Positions 1 through 46,200 of a DNA stretch of 46,200 bases are shown here, piece by piece. The translations under genes and the position numbers were made by a program. Origin of the DNA: a virus; IMG/VR virus record IMGVR_UViG_3300046484_000028, positions 1 to 46,200 of that record; one strand, 5' to 3'. The notes under the pieces were generated by a model. That model was not told the DNA's origin. It was given only the letters and a program-made list of their open reading frames with translations, and did not search any database. Position 1 is the stretch's first letter, and each line of letters opens with the position of its first letter.

Positions 1-423
1 ATTAATATTATTCATTTATTTTTGTCACAATTGTTACAAAACGGTAATTTATATTCAATCTAATTTACTTATTCTTATTTAGTCTTAGTCTAATTAAAGA
101 TAATACCTTAATTTAGTCTAAATACAAATTACTGATATACATTTATTTAGAATTATTCTTAAAATATTACTGATTAATTTTGCTTTGATTACTTCAGATT
201 GTCAAAGCTGAATGCAAACGATGAACTTACAGAATGTTAATGTTTGGATCAGGTGACAATTTTAAAAGTAATTTTTTCTTTCAGGTTCTTTTTTCTTCTT
301 TTCTTTTTCCCCGTTTTTCTTTTCTTCTTTTTTCAGTGAAGCCTACTATTCAACTCTTTAATTCTGGCTAAAAATAAAAGAAATAAAATAGAACTAAAAT
401 AGAAATTGCTGATTTTTGAACAT
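1..423. other. AT-rich non-coding left end
   Basis: No credible reading frame is visible here. The first 200 bases are very AT-rich and carry a repeated word: TTTAGTCTTA at 78-87, TTAGTCTAAT at 85-94 and the near-palindrome TTTAGTCTAAAT at 112-123. A TTGGATCAGGT word at 244-254 recurs at 45128-45138 next to the other mirror repeat. The segment lies downstream of three tandem terminators, so it is probably outside the late transcript. It could hold operator, attachment or replication sites; nothing in the sequence decides between these. Confidence 0.6.
288..334. repeat. homopyrimidine mirror repeat (left copy)
   Basis: The plus strand is a pyrimidine tract that reads the same outwards in both directions from a CCCCG centre at 309-313. 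Each arm is T5 C T4 C T2 C T6 C, 21 bases per arm with no mismatch. Homopurine-homopyrimidine mirror repeats can form intramolecular triplex (H-DNA). A second tract with the same plan but different run lengths lies at 45184-45227. The role is unknown. Confidence 0.85.
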
Positions 424-449
424 AAAAAAAGCCCCCATTCCAGAGGGCT
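424..449 (-). terminator. rho-independent terminator 3 (distal)
   Basis: On the minus strand AGCCCTC and GGGGGCT form a stem with a six-base loop and one G-U pair, followed directly by a run of seven T. It is the last of three such hairpins after the final late gene. Confidence 0.8.
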
Positions 450-603
450 GCATAAGAAACTTGCCGGCAAATCCGGCGGATGAATTGTTTACATGGCCTG
501 TAATTTAATTGTTTACTTTTTCATTGCTGTAAAGTGTATTAATCAGGTCAAAATTAAAACTAATAATTCAGATGACAAAATAATTCTGTATGTTATACAA
601 CAT

Positions 604-629
604 AAAAAACCGCAATTACGGTAATGCGG
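604..629 (-). terminator. rho-independent terminator 2
   Basis: On the minus strand CCGCATTAC pairs with GTAATTGCGG (one bulged base), followed by TTTTTT. It is the middle of three consecutive terminator-like hairpins after the lysis and late operon. Confidence 0.8.
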
Positions 630-674
630 CCAACCACGTCTTTTACTCCTCGAGTAATGACAATACAAAGATAA

Positions 675-707
675 TAAAAAACCCGGCAAGCCTATGAACT
701 TACCGGG
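675..707 (-). terminator. rho-independent terminator 1 (proximal)
   Basis: On the minus strand CCCGGTAAG pairs with CTTGCCGGG over nine positions (one G-U) around an eight-base loop, followed by TTTTTT. It lies about 50 bases after the stop of the last late gene. A weaker hairpin (732-736 with 748-752) precedes it. Confidence 0.85.
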
Positions 708-759
708 CAACCCTAAAAACCTGACTATGAACCAGCGGAGGATACCGGCTGGAAGTTGA

Positions 760-1215
760 TTAAAATTTAAGCGAAACCCCTGTTAATATTCCAAACTGTC
801 CTGATCTTGTATCGTAAATTGGCCCTAAATTTATCCAACCTAAAGCATTCGCAACAATCGCAATACTAAATGCAGCTTTTACATTCTCTAATTCTGGCTG
901 TTCCTGACCAATTAAAAACAATGCTGAAAATCCGTAATCGTTAAACGGTTCTGTTTCTCCTGGGACATAATGTTGCCAGCCAATCCCCGGCCCAATTGAA
1001 CTGAATGAACTCGTCTCAAATGTCTTTAGGTTGATGTTAATGGCTGTAATCGCAACCTGTGCCCTTAATAGCCATTTTGAGCTACTTTGATCGGTTGTCG
1101 CTACTATTGACCTGTTCCGAGGGAATAAATCAGAAGGCACGGGTTTAAAAATAGATTGAGCGTAAATCGCTCCGGTAATTAAAATCAAAGATAAAAGCAT
1201 TAATAGTTTTTTCAT
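760..1215 (-). CDS. small exported, barrel-like protein
   Basis: This 151-residue protein starts with a clear Sec signal peptide (MKKLLMLLSLILITGAIYAQ, cleavage after AQ). The rest is rich in alternating hydrophobic and aromatic residues and glycine, and the chain ends in LKF. A terminal Phe is typical of small outer-membrane beta-barrels. It is the last gene before the tandem terminators and follows the lysis cassette, so it is expected to be expressed late. A role in altering the host envelope (superinfection exclusion or lysis) is inference; no family is recognised. A second protein of this style is encoded at 35191-35628. Confidence 0.75.
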   Translation of the reverse strand: MKKLLMLLSLILITGAIYAQSIFKPVPSDLFPRNRSIVATTDQSSSKWLLRAQVAITAININLKTFETSSFSSIGPGIGWQHYVPGETEPFNDYGFSALFLIGQEQPELENVKAAFSIAIVANALGWINLGPIYDTRSGQFGILTGVSLKF

Positions 1216-1231
1216 GTGTATTAATTTTAAG

Positions 1232-1468
1232 TTACTCTATAAAATCATTGTAAACAAGTATTACAAAATCTGCTCCTTTACATAATTCCTGATCTTCGGG
1301 TCTTAATTCAAAATCATCCAGGTTATCAATAATGAGAGGGTTTTCTTCTGATTTCATAAATTCCAGCAACTCCTCAAGGGTTTTGATTTCTTCAACCCTG
1401 TCAATTACGTTCCTGTCGATGTCATTACCTGTTCGGCAATCTGAGGCATATTGAATAATGGCTTTCAT
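1232..1468 (-). CDS. hypothetical acidic protein
   Basis: A 78-residue acidic protein, given the start at 1468, where ATGA overlaps the stop of the upstream gene. A longer frame upstream to 1507 would run deep into that gene and is less likely. It contains RVEEIKTLEELLEFMK and a C-terminal DFVILVYNDFIE segment, suggesting a small soluble alpha/beta fold. No signal peptide or known motif was found. Function unknown; its position suggests a lysis-region accessory gene. Confidence 0.65.
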   Translation of the reverse strand: MKAIIQYASDCRTGNDIDRNVIDRVEEIKTLEELLEFMKSEENPLIIDNLDDFELRPEDQELCKGADFVILVYNDFIE

Positions 1469-1689
1469 ATTCTTACCGGCAATATTCTTTGGTGACAAAC
1501 CGGACAACGGACGTTCAGATCTCCGAATGTTTTAGTTGTACTCCAATTATCTTTAGGACAATAGTAATAGTATCCATCCATTCTCTTTTCATAAATATGT
1601 CTCAAAATCGGATCAGTGAATTTAACCTCAGCCTTGAGATTCCAGTTAATCAAAAAAATCAGAATTAAAAAACTCAATATTTTCTTCAT
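1465..1689 (-). CDS. small exported zinc-ribbon-like protein
   Basis: This 74-residue protein has an N-terminal signal peptide (MKKILSFLILIFLINWNLKA). The mature part carries a cysteine at YYYYCPKDN and a CPVC knuckle near the C-terminus, together resembling a small zinc ribbon. The leader CTAAAACCCTAAAAA before the ATG has no Shine-Dalgarno sequence. It is coupled by ATGA to the following gene. Function unknown. Confidence 0.7.
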   Translation of the reverse strand: MKKILSFLILIFLINWNLKAEVKFTDPILRHIYEKRMDGYYYYCPKDNWSTTKTFGDLNVRCPVCHQRILPVRI

Positions 1690-1692
1690 TTT

Positions 1693-1824
1693 TTAGGGTT
1701 TTAGTTTTATCATCCAATTTATCTGACTTCTATTCAATTGCCATGCTAACCATGAAGCAATTGCGCCTACTCCAATTAAAGACATAAAAAATAAGGCTAA
1801 TCCTGCCTCACCGTTGAATGTCAT
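1693..1824 (-). CDS. 43-residue single-span membrane protein
   Basis: A short frame of 43 residues with one clear transmembrane helix (LALFFMSLIGVGAIASWLAW) followed by a polar, basic tail (QLNRSQINWMIKLKP). It lies directly after the holin-like gene and ends four bases before the next start. Size, topology and position fit a second holin, an antiholin or another lysis accessory, but no sequence family is recognised. Confidence 0.6.
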   Translation of the reverse strand: MTFNGEAGLALFFMSLIGVGAIASWLAWQLNRSQINWMIKLKP

Positions 1825-1863
1825 TTTATGCAAATATACAAAGGTCAAAGAATATATACAATT

Positions 1864-2073
1864 TTATTTTGGCCTCAGGCCATTATCTTTATCTCCACCT
1901 GTAACATTCCCGTCTTTAGCAAAAAGCAAACCTATTCCAATAAGGAGTGCCGATGTGAATGTGGTAATAGTTTCAGGTGTTAATTGCTTATTAATAATGA
2001 CAAATACAAAACCTGTTAAAGCTCCGACTATTGCCAGAATTCCTGCTGATGTTGTTTTCCAGTTTGTAAACAT
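1864..2073 (-). CDS. holin-like protein
   Basis: This 69-residue protein has two hydrophobic helices (about residues 10-28 and 38-52: AGILAIVGALTGFVFVIIN and FTSALLIGIGLLFA) joined by a short polar turn with a charged C-terminal tail (DGNVTGGDKDNGLRPK). This is the usual shape of small phage holins of Bacteroidota. It sits beside the DUF5675, spanin-like and M23 genes. Expected role: timed permeabilisation of the inner membrane to release or activate the endolysin. Confidence 0.75.
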   Translation of the reverse strand: MFTNWKTTSAGILAIVGALTGFVFVIINKQLTPETITTFTSALLIGIGLLFAKDGNVTGGDKDNGLRPK

Positions 2074-2084
2074 AATTGTAAGTT

Positions 2085-2456
2085 TTATATAATGTATAAA
2101 TCAATAGTATCCGGAATTAATTTGAGTAATAATTCCATTGTAATAGATGAAGCTGTGAGCTCATTATTTTCAAAGGTATAGCCCACTAAGATATCACCCT
2201 TGTAATCCATTTTTTTATCACCAGGGAATAAGTCTTCACGGATAAATATTTCACGTCTACCAGGCACATTCAGAACTTTAAAACATTTACCTTTTGTCGG
2301 GCTATCAAACTTCTCAATCTTATACTTTCCTTCAGGGATGCATAACTCACCAGGAAGTTCTAAAGTAGAACATTGAGTTTTAATTCTCTCGTTCAGAAGT
2401 AACATTAAACCCCGTGTTTCTGTTTCTGACTTTGTCCGACTGATAATTAATTTCAT
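2085..2456 (-). CDS. DUF5675 family protein
   Basis: A 123-residue protein matching my memory of the DUF5675 family: MKLIISRTKSETETRG start, TLELPG.LCIPEGKYKI core and a GD.LVGYTFENN stretch. This family is common in lysis regions of Bacteroidota phages and conjugative elements; its biochemical role is not established to my knowledge. The four-base overlap with the upstream spanin-like gene and closeness to the holin support a lysis-cassette role. Confidence 0.7.
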   Translation of the reverse strand: MKLIISRTKSETETRGLMLLLNERIKTQCSTLELPGELCIPEGKYKIEKFDSPTKGKCFKVLNVPGRREIFIREDLFPGDKKMDYKGDILVGYTFENNELTASSITMELLLKLIPDTIDLYII

Positions 2457-2830
2457 TGCAATTGTGATTTAAGAAGCTCGACTAACTCATCAGTCTGCTT
2501 TGAAGCCTCAAGATGTTTTGTAAGTCCGTTTATTGTGACTATCTGTTTATTCTTAATGTCGGATGTTTGTTTTTTAAGATCCGCATTTTGATCATAAACC
2601 TTTTTCAGGGTGTCAGAAAGATTATTAACCCTAAAAATGAGTGCTTGGTTTGATTCAATCAGTTGATCGATTTTCTGTTCTTTAACAATTTCACTCTGTA
2701 CTGCTTTCTGCTTTTCAATTCCTTTCTGAACTGTAAACGTATAACTTGAAAAGAATATCTTATAAATAATTATTGAAGCTCCAAAAACAGCCGATATCCA
2801 AAGAGCAGTATTCTTGATTTTGTCCCACAT
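2453..2830 (-). CDS. membrane-anchored coiled-coil protein, spanin-like
   Basis: This 125-residue protein has an N-terminal transmembrane helix (about residues 8-27, TALWISAVFGASIIIYKIFF). A long coiled coil rich in Lys, Gln and Glu follows, with leucine and isoleucine heptads to the C-terminus. The topology is that of an inner-membrane spanin (Rz type). It overlaps the M23 peptidase gene by one base and the DUF5675 gene by four. No partner outer-membrane lipoprotein with a lipobox was seen next to it. The assignment is by topology and position only. Confidence 0.6.
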   Translation of the reverse strand: MWDKIKNTALWISAVFGASIIIYKIFFSSYTFTVQKGIEKQKAVQSEIVKEQKIDQLIESNQALIFRVNNLSDTLKKVYDQNADLKKQTSDIKNKQIVTINGLTKHLEASKQTDELVELLKSQLQ

Positions 2831-3498
2831 CAGAAAAATAGTTTAGGATCAACCGGTTTGCCATTGAAATAAATCCTTACATCAGCATGAGGCCCGGTTG
2901 AATTCCCGGTGCTTCCAACTAACCCAATAAGCTCACCCTTATAAACTATTTCGTTTTTTGTCACGAATGTTTTTGATAAATGACTAATAGAGTATTCATA
3001 ACCGTTCTGGCAATTTATTAAATCTCTATTGCCCCAGCCGTCATCCCATCCAGCTATTATTGCAACCCCTGAAGCCATTGCGTAAACTTTCGTCCCTACA
3101 TCAGCACGAATATCTAATCCGGAATGTATTTCCACTTTGCCGGTAGAATCAATTATACGCATTTCATTAAACTTTGTTGATATGCCTTTAATGTCCGCAA
3201 GTGCAATAGGTGAGATATTCGGTATGTGATCTTCTATCTCTTTATTTTTTATATTAATTGAATCCTGGTGACTAAATCCTGCTATCACAATCGTTTTTAA
3301 ATCTATCACAAGAGTTAATAAAGTGTCAACCTTATCAGCCTTAGCCTTTACCTCGACAAATGCTTTTCTGCGAGGTACATAATAAAAGATAATGAAAATA
3401 AACAACCCGGCAATGACAATAGCAAGAAATGTCTTATGAGAATCTAACCACTTTTCAAAGTGTCCTTTTATTCGTTTGCCGTAATACAAATCCTTCAT
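2830..3498 (-). CDS. M23-type peptidoglycan peptidase (endolysin candidate)
   Basis: This 222-residue protein has an N-terminal transmembrane helix (about residues 24-40) and a C-terminal LytM/M23 domain (about 118-222). The zinc-ligand pair HxxxD is present as H125 and D129 (HSGLD), and H173 lies in the ISHLS strand. The usual HxH motif is H204-A-D206 (GPHADV), so the second histidine, normally a zinc ligand, is aspartate. Expected role: cleavage of peptide cross-links in the cell wall during lysis, acting from a membrane-tethered position. The Asp substitution could keep metal binding or make it non-catalytic. Confidence 0.82.
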   Translation of the reverse strand: MKDLYYGKRIKGHFEKWLDSHKTFLAIVIAGLFIFIIFYYVPRRKAFVEVKAKADKVDTLLTLVIDLKTIVIAGFSHQDSINIKNKEIEDHIPNISPIALADIKGISTKFNEMRIIDSTGKVEIHSGLDIRADVGTKVYAMASGVAIIAGWDDGWGNRDLINCQNGYEYSISHLSKTFVTKNEIVYKGELIGLVGSTGNSTGPHADVRIYFNGKPVDPKLFF

Positions 3499-3570
3499 AA
3501 TCTCATTTTTAGTTACACGTTGGGATATCTGTCATTGTTTTTACTTTCTTTTTTGCCATGGTTTTGCTGT

Positions 3571-3963
3571 TTATCTTAATTCGTCAAGTAATTCAATAAC
3601 CTTATTCAGAAAGTAATAAACTCCTGTACTTATACTTATCTGATAATCCGCTTGTTTCTGCCAGTTCGCACCAAATATCATAGGCCTGTTGTAGACCTTA
3701 TACCAGTCAGCTTTTGAATTATCACAAAGGAATCCTTTGGCTTGTAACTTTACTATTAAAGCCTGTTTGCGAGTTTCGTTATCAGTTACGGCCTGTGTCT
3801 CTGATTCAATCCTGTTTGTTTCAATTTCTTTTGCTGCTGCAATTTTCAAAGCATAAAGGTTAGCAATAAAAGTTGTCTTTTGCGCTGCTGTCATACCTGT
3901 AAAATTGACAGTCTTGAAACTATCTTCAAATGTCTGAAGTGCTGTTTGTGCTGTTGTTGTCAT
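3571..3963 (-). CDS. hypothetical protein next to LamG fibre gene
   Basis: A 130-residue protein, helical at the N-terminus (TFEDSFKTVNFTGMTAAQKTTFIANLYALKIAAAKEIE is read in two amphipathic stretches) with a C-terminal segment ending in NKVIELLDELR. Its start overlaps the stop of the LamG gene by one base. A tail-fibre assembly or accessory role is possible from position only; no family recognised. Confidence 0.6.
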   Translation of the reverse strand: MTTTAQTALQTFEDSFKTVNFTGMTAAQKTTFIANLYALKIAAAKEIETNRIESETQAVTDNETRKQALIVKLQAKGFLCDNSKADWYKVYNRPMIFGANWQKQADYQISISTGVYYFLNKVIELLDELR

Positions 3964-4589
3964 TAAAAAAATCCTTTAATACGTGAATACTGATTTTTAA
4001 TTTTTGCTACTGCCCAAGGAGTATTTTCAATTATCAATTCATCCAATGAACCAGAAAATCGGTAGTTAATACCTACGTTTCTTCCTATTACAACACTTCC
4101 AGCAGTAGTAGCTGGAGTAGAAACAGGTAATGTCGTACTGATATCTTGTTTTATTGAATTTATATATATAGAATAAGCAGGTATACTTATGTCACAAAGA
4201 CAAACAATATGGTACCATTTATTTGCCGTTGGAGTAAATGCAACTAACCCCCTTCCCCAAGTTGTATAACCATTTGAAAACGTAGTTATGCGTAATATTC
4301 CATTATAATATATAACCGTATAAGATGCGTTAGTTCCATCATCCCAATTTCCTTTTGTTATAATTACACTATTTGCAACTGTTGACCATTTTACCAAAAC
4401 ACTAATAGTTAAACTGCTGTGAACGTTTAATCCGGTTCCGCAATTAACTATACTTGTTGCTCCATTAAAACCTGCACTTCCGTTCAATATTCCAGCCGAA
4501 TAAATAATATTAGTATCAGTACCATTATACCCATTACCGCTCGCATCATTTGAATTGCCATTCATCCTATAATAAGCTACTATTGCCAT
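3963..4589 (-). CDS. LamG / concanavalin-like tail protein
   Basis: This 208-residue protein is a single concanavalin A-like (LamG_3 type) jelly roll. It has an N-terminal YYRMNGNSNDASGNGYNGT repeat start, a central VLVKWSTV strand, a WYHIVCLCD strand and a C-terminal SGSLDELIIENT strand, which are hallmarks of this fold in secreted and phage proteins. Such domains bind glycans. Given its place at the end of the fibre cluster it probably contributes to receptor binding at the tail tip. It overlaps the long fibre gene by one base. Confidence 0.78.
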   Translation of the reverse strand: MAIVAYYRMNGNSNDASGNGYNGTDTNIIYSAGILNGSAGFNGATSIVNCGTGLNVHSSLTISVLVKWSTVANSVIITKGNWDDGTNASYTVIYYNGILRITTFSNGYTTWGRGLVAFTPTANKWYHIVCLCDISIPAYSIYINSIKQDISTTLPVSTPATTAGSVVIGRNVGINYRFSGSLDELIIENTPWAVAKIKNQYSRIKGFF

Positions 4590-6280
4590 CAGAAAGCGAG
4601 ATAAATCAAAGTTGGTACTATATATAATTTAGCCTGAAAATCTGCTGCTTTATTTGTTGCGCCGGCACTACTCATGATTCTAAGTGAGATACATTCAGCA
4701 GCACTTAAAGTATTAGTAGTCGGTCGCTGTTCAACCAGAACCGCATTAGTACCCAAATCAGGCGCAGAGCTAAAGAGTGCAGTAGTATTTTTATATATAT
4801 TCATAGTACAGGCTGCATCGGATCCTGCAGCTGCTGTCAGTACTGAAAAATCAACAGGTAATAAATAACTGTTTGCTCTCAAATTCTGTCTCCATACCCC
4901 TTGTGAATAAGAAGCATCTGCGATAACTTCACCGGGAATTGAAATCAAATGAATGTAATCATCAACCTTGCGATTGTAAGCAACTTTAAAATTAATGTCC
5001 CCGGCTGCAAGATTAGTATCTGTAACAACTGTTACTGTGATTGTACCGGCATTATTTACTGATGATTTTACATAGCCTATCCTGCGAGTGTTGCCGTCTG
5101 AACTTGTGCAGGTGAATAATGAAAATTGAATCAGATTAACATCTTTATTTGTTCCGGTAAACGTGAAAGTGGAAGTAGAAGCGTAGGCGCCTGTTAATGC
5201 AGTCCAAATCCCTGAATTTACCACTACATCACCACTACCTAAAAGGGAAACACCACCAACTGTTTTAATATTAGTTCCGCTCTCCAGAGTAGCCTGATAA
5301 CCTGCATGAGTATGAGCAGCCACTGCGTATAAAGTATCAAAGTAAGTCTTAAGGAATGCTTTTACGCTGGTCCAGGTTGAACGGATAAGGCCGAAAGCCG
5401 GATTACTCTCCGAATTCTGACCGGTTATCTCATCAGCATCCACAAGATTTACCTTTGCAGCCGCTGCGTGGTTTATTGTTGCTATAGTAGAAGCAGTTTC
5501 AGCATCGCTCCCAGCAGCATGCTTAAGACTTATTGCAGAAGCAATATCGGCATCCCCTTTGACAGTTGCAAGTGAAACAGCATCAGCTGGAGCATGCGCT
5601 ACCCCAGAATGCGTATAACCAGCTTTTGCCTGTGCTGCCGTTACAGCATTCGTCCCGCCGGTATCCAGTCCCTGATCTGTTCCCTGCGAGTGATCAAGCG
5701 AGTTGCTATGTTTTTTACTTAAAGCATCTGCAATATCTGTATCAGCCTTTACAGTTGACAATGCAACAGCATCCGTCGGAGCGTGAGTAGCTTGCGAGTG
5801 ATTATAAGCAGTATCATAATTAGATTTTAATCCTGCTGTAAGATCATTAGTGCTTAATCCTTTGCCTGATTCTTTAGTCTGTAACCCTGATAAATCTTGA
5901 TTATCAGATCCTGATGCATGGATCTTTGCTATTTCAGTATCAGCAACAAGAGATGAACCGCTTACCTTATCAACTTTTCCACTTATGTCAGTCGTTTGAA
6001 CATCCGCACTAATAACCCCATTTGCATCAATTGAGACCCGATCACCTTTTTTAACGCCTCCTAAAACTGAAGCAGATGCAACGGGCAAAGTATAAGTTGA
6101 TCCCTGTACATCCGCACTCAATACTTCACCTGACATTGTAAGTCTGGCACCTATTCTTACGCCTCCTTTTATCAGACTTGTAGCAGTAGGTAATAAGTAA
6201 GAAGTTGCACCAACTGCATTTAACTGTATATTAACCGTTAAGGTAGGCTCTAAAGTTACATTACAGGCTAAATCACTCAT
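4589..6280 (-). CDS. long tail fibre with repeats
   Basis: A 563-residue fibre-like protein. The N-terminal third has repeated fibre units (LIKGGVRIGARL...GEVLSADVQ and VLGGVKKGDRVSIDANGVISADVQ), the pattern of trimeric phage fibre shafts. The middle holds at least three copies of a unit with HAP(T/A)DAV(A/S)L(S/A)TVK(A/G)D(T/A)DIA followed by KH. The C-terminal 200 residues are beta-rich without repeats (about residues 350-563) and may be the host-contacting head. It overlaps its upstream neighbour by eight bases. Expected role: adsorption. Confidence 0.8.
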   Translation of the reverse strand: MSDLACNVTLEPTLTVNIQLNAVGATSYLLPTATSLIKGGVRIGARLTMSGEVLSADVQGSTYTLPVASASVLGGVKKGDRVSIDANGVISADVQTTDISGKVDKVSGSSLVADTEIAKIHASGSDNQDLSGLQTKESGKGLSTNDLTAGLKSNYDTAYNHSQATHAPTDAVALSTVKADTDIADALSKKHSNSLDHSQGTDQGLDTGGTNAVTAAQAKAGYTHSGVAHAPADAVSLATVKGDADIASAISLKHAAGSDAETASTIATINHAAAAKVNLVDADEITGQNSESNPAFGLIRSTWTSVKAFLKTYFDTLYAVAAHTHAGYQATLESGTNIKTVGGVSLLGSGDVVVNSGIWTALTGAYASTSTFTFTGTNKDVNLIQFSLFTCTSSDGNTRRIGYVKSSVNNAGTITVTVVTDTNLAAGDINFKVAYNRKVDDYIHLISIPGEVIADASYSQGVWRQNLRANSYLLPVDFSVLTAAAGSDAACTMNIYKNTTALFSSAPDLGTNAVLVEQRPTTNTLSAAECISLRIMSSAGATNKAADFQAKLYIVPTLIYLAF

Positions 6281-6629
6281 TGATCATGCTATTAGATATT
6301 GTTGTAATAATACCTTTCCCTTTTGTTCTACGGACACTCCCCGGAAATCTTGTGTCTGATTCTTGCAATTCTACCTCAATTATTAACTGTGCTAATGAAA
6401 ATGTATCTGTTACTGTTTTAGGCACAATTGCAGTGTATTCCGTTGCCGAAACTCTTAAAAGAGTTGTAAATCCTGCGGCTGCAACCTTACTGTATTTGAC
6501 TAATGGTGACCGCGGATGATCATGCTCAAGGTAAACAATCAAATTGGTCATTGCATCGATATCCTGCAATGTCCCTTTGGAATCTGTTATCGTAATTGAT
6601 AATGCTTTGTCTTCGCCTTTGTATATCAT
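6273..6629 (-). CDS. small baseplate- or fibre-associated protein
   Basis: A 118-residue protein starting MIYKGEDKALSITITD and continuing with alternating beta strands (LIVYLEH, LRVSATEYTAIVPK, LIIEVELQESDTRFP). The start resembles the N-terminal domains of BppU-like baseplate proteins, which receive fibres, but the similarity is slight. It overlaps both neighbours by a few bases in the fibre operon. Role inferred from position. Confidence 0.6.
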   Translation of the reverse strand: MIYKGEDKALSITITDSKGTLQDIDAMTNLIVYLEHDHPRSPLVKYSKVAAAGFTTLLRVSATEYTAIVPKTVTDTFSLAQLIIEVELQESDTRFPGSVRRTKGKGIITTISNSMINE

Positions 6630-7363
6630 GGTGCTTGTATATTATTTGTTACCGGCTCAGAGAACGAAGCAACTTCGCCTCCGGTTAATGACTTGAGGGG
6701 ATTAAGAGCGGGTTTGGTGTAACTGATTGTTATGATGTCACCGTAAGCAAACTGATCTCCTTCTCTGTATAGCATCAATATTCCCCCATAGCTGTTTACA
6801 AAATCTATATTAATAACAATAGGAATAGAATTAACTATTACTTCGAATGCAGAAACATCAACGGGAGATTCATTATTTAGATCAATATTAAATGTTAACG
6901 CAATAGTATCTGTAACATCAAACGGTATCTCTGCACTGACAAAGGCAAGGGCTTGTATATTATTTGTTACCGGCTCAGAGAACGAAGCAACTTCGCCTCC
7001 GGTTAATGACTTGAGGGGATTTGTAAGAGGTTTGGTGTAGGTGAGCGTTATGATGTCACCAAATAAAAAGTCTTCTTCAGGGTCTTTTGTTATAACTATA
7101 TAGCTTAAGTTTGATTCATCTAATGGAGATGTTATATAAACAATCTTAGCTTGTACTGCTATATTATTAACTAATAACCCAAATGCAGAATTATCAGGAT
7201 AAATAGTATCATCTAATTTAATATTAAATAATACAAGAATCTCACTTGGAGAGCCTTCAATAGTAATCTCTGCACTGACAAAGATAGGGATCTCTGGGAT
7301 AACCGGAATTGCCCCGACGCTCATTATTCCAACACTTGTACTGTTAACACTAATAGTTCCCAT
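6626..7363 (-). CDS. tail protein with two SwmB-like repeats
   Basis: A 245-residue protein made of two similar beta-sandwich units of about 105 residues. Each has SAF..(L/I)VN...V...I, a GDIIT(L/I)(T/S)YTKP strand, and the nearly identical ending NPLKSLTGGEVASFSEPVTNNIQA. This resembles the SwmB-type surface-protein repeat. The same unit occurs once inside the next gene (7366-9141: TITYTKPTADPLKGITGGEVESF). At the DNA level the unit ends are a perfect 71-bp direct repeat. Probable structural adhesin or decoration on the tail tip. Confidence 0.75.
   Translation of the reverse strand: MGTISVNSTSVGIMSVGAIPVIPEIPIFVSAEITIEGSPSEILVLFNIKLDDTIYPDNSAFGLLVNNIAVQAKIVYITSPLDESNLSYIVITKDPEEDFLFGDIITLTYTKPLTNPLKSLTGGEVASFSEPVTNNIQALAFVSAEIPFDVTDTIALTFNIDLNNESPVDVSAFEVIVNSIPIVINIDFVNSYGGILMLYREGDQFAYGDIITISYTKPALNPLKSLTGGEVASFSEPVTNNIQAP
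6633..6703. repeat. 71-bp perfect direct repeat, copy 1
   Basis: Identical to 6951-7021 over 71 bases; the flanking bases differ on both sides. It encodes the PLKSLTGGEVASFSEPVTNNIQA end of the second SwmB-like unit. Complete identity including third codon positions points to a recent duplication or gene conversion. Confidence 0.9.
6951..7021. repeat. 71-bp perfect direct repeat, copy 2
   Basis: Second copy of the 71-bp repeat, 318 bases from the first and in the same frame, at the end of the first SwmB-like unit. Recombination between the copies would delete or add exactly 106 codons in frame. Confidence 0.9.
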
Positions 7364-7365
7364 AT

Positions 7366-9141
7366 TTACGTTATTATCCCAGGTTCATAATATTGTACAA
7401 CTTCAAAATTGACAACAAAAGCACCTTGAGTGATGATTATTGTATCTGTATAGTTTGATCCTGATGTATTAATTCCTGCTGTAATTACAAAAGCATCGCC
7501 TACCTGATTAAAGTAAAAATGCGCCCCATCAGCCCACGCTGCAGTATAGGTATCAGTATGGGTTACAATAAAGCTATTTGTGTCAAGTGGCGTTCCGTCC
7601 TGATAAAATCTGCAGGAGCTGTTATTTATACTAAGTTCAGAGTCAGTTCCTAAATGAGTGCCTGCAAATGTGCATAAGGTAATATTTCCGGCATCTGCTA
7701 TAATAAGACTACATACATTATCAGTAGCACCGTAATTAACGCTCAAAGGAGTTACCCTTACAACCATTCCGCTTTCGTAAACACCGTCAGTGACTTTAGT
7801 TGTATTTGTAGAATCGTAAACCTCGACTGTAAAATCACCCTGGTTTGTTCCTGATCCAAAATACCAGCGGTTTAAATCGGTAGTTACTACAAATGTTCTG
7901 GTATCAACTTCGTCATTATTCCATTCCAGGGTAGTAGGATCAATTGACGTTGCTGATTCGATATTATTTACTACTGATGCGTTGAAGCTCTCAACCTCAC
8001 CGCCTGTAATGCCTTTGAGCGGATCTGCTGTCGGCTTGGTATAAGTAATTGTAGTTCTGTCACCAACAACAATCTGATTAACTAAGTTTACAGCAATATT
8101 AGCGTCAGTATATCCGGAACCAACCTCAGAGCCATAAGCCATTGTGTCAATCGCAACCTCCACATCATTTATCATAACCACGAAAGCAGATACATCAATG
8201 TTAACAGTAGAATCAAGCAGGGTATTAAAAGTTAATAATATATTCTGAAATGCCTGACTAACTACTGCACTAATTAAAATAGGCCCGGCCTGTTCTATAT
8301 TATCAACATTTATCCCGATTGCTACTTTTTGAGTCAGCCTTAATGAGACCTGGTAAAGCGTAGTGCTGCCATAACGCTCCTGTGATATTTCCTCTGATTT
8401 GATATACTGAAGTCCATTAACTGTAAATACATCCAGGCTCGAAGCAACACCCATACGGGCAGCCATGTAATCCGGGATTCCTGCAGTCTTTAAAACACGC
8501 CCTGAAAAGTAAGAAGCTGAAATAATTGTTTTAGTTTGGGATCCTTCCAGTATTTCATTTTTATCTGAATCATTGGGATCAATGTCAATGGCATCAACAA
8601 AGAAGTCCATATACTTCCCGGTGCTTTGTAAAATGGACCAGTCTATAAAACGATCATCCAGGTCAGATTCTTCCCGGTCAAGATTAGTATACTTGATGTA
8701 TTTCAAAGTTCCTTTTGCGAGCTCAGGAGTAAGATCATAGATATAAACCGGTTCACTGGTTAAAACATCGCTTCTCTGTGTTGCAACAAAACGAACCTTT
8801 TTATCATAATAATCAGAGTCTAAGGTGACAACAAAATTAGTAAAGTATCTGTTGTCAATTGTCCCATAATGCGAGCCTGCAGCCGCTGAATCATCCCATT
8901 TAACTGTCCATGTATCAATCTGAGTATTGCCAACATAAGAGGCCAGCGTTACGCTTGCATTAGCTTCTGAACAGAACTGCAAATAAACTGTATGATCTTT
9001 TTGGAATTTTTGATAATAAGGTTTTATTGTGAAGGTTCCCTGCGCCCGGTTAGCGTGTAGGGTATTCCACATATTCGGGTATGAATTCGTAACCGGAACA
9101 TTTTTGAAGGTAATGCTATTTAAAATTGAACTAACCAGCAT
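7366..9141 (-). CDS. tail tip / baseplate protein with SwmB-like unit
   Basis: A 591-residue structural protein. Residues 1-270 form a beta-rich domain seen upstream of fibres in such phages (FTIKPYYQKFQKDHTVYLQF; DSDYYDKKVRF). Residues 290-395 are one SwmB-like unit (VSAFVVMINDVEV; TTITYTKPTADPLKG). Residues 400-591 contain two further beta domains, the last ending VNFEVVQYYEPGIIT, which resembles BACON-type sandwiches. It is likely a distal tail or baseplate component carrying adhesin modules. Domain names are by resemblance only. Confidence 0.7.
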   Translation of the reverse strand: MLVSSILNSITFKNVPVTNSYPNMWNTLHANRAQGTFTIKPYYQKFQKDHTVYLQFCSEANASVTLASYVGNTQIDTWTVKWDDSAAAGSHYGTIDNRYFTNFVVTLDSDYYDKKVRFVATQRSDVLTSEPVYIYDLTPELAKGTLKYIKYTNLDREESDLDDRFIDWSILQSTGKYMDFFVDAIDIDPNDSDKNEILEGSQTKTIISASYFSGRVLKTAGIPDYMAARMGVASSLDVFTVNGLQYIKSEEISQERYGSTTLYQVSLRLTQKVAIGINVDNIEQAGPILISAVVSQAFQNILLTFNTLLDSTVNIDVSAFVVMINDVEVAIDTMAYGSEVGSGYTDANIAVNLVNQIVVGDRTTITYTKPTADPLKGITGGEVESFNASVVNNIESATSIDPTTLEWNNDEVDTRTFVVTTDLNRWYFGSGTNQGDFTVEVYDSTNTTKVTDGVYESGMVVRVTPLSVNYGATDNVCSLIIADAGNITLCTFAGTHLGTDSELSINNSSCRFYQDGTPLDTNSFIVTHTDTYTAAWADGAHFYFNQVGDAFVITAGINTSGSNYTDTIIITQGAFVVNFEVVQYYEPGIIT

Positions 9142-9175
9142 TTTGTTTTTCCATTTAGTTTAATTATCAAATAAA

Positions 9176-9841
9176 TTAATTTGGTATATTATCGTACCAA
9201 CAATATGCCGGGGTTGCGAGTTCTGACCATTCCGTATTGTCAGTTACATTAGGAATAGCGGTACCATCATTGAATTGGGTTTCTTTAAGATTAGCTATCA
9301 TCCATTCTTTGCCGTCAGGCATACATTTAGTTGGATATATAGTGCCGCTTATTCCTGTAACACTCGATCTCTGTCCTATGCTTAAAGCTGTAGAATCTTT
9401 TACACAGCGAATAGACATTCCATTTTTTTTATTAACTATTGCTCGGTAACTTTTTGATTCATCTGGGCCAATACCTTGTAACATAAAATAATAACCAAAC
9501 CGATAGATTGAATCTGTAGTCCAGTAGAGTGCTTGATATTTTAAATAATCAAACCCCCCGGTTTCCTCTCTCCTCCCTGATCCCGTTGCACTAAATCCAG
9601 TTTCGTTAGTGCCGTTGGCTTCTATCCAATGATCAGTACCTTCTTCTTTTAATTTTGTGCCTGTATTTATCCCTCTCCATTCAAACGTATTGTCATTTAT
9701 GGTTGGATCTAACGATTTTTCTAATGCGTAAAATTCCGCATCACTCGGTACATGGAAACCAACGGGCGCAATATTCTTAATAACAGGAGTTACTACCTGA
9801 TTTGAAATTGTAATTTCCAATGTTCCTTCAACTGCCATCAC
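9176..9841 (-). CDS. FISUMP-domain tail protein (permuted halves)
   Basis: A 221-residue protein. It opens with the tail end of a BIG2-like strand (EGTLEITISNQVVTPV). The second half of a FISUMP domain follows (APVGFHVPSDAEFYALE; LKEEGTDHW; NETGFSATGSGRR; YWTTDS; SIRCVKD). It ends with the first half of a FISUMP domain (TKCMPDGKEWMIANLKETQFNDGT and ATPAYCWYD). The normal order is first half, GALYNWYT, second half, so this chain is a circular permutation. The missing GALYNWYT piece is the C-terminus of the 11907-14396 gene. Likely a fibre or adhesin. Confidence 0.75.
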   Translation of the reverse strand: MMAVEGTLEITISNQVVTPVIKNIAPVGFHVPSDAEFYALEKSLDPTINDNTFEWRGINTGTKLKEEGTDHWIEANGTNETGFSATGSGRREETGGFDYLKYQALYWTTDSIYRFGYYFMLQGIGPDESKSYRAIVNKKNGMSIRCVKDSTALSIGQRSSVTGISGTIYPTKCMPDGKEWMIANLKETQFNDGTAIPNVTDNTEWSELATPAYCWYDNIPN

Positions 9842-9870
9842 TTAAATATTAAGTGCCATAATCTTTTCAG

Positions 9871-10128
9871 TCACGTCAAAATAATACTCGTGACTGGTAT
9901 TACTTGGTTTGAGATCACTATTCCTATGGTTCCAAATATACCAGAGCCATCATTAGCCGCTGCCCTTACAGTCGCTACTCCGTTTTTTGTCGCTGTTACA
10001 AGTCCTGTTGGACTGACCGTAGCGTTTGCATCTACTGTCCATGTTAATGATCTATCCGTTGCATTTAACGGGAGAACCTCAGCCGTTATCTGATAGGTTC
10101 CTTTGTTTGTTGTAATTGTTGCTGCCAT
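9871..10128 (-). CDS. single BIG2-like Ig domain protein
   Basis: An 85-residue protein that is one bacterial Ig-like (BIG2) repeat cut out of phase. It starts in the second strand (TITTNKGTYQITAEVLP) and runs through LTWTVDAN..VSPTGLVTATKNGVATVRAAA. It ends with the first strand of a following repeat (IPVTSIILT). BIG2 domains are common on phage tails, where they bind cell-surface carbohydrate weakly. It sits between two other BIG2-containing genes and may be a slice of an ancestral tandem-repeat fibre. Confidence 0.7.
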   Translation of the reverse strand: MAATITTNKGTYQITAEVLPLNATDRSLTWTVDANATVSPTGLVTATKNGVATVRAAANDGSGIFGTIGIVISNQVIPVTSIILT

Positions 10129-10143
10129 TTTATTTATTATTAG

Positions 10144-11910
10144 TTAACCGTTTGCCGTTGCTTTTACTATGACTGTCCCGTCTGTTATCGCTGTTAATAA
10201 TCCTGTTGAACTTATTGAAGCTGACCCCGTCCCGTTAGCGACTGACCAAACAACTGTTTTATCAGTTGCATCCTCCGGCAAGACCGTTGCGATCATTTGA
10301 AGAGTGCCATTATCTACTGTTATAGTTATTGCTCCGCCCGTTCCAGTGACCGTGACCGATGTTACTGGAATAGGTTCCGCCGGAGGCGTTCCGCCATAAT
10401 CAAAGGGCCCAATATCAGGTATACTTATTGTATAATCATCATAATCTGAAGCAATATCAGAAAATACAATTCCCTGATCAATTGCCGGAGAACTGCTTTG
10501 AGAATGTAAATCTGATGAAGAAACAAATTTAGGATCCGCTTTAATCCCGCCGTCATTCGTTACGGTTCCGGTTATTGAAAGTCCTCCGGTTAATAGATTA
10601 TTACTATTGCCGTTTTGATATAAAATATTATTTGTCGCTAAAAGTCCCGACCATGACCCGCCGCCGTTAATTGTTCCAAATGGAGCTTCATTAAACCCTT
10701 TAATAATATTCCCTTGGATCACAACATTACTAACGGTTCCGCGGGTATCAATCCAGATACCCATACCGCCCCCGTTAGATACAATCGCATTATTGCGGAT
10801 TTTGATATCTTCAAGACGAGCATTAGAATAAGACCCGGCAAACTGAATTCCGGTACCAAATGAATACTCATTCCCATTAACGCTTACATTTGAATAGCTA
10901 TAAGGAACGTCCCTGATGATATTGTTGTGAATATTTACCCGGCGGAAGTCGCCGGCCGTGTTATTTCTGCAGAAGTAAATCGGCCTGTCAAGATTTTTAA
11001 AAGTGCTGTTATTTATGCGAATATCCCAGCAAATTTCCTCGAATTCGAGGCCCGTTCTGGCTATACCGGGTCCGTGTGTTTCATCTTCCCCTGATATATT
11101 ATGATGCCACCAAACAGAGTAATCATAGGATCCTTTATTTGTTCCGGATCCGAAGTCAAACAGTCCAACTATCGTATTATGATGAATTTCCAAGCCATGC
11201 CCGACCCCGTCCGTTTTATTGCTATCCCAGGCCTCGAACAGGAAGGTCCAGTCATCGCCTCCCCACAACCCGGTCAGTATATTATTATGTATTTTAACCC
11301 CTCTATTCCCGCCTTCATATCGAATTGCATCGCGACTTAATCCGGATCCGCGGCTGGTTTGAGTAAGTACATTACTGTAATAATCAAATCCGGTTTGATT
11401 CTTAATATATAAATATGATTCTTTGTCAATACTACCTCCAGAGTTGGTTATTTCACAACCATGAACCAAGTTCCCGGAATTTCCTGAAATATTCCCGGTT
11501 AACCTGATTCCTGATAAATTAAAATCTCTGACCCGGCAAAGTGCAATATCAACATTACTGCGATCAAAAACGGTTATACAGGTACCTCCGGAAAGATTAT
11601 CCCCGTCAAAATCAATCCCTGAAATGTGCTGAGCTGCATTTGTTCCGCCGGATAGATAAACCAAGGCATCATCAACACTACCTCCGACATAATGAGACTT
11701 AATAACAGTATTCCAAACACCTTCACCCTCAATGCTAACTCCCGGAGCTACATTACAGCGCAAAGATTCAATAAAGGTACCTGAACCTCCGTGTATAATA
11801 TCCCCGGGTGTGGTTACATTAGCACATGCGTGAGCAAAGGAGGCCCAGGAGCTGGAATAAGTTCCGTCTCCTGAGTCATTCCCCGATGTTGAAACATACC
11901 AAGTAATCAT
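10144..11910 (-). CDS. beta-helix tailspike with C-terminal BIG2 domain
   Basis: Using the ATG at 11910 (ATGA overlap with the upstream stop) gives 588 residues; a longer frame to 11934 adds eight residues. The N-terminus is [22 protein letters not shown], the standard opening of right-handed parallel beta-helix (pectate-lyase-like) proteins. Repeated coils of the type V.IHNNI / I.NNAIV...G follow to about residue 480. The C-terminal 75 residues are a BIG2 domain (VTSVTVTG..., [20 protein letters not shown]). Expected role: tailspike that binds or degrades surface polysaccharide. Catalytic residues cannot be assigned by eye. Confidence 0.82.
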
Positions 11911-14396
11911 ATAATTCCTTTCGCTGTGTACCAATTATAAAGAGCTCCATCCCCGGTGTAAGGAAAATCAACCCTTATTATATTCGACCATCCACTCGTT
12001 AAAGTTGCATTATGCGCCCTGATCCTGTAATAATAAGGCTGGTCAGAACTAAATTCACCTTCCAATAAATCATTTAGAGTTGTTATTCCACCCCGTATTG
12101 TAGTTTCCCCGGTAAAATCAGGTGTTATTGAATACTCAATTTCATAAGTCAGAGCCCTTGTAACCACTTCCCAGTTAGATGTAAAGGAGACAGTACTTAC
12201 TTCAGTGGCTGGTAGCGCAACCGGAGCCGGCAATGTATCTACTGGCACCTCCGATGAGGTACCTTTTTCAATTATTGTAATCTCTGCTTTATCTTCATTA
12301 TTTTTCTTTTTCAGGGACAATACATAACCTGAAATAGTTTCGCTAAATGTCACGTAACCATTTGGATTAGCGGAAAATACCTCTAAATCTGTTAGCGTGA
12401 ACAGACACTCAATAGTATGCTTAATTGGTTTGAAAATAGGAGCCGTAAGGCTGGAAACTGCAATATCATCACTCTCTTTTAGACCGGTTAACCCATCACC
12501 GGTAGTTTCCAGGGAATTGGATTTGTCCGTTTTTTGGAATTTTAAAACACTCGCCTGCGCATCTGCTTTACTCATTCCGGAACTGATCACATTACCATGC
12601 CTGAGAAGCATCCGGGTAGGTGTGAAATACCGATTTAATAAACTCTCACCAAATAGACTGGATTCATTTTCAATAGTTATATTTTCATTTGTTTCCGGGA
12701 TCCAATCATGCGTTCCGTCACGTTGTGTTTTTATAATGAATTTATCAGAATCTCCTTTTTTATCCACGCTTTCATCACTGGCAAGCGGGTTTGCAATATT
12801 GTCCAGTATTCCCTTCGTGTCACCCCTTAAAGCTGAAATGTTTTCTAACTTCGTGGCAGTTGACATTATTGTCGTGCGCTGATTTGTTGTGTTCGGTTCA
12901 GCCCGACCATTAGCACTCAAATATTCAAAATTATCAAAACCGCTCTTTATGTCCGAAGGAACCAGCTCCGGCATCACCTGGGATTGTATGTCATATTTAT
13001 TTATCCTTTCGGAGAGCGGCGGATCAAAAACGATCTCAGTGTTCTGAAAATAATGTGCATACTCCTCTATTCTTAACCTGTACTGAGTTTCACCAATTAG
13101 TTTTTCAATTGAATATCCAATGTTCCATATCGCTTTAGCACTTGCAAATAAATCTTTGAAATTTAGCGTCAATGAACCGTCTGCAAGCAATAACCCCCTC
13201 TGATTTAATCCGCCCTGGATATGTGCAAATCTCAATTGATTTTCTACTGTATAAGCATCAGATAAATTGTATAATACATCAGCCCGACCAAAGAACTCAG
13301 AATAAAATGGGAATTGAACGTCTAATATATGCCTTAATACGCTCTCAAAGGCTTCATAGATAGGATATCCCTCTGTTGGTGTCGCTGATGCGGATGCTAC
13401 TGACTGTGTAATATCAACGAATTGAATTATTGTATTAGCGTGATACGTGGCATTAATGCCATTTGACATTACCACGAGTTTCAGGTCATTACCCGCTGAT
13501 AGTGTGATATCTACCGATCCTATATTGCTGTATTGTCTTTCGTGTATCCCGAATTCACCAAGATCATAAGTGTTAACTGCCGCCCCGGGGGAATCAGTTT
13601 CAATAAGTTGTAAATACCATGTTGGAGATCCGGCATACCTGTTAGAGACATTTATGGGAATATTATAATAGATGTGAAAATCATAATCGTAAAGAGCAGT
13701 TTTGAAAAATGCCGGAACATTCGCCAATGTTTGCTGTGTTGTAAATACCACTGTCTGCGCTTCTGCAAACTGACTACTTTGCTTGACCAGGGGAATTGAC
13801 GAATATGTGATAACTCCGTTTGTGTGACCAAATTCATTAACTTCTAACTTGCTAAGTTTAGCACTGTAAAAAACATTTACAGCATTATAATACAATCCTT
13901 TCTTTAAAGCAGGATAATCGGTTATCGCAACCCCTCCGACTGAAACAAGTTTTGTAATATCAACCTCGGTATCTTGTCTATTGTCTAATTTAGTCTGGAT
14001 AGAATTATTAACGGCTTTTACCCTGACCCCAAAAGCAAAGGACCCGACTTTGACAATCTCATAGAAATTAAAGTTTACATCAAAACTATTTGGAAACTCT
14101 ACATAATCCCGGGTTGAAGATTTCCACCAATAAACATGTAGGGTACATTTTGCATTTAATTCATATGTTTCAAAAAGACGTTTCAGGAATGCGCCGCTAC
14201 TGCCAATAAAAGTTAATGAATCACAAACGAATGAAGTAAACACCCCTCCAACTTCCAAATCTCTTTTTATCTCTAAGGTCCCGGATTGCCATTCAAGGGG
14301 AGGAGGCTTGCAAATACAAAAATTAGCAAATGAGTCTATCAATTTGAGGATATACTTTTCAGGCGTTGTACTTTGGATATTTGTGGGCCAATCCAT
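11907..14396 (-). CDS. tail tip protein with FN3-like domain
   Basis: This 829-residue protein is encoded immediately after the tape measure, the usual place of the distal tail or tail-associated protein. Residues 1-700 are beta-rich structural sequence ([39 protein letters not shown]). About 735-815 form a fibronectin type III-like domain ([36 protein letters not shown]). The last residues, [15 protein letters not shown], match the middle of a FISUMP domain whose other parts lie in the 9176-9841 gene. It probably forms the tail tip and anchors the fibres. Confidence 0.75.
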
Positions 14397-14398
14397 AA

Positions 14399-17300
14399 TT
14401 AATTTCTGAGTAATCTGTTTAAGTATACATCCTGATGATTTGAGTTGCCTTGTCCAATGGGCCGGTAATCCTTATCATAAATCATAACCGGTTTATTCCT
14501 GATTGCCTTTTCAACACTATTCAGGCTATTGATTATCCGCTGATCTGACATTTGATAGGTAGTCGAAGTACTGCGAAAGTCAGCCATTTTCATCATTTTC
14601 TCAGTTTCCTTATTAGGGTAAATCTTTGCACCTAAAAACTTATTCCCTTCAAAATAGGTAGGTTTTTCAGCCAGAGCCACGGCCCCGGATTTGAGTTCCA
14701 TCAATTCCCTACCAGATTCCCCGAAGATGCCTTTAATAGGTGCGGACTCGGTTCCTTTTGCAAACTTAGGAATAGGTTGGGCGGCGACTAATGCAGCCTG
14801 TATAAGACCCTGTGCGATTGCCATTGCAATAAGCGGAACATTTAACGGAGGCGGTAATGATGCAGCGGCCTTTGTTGCTGATACTGCTGTATTAACCGCT
14901 ATATTAAATAGGGCTTGTAGTTTCTCTGCCTTTGCCTGTTTGGTTTTTATAACAGCTGCTTTTTTATCAAATTCAGCATTAATCTTGTCTTTTTGTTTTG
15001 CCGTCAAGTGTTCATTATCGAGTTTTGCATTTCGCTCTTTCTCCAAATCACTCATTTGCTGATCTAACTTCGAGGCATTAAGTTTAAATATACCATTAAC
15101 AACCTCGGCTGCAAAATCAATTTCCATGTCATGCAGTTCTTTTGCCCGGTCCTTATCCTCTTTTGCAAACTTTTCTTTGATCTTTTTTAGCCCTATCTGC
15201 TTTTCTTCTTCTGTAAGCAGGGCAAATTCCTTTGAAGATTGGAATAGTTTTATCTCATCTTCTAAACCGGATTCTCCCTGGATGCCGTATTTCTTACGAA
15301 AGTCAATCAACGCCTTGCCAGAACTTTCTTCGAGTGCTTTTTTGCGTTCATTATACTGCTCAATAGTTATTTCCTCTTTTTTCAACTCGTCATCAAGGGC
15401 TGCGAATTGTTCAGCATATCCGGCATTAATATTTTTTAAGTGCTCATCTTTTTGCTTTAAATTAATTTCACCAAGTTTTATATTATGAGATAATTGTTCC
15501 TGCTCAATGGTCTGGTTTATATTATCGTTAATCTTCATCTCATCGGCTGATAATCTGTTTTTTACTATCAGTTCCTTTTGAAGATCTGCTTTTCGGTTTT
15601 CAAACCTTGCATTCTCAGCCTGTTTTTCCCTCGCGTACTGATCTGTTGAATTCTGAGCCGTTGCAGTCAGTAAATCCTGTTTAGTCTTTAATAACAGATC
15701 ATGAGTTTTATTTTCGCTGTCAATCTCTTTTTTCTGAATGTCTAAAAAAGCCGCTTCGTATTCTTTACTGCCTTTTTCATAGATGTTAACTTTCTCTTTA
15801 GCATATTTCTTTTCCTGATCCATGAGCTCCTGTTGATACTGAGCGTCTGAGGTTGATCCGGAAAGATGACGTTTATTTATTAATCCTATTTCTTTATTAT
15901 TGGCAGATTCAGCATTATCAAGTCGTTTTTTAGTTGCATCTTCCTGATCCTTTTTCGCTTCGTCAAGCAGTTCCTTTCTGAATGATGCTGCGCTAATCTG
16001 AATACGACGAGTCTCCCTTTCAAAATCCCCGTCTTTTGCGATATCTTCAGCCTTCATTTTTTGAAGTTTCTGGATATCATCCTCATTTTTATTGTAAAAA
16101 TCAGCGAAAGCAGCGTCTTTTTTCTTTTCCGAGTCGAGTTGTTTATCATCAATAAGGAGCCATTTTTCAAGTAGAGCCTGTTTAGACTCTATGGTCATCC
16201 CGTCAATCGCTATTTTAGATGCCAAATTCTTAACTTCTGCCTGAGTTGTTTCTTCTGCAAAACTCTTTTCCAGTAAATTGAGCTCTTTTTCTTTTGCCAT
16301 TAAAGTCTGAGACAGTTCAATACGTTTTGTTACTGACTGGATAGTTCCATCATCAGCAACTTTCATACGCATTTGATTCGTTAACTTCTCAATCTCATTC
16401 CGTAAAGTCGCAGCCCTGACTCCTGCCGCTGACTGTCTGTCCTTAATGTCGTCTATTGTCTCAGCATAGGTCTGACCTGCCTTGAATGTTTCTTCCAGCT
16501 GTTTAGCCAACCCCCCAAATGCTGCTTCGCCGTTCTTTTTAATATCCTTAAAATCTAACCGGAGAATTGACCAAATCAGTTTACCAAAACTCGCAAGCCT
16601 GTCAACCAGGATGTCAACTATATTTTTGAGCCCTTTAAAAACTCCTGCAATCTTTACAGCCCCTTCGTCGGTTGATTTAAAGGCATGGAATAAGCCTCCT
16701 AATATTGCAACCAAAGCAGTAATACCAAGTACAAGCCAGCCTATTGGAGTAGTAAGAATTGTCTTCCCGACTGCTTTCAGGGTTGCACCAAAACCCAACG
16801 TAGCGCCTTCAGCCGTTGCCATTCCTGCCGTTGTAGTTGCTGCGAATCCTTTAACCTCGGTTGCTGCTTTTGCAGCTGCATTGCCTGTTACCTGGCCAAA
16901 TTCATTAAGTACTTGCGTAGCCTCCGAAGCCTTTTTACCAAATCCTGTTACGTTCGTTGCCCCGCCTTTAAGAATGTCGTTTACCTTAGTCATTGTCTGA
17001 TGAAAACCCTGGACGGTAGTCGCGGCTCTGCCGATAGGACCCGGCATTGACTTATAAGCCTCCAGGATGGATTGAGTGTAGTTACCTACATTCATCTTGT
17101 TTTTTACAAGTTCGCTGGAATTGGCCTTTATAGTATCTGTATTTTTATTTATTGTATCATTAATCTCTTTATTACGTTTCGCACCTTCGACCGTTTCGAG
17201 ATTTAATTTCCGTTGTTCCGCATAGAGTAATTTATTATGTGCTATCAGCTTCTCAATACTCCCAGCTGCGGCATTTTCAAAGGAAATTTTATTTTTAGTC

Positions 17301-17620
17301 TCTTGAGTGGTTTGCTGAATTGCTATCTTTCTTTTTATTTCTTCATTAAGGCTGCCGGACTGAATATCTTTTAGTTTTTGTTCACTTGCAACGAGGTTTT
17401 TATCGATAGTTTCTTTTTGTTTTAATTCATCATTGGTCTGTTTCTGTAACTTGGTTATATTTTCAAGGGAGACGGCACCCTCTTTGAATGATCTTGAAAC
17501 ATCATCAGAGGCTTTCACTACCCGCAAACAGCTATCTACTATCTTATTTAAGGTAGTATCAACATCGGTAAGTCCTTTGTAAATCTCTTCTATTTGTACT
17601 ATTTCACTCGACTTGCTCAT
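14399..17620 (-). CDS. tail tape measure protein
   Basis: At 1073 residues this is the longest gene in the window, just before the tail tip gene. Long coiled coils rich in Lys, Glu and Gln (about 20-160 and 370-900) flank a hydrophobic segment with transmembrane-like helices (TPIGWLVLGITALVAILGGLF, about 290-310). A second apolar stretch follows (IAVNTAVSATKAAASLPPPLNVPLIAMAIAQG, read in parts). The C-terminus has the GIFGESGRELMELKSGAVAL motif seen at tape-measure ends in Bacteroidota phages. It sets tail length and helps DNA passage through the inner membrane. It overlaps the preceding gene by 17 bases. Confidence 0.9.
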   Translation of the reverse strand: MSKSSEIVQIEEIYKGLTDVDTTLNKIVDSCLRVVKASDDVSRSFKEGAVSLENITKLQKQTNDELKQKETIDKNLVASEQKLKDIQSGSLNEEIKRKIAIQQTTQETKNKISFENAAAGSIEKLIAHNKLLYAEQRKLNLETVEGAKRNKEINDTINKNTDTIKANSSELVKNKMNVGNYTQSILEAYKSMPGPIGRAATTVQGFHQTMTKVNDILKGGATNVTGFGKKASEATQVLNEFGQVTGNAAAKAATEVKGFAATTTAGMATAEGATLGFGATLKAVGKTILTTPIGWLVLGITALVAILGGLFHAFKSTDEGAVKIAGVFKGLKNIVDILVDRLASFGKLIWSILRLDFKDIKKNGEAAFGGLAKQLEETFKAGQTYAETIDDIKDRQSAAGVRAATLRNEIEKLTNQMRMKVADDGTIQSVTKRIELSQTLMAKEKELNLLEKSFAEETTQAEVKNLASKIAIDGMTIESKQALLEKWLLIDDKQLDSEKKKDAAFADFYNKNEDDIQKLQKMKAEDIAKDGDFERETRRIQISAASFRKELLDEAKKDQEDATKKRLDNAESANNKEIGLINKRHLSGSTSDAQYQQELMDQEKKYAKEKVNIYEKGSKEYEAAFLDIQKKEIDSENKTHDLLLKTKQDLLTATAQNSTDQYAREKQAENARFENRKADLQKELIVKNRLSADEMKINDNINQTIEQEQLSHNIKLGEINLKQKDEHLKNINAGYAEQFAALDDELKKEEITIEQYNERKKALEESSGKALIDFRKKYGIQGESGLEDEIKLFQSSKEFALLTEEEKQIGLKKIKEKFAKEDKDRAKELHDMEIDFAAEVVNGIFKLNASKLDQQMSDLEKERNAKLDNEHLTAKQKDKINAEFDKKAAVIKTKQAKAEKLQALFNIAVNTAVSATKAAASLPPPLNVPLIAMAIAQGLIQAALVAAQPIPKFAKGTESAPIKGIFGESGRELMELKSGAVALAEKPTYFEGNKFLGAKIYPNKETEKMMKMADFRSTSTTYQMSDQRIINSLNSVEKAIRNKPVMIYDKDYRPIGQGNSNHQDVYLNRLLRN

Positions 17621-18221
17621 TTCCTGATGTCTTACTCATCTTCACCCGCTCCTCAGCTATTGCCTTCAATTCAATAAATGTTATCAATCTCATTGATTCA
17701 TTATAGGGCTCTGACATATAGTTAAATACTGAATAAATGACCTTTGTTAGTTTGACTTCTTCTTCTTTTTCTTTTTCCGGGTATAGCTCCTGATATTTAT
17801 CAATCTTATGTTGTACATAATCTTCAAATTCTTTGAGGTTTTCAGGAGTTTTTATCTCAATTCCGGTATGTTTTTTTACCTCTTCCAATACCCTATTCAA
17901 TTGTTCTGATTCTTTATAATCCTTGCCGATTAGAAATTTATCAGCGTTTACCATGGCTCTTATATTAACCTCAGCATATATCGCTTTGTAAAGTGCATCC
18001 AGGAGTAATAATCTCCGGTAACTAAGCAGTTTATCAAATTCAGTTTGAATATCTTCAATAGCACTCCCGATCAGTTCAAATATTTGCTTTGTAAGTTTTT
18101 CAAGTTTGGTCCGGTATAACCACAATGGGACAAACCAATACTTTTTCAGACTGTCAGCTTTTCGTGTCGCATCTAAAAGAATAATGTCCCTTAACCGGAT
18201 CTCATGAATCTCTTTAAGCAC
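17604..18221 (-). CDS. putative tail assembly protein upstream of tape measure
   Basis: A 205-residue mostly helical protein with charged stretches (YPEKEKEEEVKLTKVIYSVFNYM), immediately upstream of the tape measure gene and overlapping it by 17 bases in another frame. This is the place of the tail assembly chaperones in siphoviruses, which bind the tape measure. No slippery site typical of the G/GT frameshift was recognised. Assigned by position. Confidence 0.6.
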   Translation of the reverse strand: MLKEIHEIRLRDIILLDATRKADSLKKYWFVPLWLYRTKLEKLTKQIFELIGSAIEDIQTEFDKLLSYRRLLLLDALYKAIYAEVNIRAMVNADKFLIGKDYKESEQLNRVLEEVKKHTGIEIKTPENLKEFEDYVQHKIDKYQELYPEKEKEEEVKLTKVIYSVFNYMSEPYNESMRLITFIELKAIAEERVKMSKTSGNEQVE

Positions 18222-18236
18222 TGGTTTAAGGATTAA

Positions 18237-18581
18237 TTAAGTAGTAATCTGATTAATCAACTTATAACCGTGTAGTTTGCCTGAAGTCAGTTTAATACTG
18301 GTTATGATATACCCGGCAGCACGATAAATAACATTGCCAAAAAGCTGGTCCGATGCCCCGGTTAAAATAAGCGGAGATATGTCAACCTCAGCCGATCTTA
18401 TTTCAGCAAGGGTAGTGACTTCTGACTTAACCGCTACTCCTTTAATTGATTCAATAACCGCATTATCAGTAATATTATAGCCCCATAACAACTTATCTTC
18501 TACTGCAGTTGTTCCGGTAATGTCGAACGTCCCGCCCCGGGCGAGCATCTCTGAGAAAAACCCATCAAATTGTAAAATCAT
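18237..18581 (-). CDS. hypothetical tail structural protein
   Basis: A 114-residue protein with beta-rich, Gly- and Thr-containing sequence (LARGGTFDITGTTAVEDKLLWGY; AAGYIITSIKLTSGKLHGYKL). It lies between the connector genes and the tape measure, among tail tube and tail completion genes. No motif recognised; a minor tail component is likely from position. Confidence 0.6.
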   Translation of the reverse strand: MILQFDGFFSEMLARGGTFDITGTTAVEDKLLWGYNITDNAVIESIKGVAVKSEVTTLAEIRSAEVDISPLILTGASDQLFGNVIYRAAGYIITSIKLTSGKLHGYKLINQITT

Positions 18582-18598
18582 TTTATTAAATATTAAGT

Positions 18599-18628
18599 TT
18601 AGAATACTTTTTTTAAATAATCATTAAT
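18599..18628 (-). pseudogene. duplicated C-terminal codons of the 19355-19792 gene
   Basis: Directly after the broken endonuclease, the minus strand reads INDYLKKVF and a stop. The intact upstream gene ends IIKDYLKNIFK and a stop. The similarity (I-x-DYLK-x-(I/V)-F then stop) suggests this is the original 3' end of that gene. It was displaced when the mobile endonuclease brought a replacement end with it. Confidence 0.55.
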
Positions 18629-18630
18629 CA

Positions 18631-19358
18631 TTATGCTATTTTTGTCATTCCTTTATTCCAAGGTATTTGGCCTTTATGTGCTTTGCTCATATTGTTTCTG
18701 CCAATTTCAGATTTCGTATGATGCGTACCAAGTGCGTTTTTATTCCCTTTATTTTTGATACTCAATAATTTTATCGTTTCTTCTGTATGTTTTTTACCAA
18801 TCCGTGATTTACTCATTTTTCTCTTTGTTTCATTGGACATTTGCTTTGCAGCATCACTTAGTTTTTTGCGCGTTTCTAATGAAGGATGTTTGCCATAATT
18901 GTGGTTTTTTCCCCTTTATGTAATTCAGACAATTTTCTTTTAGTTTCATCTGAATGTTTTCTGTTTTTGCCCTTTGCGCTGATCTTCTTCCTATGTTCAT
19001 CTGATAATTTAATCCCAATTTTAGCAAGACTCATTTTCCTTTTAGCTTCTTCAGACATTTTAATTCCCAAATGACTATTCGCTTTTTGACATATATTAAA
19101 CCACGGATTTAAAGAATCAATAAAGAACTGTTCAGTTTTAATTAAATCTTTTTTATCACAACTAAGTAATACAGAAAATTGCAAATCGGATTCCCCATAT
19201 TTGTTATAATGATTTTGTAATTTATTATTGGAATGTTTATTTCTTCTTAATCCATGTAAGTGACAACACCATCTATTACCAATAGATACTGCACTTCCAA
19301 TATAGATTCTTTCTGGTTTTATTTTTGATTGAATTTGATACAGTCCACTATATTTCAT
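18631..19358 (-). pseudogene. GIY-YIG homing endonuclease, frameshifted
   Basis: The first frame (19358-18876) encodes a GIY-YIG nuclease domain: GLYQIQSKI...RIYIGSAVSIGNRW, then HNKYGESDLQFSVL and the glutamate of KTEQFFIDSLNPWFN. It is followed by NUMOD3 DNA-binding repeats (SEEAKRKMSLAKIGIKLSDEHRKKIS, read in parts). At GGGGAAAAAACC near 18910 the frame changes; the continuation in the -1 frame (KHPSLETRKKLSDAAKQMSNETKRK...) runs to a stop at 18631 with further NUMOD3 repeats. A one-base change in the A-run explains both halves. It starts with an ATGA overlap on the upstream tail gene. Mobile, free-standing homing endonuclease, probably inactive in this copy. Confidence 0.82.
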
Positions 19359-19792
19359 TTAAATATATTTTTTAGGTAATCCTTTATAATAGCAGAATTA
19401 TTCACCGCCCGCGCCTTCGGCTGATTATCAGGAGAAATACCAAATATCTTTTGCCCGTAATTACCAGCCAGGTATTTAGTTTTATAGTCCTTTGATCCTA
19501 TGAAATAGCTTTTTTCATCAGGCATAAAAAGAAACATTTCACGCTGAAAATCACCGGTCACAAAGAAGTCAGGTTTTTTCTTACCTGTTCTCCTGGCATA
19601 TTGCTTACTCAGATACTCCGATCCTGTACTTTTATGAATCAATGGGTTGCCTCCTGAATCCTGATGACTTAACATTTGTTTCCTGTTAAGATCAACATTA
19701 AGTTTTTCAGGTTCCACGACACGAATCACATTTAGCTCAAAATCTTTAAGCCACTGATTGGACCGTTTTTGTATTTCCAGAATTCTACTCAT
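19355..19792 (-). CDS. hypothetical tail completion protein
   Basis: A 145-residue basic protein (QYARRTGKKKPDFFVTGDFQREMFLF; GSKDYKTKYLAGNYGQKIFGISPDNQPKARAV) between the tail tube region and the tape measure. It overlaps both neighbours by four bases. Its 3' end is bordered by the invading GIY-YIG gene, and its last codons appear to be duplicated beyond that gene. Possibly a tail completion or head-tail joining component from position; no family recognised with certainty. Confidence 0.6.
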   Translation of the reverse strand: MSRILEIQKRSNQWLKDFELNVIRVVEPEKLNVDLNRKQMLSHQDSGGNPLIHKSTGSEYLSKQYARRTGKKKPDFFVTGDFQREMFLFMPDEKSYFIGSKDYKTKYLAGNYGQKIFGISPDNQPKARAVNNSAIIKDYLKNIFK

Positions 19793-20166
19793 TTGCTAAG
19801 TTGTACAACTGATATATCAATATAAAACTCCTCATCTTCAAATCTTTGCCATTCTCCATGCCTATCGCCTCTATTGAGATTAATAATATAACTATGCCTA
19901 TTCCCGGGAAGTATTGTATAATGTATTTTCCCTTCAGGTGTTAAAGTGACAATTCCAGTAAGGTACTTTTGAAATTCCTTTATCATATCTTGTTCATCTT
20001 TGGGATTGTCACACCAAGGAACGGCTACAAGGTCTAAATCTCTATCCATACTGCCATTAAGTAGCAAATTATATCCATAATGTTCAGCTTCAGCTTTTAA
20101 TTGAATATAAAATAAAGCGTAAAGTCCGGGCTTTATCTTGATTGGCTTGTTGTTTATTCCTTTCAT
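19789..20166 (-). CDS. nucleotidyltransferase-fold-like phage protein
   Basis: A 125-residue protein with GYNLLLNGSMDRDLDLVAVPW near residues 34-54, resembling the GS-x-DxD metal-binding motif of minimal nucleotidyltransferases. GKIHYTILPGNRHSYIINLNRG and YIDISVVQLSK follow. Proteins like this are frequent small accessory genes of Bacteroidota phages, but an enzymatic role is unproven. It is the first gene after the terminator at 20172-20208 and is coupled by ATGA to the next gene. Confidence 0.6.
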   Translation of the reverse strand: MKGINNKPIKIKPGLYALFYIQLKAEAEHYGYNLLLNGSMDRDLDLVAVPWCDNPKDEQDMIKEFQKYLTGIVTLTPEGKIHYTILPGNRHSYIINLNRGDRHGEWQRFEDEEFYIDISVVQLSK

Positions 20167-20171
20167 AATCT

Positions 20172-20208
20172 TTTAAACAAAAGAGGGGTTATGAAAAACA
20201 ACCCCTCT
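20172..20208 (-). terminator. strong rho-independent terminator
   Basis: On the minus strand AGAGGGGTT and AACCCCTCT form a perfect nine-base-pair stem with a nine-base loop, followed by TTTGTTT. It lies just after the 59-residue gene and separates the head and tail-tube block from the distal tail block. Downstream expression may need read-through or its own start. Confidence 0.88.
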
Positions 20209-20215
20209 ATGTCAG

Positions 20216-20395
20216 TTAAGCGTCTCCGCTTTTCTCTTTTGCCCTGGGGATCTTTACACCCAGAGCCTTTCCTATTTCTTCAGGGGACTCCGTGACATTC
20301 CCTTTGAGTGAGTGCTCATAGAAACTAAGAAAATCCTTCCATGACCATTTATCCCACTCGGAATTTTCGTTAATATCTACCTTTCCGAATTTCAT
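20216..20395 (-). CDS. 59-residue protein after the tail tube gene
   Basis: A short frame starting at 20395 (TGATG overlap with the previous stop) and ending at 20216. The sequence begins MKFGKVDINENSEWDKWSWKDFLSFYEH and ends PRAKEKSGDA, with acidic and aromatic character. It resembles small tail-assembly-chaperone-like proteins that follow tail tube genes, but this is from position only. The strong terminator follows its stop. Confidence 0.65.
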   Translation of the reverse strand: MKFGKVDINENSEWDKWSWKDFLSFYEHSLKGNVTESPEEIGKALGVKIPRAKEKSGDA

Positions 20396-21285
20396 CAGAC
20401 AGGGATATTAAGGACATTACTCTGATAGGTGACATGAGACGCGGCAATTGTTTCGGCCTGTATCTCAAAATCTCCGGTGAGCTTTGCAGCACTGTTCAGG
20501 AATGTAAGAGTATAGACCCCTGTGGCCGCCATTGTAGCAGAAATAGCCGTACAGGCTCCGCCCGCATCAGTTGAAACAGAAACAACAGCCCACTGAGCAG
20601 TCGTGGTAAATCCAGCATAAGGCAGCCCGGTAACCCGGTGAGTTGCTTTTACAACAACCGTTCCGCCTAAGCTCTCATAAGCTGTCACAACTTCGATATT
20701 AACACCAACCGGAACGCTCTCGGCAAGTTCTGCACGGCTGAATGACGGTTTAATTGTGATCTGATTCTTAGCCTGTTCCACATCACTGAATCTAACATCA
20801 AAGGCGCATGCTTTCTGCTTACCGTCACCGCCAGCTTTCGGGAATGCATAAGTAAGGTACAAGTGTCCGTTAAAACCGACTACCAGACCTGCAGAATCAA
20901 GCGTTGCAATGATATTACCATTTGCCAGGATAAGCACAAAGTCAAACTCTTTTCCGTCAGCTCCGAACCATGTCTTATAATCCTCGTGTGACATAAAGCC
21001 CCAGGCTGTGAATTCCGGTTCAAAGTCTTTAGTCTTTTCAGAAAACCCGGTGTTTGCAGTTGTGAACTCCGGCGCCGGAGTCTTTTCCTCAAAACCCCTG
21101 GCAAGGTCAATATAAATTCCCTTGATAGCTGCCGTGGTAGCGGGGTTAATATGTGCCTGCCACCCTGCGAGCGTTTTCGCATCGGTAAGTGCAGTAGTAG
21201 TTCCTTTGTTAAGTACGATCATCGCCTTAACATCTTTCAATAGCTCCTGGCTTAATCCATTGCCAGCATATTTAAAAGTTCCCAT
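20395..21285 (-). CDS. probable major tail tube protein
   Basis: A 296-residue protein. The N-terminal 190 residues have a compact alpha/beta pattern (FEPEFTAWGFMSHEDYKTWF; DFVLILANGNIIATLDSAGLVVGFNGHLYLTYAFP, in parts). The C-terminal 100 residues are an Ig-like extension (VTAYESLGGTVVVKATHRVTG; ATGVYTLTFLNSAAKLTG). Extra C-terminal Ig domains are common on major tail tube proteins. Its place after the connectors and before the tape measure supports the call. Confidence 0.65.
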   Translation of the reverse strand: MGTFKYAGNGLSQELLKDVKAMIVLNKGTTTALTDAKTLAGWQAHINPATTAAIKGIYIDLARGFEEKTPAPEFTTANTGFSEKTKDFEPEFTAWGFMSHEDYKTWFGADGKEFDFVLILANGNIIATLDSAGLVVGFNGHLYLTYAFPKAGGDGKQKACAFDVRFSDVEQAKNQITIKPSFSRAELAESVPVGVNIEVVTAYESLGGTVVVKATHRVTGLPYAGFTTTAQWAVVSVSTDAGGACTAISATMAATGVYTLTFLNSAAKLTGDFEIQAETIAASHVTYQSNVLNIPV

Positions 21286-21291
21286 AATAAA

Positions 21292-21792
21292 TTATTTTAT
21301 CATTAATACGTTTTCAAATTTTATTTCAATTGCGGACAATACATCTAACTGTCCGGCGTCATTATTTAACCAGAAAGGATGATCACTTACCAAATATCTG
21401 AAATCTGTTCCGAGCGAAAAGTTCTCATGGTAACTCATTGCTACCATCATCTGTTCAAAGATCGGGTATAGAATAGCCTTCAGTACATTTGTGTAATGTT
21501 GCTCAGTTGTGTAATCCTGACTTGTAAGGTCGCAAATAAACACCCTGGGAGCGATGGTATAAAGGTAAGGCTCCGGGTATTTGATTTGATTTTCGTTATT
21601 ATCCCAAACAAGCCATACTAAAGGATAAATCTGAAGTTGATTATTATCCTTCACTTTACATAATTTGAGCAGTTCCAAATAGGTACCATAGTTATAGTAA
21701 GGCGCAAGATTTGCCGGGTCATATTTTAATCTGGCTCTATCAACTACCTCACTAAACACATCAGGAAAATATTTGTAATCAACTACGCTCAT
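21292..21792 (-). CDS. putative head-tail joining protein
   Basis: A 166-residue protein with many aromatic residues (APYYNYGTYLELLKLCK; YPLVWLVWDNNENQIKYPEPYLYTIAPRVFICDLT, in parts). It overlaps the DUF6712-like connector gene by four bases. Position between the connector and tail tube genes fits a head completion or tail terminator protein. The family is not certain. Confidence 0.6.
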   Translation of the reverse strand: MSVVDYKYFPDVFSEVVDRARLKYDPANLAPYYNYGTYLELLKLCKVKDNNQLQIYPLVWLVWDNNENQIKYPEPYLYTIAPRVFICDLTSQDYTTEQHYTNVLKAILYPIFEQMMVAMSYHENFSLGTDFRYLVSDHPFWLNNDAGQLDVLSAIEIKFENVLMIK

Positions 21793-22412
21793 ATACCAAA
21801 ATGATTAATTGTCCATTGTGGAGTAAAAATCCAATCCGGGTAATTCGATTTGTTAGCAAGAAGAAAGTTATAAGCAGAGGGCTCGCAGTTAAAACCATAC
21901 GATAAATTAGCCCCTTTGACCGGTCCTGAAAAGAACTGTCTGTAATCATAAGGGATATGACCGTATAATTCAACCATGCGGTTCCATGCGTTACACATCT
22001 TTGGCACCGAGGAAGCCCTCGTCCCCTTCATGGTATCAGTCAGAACAATACCAAGCTGAGACAAATGGGTGACCTCCCTTTCGACATACTTATAAAAAGT
22101 GTAATAAGCTATAAGTGAAGTTTTTGAACTGTTCTTTAATCCCTCCCATTTCAGCGTTATCTCTTGACCGTTAAACGTATGGTCAAACTCAACGCCGTTA
22201 ACCAGGTCTTTGTAAATCTGTTCCTGGTCTCCAACAACTTTAGCCTGATCAGCGATAAGAAGTGAATACAATTTATAACCAAGCAACTGAATCAATATCT
22301 CTTTTTCATACTGATCAATTGCCTGGCTTATTGCAGTCGCATTTGAGTTAACTCCGGATGGGTTTGGGATGTTTATCTCACCTATAAAATATGTGCTGTC
22401 AATTAGTGACAT
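21789..22412 (-). CDS. head-tail connector (DUF6712-like)
   Basis: A 207-residue helical protein (MSLIDSTYFIGEINIPN; AISQAIDQYEKEILIQLLGYKLYSLL; KTSLIAYYTFYKYVE). It is of the type annotated as DUF6712 or gp6-like connector next to capsid genes of Bacteroidota phages. It is likely an adaptor ring between portal and tail. Its start overlaps the previous stop as TAATG. Confidence 0.7.
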   Translation of the reverse strand: MSLIDSTYFIGEINIPNPSGVNSNATAISQAIDQYEKEILIQLLGYKLYSLLIADQAKVVGDQEQIYKDLVNGVEFDHTFNGQEITLKWEGLKNSSKTSLIAYYTFYKYVEREVTHLSQLGIVLTDTMKGTRASSVPKMCNAWNRMVELYGHIPYDYRQFFSGPVKGANLSYGFNCEPSAYNFLLANKSNYPDWIFTPQWTINHFGI

Positions 22413-22564
22413 TACTTTTTAGCTTTCTTTGTTGCTTTTGGTTTGCGTGGGACTTTCTTCTTTGGCTCGCTACCTTCAATAGGAGTTGCGGAACCCTTTC
22501 TTAATAAGATCTCCGCAATCTTCCCATGAAGTACATGTTCAGTCCTTTTGCTGATAGCTTCCAT
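22412..22564 (-). CDS. 50-residue basic protein
   Basis: A short frame starting at 22564, just after the stop of the exported structural protein gene. The first half is helical (RTEHVLHGKIAEILLRKGSA), and the C-terminal tail is strongly basic with Lys, Pro and Ala (PKKKVPRKPKATKKAKK). The end overlaps the connector start as TAATG. A small DNA-contacting or capsid-lining protein is plausible; no family known. Confidence 0.65.
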   Translation of the reverse strand: MEAISKRTEHVLHGKIAEILLRKGSATPIEGSEPKKKVPRKPKATKKAKK

Positions 22565-22566
22565 TA

Positions 22567-23799
22567 CTATTGACCTTTCCCGGTTACATACCAGTTAGTG
22601 CCATCAAATATCAACGTAAGTGCATTATATTGACCCGTTAGAGTCAAATCTCCGGCGCCGGAAATCATAAATTTCTGCGTTCCTGATCCGTTATGCTTAA
22701 TTACTAATGTGGTATTTGATGTATTTATGATCCTGAGTAATTGGCCAGTAACACCTCCTACAAGTCCCTGGAGTGTGCATGCTGCTGTTACACGAAGTAA
22801 GCCAAGCCCCGCAACCGATTTCCCTGTTGTTCGAACACCCTTACAAGTATCAACACCAACAACTAAAGAGCCACCTGTTATAACTCCCGAAGTGGTTAAT
22901 CCAGTAAGTCCACTTGCAACACCGGCAGCAGTAATTCCCCAAACTGAAGAGTTTAAAGCTATAGTCCCGCTGCCGCCTCCAATTGTAACAAGTGCATTAG
23001 ATGTGCCTGTCCCTATGTTGGTAGCAAAATTCGAACTTGCATTAAGATTGACAGCCGCCCCGGTAATTGTAGTTCCCAAAGTACCTGTAATTAATCCATC
23101 CGCCGTTATGGCCCCTATTCCTGTCATTGCACCGGTCGTGGAAATATCCCAGTCACTTGAATTAACTGCAACTGTTCCGGTTCCGTTACCGAGCGTAAGA
23201 GCTCCTGTTCCCCCAGGCGTTACCGTTAATGCCGCATTTGCATCATTATCTTTTGATGTTAATGTCACGGTTCCGGATGTGGGCCGTGAGAATGTTACCG
23301 TTCCTGCACTTGTAGAAACATCATAGGCATTAGACGTTCTTATATCAAAAGCCGTAACTCTTACGCATTGAGTAGTTCCGCTTGCAACATATGAGACTTT
23401 CAGATAATTATAATTAACCGGGCTTGTAGATGTTATTACAACAGGGTTATTAGCTGTCGTGGTCCATGTTACGGGCGTCCCTATTGGGTGCCATGAGTCG
23501 GTTGACGTTATCCTTCCACGAAGCGTAACAACTACCGAGGGCGTTCCGGAATTTTTTAATATTGTAGTCGAGACGGTTTGATTCTGCATGTACTTCTGAA
23601 TATTGGTAATCAGAATCACAAGTGAATCGCTCTGCACGATATGGAATTTACCTTTGCCTGCAATAGAATCAGCCGCCGTAAAAGTCATTGGCCACGCGAG
23701 CGAATTAGTTCCTGCCCTGATGTTTCCTGTTTTGTCCTGTGCCATGCTGAATGCAGTTATACTGATCAGCATAAGAATTGTAAGTAATTTCTTCATCAT
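22567..23799 (-). CDS. exported structural-like protein downstream of capsid
   Basis: A 410-residue protein with a clear signal peptide (MMKKLLTILMLISITAFSMAQ). A beta-rich domain follows (residues 25-160), then a long Gly/Thr/Ala repeat region (GTVTLTSK, GTGALTLGNGTGTVAVNSSDW, IGGGSGTIALNSSVW). The C-terminal unit (TTLVIKHNGSGTQKFMISGAG..LTGQYNALTLIFDGTNWY) is of a kind seen at the ends of phage structural and fibre proteins. A Sec signal on a gene in the head operon is odd. It may be a surface-displayed or secreted decoy rather than a virion part. Confidence 0.7.
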   Translation of the reverse strand: MMKKLLTILMLISITAFSMAQDKTGNIRAGTNSLAWPMTFTAADSIAGKGKFHIVQSDSLVILITNIQKYMQNQTVSTTILKNSGTPSVVVTLRGRITSTDSWHPIGTPVTWTTTANNPVVITSTSPVNYNYLKVSYVASGTTQCVRVTAFDIRTSNAYDVSTSAGTVTFSRPTSGTVTLTSKDNDANAALTVTPGGTGALTLGNGTGTVAVNSSDWDISTTGAMTGIGAITADGLITGTLGTTITGAAVNLNASSNFATNIGTGTSNALVTIGGGSGTIALNSSVWGITAAGVASGLTGLTTSGVITGGSLVVGVDTCKGVRTTGKSVAGLGLLRVTAACTLQGLVGGVTGQLLRIINTSNTTLVIKHNGSGTQKFMISGAGDLTLTGQYNALTLIFDGTNWYVTGKGQ

Positions 23800-23846
23800 T
23801 TTTTCCCTTTCTTATGAGTTTCTTTCCTATGAGTTAAAACTCATCC

Positions 23847-25202
23847 TTAAACACTGATTGAAGAAATATCTGTTTCGGGAGCACTTGACAGGAATATTGC
23901 ACCCGGTTTGCCAACTCCGAAAGCAGCGCGCATCCAGAATACAATTGTACGCATTCCTTCGGTTAAATCATTTCCATTAGTCCCGATTTCAAAGGAGATA
24001 TCCTCCAAGAGACCAATTTCAGCAGCTTCATTCCACATCACGGTAACCCGGTCAACAGTCTGTTGTTTATTCAGGATAACAGCAAGCCCCCAAATAGATA
24101 CAACCCGTCCCATTGTATCAAATACAACGTTACGGTTATTAACAGAGTTCCCGAGCTCATCTTTCTCCTGGCGAACATCGTTTAACATTGAAGGATGTAG
24201 GATAACAACGTTCACGTCCTGATCAGCAATCTCGGCCTGAAGTACCATCTTACCGATAAAATCAATAAGGTTAGCGCCTTTAACCGTTCCGAGTCCTGTT
24301 GACGAAAATGCGGTGTAGTTACCTGCATAATACATACCCCATGCAGTTGCGGAGTTATCGCCGGTTGTGGAGAATATTGCAGCATCCAGAGTAGAAAGGA
24401 TTTTATCAGGTGCGATCCTGTTCAATTTGCTTTCAAGACGTGGCAGATCGGAAAGGTTCTCTTTAGATACCCGGAAATAAGTTGCATATTCAATAGCCTT
24501 GAACTCGACTGTTTTGAATTTAATCGAAGACTGTGCTGCAGCGGATCCTTCAGCTTTGACCCCGGCACCATCATAATAAGTATGCTCAACCAGAACGCCC
24601 ATGTACTTGTTTACAATCGGATCCGTCGGGAGGAACTGCGTACAGTGGGTATCTTTTGTAAGATTGATCTGTACATCCTTCATCTTATAGTCAGTCAGAT
24701 AACCGATTGAAGTACCCGGACTTGAACCTGGAGCAACTGACAAAGCGGTTGTCATATCAACAGCGGCCTTAATGGTCAGTTTTGTATCGTTTCTGTCCCA
24801 TCCTTTAACGGTAAGTGCTTTTTTACCGGTAAGCGGATCGATCACAATCTCTTCAACCAACTTGTCGCGTTCCAGTGATTTGCGGAGAATTGTTCCGAAA
24901 CCGGATTTTTCTGATTTCTTACCTTCCTGCGGAACTTCTTTCATTGCCTTCAGGTCTGCACGTGCAGCCAGCAACTCTTCCTTAACTTTCAGAAGGTCAT
25001 CATTGACTGCCTTCAGTTGGAGGTTTGTAAATTCCTGGGATTTGGTTTCAAGTTTCAAGAGGGCTTCATCAACAGCTTTTTTATCCATTTTGCCTTCAGC
25101 TGCTTTAGTGGCAATTTCTTTATACTCAGCGGTGAATTTGGTCACGGCTTCAGTAGATGCGGCAGTTACTTTGTCAAGTAATTCCTGTTCTTCTTTTGTC
25201 AT
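23847..25202 (-). CDS. major capsid protein, HK97 fold
   Basis: A 451-residue protein with an N-terminal coiled-coil scaffold (delta) domain of about 115 residues (VTKFTAEYKEIATKAAEGK; LQLKAVNDDLLKVKEELLAARADLKAMKEV, in parts). The HK97-type shell domain follows (TVEFKAIEYATYFRVSKENLSD; VVILHPSMLNDVRQEKDELGN; IGTNGNDLTEGMRTIVFWMRAAFGV). It lies directly after the protease gene with a four-base overlap, as in HK97 head operons. The scaffold part is expected to be cut off during maturation. Confidence 0.92.
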   Translation of the reverse strand: MTKEEQELLDKVTAASTEAVTKFTAEYKEIATKAAEGKMDKKAVDEALLKLETKSQEFTNLQLKAVNDDLLKVKEELLAARADLKAMKEVPQEGKKSEKSGFGTILRKSLERDKLVEEIVIDPLTGKKALTVKGWDRNDTKLTIKAAVDMTTALSVAPGSSPGTSIGYLTDYKMKDVQINLTKDTHCTQFLPTDPIVNKYMGVLVEHTYYDGAGVKAEGSAAAQSSIKFKTVEFKAIEYATYFRVSKENLSDLPRLESKLNRIAPDKILSTLDAAIFSTTGDNSATAWGMYYAGNYTAFSSTGLGTVKGANLIDFIGKMVLQAEIADQDVNVVILHPSMLNDVRQEKDELGNSVNNRNVVFDTMGRVVSIWGLAVILNKQQTVDRVTVMWNEAAEIGLLEDISFEIGTNGNDLTEGMRTIVFWMRAAFGVGKPGAIFLSSAPETDISSISV

Positions 25203-26044
25203 TTCAATTTAAAATTATTTGTTAATACTTTAAAATCTATCTTTTTCAGAGTGGAGTTATCCGGCTCTAAATTATCATGAGTGCCATTGAGCGGCTCATT
25301 TTTATTCATCCCATTATCAATAGTTGGTGTGCATGTATTACTTGCAAGTGGTACAGCTGATCCTTCAATACATTTAGCCTCCAGGACATACCAGAAATAA
25401 CCATTTTCGTCTGCTACATCCTGATTTGCTATCTGAGGGTAATACTTATTCCACGCTTCAAACTCATTAAGGCACTCCTCGTTATTGATAGCAATATCCA
25501 TCTTAACATAATACATACCAACTGAGTGATTTCGCACCCATCCGTTTGCATACTGATTGAACATATACTCATTACGCTTACGGAGTATCTCAGAATCAAA
25601 CATCAGGGCCTCAGTAGTGCCTGGATAAGAATATCCCAGTTCTGACCAATTAAAACGCTTTGTGTAAGCCTTCAGATTTGTACCGTCTGCAATAATCTTT
25701 TCAAACTCCATATCATGTTCCTGGAGGTGCATGATGTTTTTGTTGTCTAAAAGACTTTTATTCCACAAACCGGGCAGATGAAGATCGCCATGCGCATCCA
25801 GAAAGTTAGTCGTGTTGATTACACAAACGACTTTTAGAACATCGGGGTTAATAGGGTCAACTATAACATCCTCCTTTTTTGCTGACTTTTTAGGATCAAA
25901 AACAATGATAGGTTTGACAATAATAGGACAATCAGTTTCTTTTTTAGCCGCTTTTTTTTGTGCGATTAACTTGTCTTTATTGTCGAATAAGAACTTAAAT
26001 AGTTCTTTTTTAGTTGCAAATTCTGAATTCCCGTAACGTTCCAT
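25199..26044 (-). CDS. prohead maturation protease
   Basis: A 281-residue protein of the HK97 prohead protease type. An extended N-terminus of about 70 residues precedes the core VVCVINTTNFLDAHGDLHLPG. HLQEHDMEF follows, then an NGWVRNHSVGMYYVKM strand, and EAKCIEGSAVPLASN, which holds the presumed nucleophile serine near residue 245. It processes the scaffold domain of the capsid protein. It sits between portal and capsid genes and overlaps the capsid start by four bases. Confidence 0.85.
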   Translation of the reverse strand: MERYGNSEFATKKELFKFLFDNKDKLIAQKKAAKKETDCPIIVKPIIVFDPKKSAKKEDVIVDPINPDVLKVVCVINTTNFLDAHGDLHLPGLWNKSLLDNKNIMHLQEHDMEFEKIIADGTNLKAYTKRFNWSELGYSYPGTTEALMFDSEILRKRNEYMFNQYANGWVRNHSVGMYYVKMDIAINNEECLNEFEAWNKYYPQIANQDVADENGYFWYVLEAKCIEGSAVPLASNTCTPTIDNGMNKNEPLNGTHDNLEPDNSTLKKIDFKVLTNNFKLK

Positions 26045-26049
26045 TGCCC

Positions 26050-26163
26050 TTATTTTTTAATCATTTCGTGATCATCAATCTGCCTCTGTTTTAACTCCCG
26101 GAGTTTCTTAATCTGCTCCTTGGTGAGTTTCTTCTTTTTTTTATCGGTTTTCTCAGTTTCCAT
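26050..26163 (-). CDS. 37-residue lysine-rich peptide
   Basis: A short frame between portal and protease (METEKTDKKKKKLTKEQIKK... ending DDHEMIKK), highly charged and probably one helix. Start at 26163 is six bases after the portal stop. It could be a remnant or a small assembly factor; moderate support only, from its tight fit between genes. Confidence 0.5.
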   Translation of the reverse strand: METEKTDKKKKKLTKEQIKKLRELKQRQIDDHEMIKK

Positions 26164-26168
26164 AATGC

Positions 26169-27542
26169 CTAATTTACTGCCGGTTCTGGTATTGGTTGAT
26201 TTACCGCTGGCTTATTTGACACTCCTGTTATTTTATCCCTCTCAAACTTGTATATATCCCCTCCTTCAACCGGATCAGCATCATAAGCAATGCTTAAATA
26301 CTGGTTCCATGTTATGAGATTATTATTATAACCCAGCTCGGCACTTCTTGAATTCATGCTTATTGCGGTAGCTTTTTCCTTCTGAGCTTCCTGAAGGGCC
26401 GGGATATGTGAAAAATCAGTTTTTAATTCAAACCCGTACTTTTGCATATTTAGACGTTCAGTCCAGTATGAATCTTCATTCTCAACCTGCGGGATAGTCG
26501 TATCTTGGTACAACCTTCTTACTGCTTGCGCCTGGTTTTCAAATGTTGCACCCGCTATATAAGTTTTGTAAAGTTCCGCCGGGACCTTAAAACAGTTTGA
26601 AATTATCATTGCATTATTCGAAAACTCTTCATAGACACCAAGCTCTTTAGAGTTCATTATTGTTTTGATAAAATCAATATCTGTATAGCTTATAAGATAT
26701 TGCTTTTGATCTCTTTTTATACCATATTCCGCTTTGAATGTTGCGTCAATCTCCTTTTTCTCTTTTAGCCCCAGCGGTATCTGGGTACCGGCTGCATCTT
26801 TGTTATTGGCCTTAATAATTCCCTGCATGCCTCGTGAACTTAAAATAACGTTCATTGCCTCAAATGCCAGTTGAGTATTCGTTACAGGATATTTCAGGTT
26901 TTCAATCCGGGATGAACCTATAATTGAGTTACCAATTCCAGAAACATTAATATCGTTGAAGTGAATTATCCGGTCTGGGTCAAACTCTTTAATGGGATTG
27001 TAATTTGACAGACAGTATTTTTCAATGATTCCCTTCAAGTCAACCTGATCATAAAGCTTACCGGTCTGCCTTACTTCCGTATATTCAGACGGTAAATTAT
27101 ACATAGTCTTTACTGTCAATATGTCAGTATCATACGAATCTGAAGGATTGTTCAGATAAACATAATTATTCCCGAACGTGCAAAACATATACTCACGTTC
27201 ATAATTAAACTCCTTTGGCGACTGTAATGGGTTTGGCCTGAATGTAAATAGCCTCCGGGCATTCTGCACCCCTTGACGTGTATCACTCCAAGGGATCTCT
27301 TTGCCGTCAAGGTCAACCAGGTATTTCTTGCCGTTTGCCGCTGCACTGGCCCGGATATCTATACAGCCATATAGAACAGGATTCTCCGCAACGGCCTGCC
27401 GGTACTGAGAATTATTACCCAAACTAAGCCATGCCGGTTTGTCTATAAGGTATTGAAAGGTAGAGGAGTTAACAGCACTGCGGCTGATGCCGGATCGCTT
27501 GAATAATGATGTAAATGTTTCCCAAAAAGGATTATCTGCCAT
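26169..27542 (-). CDS. portal protein
   Basis: A 457-residue phage portal protein of the HK97-like superfamily: YRQAVAENPVLYGCIDIRASAAA near the N-terminus, EYMFCTFGNNYVYLN, IIHFNDINVSGIGNSIIGSSRIENLK in the core, and NNAMIISNCFKVPAELY in the stem region. It follows the terminase genes and precedes the protease and capsid genes. It forms the dodecameric channel for DNA entry and exit. Confidence 0.9.
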   Translation of the reverse strand: MADNPFWETFTSLFKRSGISRSAVNSSTFQYLIDKPAWLSLGNNSQYRQAVAENPVLYGCIDIRASAAANGKKYLVDLDGKEIPWSDTRQGVQNARRLFTFRPNPLQSPKEFNYEREYMFCTFGNNYVYLNNPSDSYDTDILTVKTMYNLPSEYTEVRQTGKLYDQVDLKGIIEKYCLSNYNPIKEFDPDRIIHFNDINVSGIGNSIIGSSRIENLKYPVTNTQLAFEAMNVILSSRGMQGIIKANNKDAAGTQIPLGLKEKKEIDATFKAEYGIKRDQKQYLISYTDIDFIKTIMNSKELGVYEEFSNNAMIISNCFKVPAELYKTYIAGATFENQAQAVRRLYQDTTIPQVENEDSYWTERLNMQKYGFELKTDFSHIPALQEAQKEKATAISMNSRSAELGYNNNLITWNQYLSIAYDADPVEGGDIYKFERDKITGVSNKPAVNQPIPEPAVN

Positions 27543-27611
27543 TACAAAAATAGCTTTCCTGTAAATCTATGACAGATAATCTGATTGTATTAGTGTAATA
27601 TGCTTGTTAAT

Positions 27612-27626
27612 TTCTAAGTCTTAGAA
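27612..27626. repeat. perfect palindrome in portal upstream region
   Basis: TTCTAAG and CTTAGAA, seven bases each side of one central base, in the 89-base gap between a small DNA-binding protein gene and the portal gene. It could be an operator for one of the adjacent HTH proteins or a weak attenuator. No run of T follows on the minus strand, so a terminator is unlikely. Confidence 0.5.
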
Positions 27627-27631
27627 TTTAT

Positions 27632-27817
27632 CTATTTTGCTTCCTCAAGAACTGCAATCACTCTTGGACCTGTTCGCCCTGGTAATTTAATGACCTCATG
27701 ACCGGAGGGGAGTAATCCTTTTTTTGCCATATTCTCAATTGTCTTAGCACAAACATTTTTATTTCGTACTTTAAATTGACTGCAATATTCTTTGAGAGTA
27801 TAGAGGGTATAGATCAT
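27632..27817 (-). CDS. small HTH (MerR-like) DNA-binding protein
   Basis: A 61-residue protein with the pattern of an HTH_17/excisionase-like winged helix: YTLKEYCSQFKVRNKNVCAKTIENMAKKGLLPSGHEVIKL (in parts), where the recognition turn is followed by a GLLPSGH wing. It lies upstream of the portal gene next to a palindrome. A transcription regulator or small terminase-like recognition protein are alternatives. Confidence 0.7.
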   Translation of the reverse strand: MIYTLYTLKEYCSQFKVRNKNVCAKTIENMAKKGLLPSGHEVIKLPGRTGPRVIAVLEEAK

Positions 27818-27824
27818 GTGGATT

Positions 27825-28310
27825 TTATTTGTCTAACTGATTATTTTTAGCAGCCAAATCTTCCATTTCCTTTATGAGCAACTTAATTGCTACCATGTCA
27901 ATAGATTCTTTTTTAAATTCTGACAGAATTTTGTTGTGTAATTTTTGTATGATACCTTGGTTTATTTTGACATTCATGATTATAGTACTCATACTATCAA
28001 GTATTGTATTCATATTCCTGATAAAATCCTTCAGATGATCAGTAGATTTATCCGTGTTCTTTTGTGTTTCAGGAATATAGGTCACTTCATAAAATCCCTG
28101 ATTTGATCTCGTTATTTCTGCATTACAGGGATAAATAAATATATAATCTTCTGAAATACCCGGGTCAATCTGAACTTTTGTTATTTCAGGGAATTTTGAA
28201 ATGTTAATTTCTGTTTTGCTGATTAAGCAATAAGGCGCATAGTACCCGTTCTGTTTTGCTTTTTCGATCGTGCTTTTTATTAATACATCAGTTTCTTTTG
28301 TGGTTCTCAT
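27825..28310 (-). CDS. hypothetical protein with C-terminal helical region
   Basis: A 161-residue protein. The N-terminal 75 residues are mixed alpha/beta (YYAPYCLISKTEINISKFPEITKVQIDP in parts). The rest is helical (FIRNMNTILDSMSTIIMNVKINQGIIQKLHNKILSEFKKES in parts). No motif recognised. It lies in a cluster of small regulators between the terminase and portal genes. Confidence 0.6.
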   Translation of the reverse strand: MRTTKETDVLIKSTIEKAKQNGYYAPYCLISKTEINISKFPEITKVQIDPGISEDYIFIYPCNAEITRSNQGFYEVTYIPETQKNTDKSTDHLKDFIRNMNTILDSMSTIIMNVKINQGIIQKLHNKILSEFKKESIDMVAIKLLIKEMEDLAAKNNQLDK

Positions 28311-28322
28311 AACTTTGGTTTT

Positions 28323-28493
28323 TTAGTTTATAATTTCAATCAGCCACGCCCCATTTTTACACACTGATTTCTTTTGAGGGATGTGGTTACTTGGTAGCTT
28401 GCCCTCCCTGCGCCGTCTTAATATAGTACTGACAGACACTTTCTTTTTATTCAGTGGGAACCTTTGAGCGTATTCGGTAGGGGTGAGAATCAT
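28323..28493 (-). CDS. 56-residue HTH protein, excisionase-like
   Basis: A short frame starting at 28493 with an ATGA overlap on the SEC-C gene. The sequence MILTPTEYAQRFPLNKKKVSVSTILRRRREGKLPSNHIP (in parts) followed by a short wing (NGAWLIEI) is typical of HTH_17 or AlpA/excisionase-type DNA-binding domains. No integrase is present in the window, so excisionase activity is not implied; a small transcription regulator is more likely. Confidence 0.68.
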   Translation of the reverse strand: MILTPTEYAQRFPLNKKKVSVSTILRRRREGKLPSNHIPQKKSVCKNGAWLIEIIN

Positions 28494-28726
28494 GGCTTGT
28501 CTATTAGTTCTGTTATCTCAGGTATTTTGACAGGTGCTTTCTTTGTAAAGTACTTTGTTTCAAGTTTACAGCAGTTTTTTACTTTCTTTTTTGACCCACA
28601 AGGGCAAAGGTCATTCCTGCCAATGCTTTTTGCAATTAACGGCCTTCCATTGCCGGTAATGAAAGGATATTTCCGGGTTTCTTTTTCCCTTTTAGGATCC
28701 AGGTTTGAAGCGTCTTTTTCTGTCAT
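28490..28726 (-). CDS. SEC-C zinc-binding motif protein
   Basis: A 78-residue protein with a canonical SEC-C motif in GRNDLCPCGSKKKVKNCCK (CxC followed by CC), as at the C-terminus of SecA, where it binds zinc and contacts SecB or ribosomes. Such small SEC-C proteins occur in many phages with unknown role. It is coupled to the following HTH gene. Confidence 0.8.
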   Translation of the reverse strand: MTEKDASNLDPKREKETRKYPFITGNGRPLIAKSIGRNDLCPCGSKKKVKNCCKLETKYFTKKAPVKIPEITELIDKP

Positions 28727-28777
28727 GCTTTTAGTTTTGTTTTATAGGGTGTTGCTTTCTGACTAATAATCTAATAT

Positions 28778-29134
28778 TCAGCTAAATAAAAATTTCATTC
28801 TTTTCCGTAGTTTGCTTAATACAGAAGTTGTTTTTTTAACTTCTACAAAATTAAAGCTAAACTCCCCTCTGAACTTGCGGGTACCTGTAATACTGGCATC
28901 TTCCCCTACCAAAATAAAGTGATTTTTAGTTATTACCACATCCGTATCATCCAATAGCAGGGGACTGTGTAACTCGAAGGTCTTGTTTTTAATAACAGCA
29001 TGCTCTGATATCATATTCCGAATATCAACATCATCAAGCACCTCAATAGGATTGTTCTTACTGAATACAGCAGGACTAATTATCGCTCCAACTAATCCAA
29101 TACCTGCCAATTTTAAAAATTCACTTCTTTTCAT
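28778..29134 (-). CDS. small exported protein with Tat-like leader
   Basis: A 118-residue protein starting MKRSEFLKLAGIGLVGAIISPAVF, which resembles Bacteroidota Tat-type leaders but has KR in place of RR, so Sec export is also possible. The mature part contains repeated beta segments (NKTFELHSPLLLDDTDVVITKNHFILVG in parts) as in beta-helix proteins, and a basic C-terminal tail. Function unknown. Confidence 0.68.
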   Translation of the reverse strand: MKRSEFLKLAGIGLVGAIISPAVFSKNNPIEVLDDVDIRNMISEHAVIKNKTFELHSPLLLDDTDVVITKNHFILVGEDASITGTRKFRGEFSFNFVEVKKTTSVLSKLRKRMKFLFS

Positions 29135-29147
29135 AATTGTAAGAGTT

Positions 29148-29285
29148 TTAGTTATTCTTTAAACTTATGATTTCCATAAATATATCAACAAAGATCAATA
29201 ATAGACCACAAATAACAAGTACTATTTTTGCTCTTTTGCAATATAAACCCATTGCCTTCAAAAATATCTTATCTCTATCTGTCAT
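29148..29285 (-). CDS. 45-residue membrane protein
   Basis: A short frame starting at 29285, overlapping the stop of the homing endonuclease as ATGA. A basic N-terminus (TDRDKIFLKAMGLYCKRAK) is followed by one hydrophobic span (IVLVICGLLLIFVDIFMEII). Its coupling and hydrophobic span support a real gene; role unknown. Confidence 0.55.
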   Translation of the reverse strand: MTDRDKIFLKAMGLYCKRAKIVLVICGLLLIFVDIFMEIISLKNN

Positions 29286-29761
29286 GAATCTTTAAAGTTC
29301 AGGTTTGCGAATTCCCCAAACAGTTCTTTTGCTTTTTTATCATAGGCATGAGCAGCCGCTTCTTCAGTCTTGAATGTTCCTAAATGAATGGGAATCCTAT
29401 TTATCCTGATTGAAGCATGAATATATTCATATTTTACCCCGTTTATAATGTTCGATGAATAACATACCCCCAAATATTTACAACGTCCATGCGCTGTACA
29501 ATTCCTATTGTTATCAGCAATAGTACAGTTTCTTATATTTGATCTTTGATTATTCAAACCATTGTGGTCTTGATGATCCACCTGTAAATTGTCAGGTGTT
29601 TTCATAATTAACCGGTGCATTTTTATAATCGGATTCCTTCCTTTTTGTGCATAGAATGTATTTCTGCTTTTAGCAGCATACCATTTGAATTGGCTTAAAT
29701 ATTCAAAATCTTCATCGTCAACCTGAGTTGACAATCCTTGTGTAAGTTTAATTTCTTTCAT
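29282..29761 (-). CDS. HNH homing endonuclease with AP2 domain
   Basis: Taking the ATG at 29761 gives 159 residues. The HNH region includes KMHRLIMKTPDNLQVDHQDHNGLNNQRSNIR (in parts) with the usual H...DH...N pattern. The C-terminal 60 residues are an AP2-type DNA-binding domain (KYLGVCYSSN...ASIRINRIPIHLGTFKTEEAAAHAYDKKAKELFG in parts). A longer in-frame extension upstream to 29884 reads through a hairpin leader and is probably not used. It stands free between TerL and downstream genes and is likely a selfish element copied into terminase-linked DNA of related phages. Confidence 0.85.
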   Translation of the reverse strand: MKEIKLTQGLSTQVDDEDFEYLSQFKWYAAKSRNTFYAQKGRNPIIKMHRLIMKTPDNLQVDHQDHNGLNNQRSNIRNCTIADNNRNCTAHGRCKYLGVCYSSNIINGVKYEYIHASIRINRIPIHLGTFKTEEAAAHAYDKKAKELFGEFANLNFKDS

Positions 29762-29780
29762 TGTACCATTTATTAAAATA

Positions 29781-29817
29781 ATGTACCAAAAAAGAAAGTG
29801 AGAAAGAGTTGGTACAT
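29781..29817 (-). promoter_or_regulatory. hairpin in leader of homing endonuclease
   Basis: ATGTACCAA and TTGGTACAT form a perfect nine-base-pair stem around a 19-base pyrimidine-rich loop, ending about 20 bases before the HNH-AP2 start codon. Hairpins in front of homing endonuclease genes are known in T4-like phages to restrict translation of early transcripts; the same role here is inferred. Confidence 0.6.
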
Positions 29818-29874
29818 CTCCTTTCATCAGGCAATTACCCCTGACTATCTCACTCCGAAGGTATGAAATATTAT

Positions 29875-31143
29875 TCATTCCCAAATAACTTTTTTATAAT
29901 ATTCTAAATATGCACAGAGCCCAGATGTGCTATCTGGCGCATCATCTTTGTCCTTAGATGTGTTCGTCAAACTTACCATTTGGTCCATAAATAATTTCAA
30001 TGTTTCATTGGGATCTTCAGGGAAATAAAAATATCTTTTTACTAATCCTGAATTTGCTATAATCCTGCCCATTTTATTAGCTTTGGCAACTACTCCAAAT
30101 ACTTCTAAATCAGGCATCAATTCTCTTAGCCTCCTGCCAAAATATGCACCAAAACTATTTGTCTCTACTGCTATTTCATTTATGTGATGCGTACGAACTT
30201 TATTCTGAACTTGTGATTCTTGTATTGTAAGATTACATTGGTCAAAAATAGCATCAAACACATAAATTCTATTTTGGTATATTCTCGCAATTGGCATTGC
30301 AAAATAATCTTCTCCTGTATCTGCGCTGTCAATATACCCTACTGTGTAGTATTCCATATTTTCAGGAAACTCCTTGTATCTCTTTAGGCTACCTATCGGG
30401 AATACTTGCCCTACTAATTCACTGACCCAGCCACCAAGTACAATATTATCATACTCTTTAGGGTCATCGGTTCTTAACCGTTCATAGTCATTCAAAATGT
30501 TTTTAGGTATTCTCTTTTGATCAGCATCCAAATAACTCGAATGAATATACATCACATTATCAACGATACAATTGTCCCCGCCGGTTAATTTTTTCTTTTC
30601 AAACAGCTCTTTGAAGATCCAGTGTTCCCGTGTTGTCGGGTTAAGTATTAAAATAGTCAGGTTCCGTTTCGTGCTGGAGCGCATTGAATAAAAAATCTTT
30701 TTGAATGTCTTGTGGTCTGGCAGCTCTTCAGCTTCATCATTGATAAAAAGATTAAATCCTGACAGTGATTTAAGGTTTGCCGTTTGTCCCAGGCTGCCGG
30801 TTTTTATCCCTTTGAAAGCAATATGGCTGCCGTTATATTCAATATGTGTTCTGGTATCCAACACTTTACCGTTTATACCCATCAAATCAATTTTATCACT
30901 GAGCTCAGGCTTAACCGAATCAACAATTGACATATTTGTAAAACGGGTGTAAAGAACGTTCCACCCATAATTAACCAATGCTATGAGGGCAAATATTGAA
31001 ACAGTGTATGACTTCAGTGAGTACCTTCCGCCGGTGATTATTACGGTGTCAATCTCAGGATGAAAGTTATTGTCAAAGAGTTTAAATAACGGTCTGAATT
31101 TTATTGAAACCTCAAGGTCATCTATTGAGTTATTCGGATTCAT
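29875..31143 (-). CDS. terminase large subunit (intact)
   Basis: This 422-residue ATPase-nuclease packs DNA into proheads. The Walker A-like segment is TGGRYSLKS at residues 37-45. Walker B is LFINDEAEE near 135-143, and the coupling motif region LTILILNPTT follows. The RNase H-like nuclease has Asp in GYIDSADTGEDY near 270 and DDAPDSTSG near 400. It belongs to the PBSX/Terminase_3-like type. It overlaps the preceding TerS-like gene by 14 bases and differs completely from the broken TerL at 31821-32354. Confidence 0.92.
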   Translation of the reverse strand: MNPNNSIDDLEVSIKFRPLFKLFDNNFHPEIDTVIITGGRYSLKSYTVSIFALIALVNYGWNVLYTRFTNMSIVDSVKPELSDKIDLMGINGKVLDTRTHIEYNGSHIAFKGIKTGSLGQTANLKSLSGFNLFINDEAEELPDHKTFKKIFYSMRSSTKRNLTILILNPTTREHWIFKELFEKKKLTGGDNCIVDNVMYIHSSYLDADQKRIPKNILNDYERLRTDDPKEYDNIVLGGWVSELVGQVFPIGSLKRYKEFPENMEYYTVGYIDSADTGEDYFAMPIARIYQNRIYVFDAIFDQCNLTIQESQVQNKVRTHHINEIAVETNSFGAYFGRRLRELMPDLEVFGVVAKANKMGRIIANSGLVKRYFYFPEDPNETLKLFMDQMVSLTNTSKDKDDAPDSTSGLCAYLEYYKKVIWE

Positions 31144-31477
31144 CAGTGAAGTTTTTGAATACTATTGCAGGGATTAGGTCTTTGCCTCCTGGGCCGGTTA
31201 GTTCTGTCTTTTCTGAAATTTTACCGTAAATGGTATCATTGATTTCTTTTATTGCCTGGACATCACCTTTCATTGCTTTATTGATCAGTGCCAGGTTTAT
31301 TTGATCTTCGACCGTTCCTTTTACATCTTTTAATGAGGGATTTGATTTGTCCTTAATAATAACCCTGACTTTCAGCCACTTCTTTAAAATAGTCGAGCGG
31401 TTTTTAGTACCCTTTGGCTTGCCCTTTGGATTTCTGATTTCTCCGGGCTTTGGTGGTATTAAGTTTTGGTTATTCAT
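31130..31477 (-). CDS. terminase small subunit-like (DUF5681)
   Basis: A 115-residue protein opening with PPKPGEIRNPKGKPKGTKNRS, the DUF5681 signature found just upstream of large terminases. A helical region (VEDQINLALINKAMKGDVQAIKEIND in parts) and a basic-acidic tail follow. It is directly coupled to the intact TerL gene. A 10-base word (TCTCAAATCA) repeated in tandem at 31477-31486 and 31488-31497 covers its start region. Confidence 0.78.
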   Translation of the reverse strand: MNNQNLIPPKPGEIRNPKGKPKGTKNRSTILKKWLKVRVIIKDKSNPSLKDVKGTVEDQINLALINKAMKGDVQAIKEINDTIYGKISEKTELTGPGGKDLIPAIVFKNFTDESE

Positions 31478-31489
31478 CTCAAATCATTC

Positions 31490-31870
31490 TCAAATCAATT
31501 TACCATTAATTTTTAACAGGGCTTTCCCCAGCGTCCTAACCATCAGCGGGATTATTACGCTTTTATAATAATCCGACGGCCTCACCGTAACATCAAGCAT
31601 AACAAGCTCCTGCTCGCATATCTCACCGTTATCAATACCCGGCCCGGCCCAGAACCACGTCCCGCCCCCTATAAGGTCGCCGGCCTTATACTGCCTTTTA
31701 ATTGCGTTACGCCCTTTCATGCGGGGGAGCGGGGACGGGTGGAATACTAACGTACCAATACGGGGCTCCGATAACTCATCTGCGCTGAGTATTTTTTCAT
31801 AATCGGGGGCAATATTAAGGTCAAACCCAAAGTATAAATCCGAGTATGAATAAATATCGTGCCCGAGCGT
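31490..31870 (-). pseudogene. 5'-truncated formyltransferase-like gene
   Basis: The open frame runs from just after a TGA at 31871-31873 to the stop at 31490, about 126 codons. It encodes the C-terminal part of a formyl_trans_N-type enzyme: LVFHPSPLPRMKGRNAIKRQ (the HPSxLP motif) and GIDNGEICEQE (the aspartate motif). No ATG occurs before the HPSPLP motif, and the N-terminal cofactor-binding half is missing. The DNA looks more GC-rich than its surroundings. The frame begins inside the truncated TerL, so one deletion probably joined the two genes. A short product from ATG 31720 could still be made. Confidence 0.7.
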
Positions 31871-32354
31871 TCAATCCATATTCGATATTTTTCCAACGTC
31901 CTACGGCTGCAATTAAATTTATTATGGCAAGTGAATTGATTTGTCCTATTTCTTCAAACCAACCACGAGTAAACTGTAAAGATCCGAATCTATGATATTC
32001 GGGATCTGCAGGCGTTTTTTTACAGTCAATAAAAAAGACTTTACTTTCATTGTATAACTCAAAACAACTATCCTGCCCGTTGTATTTAACATAAGTATTA
32101 AAATCCAATTTCATAAAAGAAAACACTTCCATTATTGATTGAGTAGTGTATTTCCTTAAATCATTCAGGTCATGCCTTGCAATAAAGTAGAGCGTCCCCG
32201 GATAAATCAAAGCATCTGAAAAGATTAAAGTGCAACCGGTAAATGATTTTGTTCCACCTTTTGCACCTCCAAATAATATCTCTTCTGTGATACTATCGCA
32301 CCAATATTCAGCCGCTTCCATTTGTTTGGGCTGTAATGCTATTTTGGGAATCAT
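31821..32354 (-). pseudogene. truncated first terminase large subunit
   Basis: A 177-codon frame with the N-terminal ATPase region of a second, different TerL type: LQPKQMEAAEYW adenine-binding-like motif, Walker A GGAKGGTKS at 29-37 and a Walker B-like WFEEIGQI near 138-145. Similarity to a terminase ends at about YGLNAR (near 31865). The last residues (YLFILGFILWV) are out-of-frame reading of formyltransferase DNA. The nuclease half is absent, so it cannot be a working terminase. It follows its own TerS-like gene with a four-base overlap. Confidence 0.78.
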
Positions 32355-32713
32355 ACGTCTTTTATAAATTGCATCCCAGTAATCGGGACGGCAATGCTGC
32401 CAGAGTGTTTAATTTCCTGCATTGATAACGCTTTGCGCTCTTCTTCTGTGCAGATGAGTTTATAAAGCGAAATTAACTCTGCTGCTTTTTCACCTTTGAA
32501 TAATTTTGCCCTGATTTTAACCTTCGTTGCAACCTTATTTACCTCAAGTAATTCTTTTAACTCGTTACATTCGTCACTTTCAACTGGATAAAATTCATAG
32601 AATGTTTTTTTGGCAATAGGCAAATAAGCCACAATATCCTCGATAAAATAAAGTTTATGCTTTTTTATGACTGATTTACTTTGTTCAAATATTTTATCTC
32701 TGTCGTATGCCAT
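32351..32713 (-). CDS. terminase small subunit-like DNA-packaging protein
   Basis: A 120-residue protein with a predicted HTH (IEDIVAYLPIAKKTFYEFYP) and a helical oligomerisation region (ELKELLEVNKVATKVKIRAKLFKGEKAAELISLYKLICTEEER in parts). This is the common small DNA-packaging protein of Bacteroidota phages. It belongs with the truncated TerL that follows, so it may have lost its partner or may serve the second TerL. It overlaps the upstream 29-residue gene as TAATG. Confidence 0.75.
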   Translation of the reverse strand: MAYDRDKIFEQSKSVIKKHKLYFIEDIVAYLPIAKKTFYEFYPVESDECNELKELLEVNKVATKVKIRAKLFKGEKAAELISLYKLICTEEERKALSMQEIKHSGSIAVPITGMQFIKDV

Positions 32714-32802
32714 TATTTCTTTTTATCAGGCCAAAAAGCCACAGCTGCGATAATTAAACATATCCCGGCCAAAATTATTATCAACTTGTATTCTGTTGGC
32801 AT
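32713..32802 (-). CDS. 29-residue membrane peptide
   Basis: A short frame starting at 32802, ending in TAATG shared with the next start. It has one hydrophobic helix (YKLIIILAGICLIIAAVAFW) and a PDKKK tail. It is the first gene after the tmRNA terminator. Coupling to the next gene supports its reality; function unknown. Confidence 0.6.
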   Translation of the reverse strand: MPTEYKLIIILAGICLIIAAVAFWPDKKK

Positions 32803-32815
32803 TGTTTTAAACTTT

Positions 32816-32845
32816 AAAAGGGATTGTTTCCACTGGCACAATCCC
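32816..32845 (-). terminator. terminator of the tmRNA gene
   Basis: On the minus strand GGGATTGT and ACAATCCC form a perfect eight-base-pair stem with a ten-base loop, followed by TTTT. It lies at the 3' end of the coding piece of the permuted tmRNA and before the packaging genes. Confidence 0.75.
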
Positions 32846-32971
32846 ATAAACCGTAGTTTTTCATTTGTCCCCTGTGCGCATCAGGGTGCATTTAAACACT
32901 TTCACTCGCTTGGTTTAATTTATCATGATTCAATGAACCTCGTTTGAGGGATTTCGTTCCCTCTTAACGGT

Positions 32972-33019
32972 CTAAGCTGCCATTCTTAATGACTGATCAG
33001 ACATTTTAATTGATTTGCC
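32972..33019 (-). other. tmRNA tag reading frame
   Basis: The resume codon is taken as GGC at 33019-33017, preceded by AAATAAAC. This aligns with AAATAGTC before the E. coli resume codon and keeps the T at -5 and A at -4. The tag reads GKSIKMSDQSLRMAA and stops at TAG. Bacteroidota tags that I recall start with G and end in (A)LAA or (A)MAA, for example GEESYAMAA, so the first and last residues fit while the middle is unusual. An alternative resume codon GCC 12 bases upstream would give a 19-residue tag starting AKIN. Confidence 0.8.
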
Positions 33020-33088
33020 GTTTATTTTGGCTTATCATTACCTTCATTGATTTATACTTTCCTTTGCTGTCAAAACCATGTCAACCCC

Positions 33089-33162
33089 GGTTAATAAGGC
33101 GAGGGTTAATTCTATAATCTAAGAGGCTGTGTAGGGCTGTATTAAATCAAAATTAACCCAGT
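33089..33162 (-). other. intervening segment of permuted tmRNA
   Basis: These 74 bases lie between the 3' acceptor end and the 5' G of the coding piece and should be removed during maturation. GGGTTAATT (complement of 33151-33159) and AATTAACCC (complement of 33103-33111) form a perfect nine-base-pair stem that would bring the two tRNA-like ends together for RNase P and 3' processing. Loop of 39 bases. Confidence 0.75.
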
Positions 33163-33306
33163 TGTGGAGTTGCCCGGAGTCGAACCGGGGTGCAAACAAA
33201 TTATTCTCTAAATCTCCAGTAATAATATTTTCAATGAACTTTAAAAACAGGGCATCTATTTTCCTATGCTGGCACCCTGTAAATCGAATATGGCTAATAT
33301 CCTGTT

Positions 33307-33338
33307 CAAAATTAAACTACTTTTAAATAGAAAACAAA
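33307..33338 (-). promoter_or_regulatory. Bacteroidota-type promoter for tmRNA
   Basis: On the minus strand TTTG (33338-33335), 20 bases, TAATTTTG (33314-33307) matches the Bacteroidota primary sigma consensus TTTG-N19-21-TAnnTTTG exactly. Transcription would begin near 33300, at the start of the acceptor piece and just past the stop of the preceding gene. Confidence 0.85.
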
Positions 33339-33339
33339 T

Positions 33340-33618
33340 TTATTTCTTACCATATTTTAAAACATACTCTTTTGCAGCCTCTCTGTTTTCAGTCCAATCT
33401 TCGCCTGACCAATCAGAAGTAACAGGGCCATTGACTTTATCAATCATGATGCAAATAAGTTCTTTTTGCTCCGGCGTGTCGTCTTGTGCCATTGCGCTAA
33501 GAGAATAACCAAGTAGTCTGTATTTTTTCAGTGCTTCGAACGCTTCAGGACTATTATGAAAACAATATCCTTTCAAAGTGCCCCATTTAAGAAGTAAATA
33601 ATCTTCATTATTTTCCAT
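33340..33618 (-). CDS. hypothetical protein
   Basis: A 92-residue soluble protein (LLLKWGTLKGYCFHNSPEAFEALKKY; DDTPEQKELICIMID; TENREAAKEYVLKYGKK). Similar small proteins are common in Bacteroidota phages and never characterised to my knowledge. It ends just before the tmRNA promoter and follows the exported 142-residue protein. Confidence 0.65.
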   Translation of the reverse strand: MENNEDYLLLKWGTLKGYCFHNSPEAFEALKKYRLLGYSLSAMAQDDTPEQKELICIMIDKVNGPVTSDWSGEDWTENREAAKEYVLKYGKK

Positions 33619-33621
33619 AGT

Positions 33622-34050
33622 TTAATTTTTATAAGGTTTCGAAACTTCTTTACACCAATACTTCACTATCAAATGCCTCCGGTTGACCTGCACGATATAA
33701 TCCTGATTTCCGAGGCTATCAATAGTAACACCCATATAAAGTTCGTCCCAGTCTTTCCCGGCAAGATAGAATCTTGTAAATTCCTGACCGTGTTCTTTCT
33801 TCTTTTCCTTCGGGCAAACCTGATATAAATAAAAAGTGAAGTCCTGCGGATCTTTCACCTCAATGATATTATTTATCTTATGCCACTCGATTGAAACGGT
33901 ATCATCATAACTATAAATCCAGTCAGGCCACAATTGAACATCATGCAGTTTGCATTTGTAGCTGTAATATTTGACTTCCAAGTGAGTAATTGTCTGAGCC
34001 TGAGCTGTGCAGGCGAAAAGAAGGAAGAAAAGAATGAATTTTGTTTTCAT
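33622..34050 (-). CDS. exported hypothetical protein
   Basis: A 142-residue protein with a clear signal peptide (MKTKFILFFLLFACTAQAQ). The mature part is beta-rich (ITHLEVKYYSYKCKLHDVQLW; FTFYLYQVCPKEKKK; YIVQVNRRHLIVKYWC), with three to four cysteines that could pair in the periplasm. Function unknown; it may modify the host envelope. Confidence 0.68.
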   Translation of the reverse strand: MKTKFILFFLLFACTAQAQTITHLEVKYYSYKCKLHDVQLWPDWIYSYDDTVSIEWHKINNIIEVKDPQDFTFYLYQVCPKEKKKEHGQEFTRFYLAGKDWDELYMGVTIDSLGNQDYIVQVNRRHLIVKYWCKEVSKPYKN

Positions 34051-34064
34051 AGGGGCTTATTTTA

Positions 34065-35180
34065 TTATTCTCCGTATTTAAGTAAAAATTCGGGATTAAC
34101 ACTTTTAAAAGAAACTCTGTTTTTTACTAATTGGCAATGTAGTTCTTTGTCTTCGATCTCAATCAAGGGCCGAATAACAATACCTTCTCTCAAAGTATTA
34201 TTTAACATACTTTGCCCTTTTGATATTTCAACAAGTTCAAGAATTGAATTAGAAAGTATATAATCATTACTCAATATAGGCACGATCTTTTCGTTTAATT
34301 TCTGGCATACTTCAATAAGTTCATCTATATTGCCATAAGTATATTTTTTAATGGAAAATACATTGAAAAAATAAATATCAAGTCCTTTTAAATGATATTT
34401 ATTACCCTGTATTCCTTCTCCAATTAATTCGCCTTGTAATGCAATATTTTCATCCCCGAACGCTATTTTAAACTTATTCTCTAAATCATGCCCTAATACT
34501 GCTCTCCAGTATTTATCTGATTCGTCCCGTTTTAAATCAATATTTCTGCTACATACACCAAACTTTCCATTTATTTGATAGATAGTTATCGAACTGCCAT
34601 CAAGTTTTTCAGTATAATAGCATTTTACCCCTTTATATTTATCAATCAATGGTTGTAATACTTGCACCCTTGTTTCGTCAGATTTTGGAATTAAAGAAGG
34701 AAAACTTTTCTGTCCTGAATTTTGTCTGTAATATTCACGAATAAACTTGAACTTATGTATAATTCTTTGTACCCATTGAGGCATCCATTTTGGGTACATA
34801 ATTTTACCATTCTGCTTAGAACATCTTTGTTCATCCTGATATGGTTCCCATTTCTTTATATTAAGGATCTCGGTGACGTCCAACCCTTCTAATATTTTTG
34901 TTCTTACTGGTAATATCGTTAATGGAAAACAAATACCCTGACTTATTTGACCACGTAATTTTATCGTCTTAATTCTCAATTTACGCTCTCTTAAAAATTC
35001 AAATTCGGGTTTATCTGGCAAAATTGAATCAATCTCACAATAAACACAAAGATCACCTAATTTAAATTCTCCCTTCTTTACTACCAATTGCCAACCCAAA
35101 ACAGTAGCCTTTTCAATTGCGTCTGCATTTTGTATAGACTCTAAATTGCTTATTTTTTGAATAGATGCTAAATTTCTCAT
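34065..35180 (-). CDS. RNA ligase (DRB0094/Rnl5-like)
   Basis: This 371-residue enzyme seals RNA ends through an adenylated lysine. An N-terminal OB-like domain (residues 1-110: ADAIEKATVLGWQLVVKKGEFKLGDLCVY in parts) precedes the nucleotidyltransferase domain. Motif I is EKLDGSS with K192; ALQGELIGEG is motif III-like, LREGIVIRPL motif IV and RVSFKSVN motif V. The N-terminal OB position is that of the Deinococcus DRB0094 ligase family. Phages use such ligases to repair tRNAs or mRNAs cut by host anticodon nucleases. It lies three genes upstream of the permuted tmRNA. Confidence 0.87.
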   Translation of the reverse strand: MRNLASIQKISNLESIQNADAIEKATVLGWQLVVKKGEFKLGDLCVYCEIDSILPDKPEFEFLRERKLRIKTIKLRGQISQGICFPLTILPVRTKILEGLDVTEILNIKKWEPYQDEQRCSKQNGKIMYPKWMPQWVQRIIHKFKFIREYYRQNSGQKSFPSLIPKSDETRVQVLQPLIDKYKGVKCYYTEKLDGSSITIYQINGKFGVCSRNIDLKRDESDKYWRAVLGHDLENKFKIAFGDENIALQGELIGEGIQGNKYHLKGLDIYFFNVFSIKKYTYGNIDELIEVCQKLNEKIVPILSNDYILSNSILELVEISKGQSMLNNTLREGIVIRPLIEIEDKELHCQLVKNRVSFKSVNPEFLLKYGE

Positions 35181-35190
35181 ACTTATTTTA

Positions 35191-35628
35191 TTAAAATTTT
35201 ACCCCAATATTTATTCCTGATGTATTTGTTACGACATTGTAAACTACTGAAACGCTAACCCAATTTATGATCGTTCCCATTCCGAGTTCAAGATCAACCG
35301 GGAATAATACCCGCCAATTTAAATCCTGGTAAATCGCTGCTTTTTGGTAGTTATGGTAACTTAACCCAATTGAAGCGAAATTGCAATGATAGATTTTCTT
35401 GGTCATTCCCAGACTGAACTTTGTATGTTTCGTTCCGGCAATATCACCCCCAAGAAACGTTCCATGAGTTAGCGAGGTGTAAAGTCCAAATCCAGTATGG
35501 CGGTTTAAAACTCTGTCATATCTCATTCCCAGACCGTAGTCATCAGGCTGAAAAACTAAATAGGCTCTGTTATTCTGAGCTGGCAGAATCGCAGGGGCAA
35601 GTAAAAGGATGAGGATTAAGGTTTTTAT
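35191..35628 (-). CDS. small exported barrel-like protein, apparent ATA start
   Basis: The ATG at 35526 would give 111 residues, but the same frame continues upstream through a complete signal peptide (KTLILILLLAPAILPAQ) to an ATA at 35628 where ATG would be expected; a stop lies just beyond. GAGGAGG lies eight bases upstream of this ATA, inside the preceding short gene, and the ATA overlaps that gene's TAA. Either AUA is used as start codon or a G-to-A change has removed the start. The mature protein is beta-rich and ends in INIGVKF, with the terminal Phe typical of outer-membrane barrels. Confidence 0.7.
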   Translation of the reverse strand: MKTLILILLLAPAILPAQNNRAYLVFQPDDYGLGMRYDRVLNRHTGFGLYTSLTHGTFLGGDIAGTKHTKFSLGMTKKIYHCNFASIGLSYHNYQKAAIYQDLNWRVLFPVDLELGMGTIINWVSVSVVYNVVTNTSGINIGVKF

Positions 35629-35729
35629 TTGTTTTCCTCCTCATAATCCTTAATTATTATTGATGCAATAATAATAATTATTGCCTCGATAATACTTAAT
35701 ATTGCAAAAAACCATATTGCTATTTTCAT
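35625..35729 (-). CDS. 34-residue membrane peptide
   Basis: A short frame starting at 35729 (ATGA overlap with the previous stop). Almost the whole peptide is one hydrophobic helix (MKIAIWFFAILSIIEAIIII) followed by KDYEEENK. The GAGGAGGAA that encodes the EEE also looks like a Shine-Dalgarno sequence for the next gene. Function unknown. Confidence 0.6.
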   Translation of the reverse strand: MKIAIWFFAILSIIEAIIIIIASIIIKDYEEENK

Positions 35730-36061
35730 TTGCTCTGTATTTGGGATTTAAGATAATCATCAACAGTATCAGCACTAATCCAAATATCTGGGTCTGTTGG
35801 AGTTTCCTCATCTTTTATTATCCACGCAACAAACTTTATTAATTCATTTTTCAGTTCATCCGTTGGCATGACCGGCTCCTGAATTGGAAGGAGATACCAG
35901 TCAATTTCAGTTTCCCGCGTGTAAACTCTTGCAAGATTTGTTTTAGTAAAATGAGTAGAGTTTTCACCATATTGTTTATAATGACAAAAATAAGCTCCAT
36001 CTTCTTTTGGCAAATCACTTTCTGATTTGATATACACTTTTTTAAATAGCTCGGTTTTCAT
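35726..36061 (-). CDS. hypothetical protein
   Basis: A 111-residue acidic protein (SESDLPKEDGAYFCHYKQYGEN; ETEIDWYLLPIQEPVMPTDELKNEL in parts; a C-terminal helix ending DDYLKSQIQSK). The type is frequent in Bacteroides phages and uncharacterised. The leader ACTTAACCT runs directly into ATG. Confidence 0.65.
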   Translation of the reverse strand: MKTELFKKVYIKSESDLPKEDGAYFCHYKQYGENSTHFTKTNLARVYTRETEIDWYLLPIQEPVMPTDELKNELIKFVAWIIKDEETPTDPDIWISADTVDDYLKSQIQSK

Positions 36062-36071
36062 AGGTTAAGTA

Positions 36072-36359
36072 TTAATATTGAGTTGTTATATTTGCTGAAT
36101 TTGGAGTTAATGTCAGTAATACAGGCTGTTCATCAATTTGGTTACAGGTTTTTTTGATCCAGTCCCACCTAATTTCCTCTTTAGTAACACTAAATTCTCT
36201 ATTACCTGCAACTCCGTAAATTTCAATGGTCCCGCCTTCTAATGTGAGTATTATTCTATCATGCCGTATTTCAGTTGATAAAACAGCATCATATTCTAAG
36301 TCAATTTTATTGAGTGCAACTGCCAATGACCGGGAAGAAACTATAAATAATGTTTTCAT
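36072..36359 (-). CDS. hypothetical protein
   Basis: A 95-residue protein with alternating strands (LEYDAVLSTEIRHDRIILTLEGGTIEIYGVAG in parts) and a KKTCNQIDEQPVLLTL end. No motif was recognised. It sits between the lysozyme-like gene and another small gene in a tightly packed accessory operon. Confidence 0.6.
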   Translation of the reverse strand: MKTLFIVSSRSLAVALNKIDLEYDAVLSTEIRHDRIILTLEGGTIEIYGVAGNREFSVTKEEIRWDWIKKTCNQIDEQPVLLTLTPNSANITTQY

Positions 36360-36360
36360 C

Positions 36361-36807
36361 TCAGGAGTTGTATAAATTAGTTAAAGCCCTATTGTAATAC
36401 CCTAAAGAGTTTGTTTCTCTCATGCCGTCGGGGCCCGAACACCAGAGGCGAGCCATTTTCTGAAATTCCATTGTCGGGTTGTAATGTCGCTGATAGATGA
36501 GAAAAATATCTATTGAAGCCTTATCGCTCAATCTATCTGAAAGTTGGTATTTCTGATAACCCAATATCCGATTAACTTCCCTCACCATTATAGAATGAAT
36601 CTGAAGCAAACCGACTGCATCTGTTTCTCCAGGGTTGTACCTATTCACTCCGTTTGATGTTTCAGTATCAATCAGTGCTTGAATCTTTTCAGCCAGCGTG
36701 TAAGACTTTTTGAGGGGTTCTATTGAAGGAATATAAATCTCAAGATAACCGGGTGCAAAGCAATTCATCGTGAGAATTAAAAACGGTATGATTAAGAGGT
36801 TTTTCAT
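36361..36807 (-). CDS. exported lytic transglycosylase-like protein
   Basis: A 148-residue protein with a signal peptide (MKNLLIIPFLILTMNCFAPG; the C is not in a good lipobox). A small SLT-like lysozyme domain follows: the catalytic Glu is probably in ALIDTETSNGVNRYNPGETDAVGLLQIH (in parts), followed by helices with YQRHYNPTMEFQKMARLWC. It would cleave glycan strands in the periplasm. It lies far from the lysis cassette, so it could act in lysis, in DNA entry, or in wall remodelling. Confidence 0.75.
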   Translation of the reverse strand: MKNLLIIPFLILTMNCFAPGYLEIYIPSIEPLKKSYTLAEKIQALIDTETSNGVNRYNPGETDAVGLLQIHSIMVREVNRILGYQKYQLSDRLSDKASIDIFLIYQRHYNPTMEFQKMARLWCSGPDGMRETNSLGYYNRALTNLYNS

Positions 36808-36813
36808 AACTGT

Positions 36814-37011
36814 TTATTTTGAATATATTTCATAACCATCATCCCAATCCTTTGTCATGCGCCATCTCCAGAATTCATTTTGACTGCAAATAACGCCATC
36901 TTCTAAACGTATTTTATTGCCTTCATTTGTCATCCATTCGCCGGGCGAAAAATACCTATGTGTAATTTTAATGCCTTCTGCCATCATTTTTAAGGCTTCT
37001 GCTTTTTTCAT
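36814..37011 (-). CDS. small protein, DUF2829/Tad2-like outline
   Basis: With the start at 37011 (after the upstream stop) the protein has 65 residues: KKAEALKMMAEGIKITHRYF, EWMTNEGNKIRLEDG and a C-terminal KDWDDGYEIY. The order (an EAL...G.K(I/V)T element, then tryptophans, ending in DW...EI) recalls the DUF2829 family, which includes Tad2, a sponge for Thoeris signalling molecules. The similarity is weak and the functional link is a guess. Confidence 0.6.
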   Translation of the reverse strand: MKKAEALKMMAEGIKITHRYFSPGEWMTNEGNKIRLEDGVICSQNEFWRWRMTKDWDDGYEIYSK

Positions 37012-37015
37012 ACTT

Positions 37016-37225
37016 TCAATTTTTATCAGGTTTCTCAAACAAATCACAAAGTTTAATTTTCACTGGTTCCTTTTCCGTGTGCCTCGGATCAATCAAAGTC
37101 AATTCCTTTTCACCGTCAGGATATAATTTCCAGAGCTTTTTATTGACAACCTGTTCCTCAATAATTGAATAAGGCAAATCTTCGGGCAAATAAAACGTAT
37201 ATGTGTCAACTTTTATAATGATCAT
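37016..37225 (-). CDS. hypothetical protein
   Basis: A 69-residue protein with a beta start (MIIIKVDTYTFYLPEDLPYSI) and a charged C-terminus (EKEPVKIKLCDLFEKPDKN). It overlaps the preceding gene by four bases. No family recognised. Confidence 0.6.
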   Translation of the reverse strand: MIIIKVDTYTFYLPEDLPYSIIEEQVVNKKLWKLYPDGEKELTLIDPRHTEKEPVKIKLCDLFEKPDKN

Positions 37226-37497
37226 TCCTTCACTTTATTTACCCAATGTTCAAAAAGCTGATCCAACATATAATTTTTATCTTTTAGGTCATAACTGATA
37301 CGGTCTCTGTCTTTAGTAATTCCGTTATAATGAGTTATGACTCCGCTTTCCGGGGAATCCTTCCAGAGAATAAAGGATTTGAAGTCTGAAGCTATTTCCC
37401 TGCTGACTTTATAAATTGATTGTCCGTTTCCTGCGATATGCACCAATAATAATTTTTCAACTCTCTCTTTCATCCTTTTACTTCTTAAATCCTGCAA
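37222..37497 (-). CDS. hypothetical protein
   Basis: A 91-residue protein, mixed alpha/beta (KLLLVHIAGNGQSIYKVSREIASDFKSFILWKDSPESGVITHYNG in parts) with a C-terminal helix (YMLDQLFEHWVNKVKE). It overlaps the membrane-anchored gene upstream by 20 bases. Function unknown. Confidence 0.6.
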   Translation of the reverse strand: MQDLRSKRMKERVEKLLLVHIAGNGQSIYKVSREIASDFKSFILWKDSPESGVITHYNGITKDRDRISYDLKDKNYMLDQLFEHWVNKVKE

Positions 37498-37759
37498 ATC
37501 TCTTTTGATAGACCTGCCAGAGGTTATTTGTCAATTCAAAGTTCTTATACTTCATTGCTGATAGTCTTGCATGTTCTTCTTCAATCCATTGTTTCGAAAT
37601 AGGCAGTGGAGGTAATTCATGGATTAATAATTTGAGCTTATCATACAGGAAATAATACTGCCGTTCCCGCCTCTTTTTAAGTTGGTTCCACTCCGTATAC
37701 AGCCATGCGATTATTGCAACTGCCAGGATTCCGAGAATAAGAAAATAAATGTATTTCAT
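37478..37759 (-). CDS. membrane-anchored hypothetical protein
   Basis: A 93-residue protein with an N-terminal transmembrane helix (MKYIYFLILGILAVAIIAWLY) followed by a basic, helical cytoplasmic or periplasmic part (NQLKKRRERQYYFLYDKLKLL). The shape resembles a spanin or an envelope-associated exclusion protein, but no family is recognised. Confidence 0.65.
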   Translation of the reverse strand: MKYIYFLILGILAVAIIAWLYTEWNQLKKRRERQYYFLYDKLKLLIHELPPLPISKQWIEEEHARLSAMKYKNFELTNNLWQVYQKRFAGFKK

Positions 37760-38136
37760 GATTTTAATATTGATAGTTTTGATTCAATTTGATCAAATGA
37801 TTTCCTATAATCCCTTTCACAAGCATAGTGATTTTTAACTTTTTCAAGAGCTTTTAAGACAGTTACGCGATCCTTATCTAAAAATGCTCCTGATTTATTA
37901 TGAGAAATATTTCCTATCGTTACCAGAAAAAAACAAAATAATTGTCTGCCATGAACATATTCTTTTTTTCGACTTGAAGTATCATTGAAAGGATCGATAC
38001 CAATTACATCTTTTATTGCTACTCTGATAGTATTTATTAAAAATGTTAGATTATTTCTATAATACCTCTTAGTACTTGGATCATACCTTTTTAACATGAC
38101 CTCGTTTGGCGGATTATTTTTGTGTCGTGCTAACAT
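37756..38136 (-). CDS. DnaA domain IV-like DNA-binding protein
   Basis: This 126-residue protein lacks any ATPase part. Its C-terminal 70 residues resemble the DnaA C-terminal DNA-binding domain: SRKKEYVHGRQLFCFFLV corresponds to the SRK-(x)-ARQ-x-A helix. FLDKDRVTVLKALEKVKNH corresponds to the GRDHTTVLHA signature helix, with D-x-x-TVL kept. It could bind DnaA-box-like sites in the phage genome, regulate transcription, or interfere with host initiation. It overlaps its neighbours by four to seven bases. Confidence 0.72.
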   Translation of the reverse strand: MLARHKNNPPNEVMLKRYDPSTKRYYRNNLTFLINTIRVAIKDVIGIDPFNDTSSRKKEYVHGRQLFCFFLVTIGNISHNKSGAFLDKDRVTVLKALEKVKNHYACERDYRKSFDQIESKLSILKS

Positions 38137-38366
38137 GGCAGTTTGTGATATAAGCTTTTTCCGGGATCTCCCGGTACTTCATAATTCAATTTCTTCTCAA
38201 ATCTCAGTTCCCTGAGCTTTTTCATGGTTGTTCCATCCATCGCTTTTCTGCGTCTGGTAATCAGTTTTACAACTTTGTGCAAGTCGTTACCTCTGAAAAA
38301 GTCTGGTAGTGATTTGAAGGCTTGCTCTGTGGCTTGTTTTACTGAGGGGGTTGATTTGGCGTTCAT
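38130..38366 (-). CDS. small basic, DNA-binding-like protein
   Basis: A 78-residue basic protein (KQATEQAFKSLPDFFRGNDLHKVVKLITRRRKAMDGTTMKKLRELR in parts), with the look of a helix-turn-helix followed by a short beta tail (LNYEVPGDPGKSLYHKL). Similar small proteins occur beside replication genes in Bacteroidota phages. It precedes the DnaA-like gene with a seven-base overlap. Confidence 0.65.
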   Translation of the reverse strand: MNAKSTPSVKQATEQAFKSLPDFFRGNDLHKVVKLITRRRKAMDGTTMKKLRELRFEKKLNYEVPGDPGKSLYHKLPC

Positions 38367-38551
38367 AGGTTGTTTATTTCATCAATAACTTCAGACCAAC
38401 CCGTCGTATCAAGGCAAATTACCGGAATAACTACAATTGCTATTTTCTTACTGACTGACAAAGGCAAACTCATTCCTTCGTTAAAATCAGAAAACATGGT
38501 TGTCGCTCCTATTATCTGACATAAATGTAAAGCTGTTTCTTTTGCGTTCAT
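38363..38551 (-). CDS. hypothetical protein
   Basis: A 62-residue protein (KETALHLCQIIGATTMFSDFNEGM; SVSKKIAIVVIPVICLDTTGW). It is coupled by ATGA to the next gene and starts right after the structured RNA candidate at 38590-38800, so that RNA could be its leader. Function unknown. Confidence 0.58.
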   Translation of the reverse strand: MNAKETALHLCQIIGATTMFSDFNEGMSLPLSVSKKIAIVVIPVICLDTTGWSEVIDEINNL

Positions 38552-38589
38552 AACTCACTTTTATTGATGCAATTTAAACTAAAAAGAAT

Positions 38590-38800
38590 AGTTGCTGGCA
38601 GGATTTCATTTGTACTTAACTCACCTGCATCGGTTTGTTGACACAAGCCGGTAAAAGACTACTCAGTTTCCTCAGCTTGATCATATAAATCAAGCTTACC
38701 CAGTAAAGGTTTTTAACGTGGTTCCCATATCCACCCCAGTATTTGCGTCTCATTGTTTCGCCACAGCAACTATTCAAAGAACTTTAACAAATTTCAACCT
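38590..38800 (-). ncRNA. structured RNA candidate (multi-hairpin)
   Basis: The 344-base gap 38552-38895 holds no gene but dense inverted repeats. In RNA order these are: GTGG/CCAC (38731-38734 with 38718-38721); an outer GGTAA/TTACC helix (38650-38654 with 38696-38700) enclosing a perfect eight-pair hairpin AGCTTGAT/ATCAAGCT (38674-38681 with 38689-38696); an eight-position hairpin with a four-base loop and one mismatch (38631-38650); and GCAGG/CCTGC (38598-38602 with 38624-38628). No full promoter was found upstream and no T-run ends it. It may be an independent sRNA or a leader of the following genes. Confidence 0.5.
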
Positions 38801-38895
38801 TCTTTCTGACAAAAAAGCTGACTTTTGTCATGTTTTCGATCTATTTTGCAATTATCTGATGTTTTATTCATGGTTATTTCAGATTAATTATTGTT

Positions 38896-39456
38896 TTATC
38901 CCCATTGCTCTGCCATTGCTTTGGCTATTCCAGGATAGGTTTTGCTTCTTAGTTTTTGACGTTCTGGTCCAGGTGACATTTTCCAGATCCTATGTTCCCG
39001 GCCTTCAACTATGTTTGTAGGCTTCAGTAGCGGTAATCCGGTAATCCATAACCAGGTTTCTTTTGTTTCACCATGTCCAAATTGCCACGGCTGAATAACC
39101 TGAGATTTCTTACCGATATACTTTTGCATTATTGTTTTAGGTTGCTCTAAAACAACTTTACTGCATCTGGTTAATGCAACCTTATAAGAGTTATTACATA
39201 AGGCAATACCTGATATTCTTAAAGGGTCGTTCCAATACCAACGATTACCGCATAAGGCTGTGTAAGTGCAAGGTGCATGAAGTATAATCAAATCCCAATC
39301 CATTAAATATAATGCTTTGAAAATATCCATTTGCAGGTGCCATTCAGGATGACCACCCGAACATTTCTGAAGATCACAACTATAAGCCTCGTGACCTTTT
39401 GCCCTAAATGCTTTACAAACTTCCTGACTTTCTTTGAATCCTATCAATACTCTCAT
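38896..39456 (-). CDS. C5-type DNA methyltransferase-like protein
   Basis: A 186-residue protein of a phage family with Dcm-like outline: MRVLIGFKESQEVCKAFRAKGHEAYSCDL (SAM-binding start, in parts), WDLIILHAPCTYTALCGNRW with the Pro-Cys of motif IV, and FGHGETKETWLWITGLP. It ends in SPGPERQKLRSKTYPGIAKAMAEQWG (in parts). It is shorter than full C5 methyltransferases and lacks an obvious target-recognition domain. It may modify phage DNA against restriction; catalytic activity is not certain. Confidence 0.8.
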   Translation of the reverse strand: MRVLIGFKESQEVCKAFRAKGHEAYSCDLQKCSGGHPEWHLQMDIFKALYLMDWDLIILHAPCTYTALCGNRWYWNDPLRISGIALCNNSYKVALTRCSKVVLEQPKTIMQKYIGKKSQVIQPWQFGHGETKETWLWITGLPLLKPTNIVEGREHRIWKMSPGPERQKLRSKTYPGIAKAMAEQWG

Positions 39457-39480
39457 TTCAGATTATATTTTTTAATGTCG

Positions 39481-40116
39481 TCAACTAACTTTCATTTTCC
39501 AGAGACTTCTTTTATCTCCGGGTGTAACAGCTTCGTATTTTTCCCAAATATCAGTCTCGCCTTTATTGTATCTGTAAAGTAATTCCTTATAAGAGATATT
39601 ATCTTTAAATAATGAAGGGACAATTGATTTATCTTTATTTGCCCACGTTGCAAGCCGTTTACCGATCTCAAATACTGGCTGAAGCTCAAACCTCATCCGG
39701 GTTCCTGCCTTGTTTGTTTCAGTCCAGTAATTGTAAAAAGCCCGGAGCATCTCTTTTGGGTATTTTGAAAGGTAAGGTTTGCAATCATCATAAAATTTAA
39801 GTTTCTTTTCTTTTACCTGCTCGTCAAACTTTGCTTTATCAATTGCTATTTCTCCAGGTGTCTTTTTACATTTACCTTTTTTGACTGATTCAAGTTTCTT
39901 ATTATACCATAACCCGTTTTCTTCAATGAACTTTGTTTTTATCTTTTCCCAACATTCAAAATCTCCGTTTAAAATATCCTTAATGTTTTGAAGTGTTAAA
40001 TGACCTTTATCAGCCTGGCAACATAATAAATCAATATAAGCTCCTTTTTCCCTTCGATTAAAAAAGGCTGTTCCTGCAATGTAATTCTCGTAATAAAAGG
40101 GAAAAGAATTTTTCAT
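39481..40116 (-). CDS. replication initiator-like protein (DUF1376/DUF7833 type)
   Basis: A 211-residue protein. The N-terminal 75 residues (SFPFYYENYIAGTAFFNRREKGAYIDLLCC and WYNKKLESVKKGK, in parts) follow the DUF1376-like winged helix of replisome organisers. The C-terminal part (KPYLSKYPKEMLRAFYNYWTETNKAGTRMRFEL in parts; RLATWANKDK) matches the DnaD-like DUF7833 outline of Bacteroidota phages. It likely binds the phage origin and helps load the host helicase. Confidence 0.75.
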   Translation of the reverse strand: MKNSFPFYYENYIAGTAFFNRREKGAYIDLLCCQADKGHLTLQNIKDILNGDFECWEKIKTKFIEENGLWYNKKLESVKKGKCKKTPGEIAIDKAKFDEQVKEKKLKFYDDCKPYLSKYPKEMLRAFYNYWTETNKAGTRMRFELQPVFEIGKRLATWANKDKSIVPSLFKDNISYKELLYRYNKGETDIWEKYEAVTPGDKRSLWKMKVS

Positions 40117-40118
40117 TA

Positions 40119-40385
40119 TTATTTATGTAAATCTGCCTTGTACTTTTCCACTGTTTTAAATGACAAAATATATTCCTGTCCGGTTTTATCATTTATGACC
40201 ATAGTTTCAATATGGGTTTTCATTCCCAAAGTCAGGAATAAATAAAGAAAATATTTTGATGTAATAATTGTAAAATCTTCAATTACCCTTTTCTTTTCAA
40301 AATCAGATAAGTTTGATAGATCAGGATATTGACCTTTTGCCATTAATTCAGCAATTAAATTTTCACCGCATTTTTTCTTTTTCAT
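40119..40385 (-). CDS. hypothetical protein
   Basis: An 88-residue protein starting MKKKKCGENLIAELMAKGQYP, with a helical middle (ITSKYFLYLFLTLGMKTHIETM) and basic end (FKTVEKYKADLHK). It lies directly upstream of the initiator-like gene, so it may take part in replication or its control. No family recognised. Confidence 0.6.
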   Translation of the reverse strand: MKKKKCGENLIAELMAKGQYPDLSNLSDFEKKRVIEDFTIITSKYFLYLFLTLGMKTHIETMVINDKTGQEYILSFKTVEKYKADLHK

Positions 40386-40489
40386 TTTCTCAAATAATAA
40401 GATAGTAAACCTTTTAACCCTTGCAGACTATTCTTTTCATCTTCAAATCTTCAATAGATTCTTAATGAAAGCTGTCAAAAACTGCAATT

Positions 40490-40822
40490 TGCCCCCTAAC
40501 TCAATCTTTCAAGAGTACCGATTAGCCAAGACTTTATTACGGTTTTTAGCATCTGCTTTTACGTCTCTGCAAGTCCTATGATGAGAGTTACTCAGAGCAT
40601 AGCCATTTTTTATTAAGCAGTCAGTTTGTTGACCTCCGCTTTTTTTATCCTCGATATAATCAGGAAGGGGAGAGCTATGAAGAACACCCTGAAATAAGTT
40701 AAGCCCTCGGACAAAAAGAAAATCCAGGGAGGTAAGCGTAACCCGACCTTTCCTGGATATCTTATGCCCGAAGGCAATTATTTTATTAGAACTTAATAGA
40801 CTATTCATTTGGTTACGCTTTG
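40490..40822 (-). ncRNA. structured RNA candidate with pseudoknot
   Basis: This gap (40386-40895) has no convincing gene. In RNA order, AAGCGTAACC (40820-40811) is complementary to GGTTACGCTT (40743-40734) over ten bases. ATCCAGG (40758-40752) pairs with CCTGGAT (40728-40722), extended by AGGT/ACCT. The two helices interlock as an H-type pseudoknot. Between them TGCC-TTCG-GGCA (40776-40765) is a C(UUCG)G tetraloop hairpin, a strong hallmark of RNA. Downstream are ACCG/CGGT, CTCTG/CAGAG and ACTC/GAGT pairings. TAATTTTG-like box TAAATTTG lies at 40836-40829 but lacks a -33 TTTG. The 3' end is not defined. Confidence 0.5.
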
Positions 40823-40895
40823 AAGTTTCAAATTTAAAACTTTACTTTGGAATAAAAAAATTTATTTTTACACATTCTTTTTGAACTGGCAAAAA

Positions 40896-41078
40896 TTAAT
40901 TTCTGATTAATTCAATTTCAGTAAAAAAATAATAAAGCAAATTGTCTGTGAACTTCGGGTAATTCTCCGGGTAATTGTCCAGTAATACCCCGGCCCGCGG
41001 ATACTTTTCTGATACCCGCTCAATCACTTTAATTGTGCCGGGGCCGTGTTTGGTTTGTACTCTCTGACCGGGTTTCAT
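40896..41078 (-). CDS. small beta-barrel-like protein
   Basis: A 60-residue protein with a KOW/SH3-like opening (KPGQRVQTKHGPGTIKVIERV) and aromatic end (LLYYFFTEIELIRN). Its start shares a base with the methyltransferase stop (TAATG). Possibly an RNA- or DNA-contacting accessory; no family recognised. Confidence 0.6.
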   Translation of the reverse strand: MKPGQRVQTKHGPGTIKVIERVSEKYPRAGVLLDNYPENYPKFTDNLLYYFFTEIELIRN

Positions 41079-41695
41079 TAGAAATTAATTTTGAGTTGTA
41101 ATTTATAATTTTCAAACCGTTTACATCCGGCATCAAAATGTCCTGAATTAATTTCCGTACCATAAAAGTTAAATTTGCCTTCGTGACAGGCTATCCGTAA
41201 ACTCTGAGAACCCATATGGCTGTCAAATATAGTATCGCCTGCTTTTGCTCTTATTTTTAATATCCATTTATATAGTGGAATAGGTTTTTGAGTTATATGT
41301 ATTCTTTTTTCTTTAGTATTACTCGGATGTCTAAATATTTTTGCATTACAATCAAAAGAACTCCAAGCATATTCACAATCTGCCAGTGTTGGCATTTCTG
41401 AATTTTTATTCCATATTAGAAAATCCCTATTTGCGGGAAGTCCAAAATAATTACCTCCCCAAATGATTTGATTTTTTGAGATCCTGAATAATTCGTCAAA
41501 ATATTTCTTATCGGGTTTGCCGCCCAAAAGACCTTCATGATTTTTATATTTTGCACTCCAAGTGCCACCAATTGTTAGTAAATCTCCCAGTCCATAATCA
41601 GGATCAACTATTGCCAAATCAAACTGTTTATCTTTGCAGGTTGCCATATATTCATAACAGTCACAATTCATCACTTCAGATATTGGCTCTCTCAT
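41078..41695 (-). CDS. DNA N6/N4 methyltransferase, beta class
   Basis: A 205-residue methyltransferase. Catalytic motif IV is VDPDYGLG at residues 30-37 (DPPY type with D in the third position). The SAM-binding motif I appears C-terminally as GDTIFDSHMGSQSLRIAC, giving the beta-class order. KNQIIWGGNYFGLP and ITQKPIPLYKWIL are typical intermediate motifs. It probably methylates phage DNA to avoid restriction. No partner nuclease is adjacent. It overlaps the 58-residue zinc protein by four bases. Confidence 0.85.
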   Translation of the reverse strand: MREPISEVMNCDCYEYMATCKDKQFDLAIVDPDYGLGDLLTIGGTWSAKYKNHEGLLGGKPDKKYFDELFRISKNQIIWGGNYFGLPANRDFLIWNKNSEMPTLADCEYAWSSFDCNAKIFRHPSNTKEKRIHITQKPIPLYKWILKIRAKAGDTIFDSHMGSQSLRIACHEGKFNFYGTEINSGHFDAGCKRFENYKLQLKINF

Positions 41696-41868
41696 GGTAT
41701 TAATTCCATTTCAACAGTTTGGCACTGGCAGACCCGGTCAATAATGCAGCACTTTGATTTTGTTCTGCAGTCGGTAAGATCATGCCAGACTTTCGGTTCA
41801 TGAGGTTTGCCGTGCTGGCAGGCTTTACAGTATAATACTTTACCTTTATTTGAACAAATTACTTCCAT
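41692..41868 (-). CDS. 58-residue cysteine-rich zinc-binding protein
   Basis: A short frame starting at 41868 and ending in an ATGA overlap with the methyltransferase. It has eight cysteines, including a CKAC knuckle, a CC pair and a terminal CQC, with histidines in between. This strongly suggests one or two zinc sites. It may be a small nucleic-acid-binding protein; no family recognised. Confidence 0.68.
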   Translation of the reverse strand: MEVICSNKGKVLYCKACQHGKPHEPKVWHDLTDCRTKSKCCIIDRVCQCQTVEMELIP

Positions 41869-41926
41869 AGGTTTTTCTTTGCAAGTTTCAAATAATAAAA
41901 TTAATAAGATATGATTAAAATCATGT

Positions 41927-42193
41927 TTACGATAAAAATTGTCTCCGGGTGCCTTGTAAAAAGTAATTATGAATTAACTGGAATTGCTCTTTTGAAACAT
42001 AATTTTTTGATGAATGCGCCCGGTCATGACATTTCCGACATAGTGCCATGAGATTCTGAATTACATCTTTGCCCTCACCTCGTCCGTTAATGTGGTGAAT
42101 GTCCGAAGCCAAACGTCCGCATCCTTCACAGATTACCTCTTCAGGAGTTTTTAAGTCAAAGTAATTCATATAGATTTTAGCGTGATTCGTCAT
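41927..42193 (-). CDS. HNH endonuclease domain protein
   Basis: An 88-residue minimal HNH protein: CEGCGRLASDIHHINGRGEGKDVIQNLMALCRKCHDRAH (in parts), with paired CxxC zinc knuckles, the DIHHI catalytic histidine, the central N and the final H. Position between recombination and methyltransferase genes suggests a role in replication or recombination rather than homing. Confidence 0.82.
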   Translation of the reverse strand: MTNHAKIYMNYFDLKTPEEVICEGCGRLASDIHHINGRGEGKDVIQNLMALCRKCHDRAHSSKNYVSKEQFQLIHNYFLQGTRRQFLS

Positions 42194-42639
42194 TCTGCTT
42201 TATGTAATTTCCAGTTCGGATCAGGATCAGGAATTGAAGTCATTAAATACTCACTGCAATAATTCCGGATCGCATCACAATAAGTCATTTCATCTATTGT
42301 CATAAACTGCGATTTACTTAGCGGTATTTTTAATATCTCTCCGGTTTCCCGGTTCAACACTTCTTTGTTTGCAAACATTGATTTCCAAAACTGGTCAACT
42401 TCATCAATATTTACAAACTCATAACCGGCATCATTTAAAGCTATCATTGACAAAGGATAAACTAAGCCGTAAAGATATTTAAATTGTTCATGCGATGCCT
42501 TGCGTTTATACTTTTCGACTGTATGAGTGTATTTGCCTTTTGGTAAAGAGTCCAATTCCTGCCGGAATAACTTTGCGTTAATTACCCGGTAAGGTTTGAA
42601 CTCTTCTTTAATACCTATGGCAGTTACTTTTTTCATCAA
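42190..42639 (-). CDS. putative recombination-associated protein
   Basis: A 149-residue protein (KRKASHEQFKYLYGLVYPLSMIALNDAGYEF in parts; VDQFWKSMFANKEVLN; SQFMTIDEMTYCDAIRNYCSEYL). The outline resembles NinB-type or other phage recombination accessory proteins near SSB and annealase genes, but I am unsure of the family. It overlaps the SSB-like gene and the HNH gene by four bases each. Confidence 0.6.
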   Translation of the reverse strand: MMKKVTAIGIKEEFKPYRVINAKLFRQELDSLPKGKYTHTVEKYKRKASHEQFKYLYGLVYPLSMIALNDAGYEFVNIDEVDQFWKSMFANKEVLNRETGEILKIPLSKSQFMTIDEMTYCDAIRNYCSEYLMTSIPDPDPNWKLHKAE

Positions 42640-42995
42640 AAGGGTAAATCTGAATTTTCATCAAGTGTTTCCATATTACTCACCGGAGCAGATTCCGTCC
42701 GCTCGCCGGATAAAACGCAAAGATTTCCCAGTATTGGAACAGCCTTTAATTGTTCATCAGTCATCTTTTCACGTTCTTCTTTACTGAATGATTGTTTTAC
42801 AAGATGAGTGTCTTTCTGATCAGGTTTTTTATTTGTGATGTCAAAGGCGATTATGTCAAGATAAACTCCTTTTCCACCTACAAACAGTTTATTCTTTTCA
42901 ATTGGAATGATTAAACATTCTACCGGGCCAATGGCTCCTTTTTCAAACCGTTTAACGGCGTGAAGATTCATTAAATTAATTTTACCTGTAATCAT
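42636..42995 (-). CDS. SSB-like protein with acidic C-terminal tail
   Basis: A 119-residue protein with a beta-rich first half (MITGKINLMNLHAVKRFEKG, GPVECLIIPIEKNKLF, GVYLDIIAFDI) that fits an OB-like fold. It has a disordered tail ending LDENSDLPF. The terminal acidic-(D)LPF motif is the hallmark by which bacterial SSB recruits partner proteins. It lies next to the Rad52-like annealase. Probable role: coating single-stranded DNA during replication and recombination. Confidence 0.72.
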   Translation of the reverse strand: MITGKINLMNLHAVKRFEKGAIGPVECLIIPIEKNKLFVGGKGVYLDIIAFDITNKKPDQKDTHLVKQSFSKEEREKMTDEQLKAVPILGNLCVLSGERTESAPVSNMETLDENSDLPF

Positions 42996-42996
42996 T

Positions 42997-43689
42997 TTAG
43001 TACTTTTTAGTTTGTGCGTCTCTTAATTTATTTGTAATTGCTTTATATTCAGCAAGCGTTAATTCCTGATCTTGGATTTGAGAATAAGCAATGTCTTTTT
43101 GCCCTTCATCCAGGGTTGATGTTCTTATAAGTTCATCAGCATAGGCGAGTTGATTTAAAGTAACTTTATCCTCTGGTATGGTTCCTTCCAGAGCTTCGTA
43201 ACCGATCACATCTTTACGGTTCAAATCCTTGCCGAATATTTTCCCGATCTTTTCAGCTGCATCCTTAACCGCATAACTTTCGGCTGCCGGCGCTGCTTTC
43301 ATAACAGCATCGTTTTTGATCTTATCGAATTCAATAGCTCCGGCCCCTTTGTCAGTCTGAAGGGGTGCCGCTCCGATACCATCCTGCCAGCTCCATTCAT
43401 TATCTTCAATATTCTGATAATGAAGTCTGACAGTAACAACGCAACTATTAGCGATTATCTGTAACTGTTTTATCTCAACCCGCCATTTAATAAAAAGCCT
43501 GGTTAAAAGATATTCGACCCGCTCAATAGGTATATACTTAACCCCTTTTGCTATTGGATGTTCCTTTACCCATGTTTTGTTCGGCGGCTGATTTAATAAG
43601 ATATTTAGTTCATTTTGTCCCTGTTTCAGAGATAAATCCCCGCTATACAAGTCTTTTAAGGCTGGGAGCTTGGTTTTAGTTGCTGTCAT
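42997..43689 (-). CDS. Rad52/Sak-like single-strand annealing protein
   Basis: A 230-residue protein of the Rad52/Sak type: WVKEHPIAKGVKYIPIERVEYLL, VVTVRLHY, a conserved WQDGIGAAPLQTDKGA loop and KAAPAAESYAVKDAAEKIGKIFGKDLNRKD (in parts). The DAAEKIGKIFGKDLNR helix is the family signature. It anneals complementary single strands in phage recombination, probably with the SSB-like protein. It overlaps the coiled-coil gene by four bases. Confidence 0.85.
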   Translation of the reverse strand: MTATKTKLPALKDLYSGDLSLKQGQNELNILLNQPPNKTWVKEHPIAKGVKYIPIERVEYLLTRLFIKWRVEIKQLQIIANSCVVTVRLHYQNIEDNEWSWQDGIGAAPLQTDKGAGAIEFDKIKNDAVMKAAPAAESYAVKDAAEKIGKIFGKDLNRKDVIGYEALEGTIPEDKVTLNQLAYADELIRTSTLDEGQKDIAYSQIQDQELTLAEYKAITNKLRDAQTKKY

Positions 43690-44756
43690 AATTTATTCGC
43701 ATTTTTGAGAATGTAATTTGCAACTTTAACAAGTAAAGTATTGGCATTTGCGGAGATACTTGCAGCCTCAATACTTTTTACTTCCGGACGGGCAAGATCA
43801 TTAATGGCTTGCATAAATGCCAGAAGTTTGTCTTTGTCCGGTGCTAATTTTGCCCGTTTTTCTTCCGCTGCCTTGAGTTTTAATTCAGCCTGCTTTTTTA
43901 TTTCGGCATCTTTAATCGCTTTTTCTTCAGCGGCCTTTTTAGCTGCAATTTCTGATGCCAGACGTTCTTTTTCTTTGCGCTCTTTTTCAGCTTGTGCAAA
44001 TAATTCAGCACGTTCTTTATCTGCTTTTTCCTGTTGCGCCTTCAGTATTTCAGCGTTCTTTTTGCGTTCAATTTCTGCCAGACGTTCTTTTTGTTCATTA
44101 GCTTCAGCAATTAGTTTGCGTTCTGCCGTGATTTCAGCCTCTCTCTTTTTAGCCTCTTTTTGTAACCTGATATTTTCCAGGCGTTGCTTTTCAATCGCTG
44201 CTTTTTCAGCCAAATAAGCTGCAAGTCTGTCGGCTTCTGCTTTTTTCTCAGCTGCTATCTTTGCCTCGTAGGCAAGCTTAACCCCAGCCAAGTAATTATC
44301 AAATACATCCTGTTGCATATAACCGAGGGCCAACGGTTCGATTTCTGTATAAGGTTTCAAAAGTGCAGAACGTTCAGAACGTAATTTTTCAAAACGTTCA
44401 CGTTCCATGTTCTCAAAATGATCTTCAATTGCTTTGAGTGTTTTTTCTTTTTCACCTGAAGCGGCTTCCTGAATATTTTTAAAGGCATCTACAAAACGGC
44501 CCCCGGCAAGATAAAAAGCCTTCAGTTTCTTGTGAATTTCAGCCGTTCCGGTTCTGGTTTTGACATAGATCAAACGAAGTTCTTTAGCAGTGTGGCAAGT
44601 TTCAGGGCTGATTTCCTGTTTTAAAACTTCGTTATACTGGACTTCAAGTTCATCCATTCTCTCAAGCATTGGTAGAAACATTGCTTTAATTTCTGATGCC
44701 TTACTTTCTTCCAGACCATAGTCTGAAGCGTTAATTTTTACTAAATCTGTACTCAT
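43686..44756 (-). CDS. coiled-coil protein of the recombination operon (DUF1351-like)
   Basis: Starting at ATG 44756, the protein has 356 residues. The N-terminal 140 residues are helical (ASEIKAMFLPMLERMDELE; RTGTAEIHKKLKAFYLAGGRFVDAF in parts). Residues 170-310 are a long coiled coil of Ala, Glu, Lys and Arg. Such proteins are often encoded just before recT/erf/rad52 genes in phages and annotated as DUF1351-like; the exact role is unknown. An upstream in-frame ATG at 44795 would overlap the preceding gene and is less likely. Confidence 0.72.
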   Translation of the reverse strand: MSTDLVKINASDYGLEESKASEIKAMFLPMLERMDELEVQYNEVLKQEISPETCHTAKELRLIYVKTRTGTAEIHKKLKAFYLAGGRFVDAFKNIQEAASGEKEKTLKAIEDHFENMERERFEKLRSERSALLKPYTEIEPLALGYMQQDVFDNYLAGVKLAYEAKIAAEKKAEADRLAAYLAEKAAIEKQRLENIRLQKEAKKREAEITAERKLIAEANEQKERLAEIERKKNAEILKAQQEKADKERAELFAQAEKERKEKERLASEIAAKKAAEEKAIKDAEIKKQAELKLKAAEEKRAKLAPDKDKLLAFMQAINDLARPEVKSIEAASISANANTLLVKVANYILKNANKL

Positions 44757-44775
44757 AATTTTATAGGTTTTAAAT

Positions 44776-45054
44776 TTAAATATCATTCGAATCATAAGGG
44801 CTTATTGAGATTATTACTTTCCCGTCCATATACCCGCGATCATGAAAACAGGAATCACAAATACGCTCTTCAAAGCGTTTTCTGTATGCAATGCCATGAT
44901 AGATCGAATCTCTCTCATAAACGACTGATTTAGTCGCGACTTCATCACATGAACAAAGATCATGCGTTTCACCGCAGACCAAAATCGTCGGTACGGTTTT
45001 AAATGACTTCGTGTATTCGGTCATTTCTTCTGCTAATTCTGTAAACTGTCCCAT
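44776..45054 (-). CDS. small zinc-binding-like protein
   Basis: A 92-residue protein with CGETHDLCSCDEVA and CDSCFHDRGYMDG, giving at least two cysteine pairs that could bind zinc, and a helical N-terminus (FTELAEEMTEYTKSF). The leader is AAAACCTATAAAG, without a Shine-Dalgarno sequence. It follows the mirror-repeat gap. Function unknown. Confidence 0.65.
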   Translation of the reverse strand: MGQFTELAEEMTEYTKSFKTVPTILVCGETHDLCSCDEVATKSVVYERDSIYHGIAYRKRFEERICDSCFHDRGYMDGKVIISISPYDSNDI

Positions 45055-45183
45055 CTTTATAGGTTTTGATCGGTTAATACAATTCTGATATTACTTCTTT
45101 CGCCACAAACTTGCAGATTTCAAATGCTTGGATCAGGTAAATTGATTCTGTTTTGAATCGCAAAATTATTTTTCTTTTGGCTT

Positions 45184-45227
45184 CTTTTTCTTCTTTTTCT
45201 TTTCCCCTTTTCTTTTTCTTCTTTTTC
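45184..45227. repeat. homopyrimidine mirror repeat (right copy)
   Basis: In the 180-base gap 45055-45234 the plus strand is a perfect mirror repeat of 22 + 22 bases: from the CCCC centre outwards both arms read CC T4 C T5 C T2 C T5 C. It can form H-DNA, and its minus-strand transcript would be a pure A/G tract. TTGGATCAGGT lies 45 bases to the left. The partner is at 288-334. Confidence 0.88.
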
Positions 45228-45234
45228 GGGAATG

Positions 45235-45492
45235 TCACTCTTCAAATAGATGCCAAATTAAGTCACCGGCAAGCATCTGAAAAGTGCCTATGTAGCGGGA
45301 ACCTCTTTTTACTTCCATGCCTGTCCCATATAGGTATAGATGTCTTTTTATTATTACCTCAGTACTATTAACCAGGCACCAGATAAAAGGTTCTGAATGT
45401 TGCATCTGAGCGGTTAAGATTACAGACCCCAAAGGCATCTCAACAATTATTTCATCTTGTATTGGAATCGGATATTTGTAAATTCTTTTCAT
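45235..45492 (-). CDS. DUF7352-type phage protein
   Basis: An 85-residue protein recognised by its pattern: KRIYKYPIPIQDEIIVEMP, then ILTAQMQ, FIWCLVN, a LYGTGMEV strand and YIGTFQMLAGDLIWHLFE. This family (DUF7352, by memory) is widespread in phages and has no known function. Its leader is AAACTAAAAGCT. Confidence 0.75.
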   Translation of the reverse strand: MKRIYKYPIPIQDEIIVEMPLGSVILTAQMQHSEPFIWCLVNSTEVIIKRHLYLYGTGMEVKRGSRYIGTFQMLAGDLIWHLFEE

Positions 45493-45524
45493 AGCTTTTA
45501 GTTTACTTCCATGTTTCTAAGCAG

Positions 45525-45641
45525 TTATTTAAATGCAGTTGTGAAGATTACCCGGCCATTAATCCGGTAAGTCCAGGTTATCAAACTCCAGTCAGCGACG
45601 AATGGAATTGAATCGAGGTAATAAACTGTTTTTGTTTTCAT
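45525..45641 (-). CDS. 38-residue protein
   Basis: A short frame starting at 45641 in ATGA overlap with the preceding stop (MKTKTVYYLDSIPFVADWSLI and TWTYRINGRVIFTTAFK). It is rich in aromatics and strand-forming residues. Coupling to its neighbour supports it; function unknown. Confidence 0.5.
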   Translation of the reverse strand: MKTKTVYYLDSIPFVADWSLITWTYRINGRVIFTTAFK

Positions 45642-45889
45642 GATTTTTCCTCCTCTGTTTCGTGAGGATGTCCCGGACAGCCTTTTTGATAATCAAATCC
45701 TTCACAATCTTTAGAAAATGGTAATACCCTCCATCCTTTTGCCAAAGATTCTTTTAAGTAATCTCTTACCATTTTGTCAGTCCACTCTGCCCCATTGTCT
45801 TCAAGGATTAATCCCCTCATAGATTTTTTACCGTGAAATCTTAAAGCACCTTCAATGTCAAGGCACATATGAAATGTAGTTGTTTTCAT
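45638..45889 (-). CDS. hypothetical protein
   Basis: An 83-residue protein (LDIEGALRFHGKKSMRGLILEDNG; MVRDYLKESLAKGWRVLPFSKDCEGFDYQKGCPGH in parts). Two Cys and two His at the C-terminus could bind a metal (CEGFDYQKGCPGHPH). Not recognised. Early-region accessory gene. Confidence 0.6.
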   Translation of the reverse strand: MKTTTFHMCLDIEGALRFHGKKSMRGLILEDNGAEWTDKMVRDYLKESLAKGWRVLPFSKDCEGFDYQKGCPGHPHETEEEKS

Positions 45890-45917
45890 TTCTTCATTTT
45901 TTCATTGTGATAACCGA

Positions 45918-46100
45918 TCATTTAACTGCCTCTTTGATAATGGCATGGAGTCCCTTACTGAATATCTGCGTTAATATTTCAGTCCGGCAAAGAGTAACGC
46001 CCATATTTTCAGCATCAAGAAAATACTGTTTCAGTAGTTTATTGTCATCTTTGGTAATGAGAACTACCCGACCTTTTTTTTCTTCTGGTTTTTTAGCCAT
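45918..46100 (-). CDS. small basic hypothetical protein
   Basis: A 60-residue protein (KKPEEKKGRVVLITKDDNKLLKQY in parts; CRTEILTQIFSKGLHAIIKEAVK). A beta strand followed by two helices with RTEILTQIFSKGL is compatible with a ribbon-helix-helix DNA-binding fold. It overlaps the 31-residue membrane peptide by eight bases. Confidence 0.58.
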   Translation of the reverse strand: MAKKPEEKKGRVVLITKDDNKLLKQYFLDAENMGVTLCRTEILTQIFSKGLHAIIKEAVK

Positions 46101-46188
46101 TGCGAGCGGTTTTTACAAGGTTCACAAATTTGAAGATCATAATAACTACGATAATTCCGATGTAATAATAAAATGCTGTTGGTTCCAT
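46093..46188 (-). CDS. 31-residue membrane peptide
   Basis: A short frame starting at 46188 with one hydrophobic helix (FYYYIGIIVVIMIFKFV) and a short basic tail (NLVKTARNG). It overlaps the following gene by eight bases. Function unknown; it is one of several tiny membrane peptides in this genome. Confidence 0.55.
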   Translation of the reverse strand: MEPTAFYYYIGIIVVIMIFKFVNLVKTARNG

Positions 46189-46200
46189 GATTTTTGGTTT

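Follow-up and report, generated by a model that had tools for sequence, protein, structure and literature searches.

The locus at positions 33300–32816 (minus strand) of the window, i.e. of the entire 46.2 kb stretch of viral DNA analyzed here, raises the question of whether a phage carries a tmRNA gene in circularly permuted form and, if so, where such a gene originated. A first-pass annotation had read the locus as a permuted tmRNA gene and had proposed comparison with the Rfam tmRNA models by Infernal. The comparison (cmscan) shows a match to RF04321, tmRNA_permuted, at positions 33213–32972 (minus strand) with a score of 63.8 bits, which is above the gathering cut-off of 47 (E-value = 3.9e-10). 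It is the sole Rfam match in the window. ARAGORN independently predicts a permuted tmRNA (tmRNA*) at positions 33254–32881 (minus strand) with the tag GKSIKMSDQSLRMAA. The standard one-piece model, RF00023, reaches 19.9 bits on the window, under its cut-off of 47.

Several other properties point in the same direction. The T-arm/acceptor pattern occurs once in the window and is absent from 100 shuffles. The two pieces interact with an energy of −14.7 kcal/mol, compared with −5.6 ± 3.0 when the coding piece is shuffled (2 of 200 shuffles are as low). An identical locus is found on an independent IMG/VR contig, L002, which represents the same phage in a different sample and argues against an assembly artefact. 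With the RF04321 and ARAGORN predictions and the covariation in homologues described below, the earlier identification is confirmed: the window gene is a real circularly permuted tmRNA gene.

The gene is best described in the 5′ to 3′ direction; all features are on the minus strand. An exact match to the Bacteroidota-type promoter consensus, TTTG-N20-TAATTTTG, is at positions 33307–33338. Because the window as a whole holds no excess of this motif (3 observed, 1.6 expected), the promoter is plausible but not proved. A hairpin recognized by sequence and fold, ACAGGG...CCCTGT followed by TTTTT, is at positions 33247–33280; it may be a 5′ leader structure or the terminator of the upstream gene. 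The leader motif TTCATTGA (TTCNTTGA), also found in leaders of Bacteroidota standard tmRNAs, is at positions 33231–33238. The acceptor piece, which is the tRNA 3′ half, encompasses positions 33165–33230 and is supported by the RF04321 alignment, by ARAGORN and by T-stem and P2 covariation in 20 homologues, although its 5′ end is approximate. It consists of the P2 strands (33216–33209 and 33200–33195), the T-arm (33189–33173), the acceptor strand CAACTCC (33172–33166) and the discriminator A at 33165. CCA is not encoded.

An intervening segment of 76 nt (positions 33089–33164) lies between the mature pieces and displays a 9-bp stem, 33159–33151 with 33111–33103 (fold z = −2.0). A general fold of this segment in the family is not supported, as z is below −1.5 in only 4 of 19 cases. 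The coding piece, at positions 32946–33088, is supported by RF04321, ARAGORN, alignment and fold; its 3′ end may lie after the post-tag hairpin or as far on as the terminator at 32816. It starts with the 5′ acceptor strand GGGGTTG (33088–33082) and continues with a D-like region to GAC, the P2 strands (33068–33063 and 33054–33049) and the resume codon GGC (33019–33017). The tag reading frame predicted by ARAGORN, GKSIKMSDQSLRMAA and a stop codon, is at positions 32972–33019 and specifies 15 residues. The post-tag hairpin is at 32963–32946. A terminator-like GC hairpin, GGGATTGT...ACAATCCC TTTT, is predicted from the fold at 32816–32845, but a consensus terminator scan did not flag it. The first-pass annotation had placed the T-arm, CAACTCC, the start of GGGGTTG at 33088, the promoter and the terminator correctly, and the seven acceptor pairs it had reported between the halves are all present, G3:U70 among them.

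The region downstream of the tag, positions 32855–32941 (minus strand), displays sequences reminiscent of the acceptor piece. TTCATTGA is found again at 32937–32930, and a T-arm-like CCCTG-7nt-CAGGG (a 5-bp stem with a 7-nt loop) is at 32886–32870. The local alignment score is 47.5, compared with 26.4 ± 4.4 in shuffles (none of 1000 as high); however, the candidate ranks just fourth among 1410 windows compared genome-wide. On this alignment the region may be a decayed second copy of the acceptor piece, but the evidence is suggestive only.

The window gene belongs to a widespread phage family that includes cultured, already sequenced phages. Nineteen further members have been found, thus 20 in all, from different phages; T-arm, acceptor stem, P2 and tag follow the identical permuted order in all of them. 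They are present in IMG/VR phages, in the cultured Maribacter phage Panino, in the uncultured crAss-like (Crassvirales) phage cr50_1 and, in the Bacteroidota genome G258, within a phage region. Additional members came from IMG/VR by pattern scanning, their tags including GKTIEFSKPSLRMVA, GKVISLNNAPLRAVA, GKTISMTERSQSRMAA, DKVIKLNPIVELKVAA and DNVINLFGNEAKIAA; the patterns behind most of the viral members fix TTTGAC or TTGAC. A BLAST search with one IMG/VR member led to Panino (PP540027; tag GKVMNVSFAPTVRQFA) and cr50_1 (MT774375), which belong to the same lineage as the window gene. In both deposited records the gene is annotated as “transfer-messenger RNA SsrA” with no mention of the permuted form or the lineage, and the paper describing Panino does not remark on either (PMC11590407). 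A blastn search of 50,697 phage records with the window gene gave no match since the members are too divergent, and it was the anchored patterns and covariance models that detected them. An exact pattern gave no match in 395 Bacteroidia genomes, which is attributed to the strictness of the pattern and to chromosomal permuted genes being absent or rare.

A survey of 396 Bacteroidota genomes across the phylum with RF04321 shows one permuted gene above the cut-off, that of G258, and none in the other 395. The G258 gene (tag GKVIQMNNAPVRLAA) lies amid phage replication genes, i.e. polymerase, helicases and exonuclease. G258 also has SmpB and a normal one-piece ssrA (tag GEDNYALAA), and the latter, which is intact, is on a different contig from the permuted copy. 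The premise of the first-pass annotation that Bacteroidota ssrA is normally in one piece thus holds, the single exception being in a phage-like region. Matches to RF04321 below the cut-off (28–39 bits) in 31 other Bacteroidota genomes were not retained; where checked, they are mostly standard one-piece tmRNAs.

Three permuted phage tmRNAs have a complete tRNA-Ala(TGC) gene inside the intervening segment (L081:3675–3748, L083:4787–4860 and L084:4462–4535), so that a tRNA lies in the part that is ordinarily discarded. One case of a tRNA in this position is known, from a nominally archaeal MAG (PMC11915505), and this might be a misbinned phage of the same kind. In cr50_1, a RAGATH-22 RNA (155.6 bits) is found at L101:870–1036, approximately 460 nt upstream of the permuted tmRNA.

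When the 20 sequences are aligned, RNAalifold recovers the acceptor stem, P2 and the T-arm unprompted, and 10 of 18 pairs show double changes. The covariation score is 0.462; shuffles give 0.107 ± 0.018, and slid controls do not exceed 0.096. All seven acceptor pairs are formed in every member, and none of the 20 departs from G3:U70, the pair that specifies alanine identity. The T-stem is paired in 100% of cells and P2 in 90.8%, both with double changes. Parts of both the acceptor stem and the T-stem were dictated by the search patterns. Acceptor pair 5, the outer pairs of the T-stem and the whole of P2 were not, and it is these pattern-free positions that carry the covariation. Six of the seven acceptor pairs are invariant and largely pattern-fixed, thus only pair 5 tests the acceptor stem. 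This pair is found as G-C, A-U, C-G, U-A and U-G with no mismatches (n = 20), so that the failure to covary which would have refuted the original proposal is not seen.

None of the 19 complete members has an interrupted tag frame in the alignment. Ala is the last tag residue in 17 of them and AA the last two in 13, where 2.2% per sequence would be expected for an equally long Ala-ended frame. Chain lengths are 9–37 residues with a mode of 15–16, and the tags follow a GKxI...RxAA pattern, with some ending in AVV, QFA or MAV. The resume codon is 46 to 69 nt from the 5′ end of the coding piece, compared with 89 to 101 nt in host genes; thus the pre-tag region is shortened in the phage genes.

Relatives of the window terminase large subunit (TerL) support the earlier designation of the virus as a Bacteroidota phage. 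The nearest annotated ones are from phages of Flavobacteriaceae, i.e. of Olleya (52% identity over 59% of the query), Leeuwenhoekiella, Nonlabens, Cellulophaga and Tenacibaculum, and prophage-type relatives are present in Dyadobacter and Sphingobacterium genomes. As judged from these sequences the assignment is well supported. Host assignment by counts of promoter motifs was inconclusive for the window and the terminase relatives were used in its place. Among 22 records with related TerL sequences, RF04321 detects the gene only in the same species and in the distant L030 (TerL 48%; RF04321 67.9 bits), where it is located elsewhere in the genome. Since most TerL relatives lack the tmRNA gene, it is accessory. 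Weak RF04321 matches in TerL relatives (L032–L036) were dropped.

An RNA ligase with Pfam and PHROG matches (PHA02142 OB-fold and RNA_ligase) is encoded near the tmRNA gene at positions 34065–35180 (minus strand) but has not been shown to be part of the system. Only one other tmRNA-bearing phage record, G942, has the ligase over the cut-off (the G943 match is weak), and a functional tie to the tmRNA was rejected on this basis. None of 11 TerL relatives without a tmRNA gene has the ligase. Upstream of the complete TerL gene (29875–31143), a 177 aa open reading frame at positions 31821–32354 matches part of the TerL profiles and is either a duplicate or a decayed copy of TerL.

Two-piece tmRNAs have been described in three bacterial clades (PMC11915505), and permuted tmRNAs of proteobacterial and cyanobacterial phages were known previously. 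ARAGORN had flagged 53 two-piece structures in phages, mostly marine or aquatic (PMC9004378). The window gene shares with the genes covered by RF04321, a merged model (PMC11915505), the order acceptor piece, intervening segment, coding piece, as well as the pairs of the tRNA-like domain and a score above gathering. However, all family members scanned score 52–70 bits with RF04321, whereas the other permuted genes of viruses reach 84–153 bits and in most cases pass beta_tmRNA as well. The alpha, beta and cyano models (RF01849–RF01851) give no gathering-level match in the window or in the other members scanned; the best class match in the window is to beta, 31.4 bits, and beta reaches 48.2 bits in L030 (cut-off 84). 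The family is therefore outside the three named classes, with which it shares the two-piece architecture; it differs in its long tags starting with G or D and in the position of the resume codon, whereas known-type examples have Ala-starting tags (AND...) and mostly UUUCGAC. The permuted ssrA genes of Methylophilales phage Melnitz, pelagiphages and cyanophages (PMC9004378) are likewise phage-borne, with the same proposed roles in infection, but are of the alphaproteobacterial or cyanobacterial type (Melnitz tag ANDNYVPVDYALAA, with UUCGAC) and not of Bacteroidota. A separate phage-borne set of beta-type permuted tmRNAs was also seen in the IMG/VR phages L037, L039, L040, L042, L043 and L044 (RF01850, 106–143 bits), with tags such as ANDETFALAA, ANDYDVAIAA and ANDESYALAA.

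The Bacteroidota one-piece genes (353–404 nt, with 9-residue tags such as GENNYALAA and GEDNYALAA) differ from the phage genes in being unpermuted, with a longer pre-tag region and without the 9–37 residue range of tags. However, they have in common with them UUUUGACAGC, the TAAAYGGC resume context and the leader TTCNTTGA. UUUUGAC and a GGC or GAC resume codon are found in both groups, and 56 of 78 Bacteroidota one-piece genes have tags that start with G or D. Only in the window, L047, L030, L100 and L101 is the UUUUGAC signature free of search bias, and all of these agree. Nine of 20 family members carry the exact leader motif, against 0.17 expected from shuffles. Among 78 Bacteroidota standard tmRNAs, 17 have it no more than 30 nt from the mature 5′ end, where 0.25 would be expected; in the phage genes it now precedes the acceptor piece. 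Before Bacteroidota ssrA it often takes the form GTTCTTTGA, e.g. in the leader of L071. The motif may be a boxA-like or processing signal, although its identity with boxA is untested; it was not seen before two 16S genes, for which only about 80–110 nt of leader each was available.

By nearest-neighbor distances, 18 of 19 members are closer to Bacteroidota one-piece genes than to known permuted genes, with one tie. This is a comparison of signatures and not a tree; it rests on approximately 24 nt and on unequal sets (56 versus 6 sequences), and convergence on the host SmpB or ribosome could mimic a signal of origin. From the shared UUUUGAC, GGC or GAC resume codon and leader motif, descent from a Bacteroidota one-piece gene is inferred, and the permutation is thus probably a fourth one. 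The independent permutation suggested by the first-pass annotation is favored by the distances and signatures but is not proved, as the sites are few and the groups unequal. The simplest reading of these sequences is that they represent a fourth two-piece tmRNA lineage, carried by phages and derived from a Bacteroidota ssrA. No description of a Bacteroidota-phage two-piece lineage was found in the literature searched, which was covered in part; 79 phage entries of a 2025 database were not inspected.

Other origins must be weighed against this. Phages demonstrably move permuted ssrA genes (PMC9004378), and an alpha, beta or cyano gene could have been acquired in this way and adapted to Bacteroidota hosts with no new permutation. 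The order of pieces is that of the known classes, the merged permuted model detects the gene, and the beta_tmRNA matches in the window and L030 are local ones over the tRNA domain. Such a transfer does not, however, account for the failure of every scanned member to pass a class-specific model, nor for the resume codon (GGC or GAC and not GCN), UUUUGAC and leader motif, all traits of Bacteroidota one-piece genes. The same Bacteroidota signatures are displayed by the standard-form tmRNA of Cellulophaga phage phi38:1, and acquisition from a known class is considered unlikely, without being negligible. The Calle/phi38:1 genus was itself tried as a permuted case and rejected because of this standard form. 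The phi38:1 tmRNA (NC_021796; L164:26803–27164; RF00023 87.6 bits) is unannotated in the RefSeq record; its tag is approximately 30 residues from the aligned GGA resume codon (GNNTNAVNAQIEANMEAVNAILNLEVAVGV, our reading), and ARAGORN reads 22.

A decoy that occupies host SmpB or AlaRS but yields no productive tagging, and so shuts down host trans-translation, would have a reported precedent in the tag-less tmRNA of mycobacteriophage DS6A (PMC4131195; PMC11915505), and the shortened pre-tag region might impair tagging. A decoy needs no reading frame, however, and nearly all 19 complete members retain the tag frame with its Ala-ended stop context, which makes this function quite improbable. ssrA is a common integration target. 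An att-linked copy in a temperate phage has been suggested for Panino, which has an integrase (PMC11590407), and the possible second acceptor segment in the window would fit such a remnant. Yet a permuted gene lacks collinearity with the one-piece ssrA of the host and is unable to reconstitute it upon integration, the G258 copy is on a different contig from the intact ssrA, and no integrase was found among the window proteins scanned (part of the open reading frames); an attachment remnant is thus very hard to sustain. That the locus is a non-functional relic or a chance assembly of tRNA fragments might be argued from its rarity in the 22 related records, but is scarcely credible in view of the E-value, the covariation over 20 members, the conserved tag termini and the identical copy on an independent contig. 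We therefore hold with good confidence that the window gene is a functional permuted ssrA of a phage-borne lineage distinct from alpha, beta and cyano, most probably derived from a Bacteroidota one-piece ssrA, with processing, charging and tagging inferred.

The anatomy, pairing and open tag frame are direct observations; how the RNA would work is inferred from known tmRNA biology in the absence of RNA data, and the role in ribosome rescue or retagging suggested by the first-pass annotation is likewise an inference. A single precursor would be transcribed and cut by host RNase P at 33088, and host 3′ processing would trim the acceptor piece to A33165 before CCA addition. The 7-bp acceptor stem and P2 would hold the two mature pieces together. 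Host AlaRS would read G3:U70 and charge the acceptor piece, and host SmpB, invoked because SmpB genes were not found in any of 14 phage records, would bring the tmRNA to ribosomes that had stalled on broken mRNA. Resuming at GGC, the ribosome would append (A)GKSIKMSDQSLRMAA and stop, leaving it recycled for phage translation and the product with a phage-specified tail. As the tag ends in -MAA, the tail is probably a protease degron. The likely advantage would be extra rescue capacity in infection, when phage or defence nucleases break mRNAs. It is also possible, but only tentatively proposed, that this fourth two-piece form originated from a one-piece ssrA of Bacteroidia, within phages or for their use, and was repurposed, i.e. 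that it competes for host SmpB and that its longer, non-host tags alter the fate of rescued proteins rather than just adding capacity.

Host and phage RNAs would encode different tags in one cell, thus mass spectrometry could tell which of them rescued which ribosome, and the reason for phages to carry a ribosome-rescue RNA of their own could be tested cleanly. The cultured phage Panino makes the lineage testable now, and the three loci with tRNA-Ala in the removed segment (L081, L083 and L084) are natural variants for studying two-piece production. If the interpretation is true, a fourth split-tmRNA lineage is present in phages of a phylum with one-piece tmRNA, which would mean that rearranged stable RNAs can arise in phages or be maintained by them.
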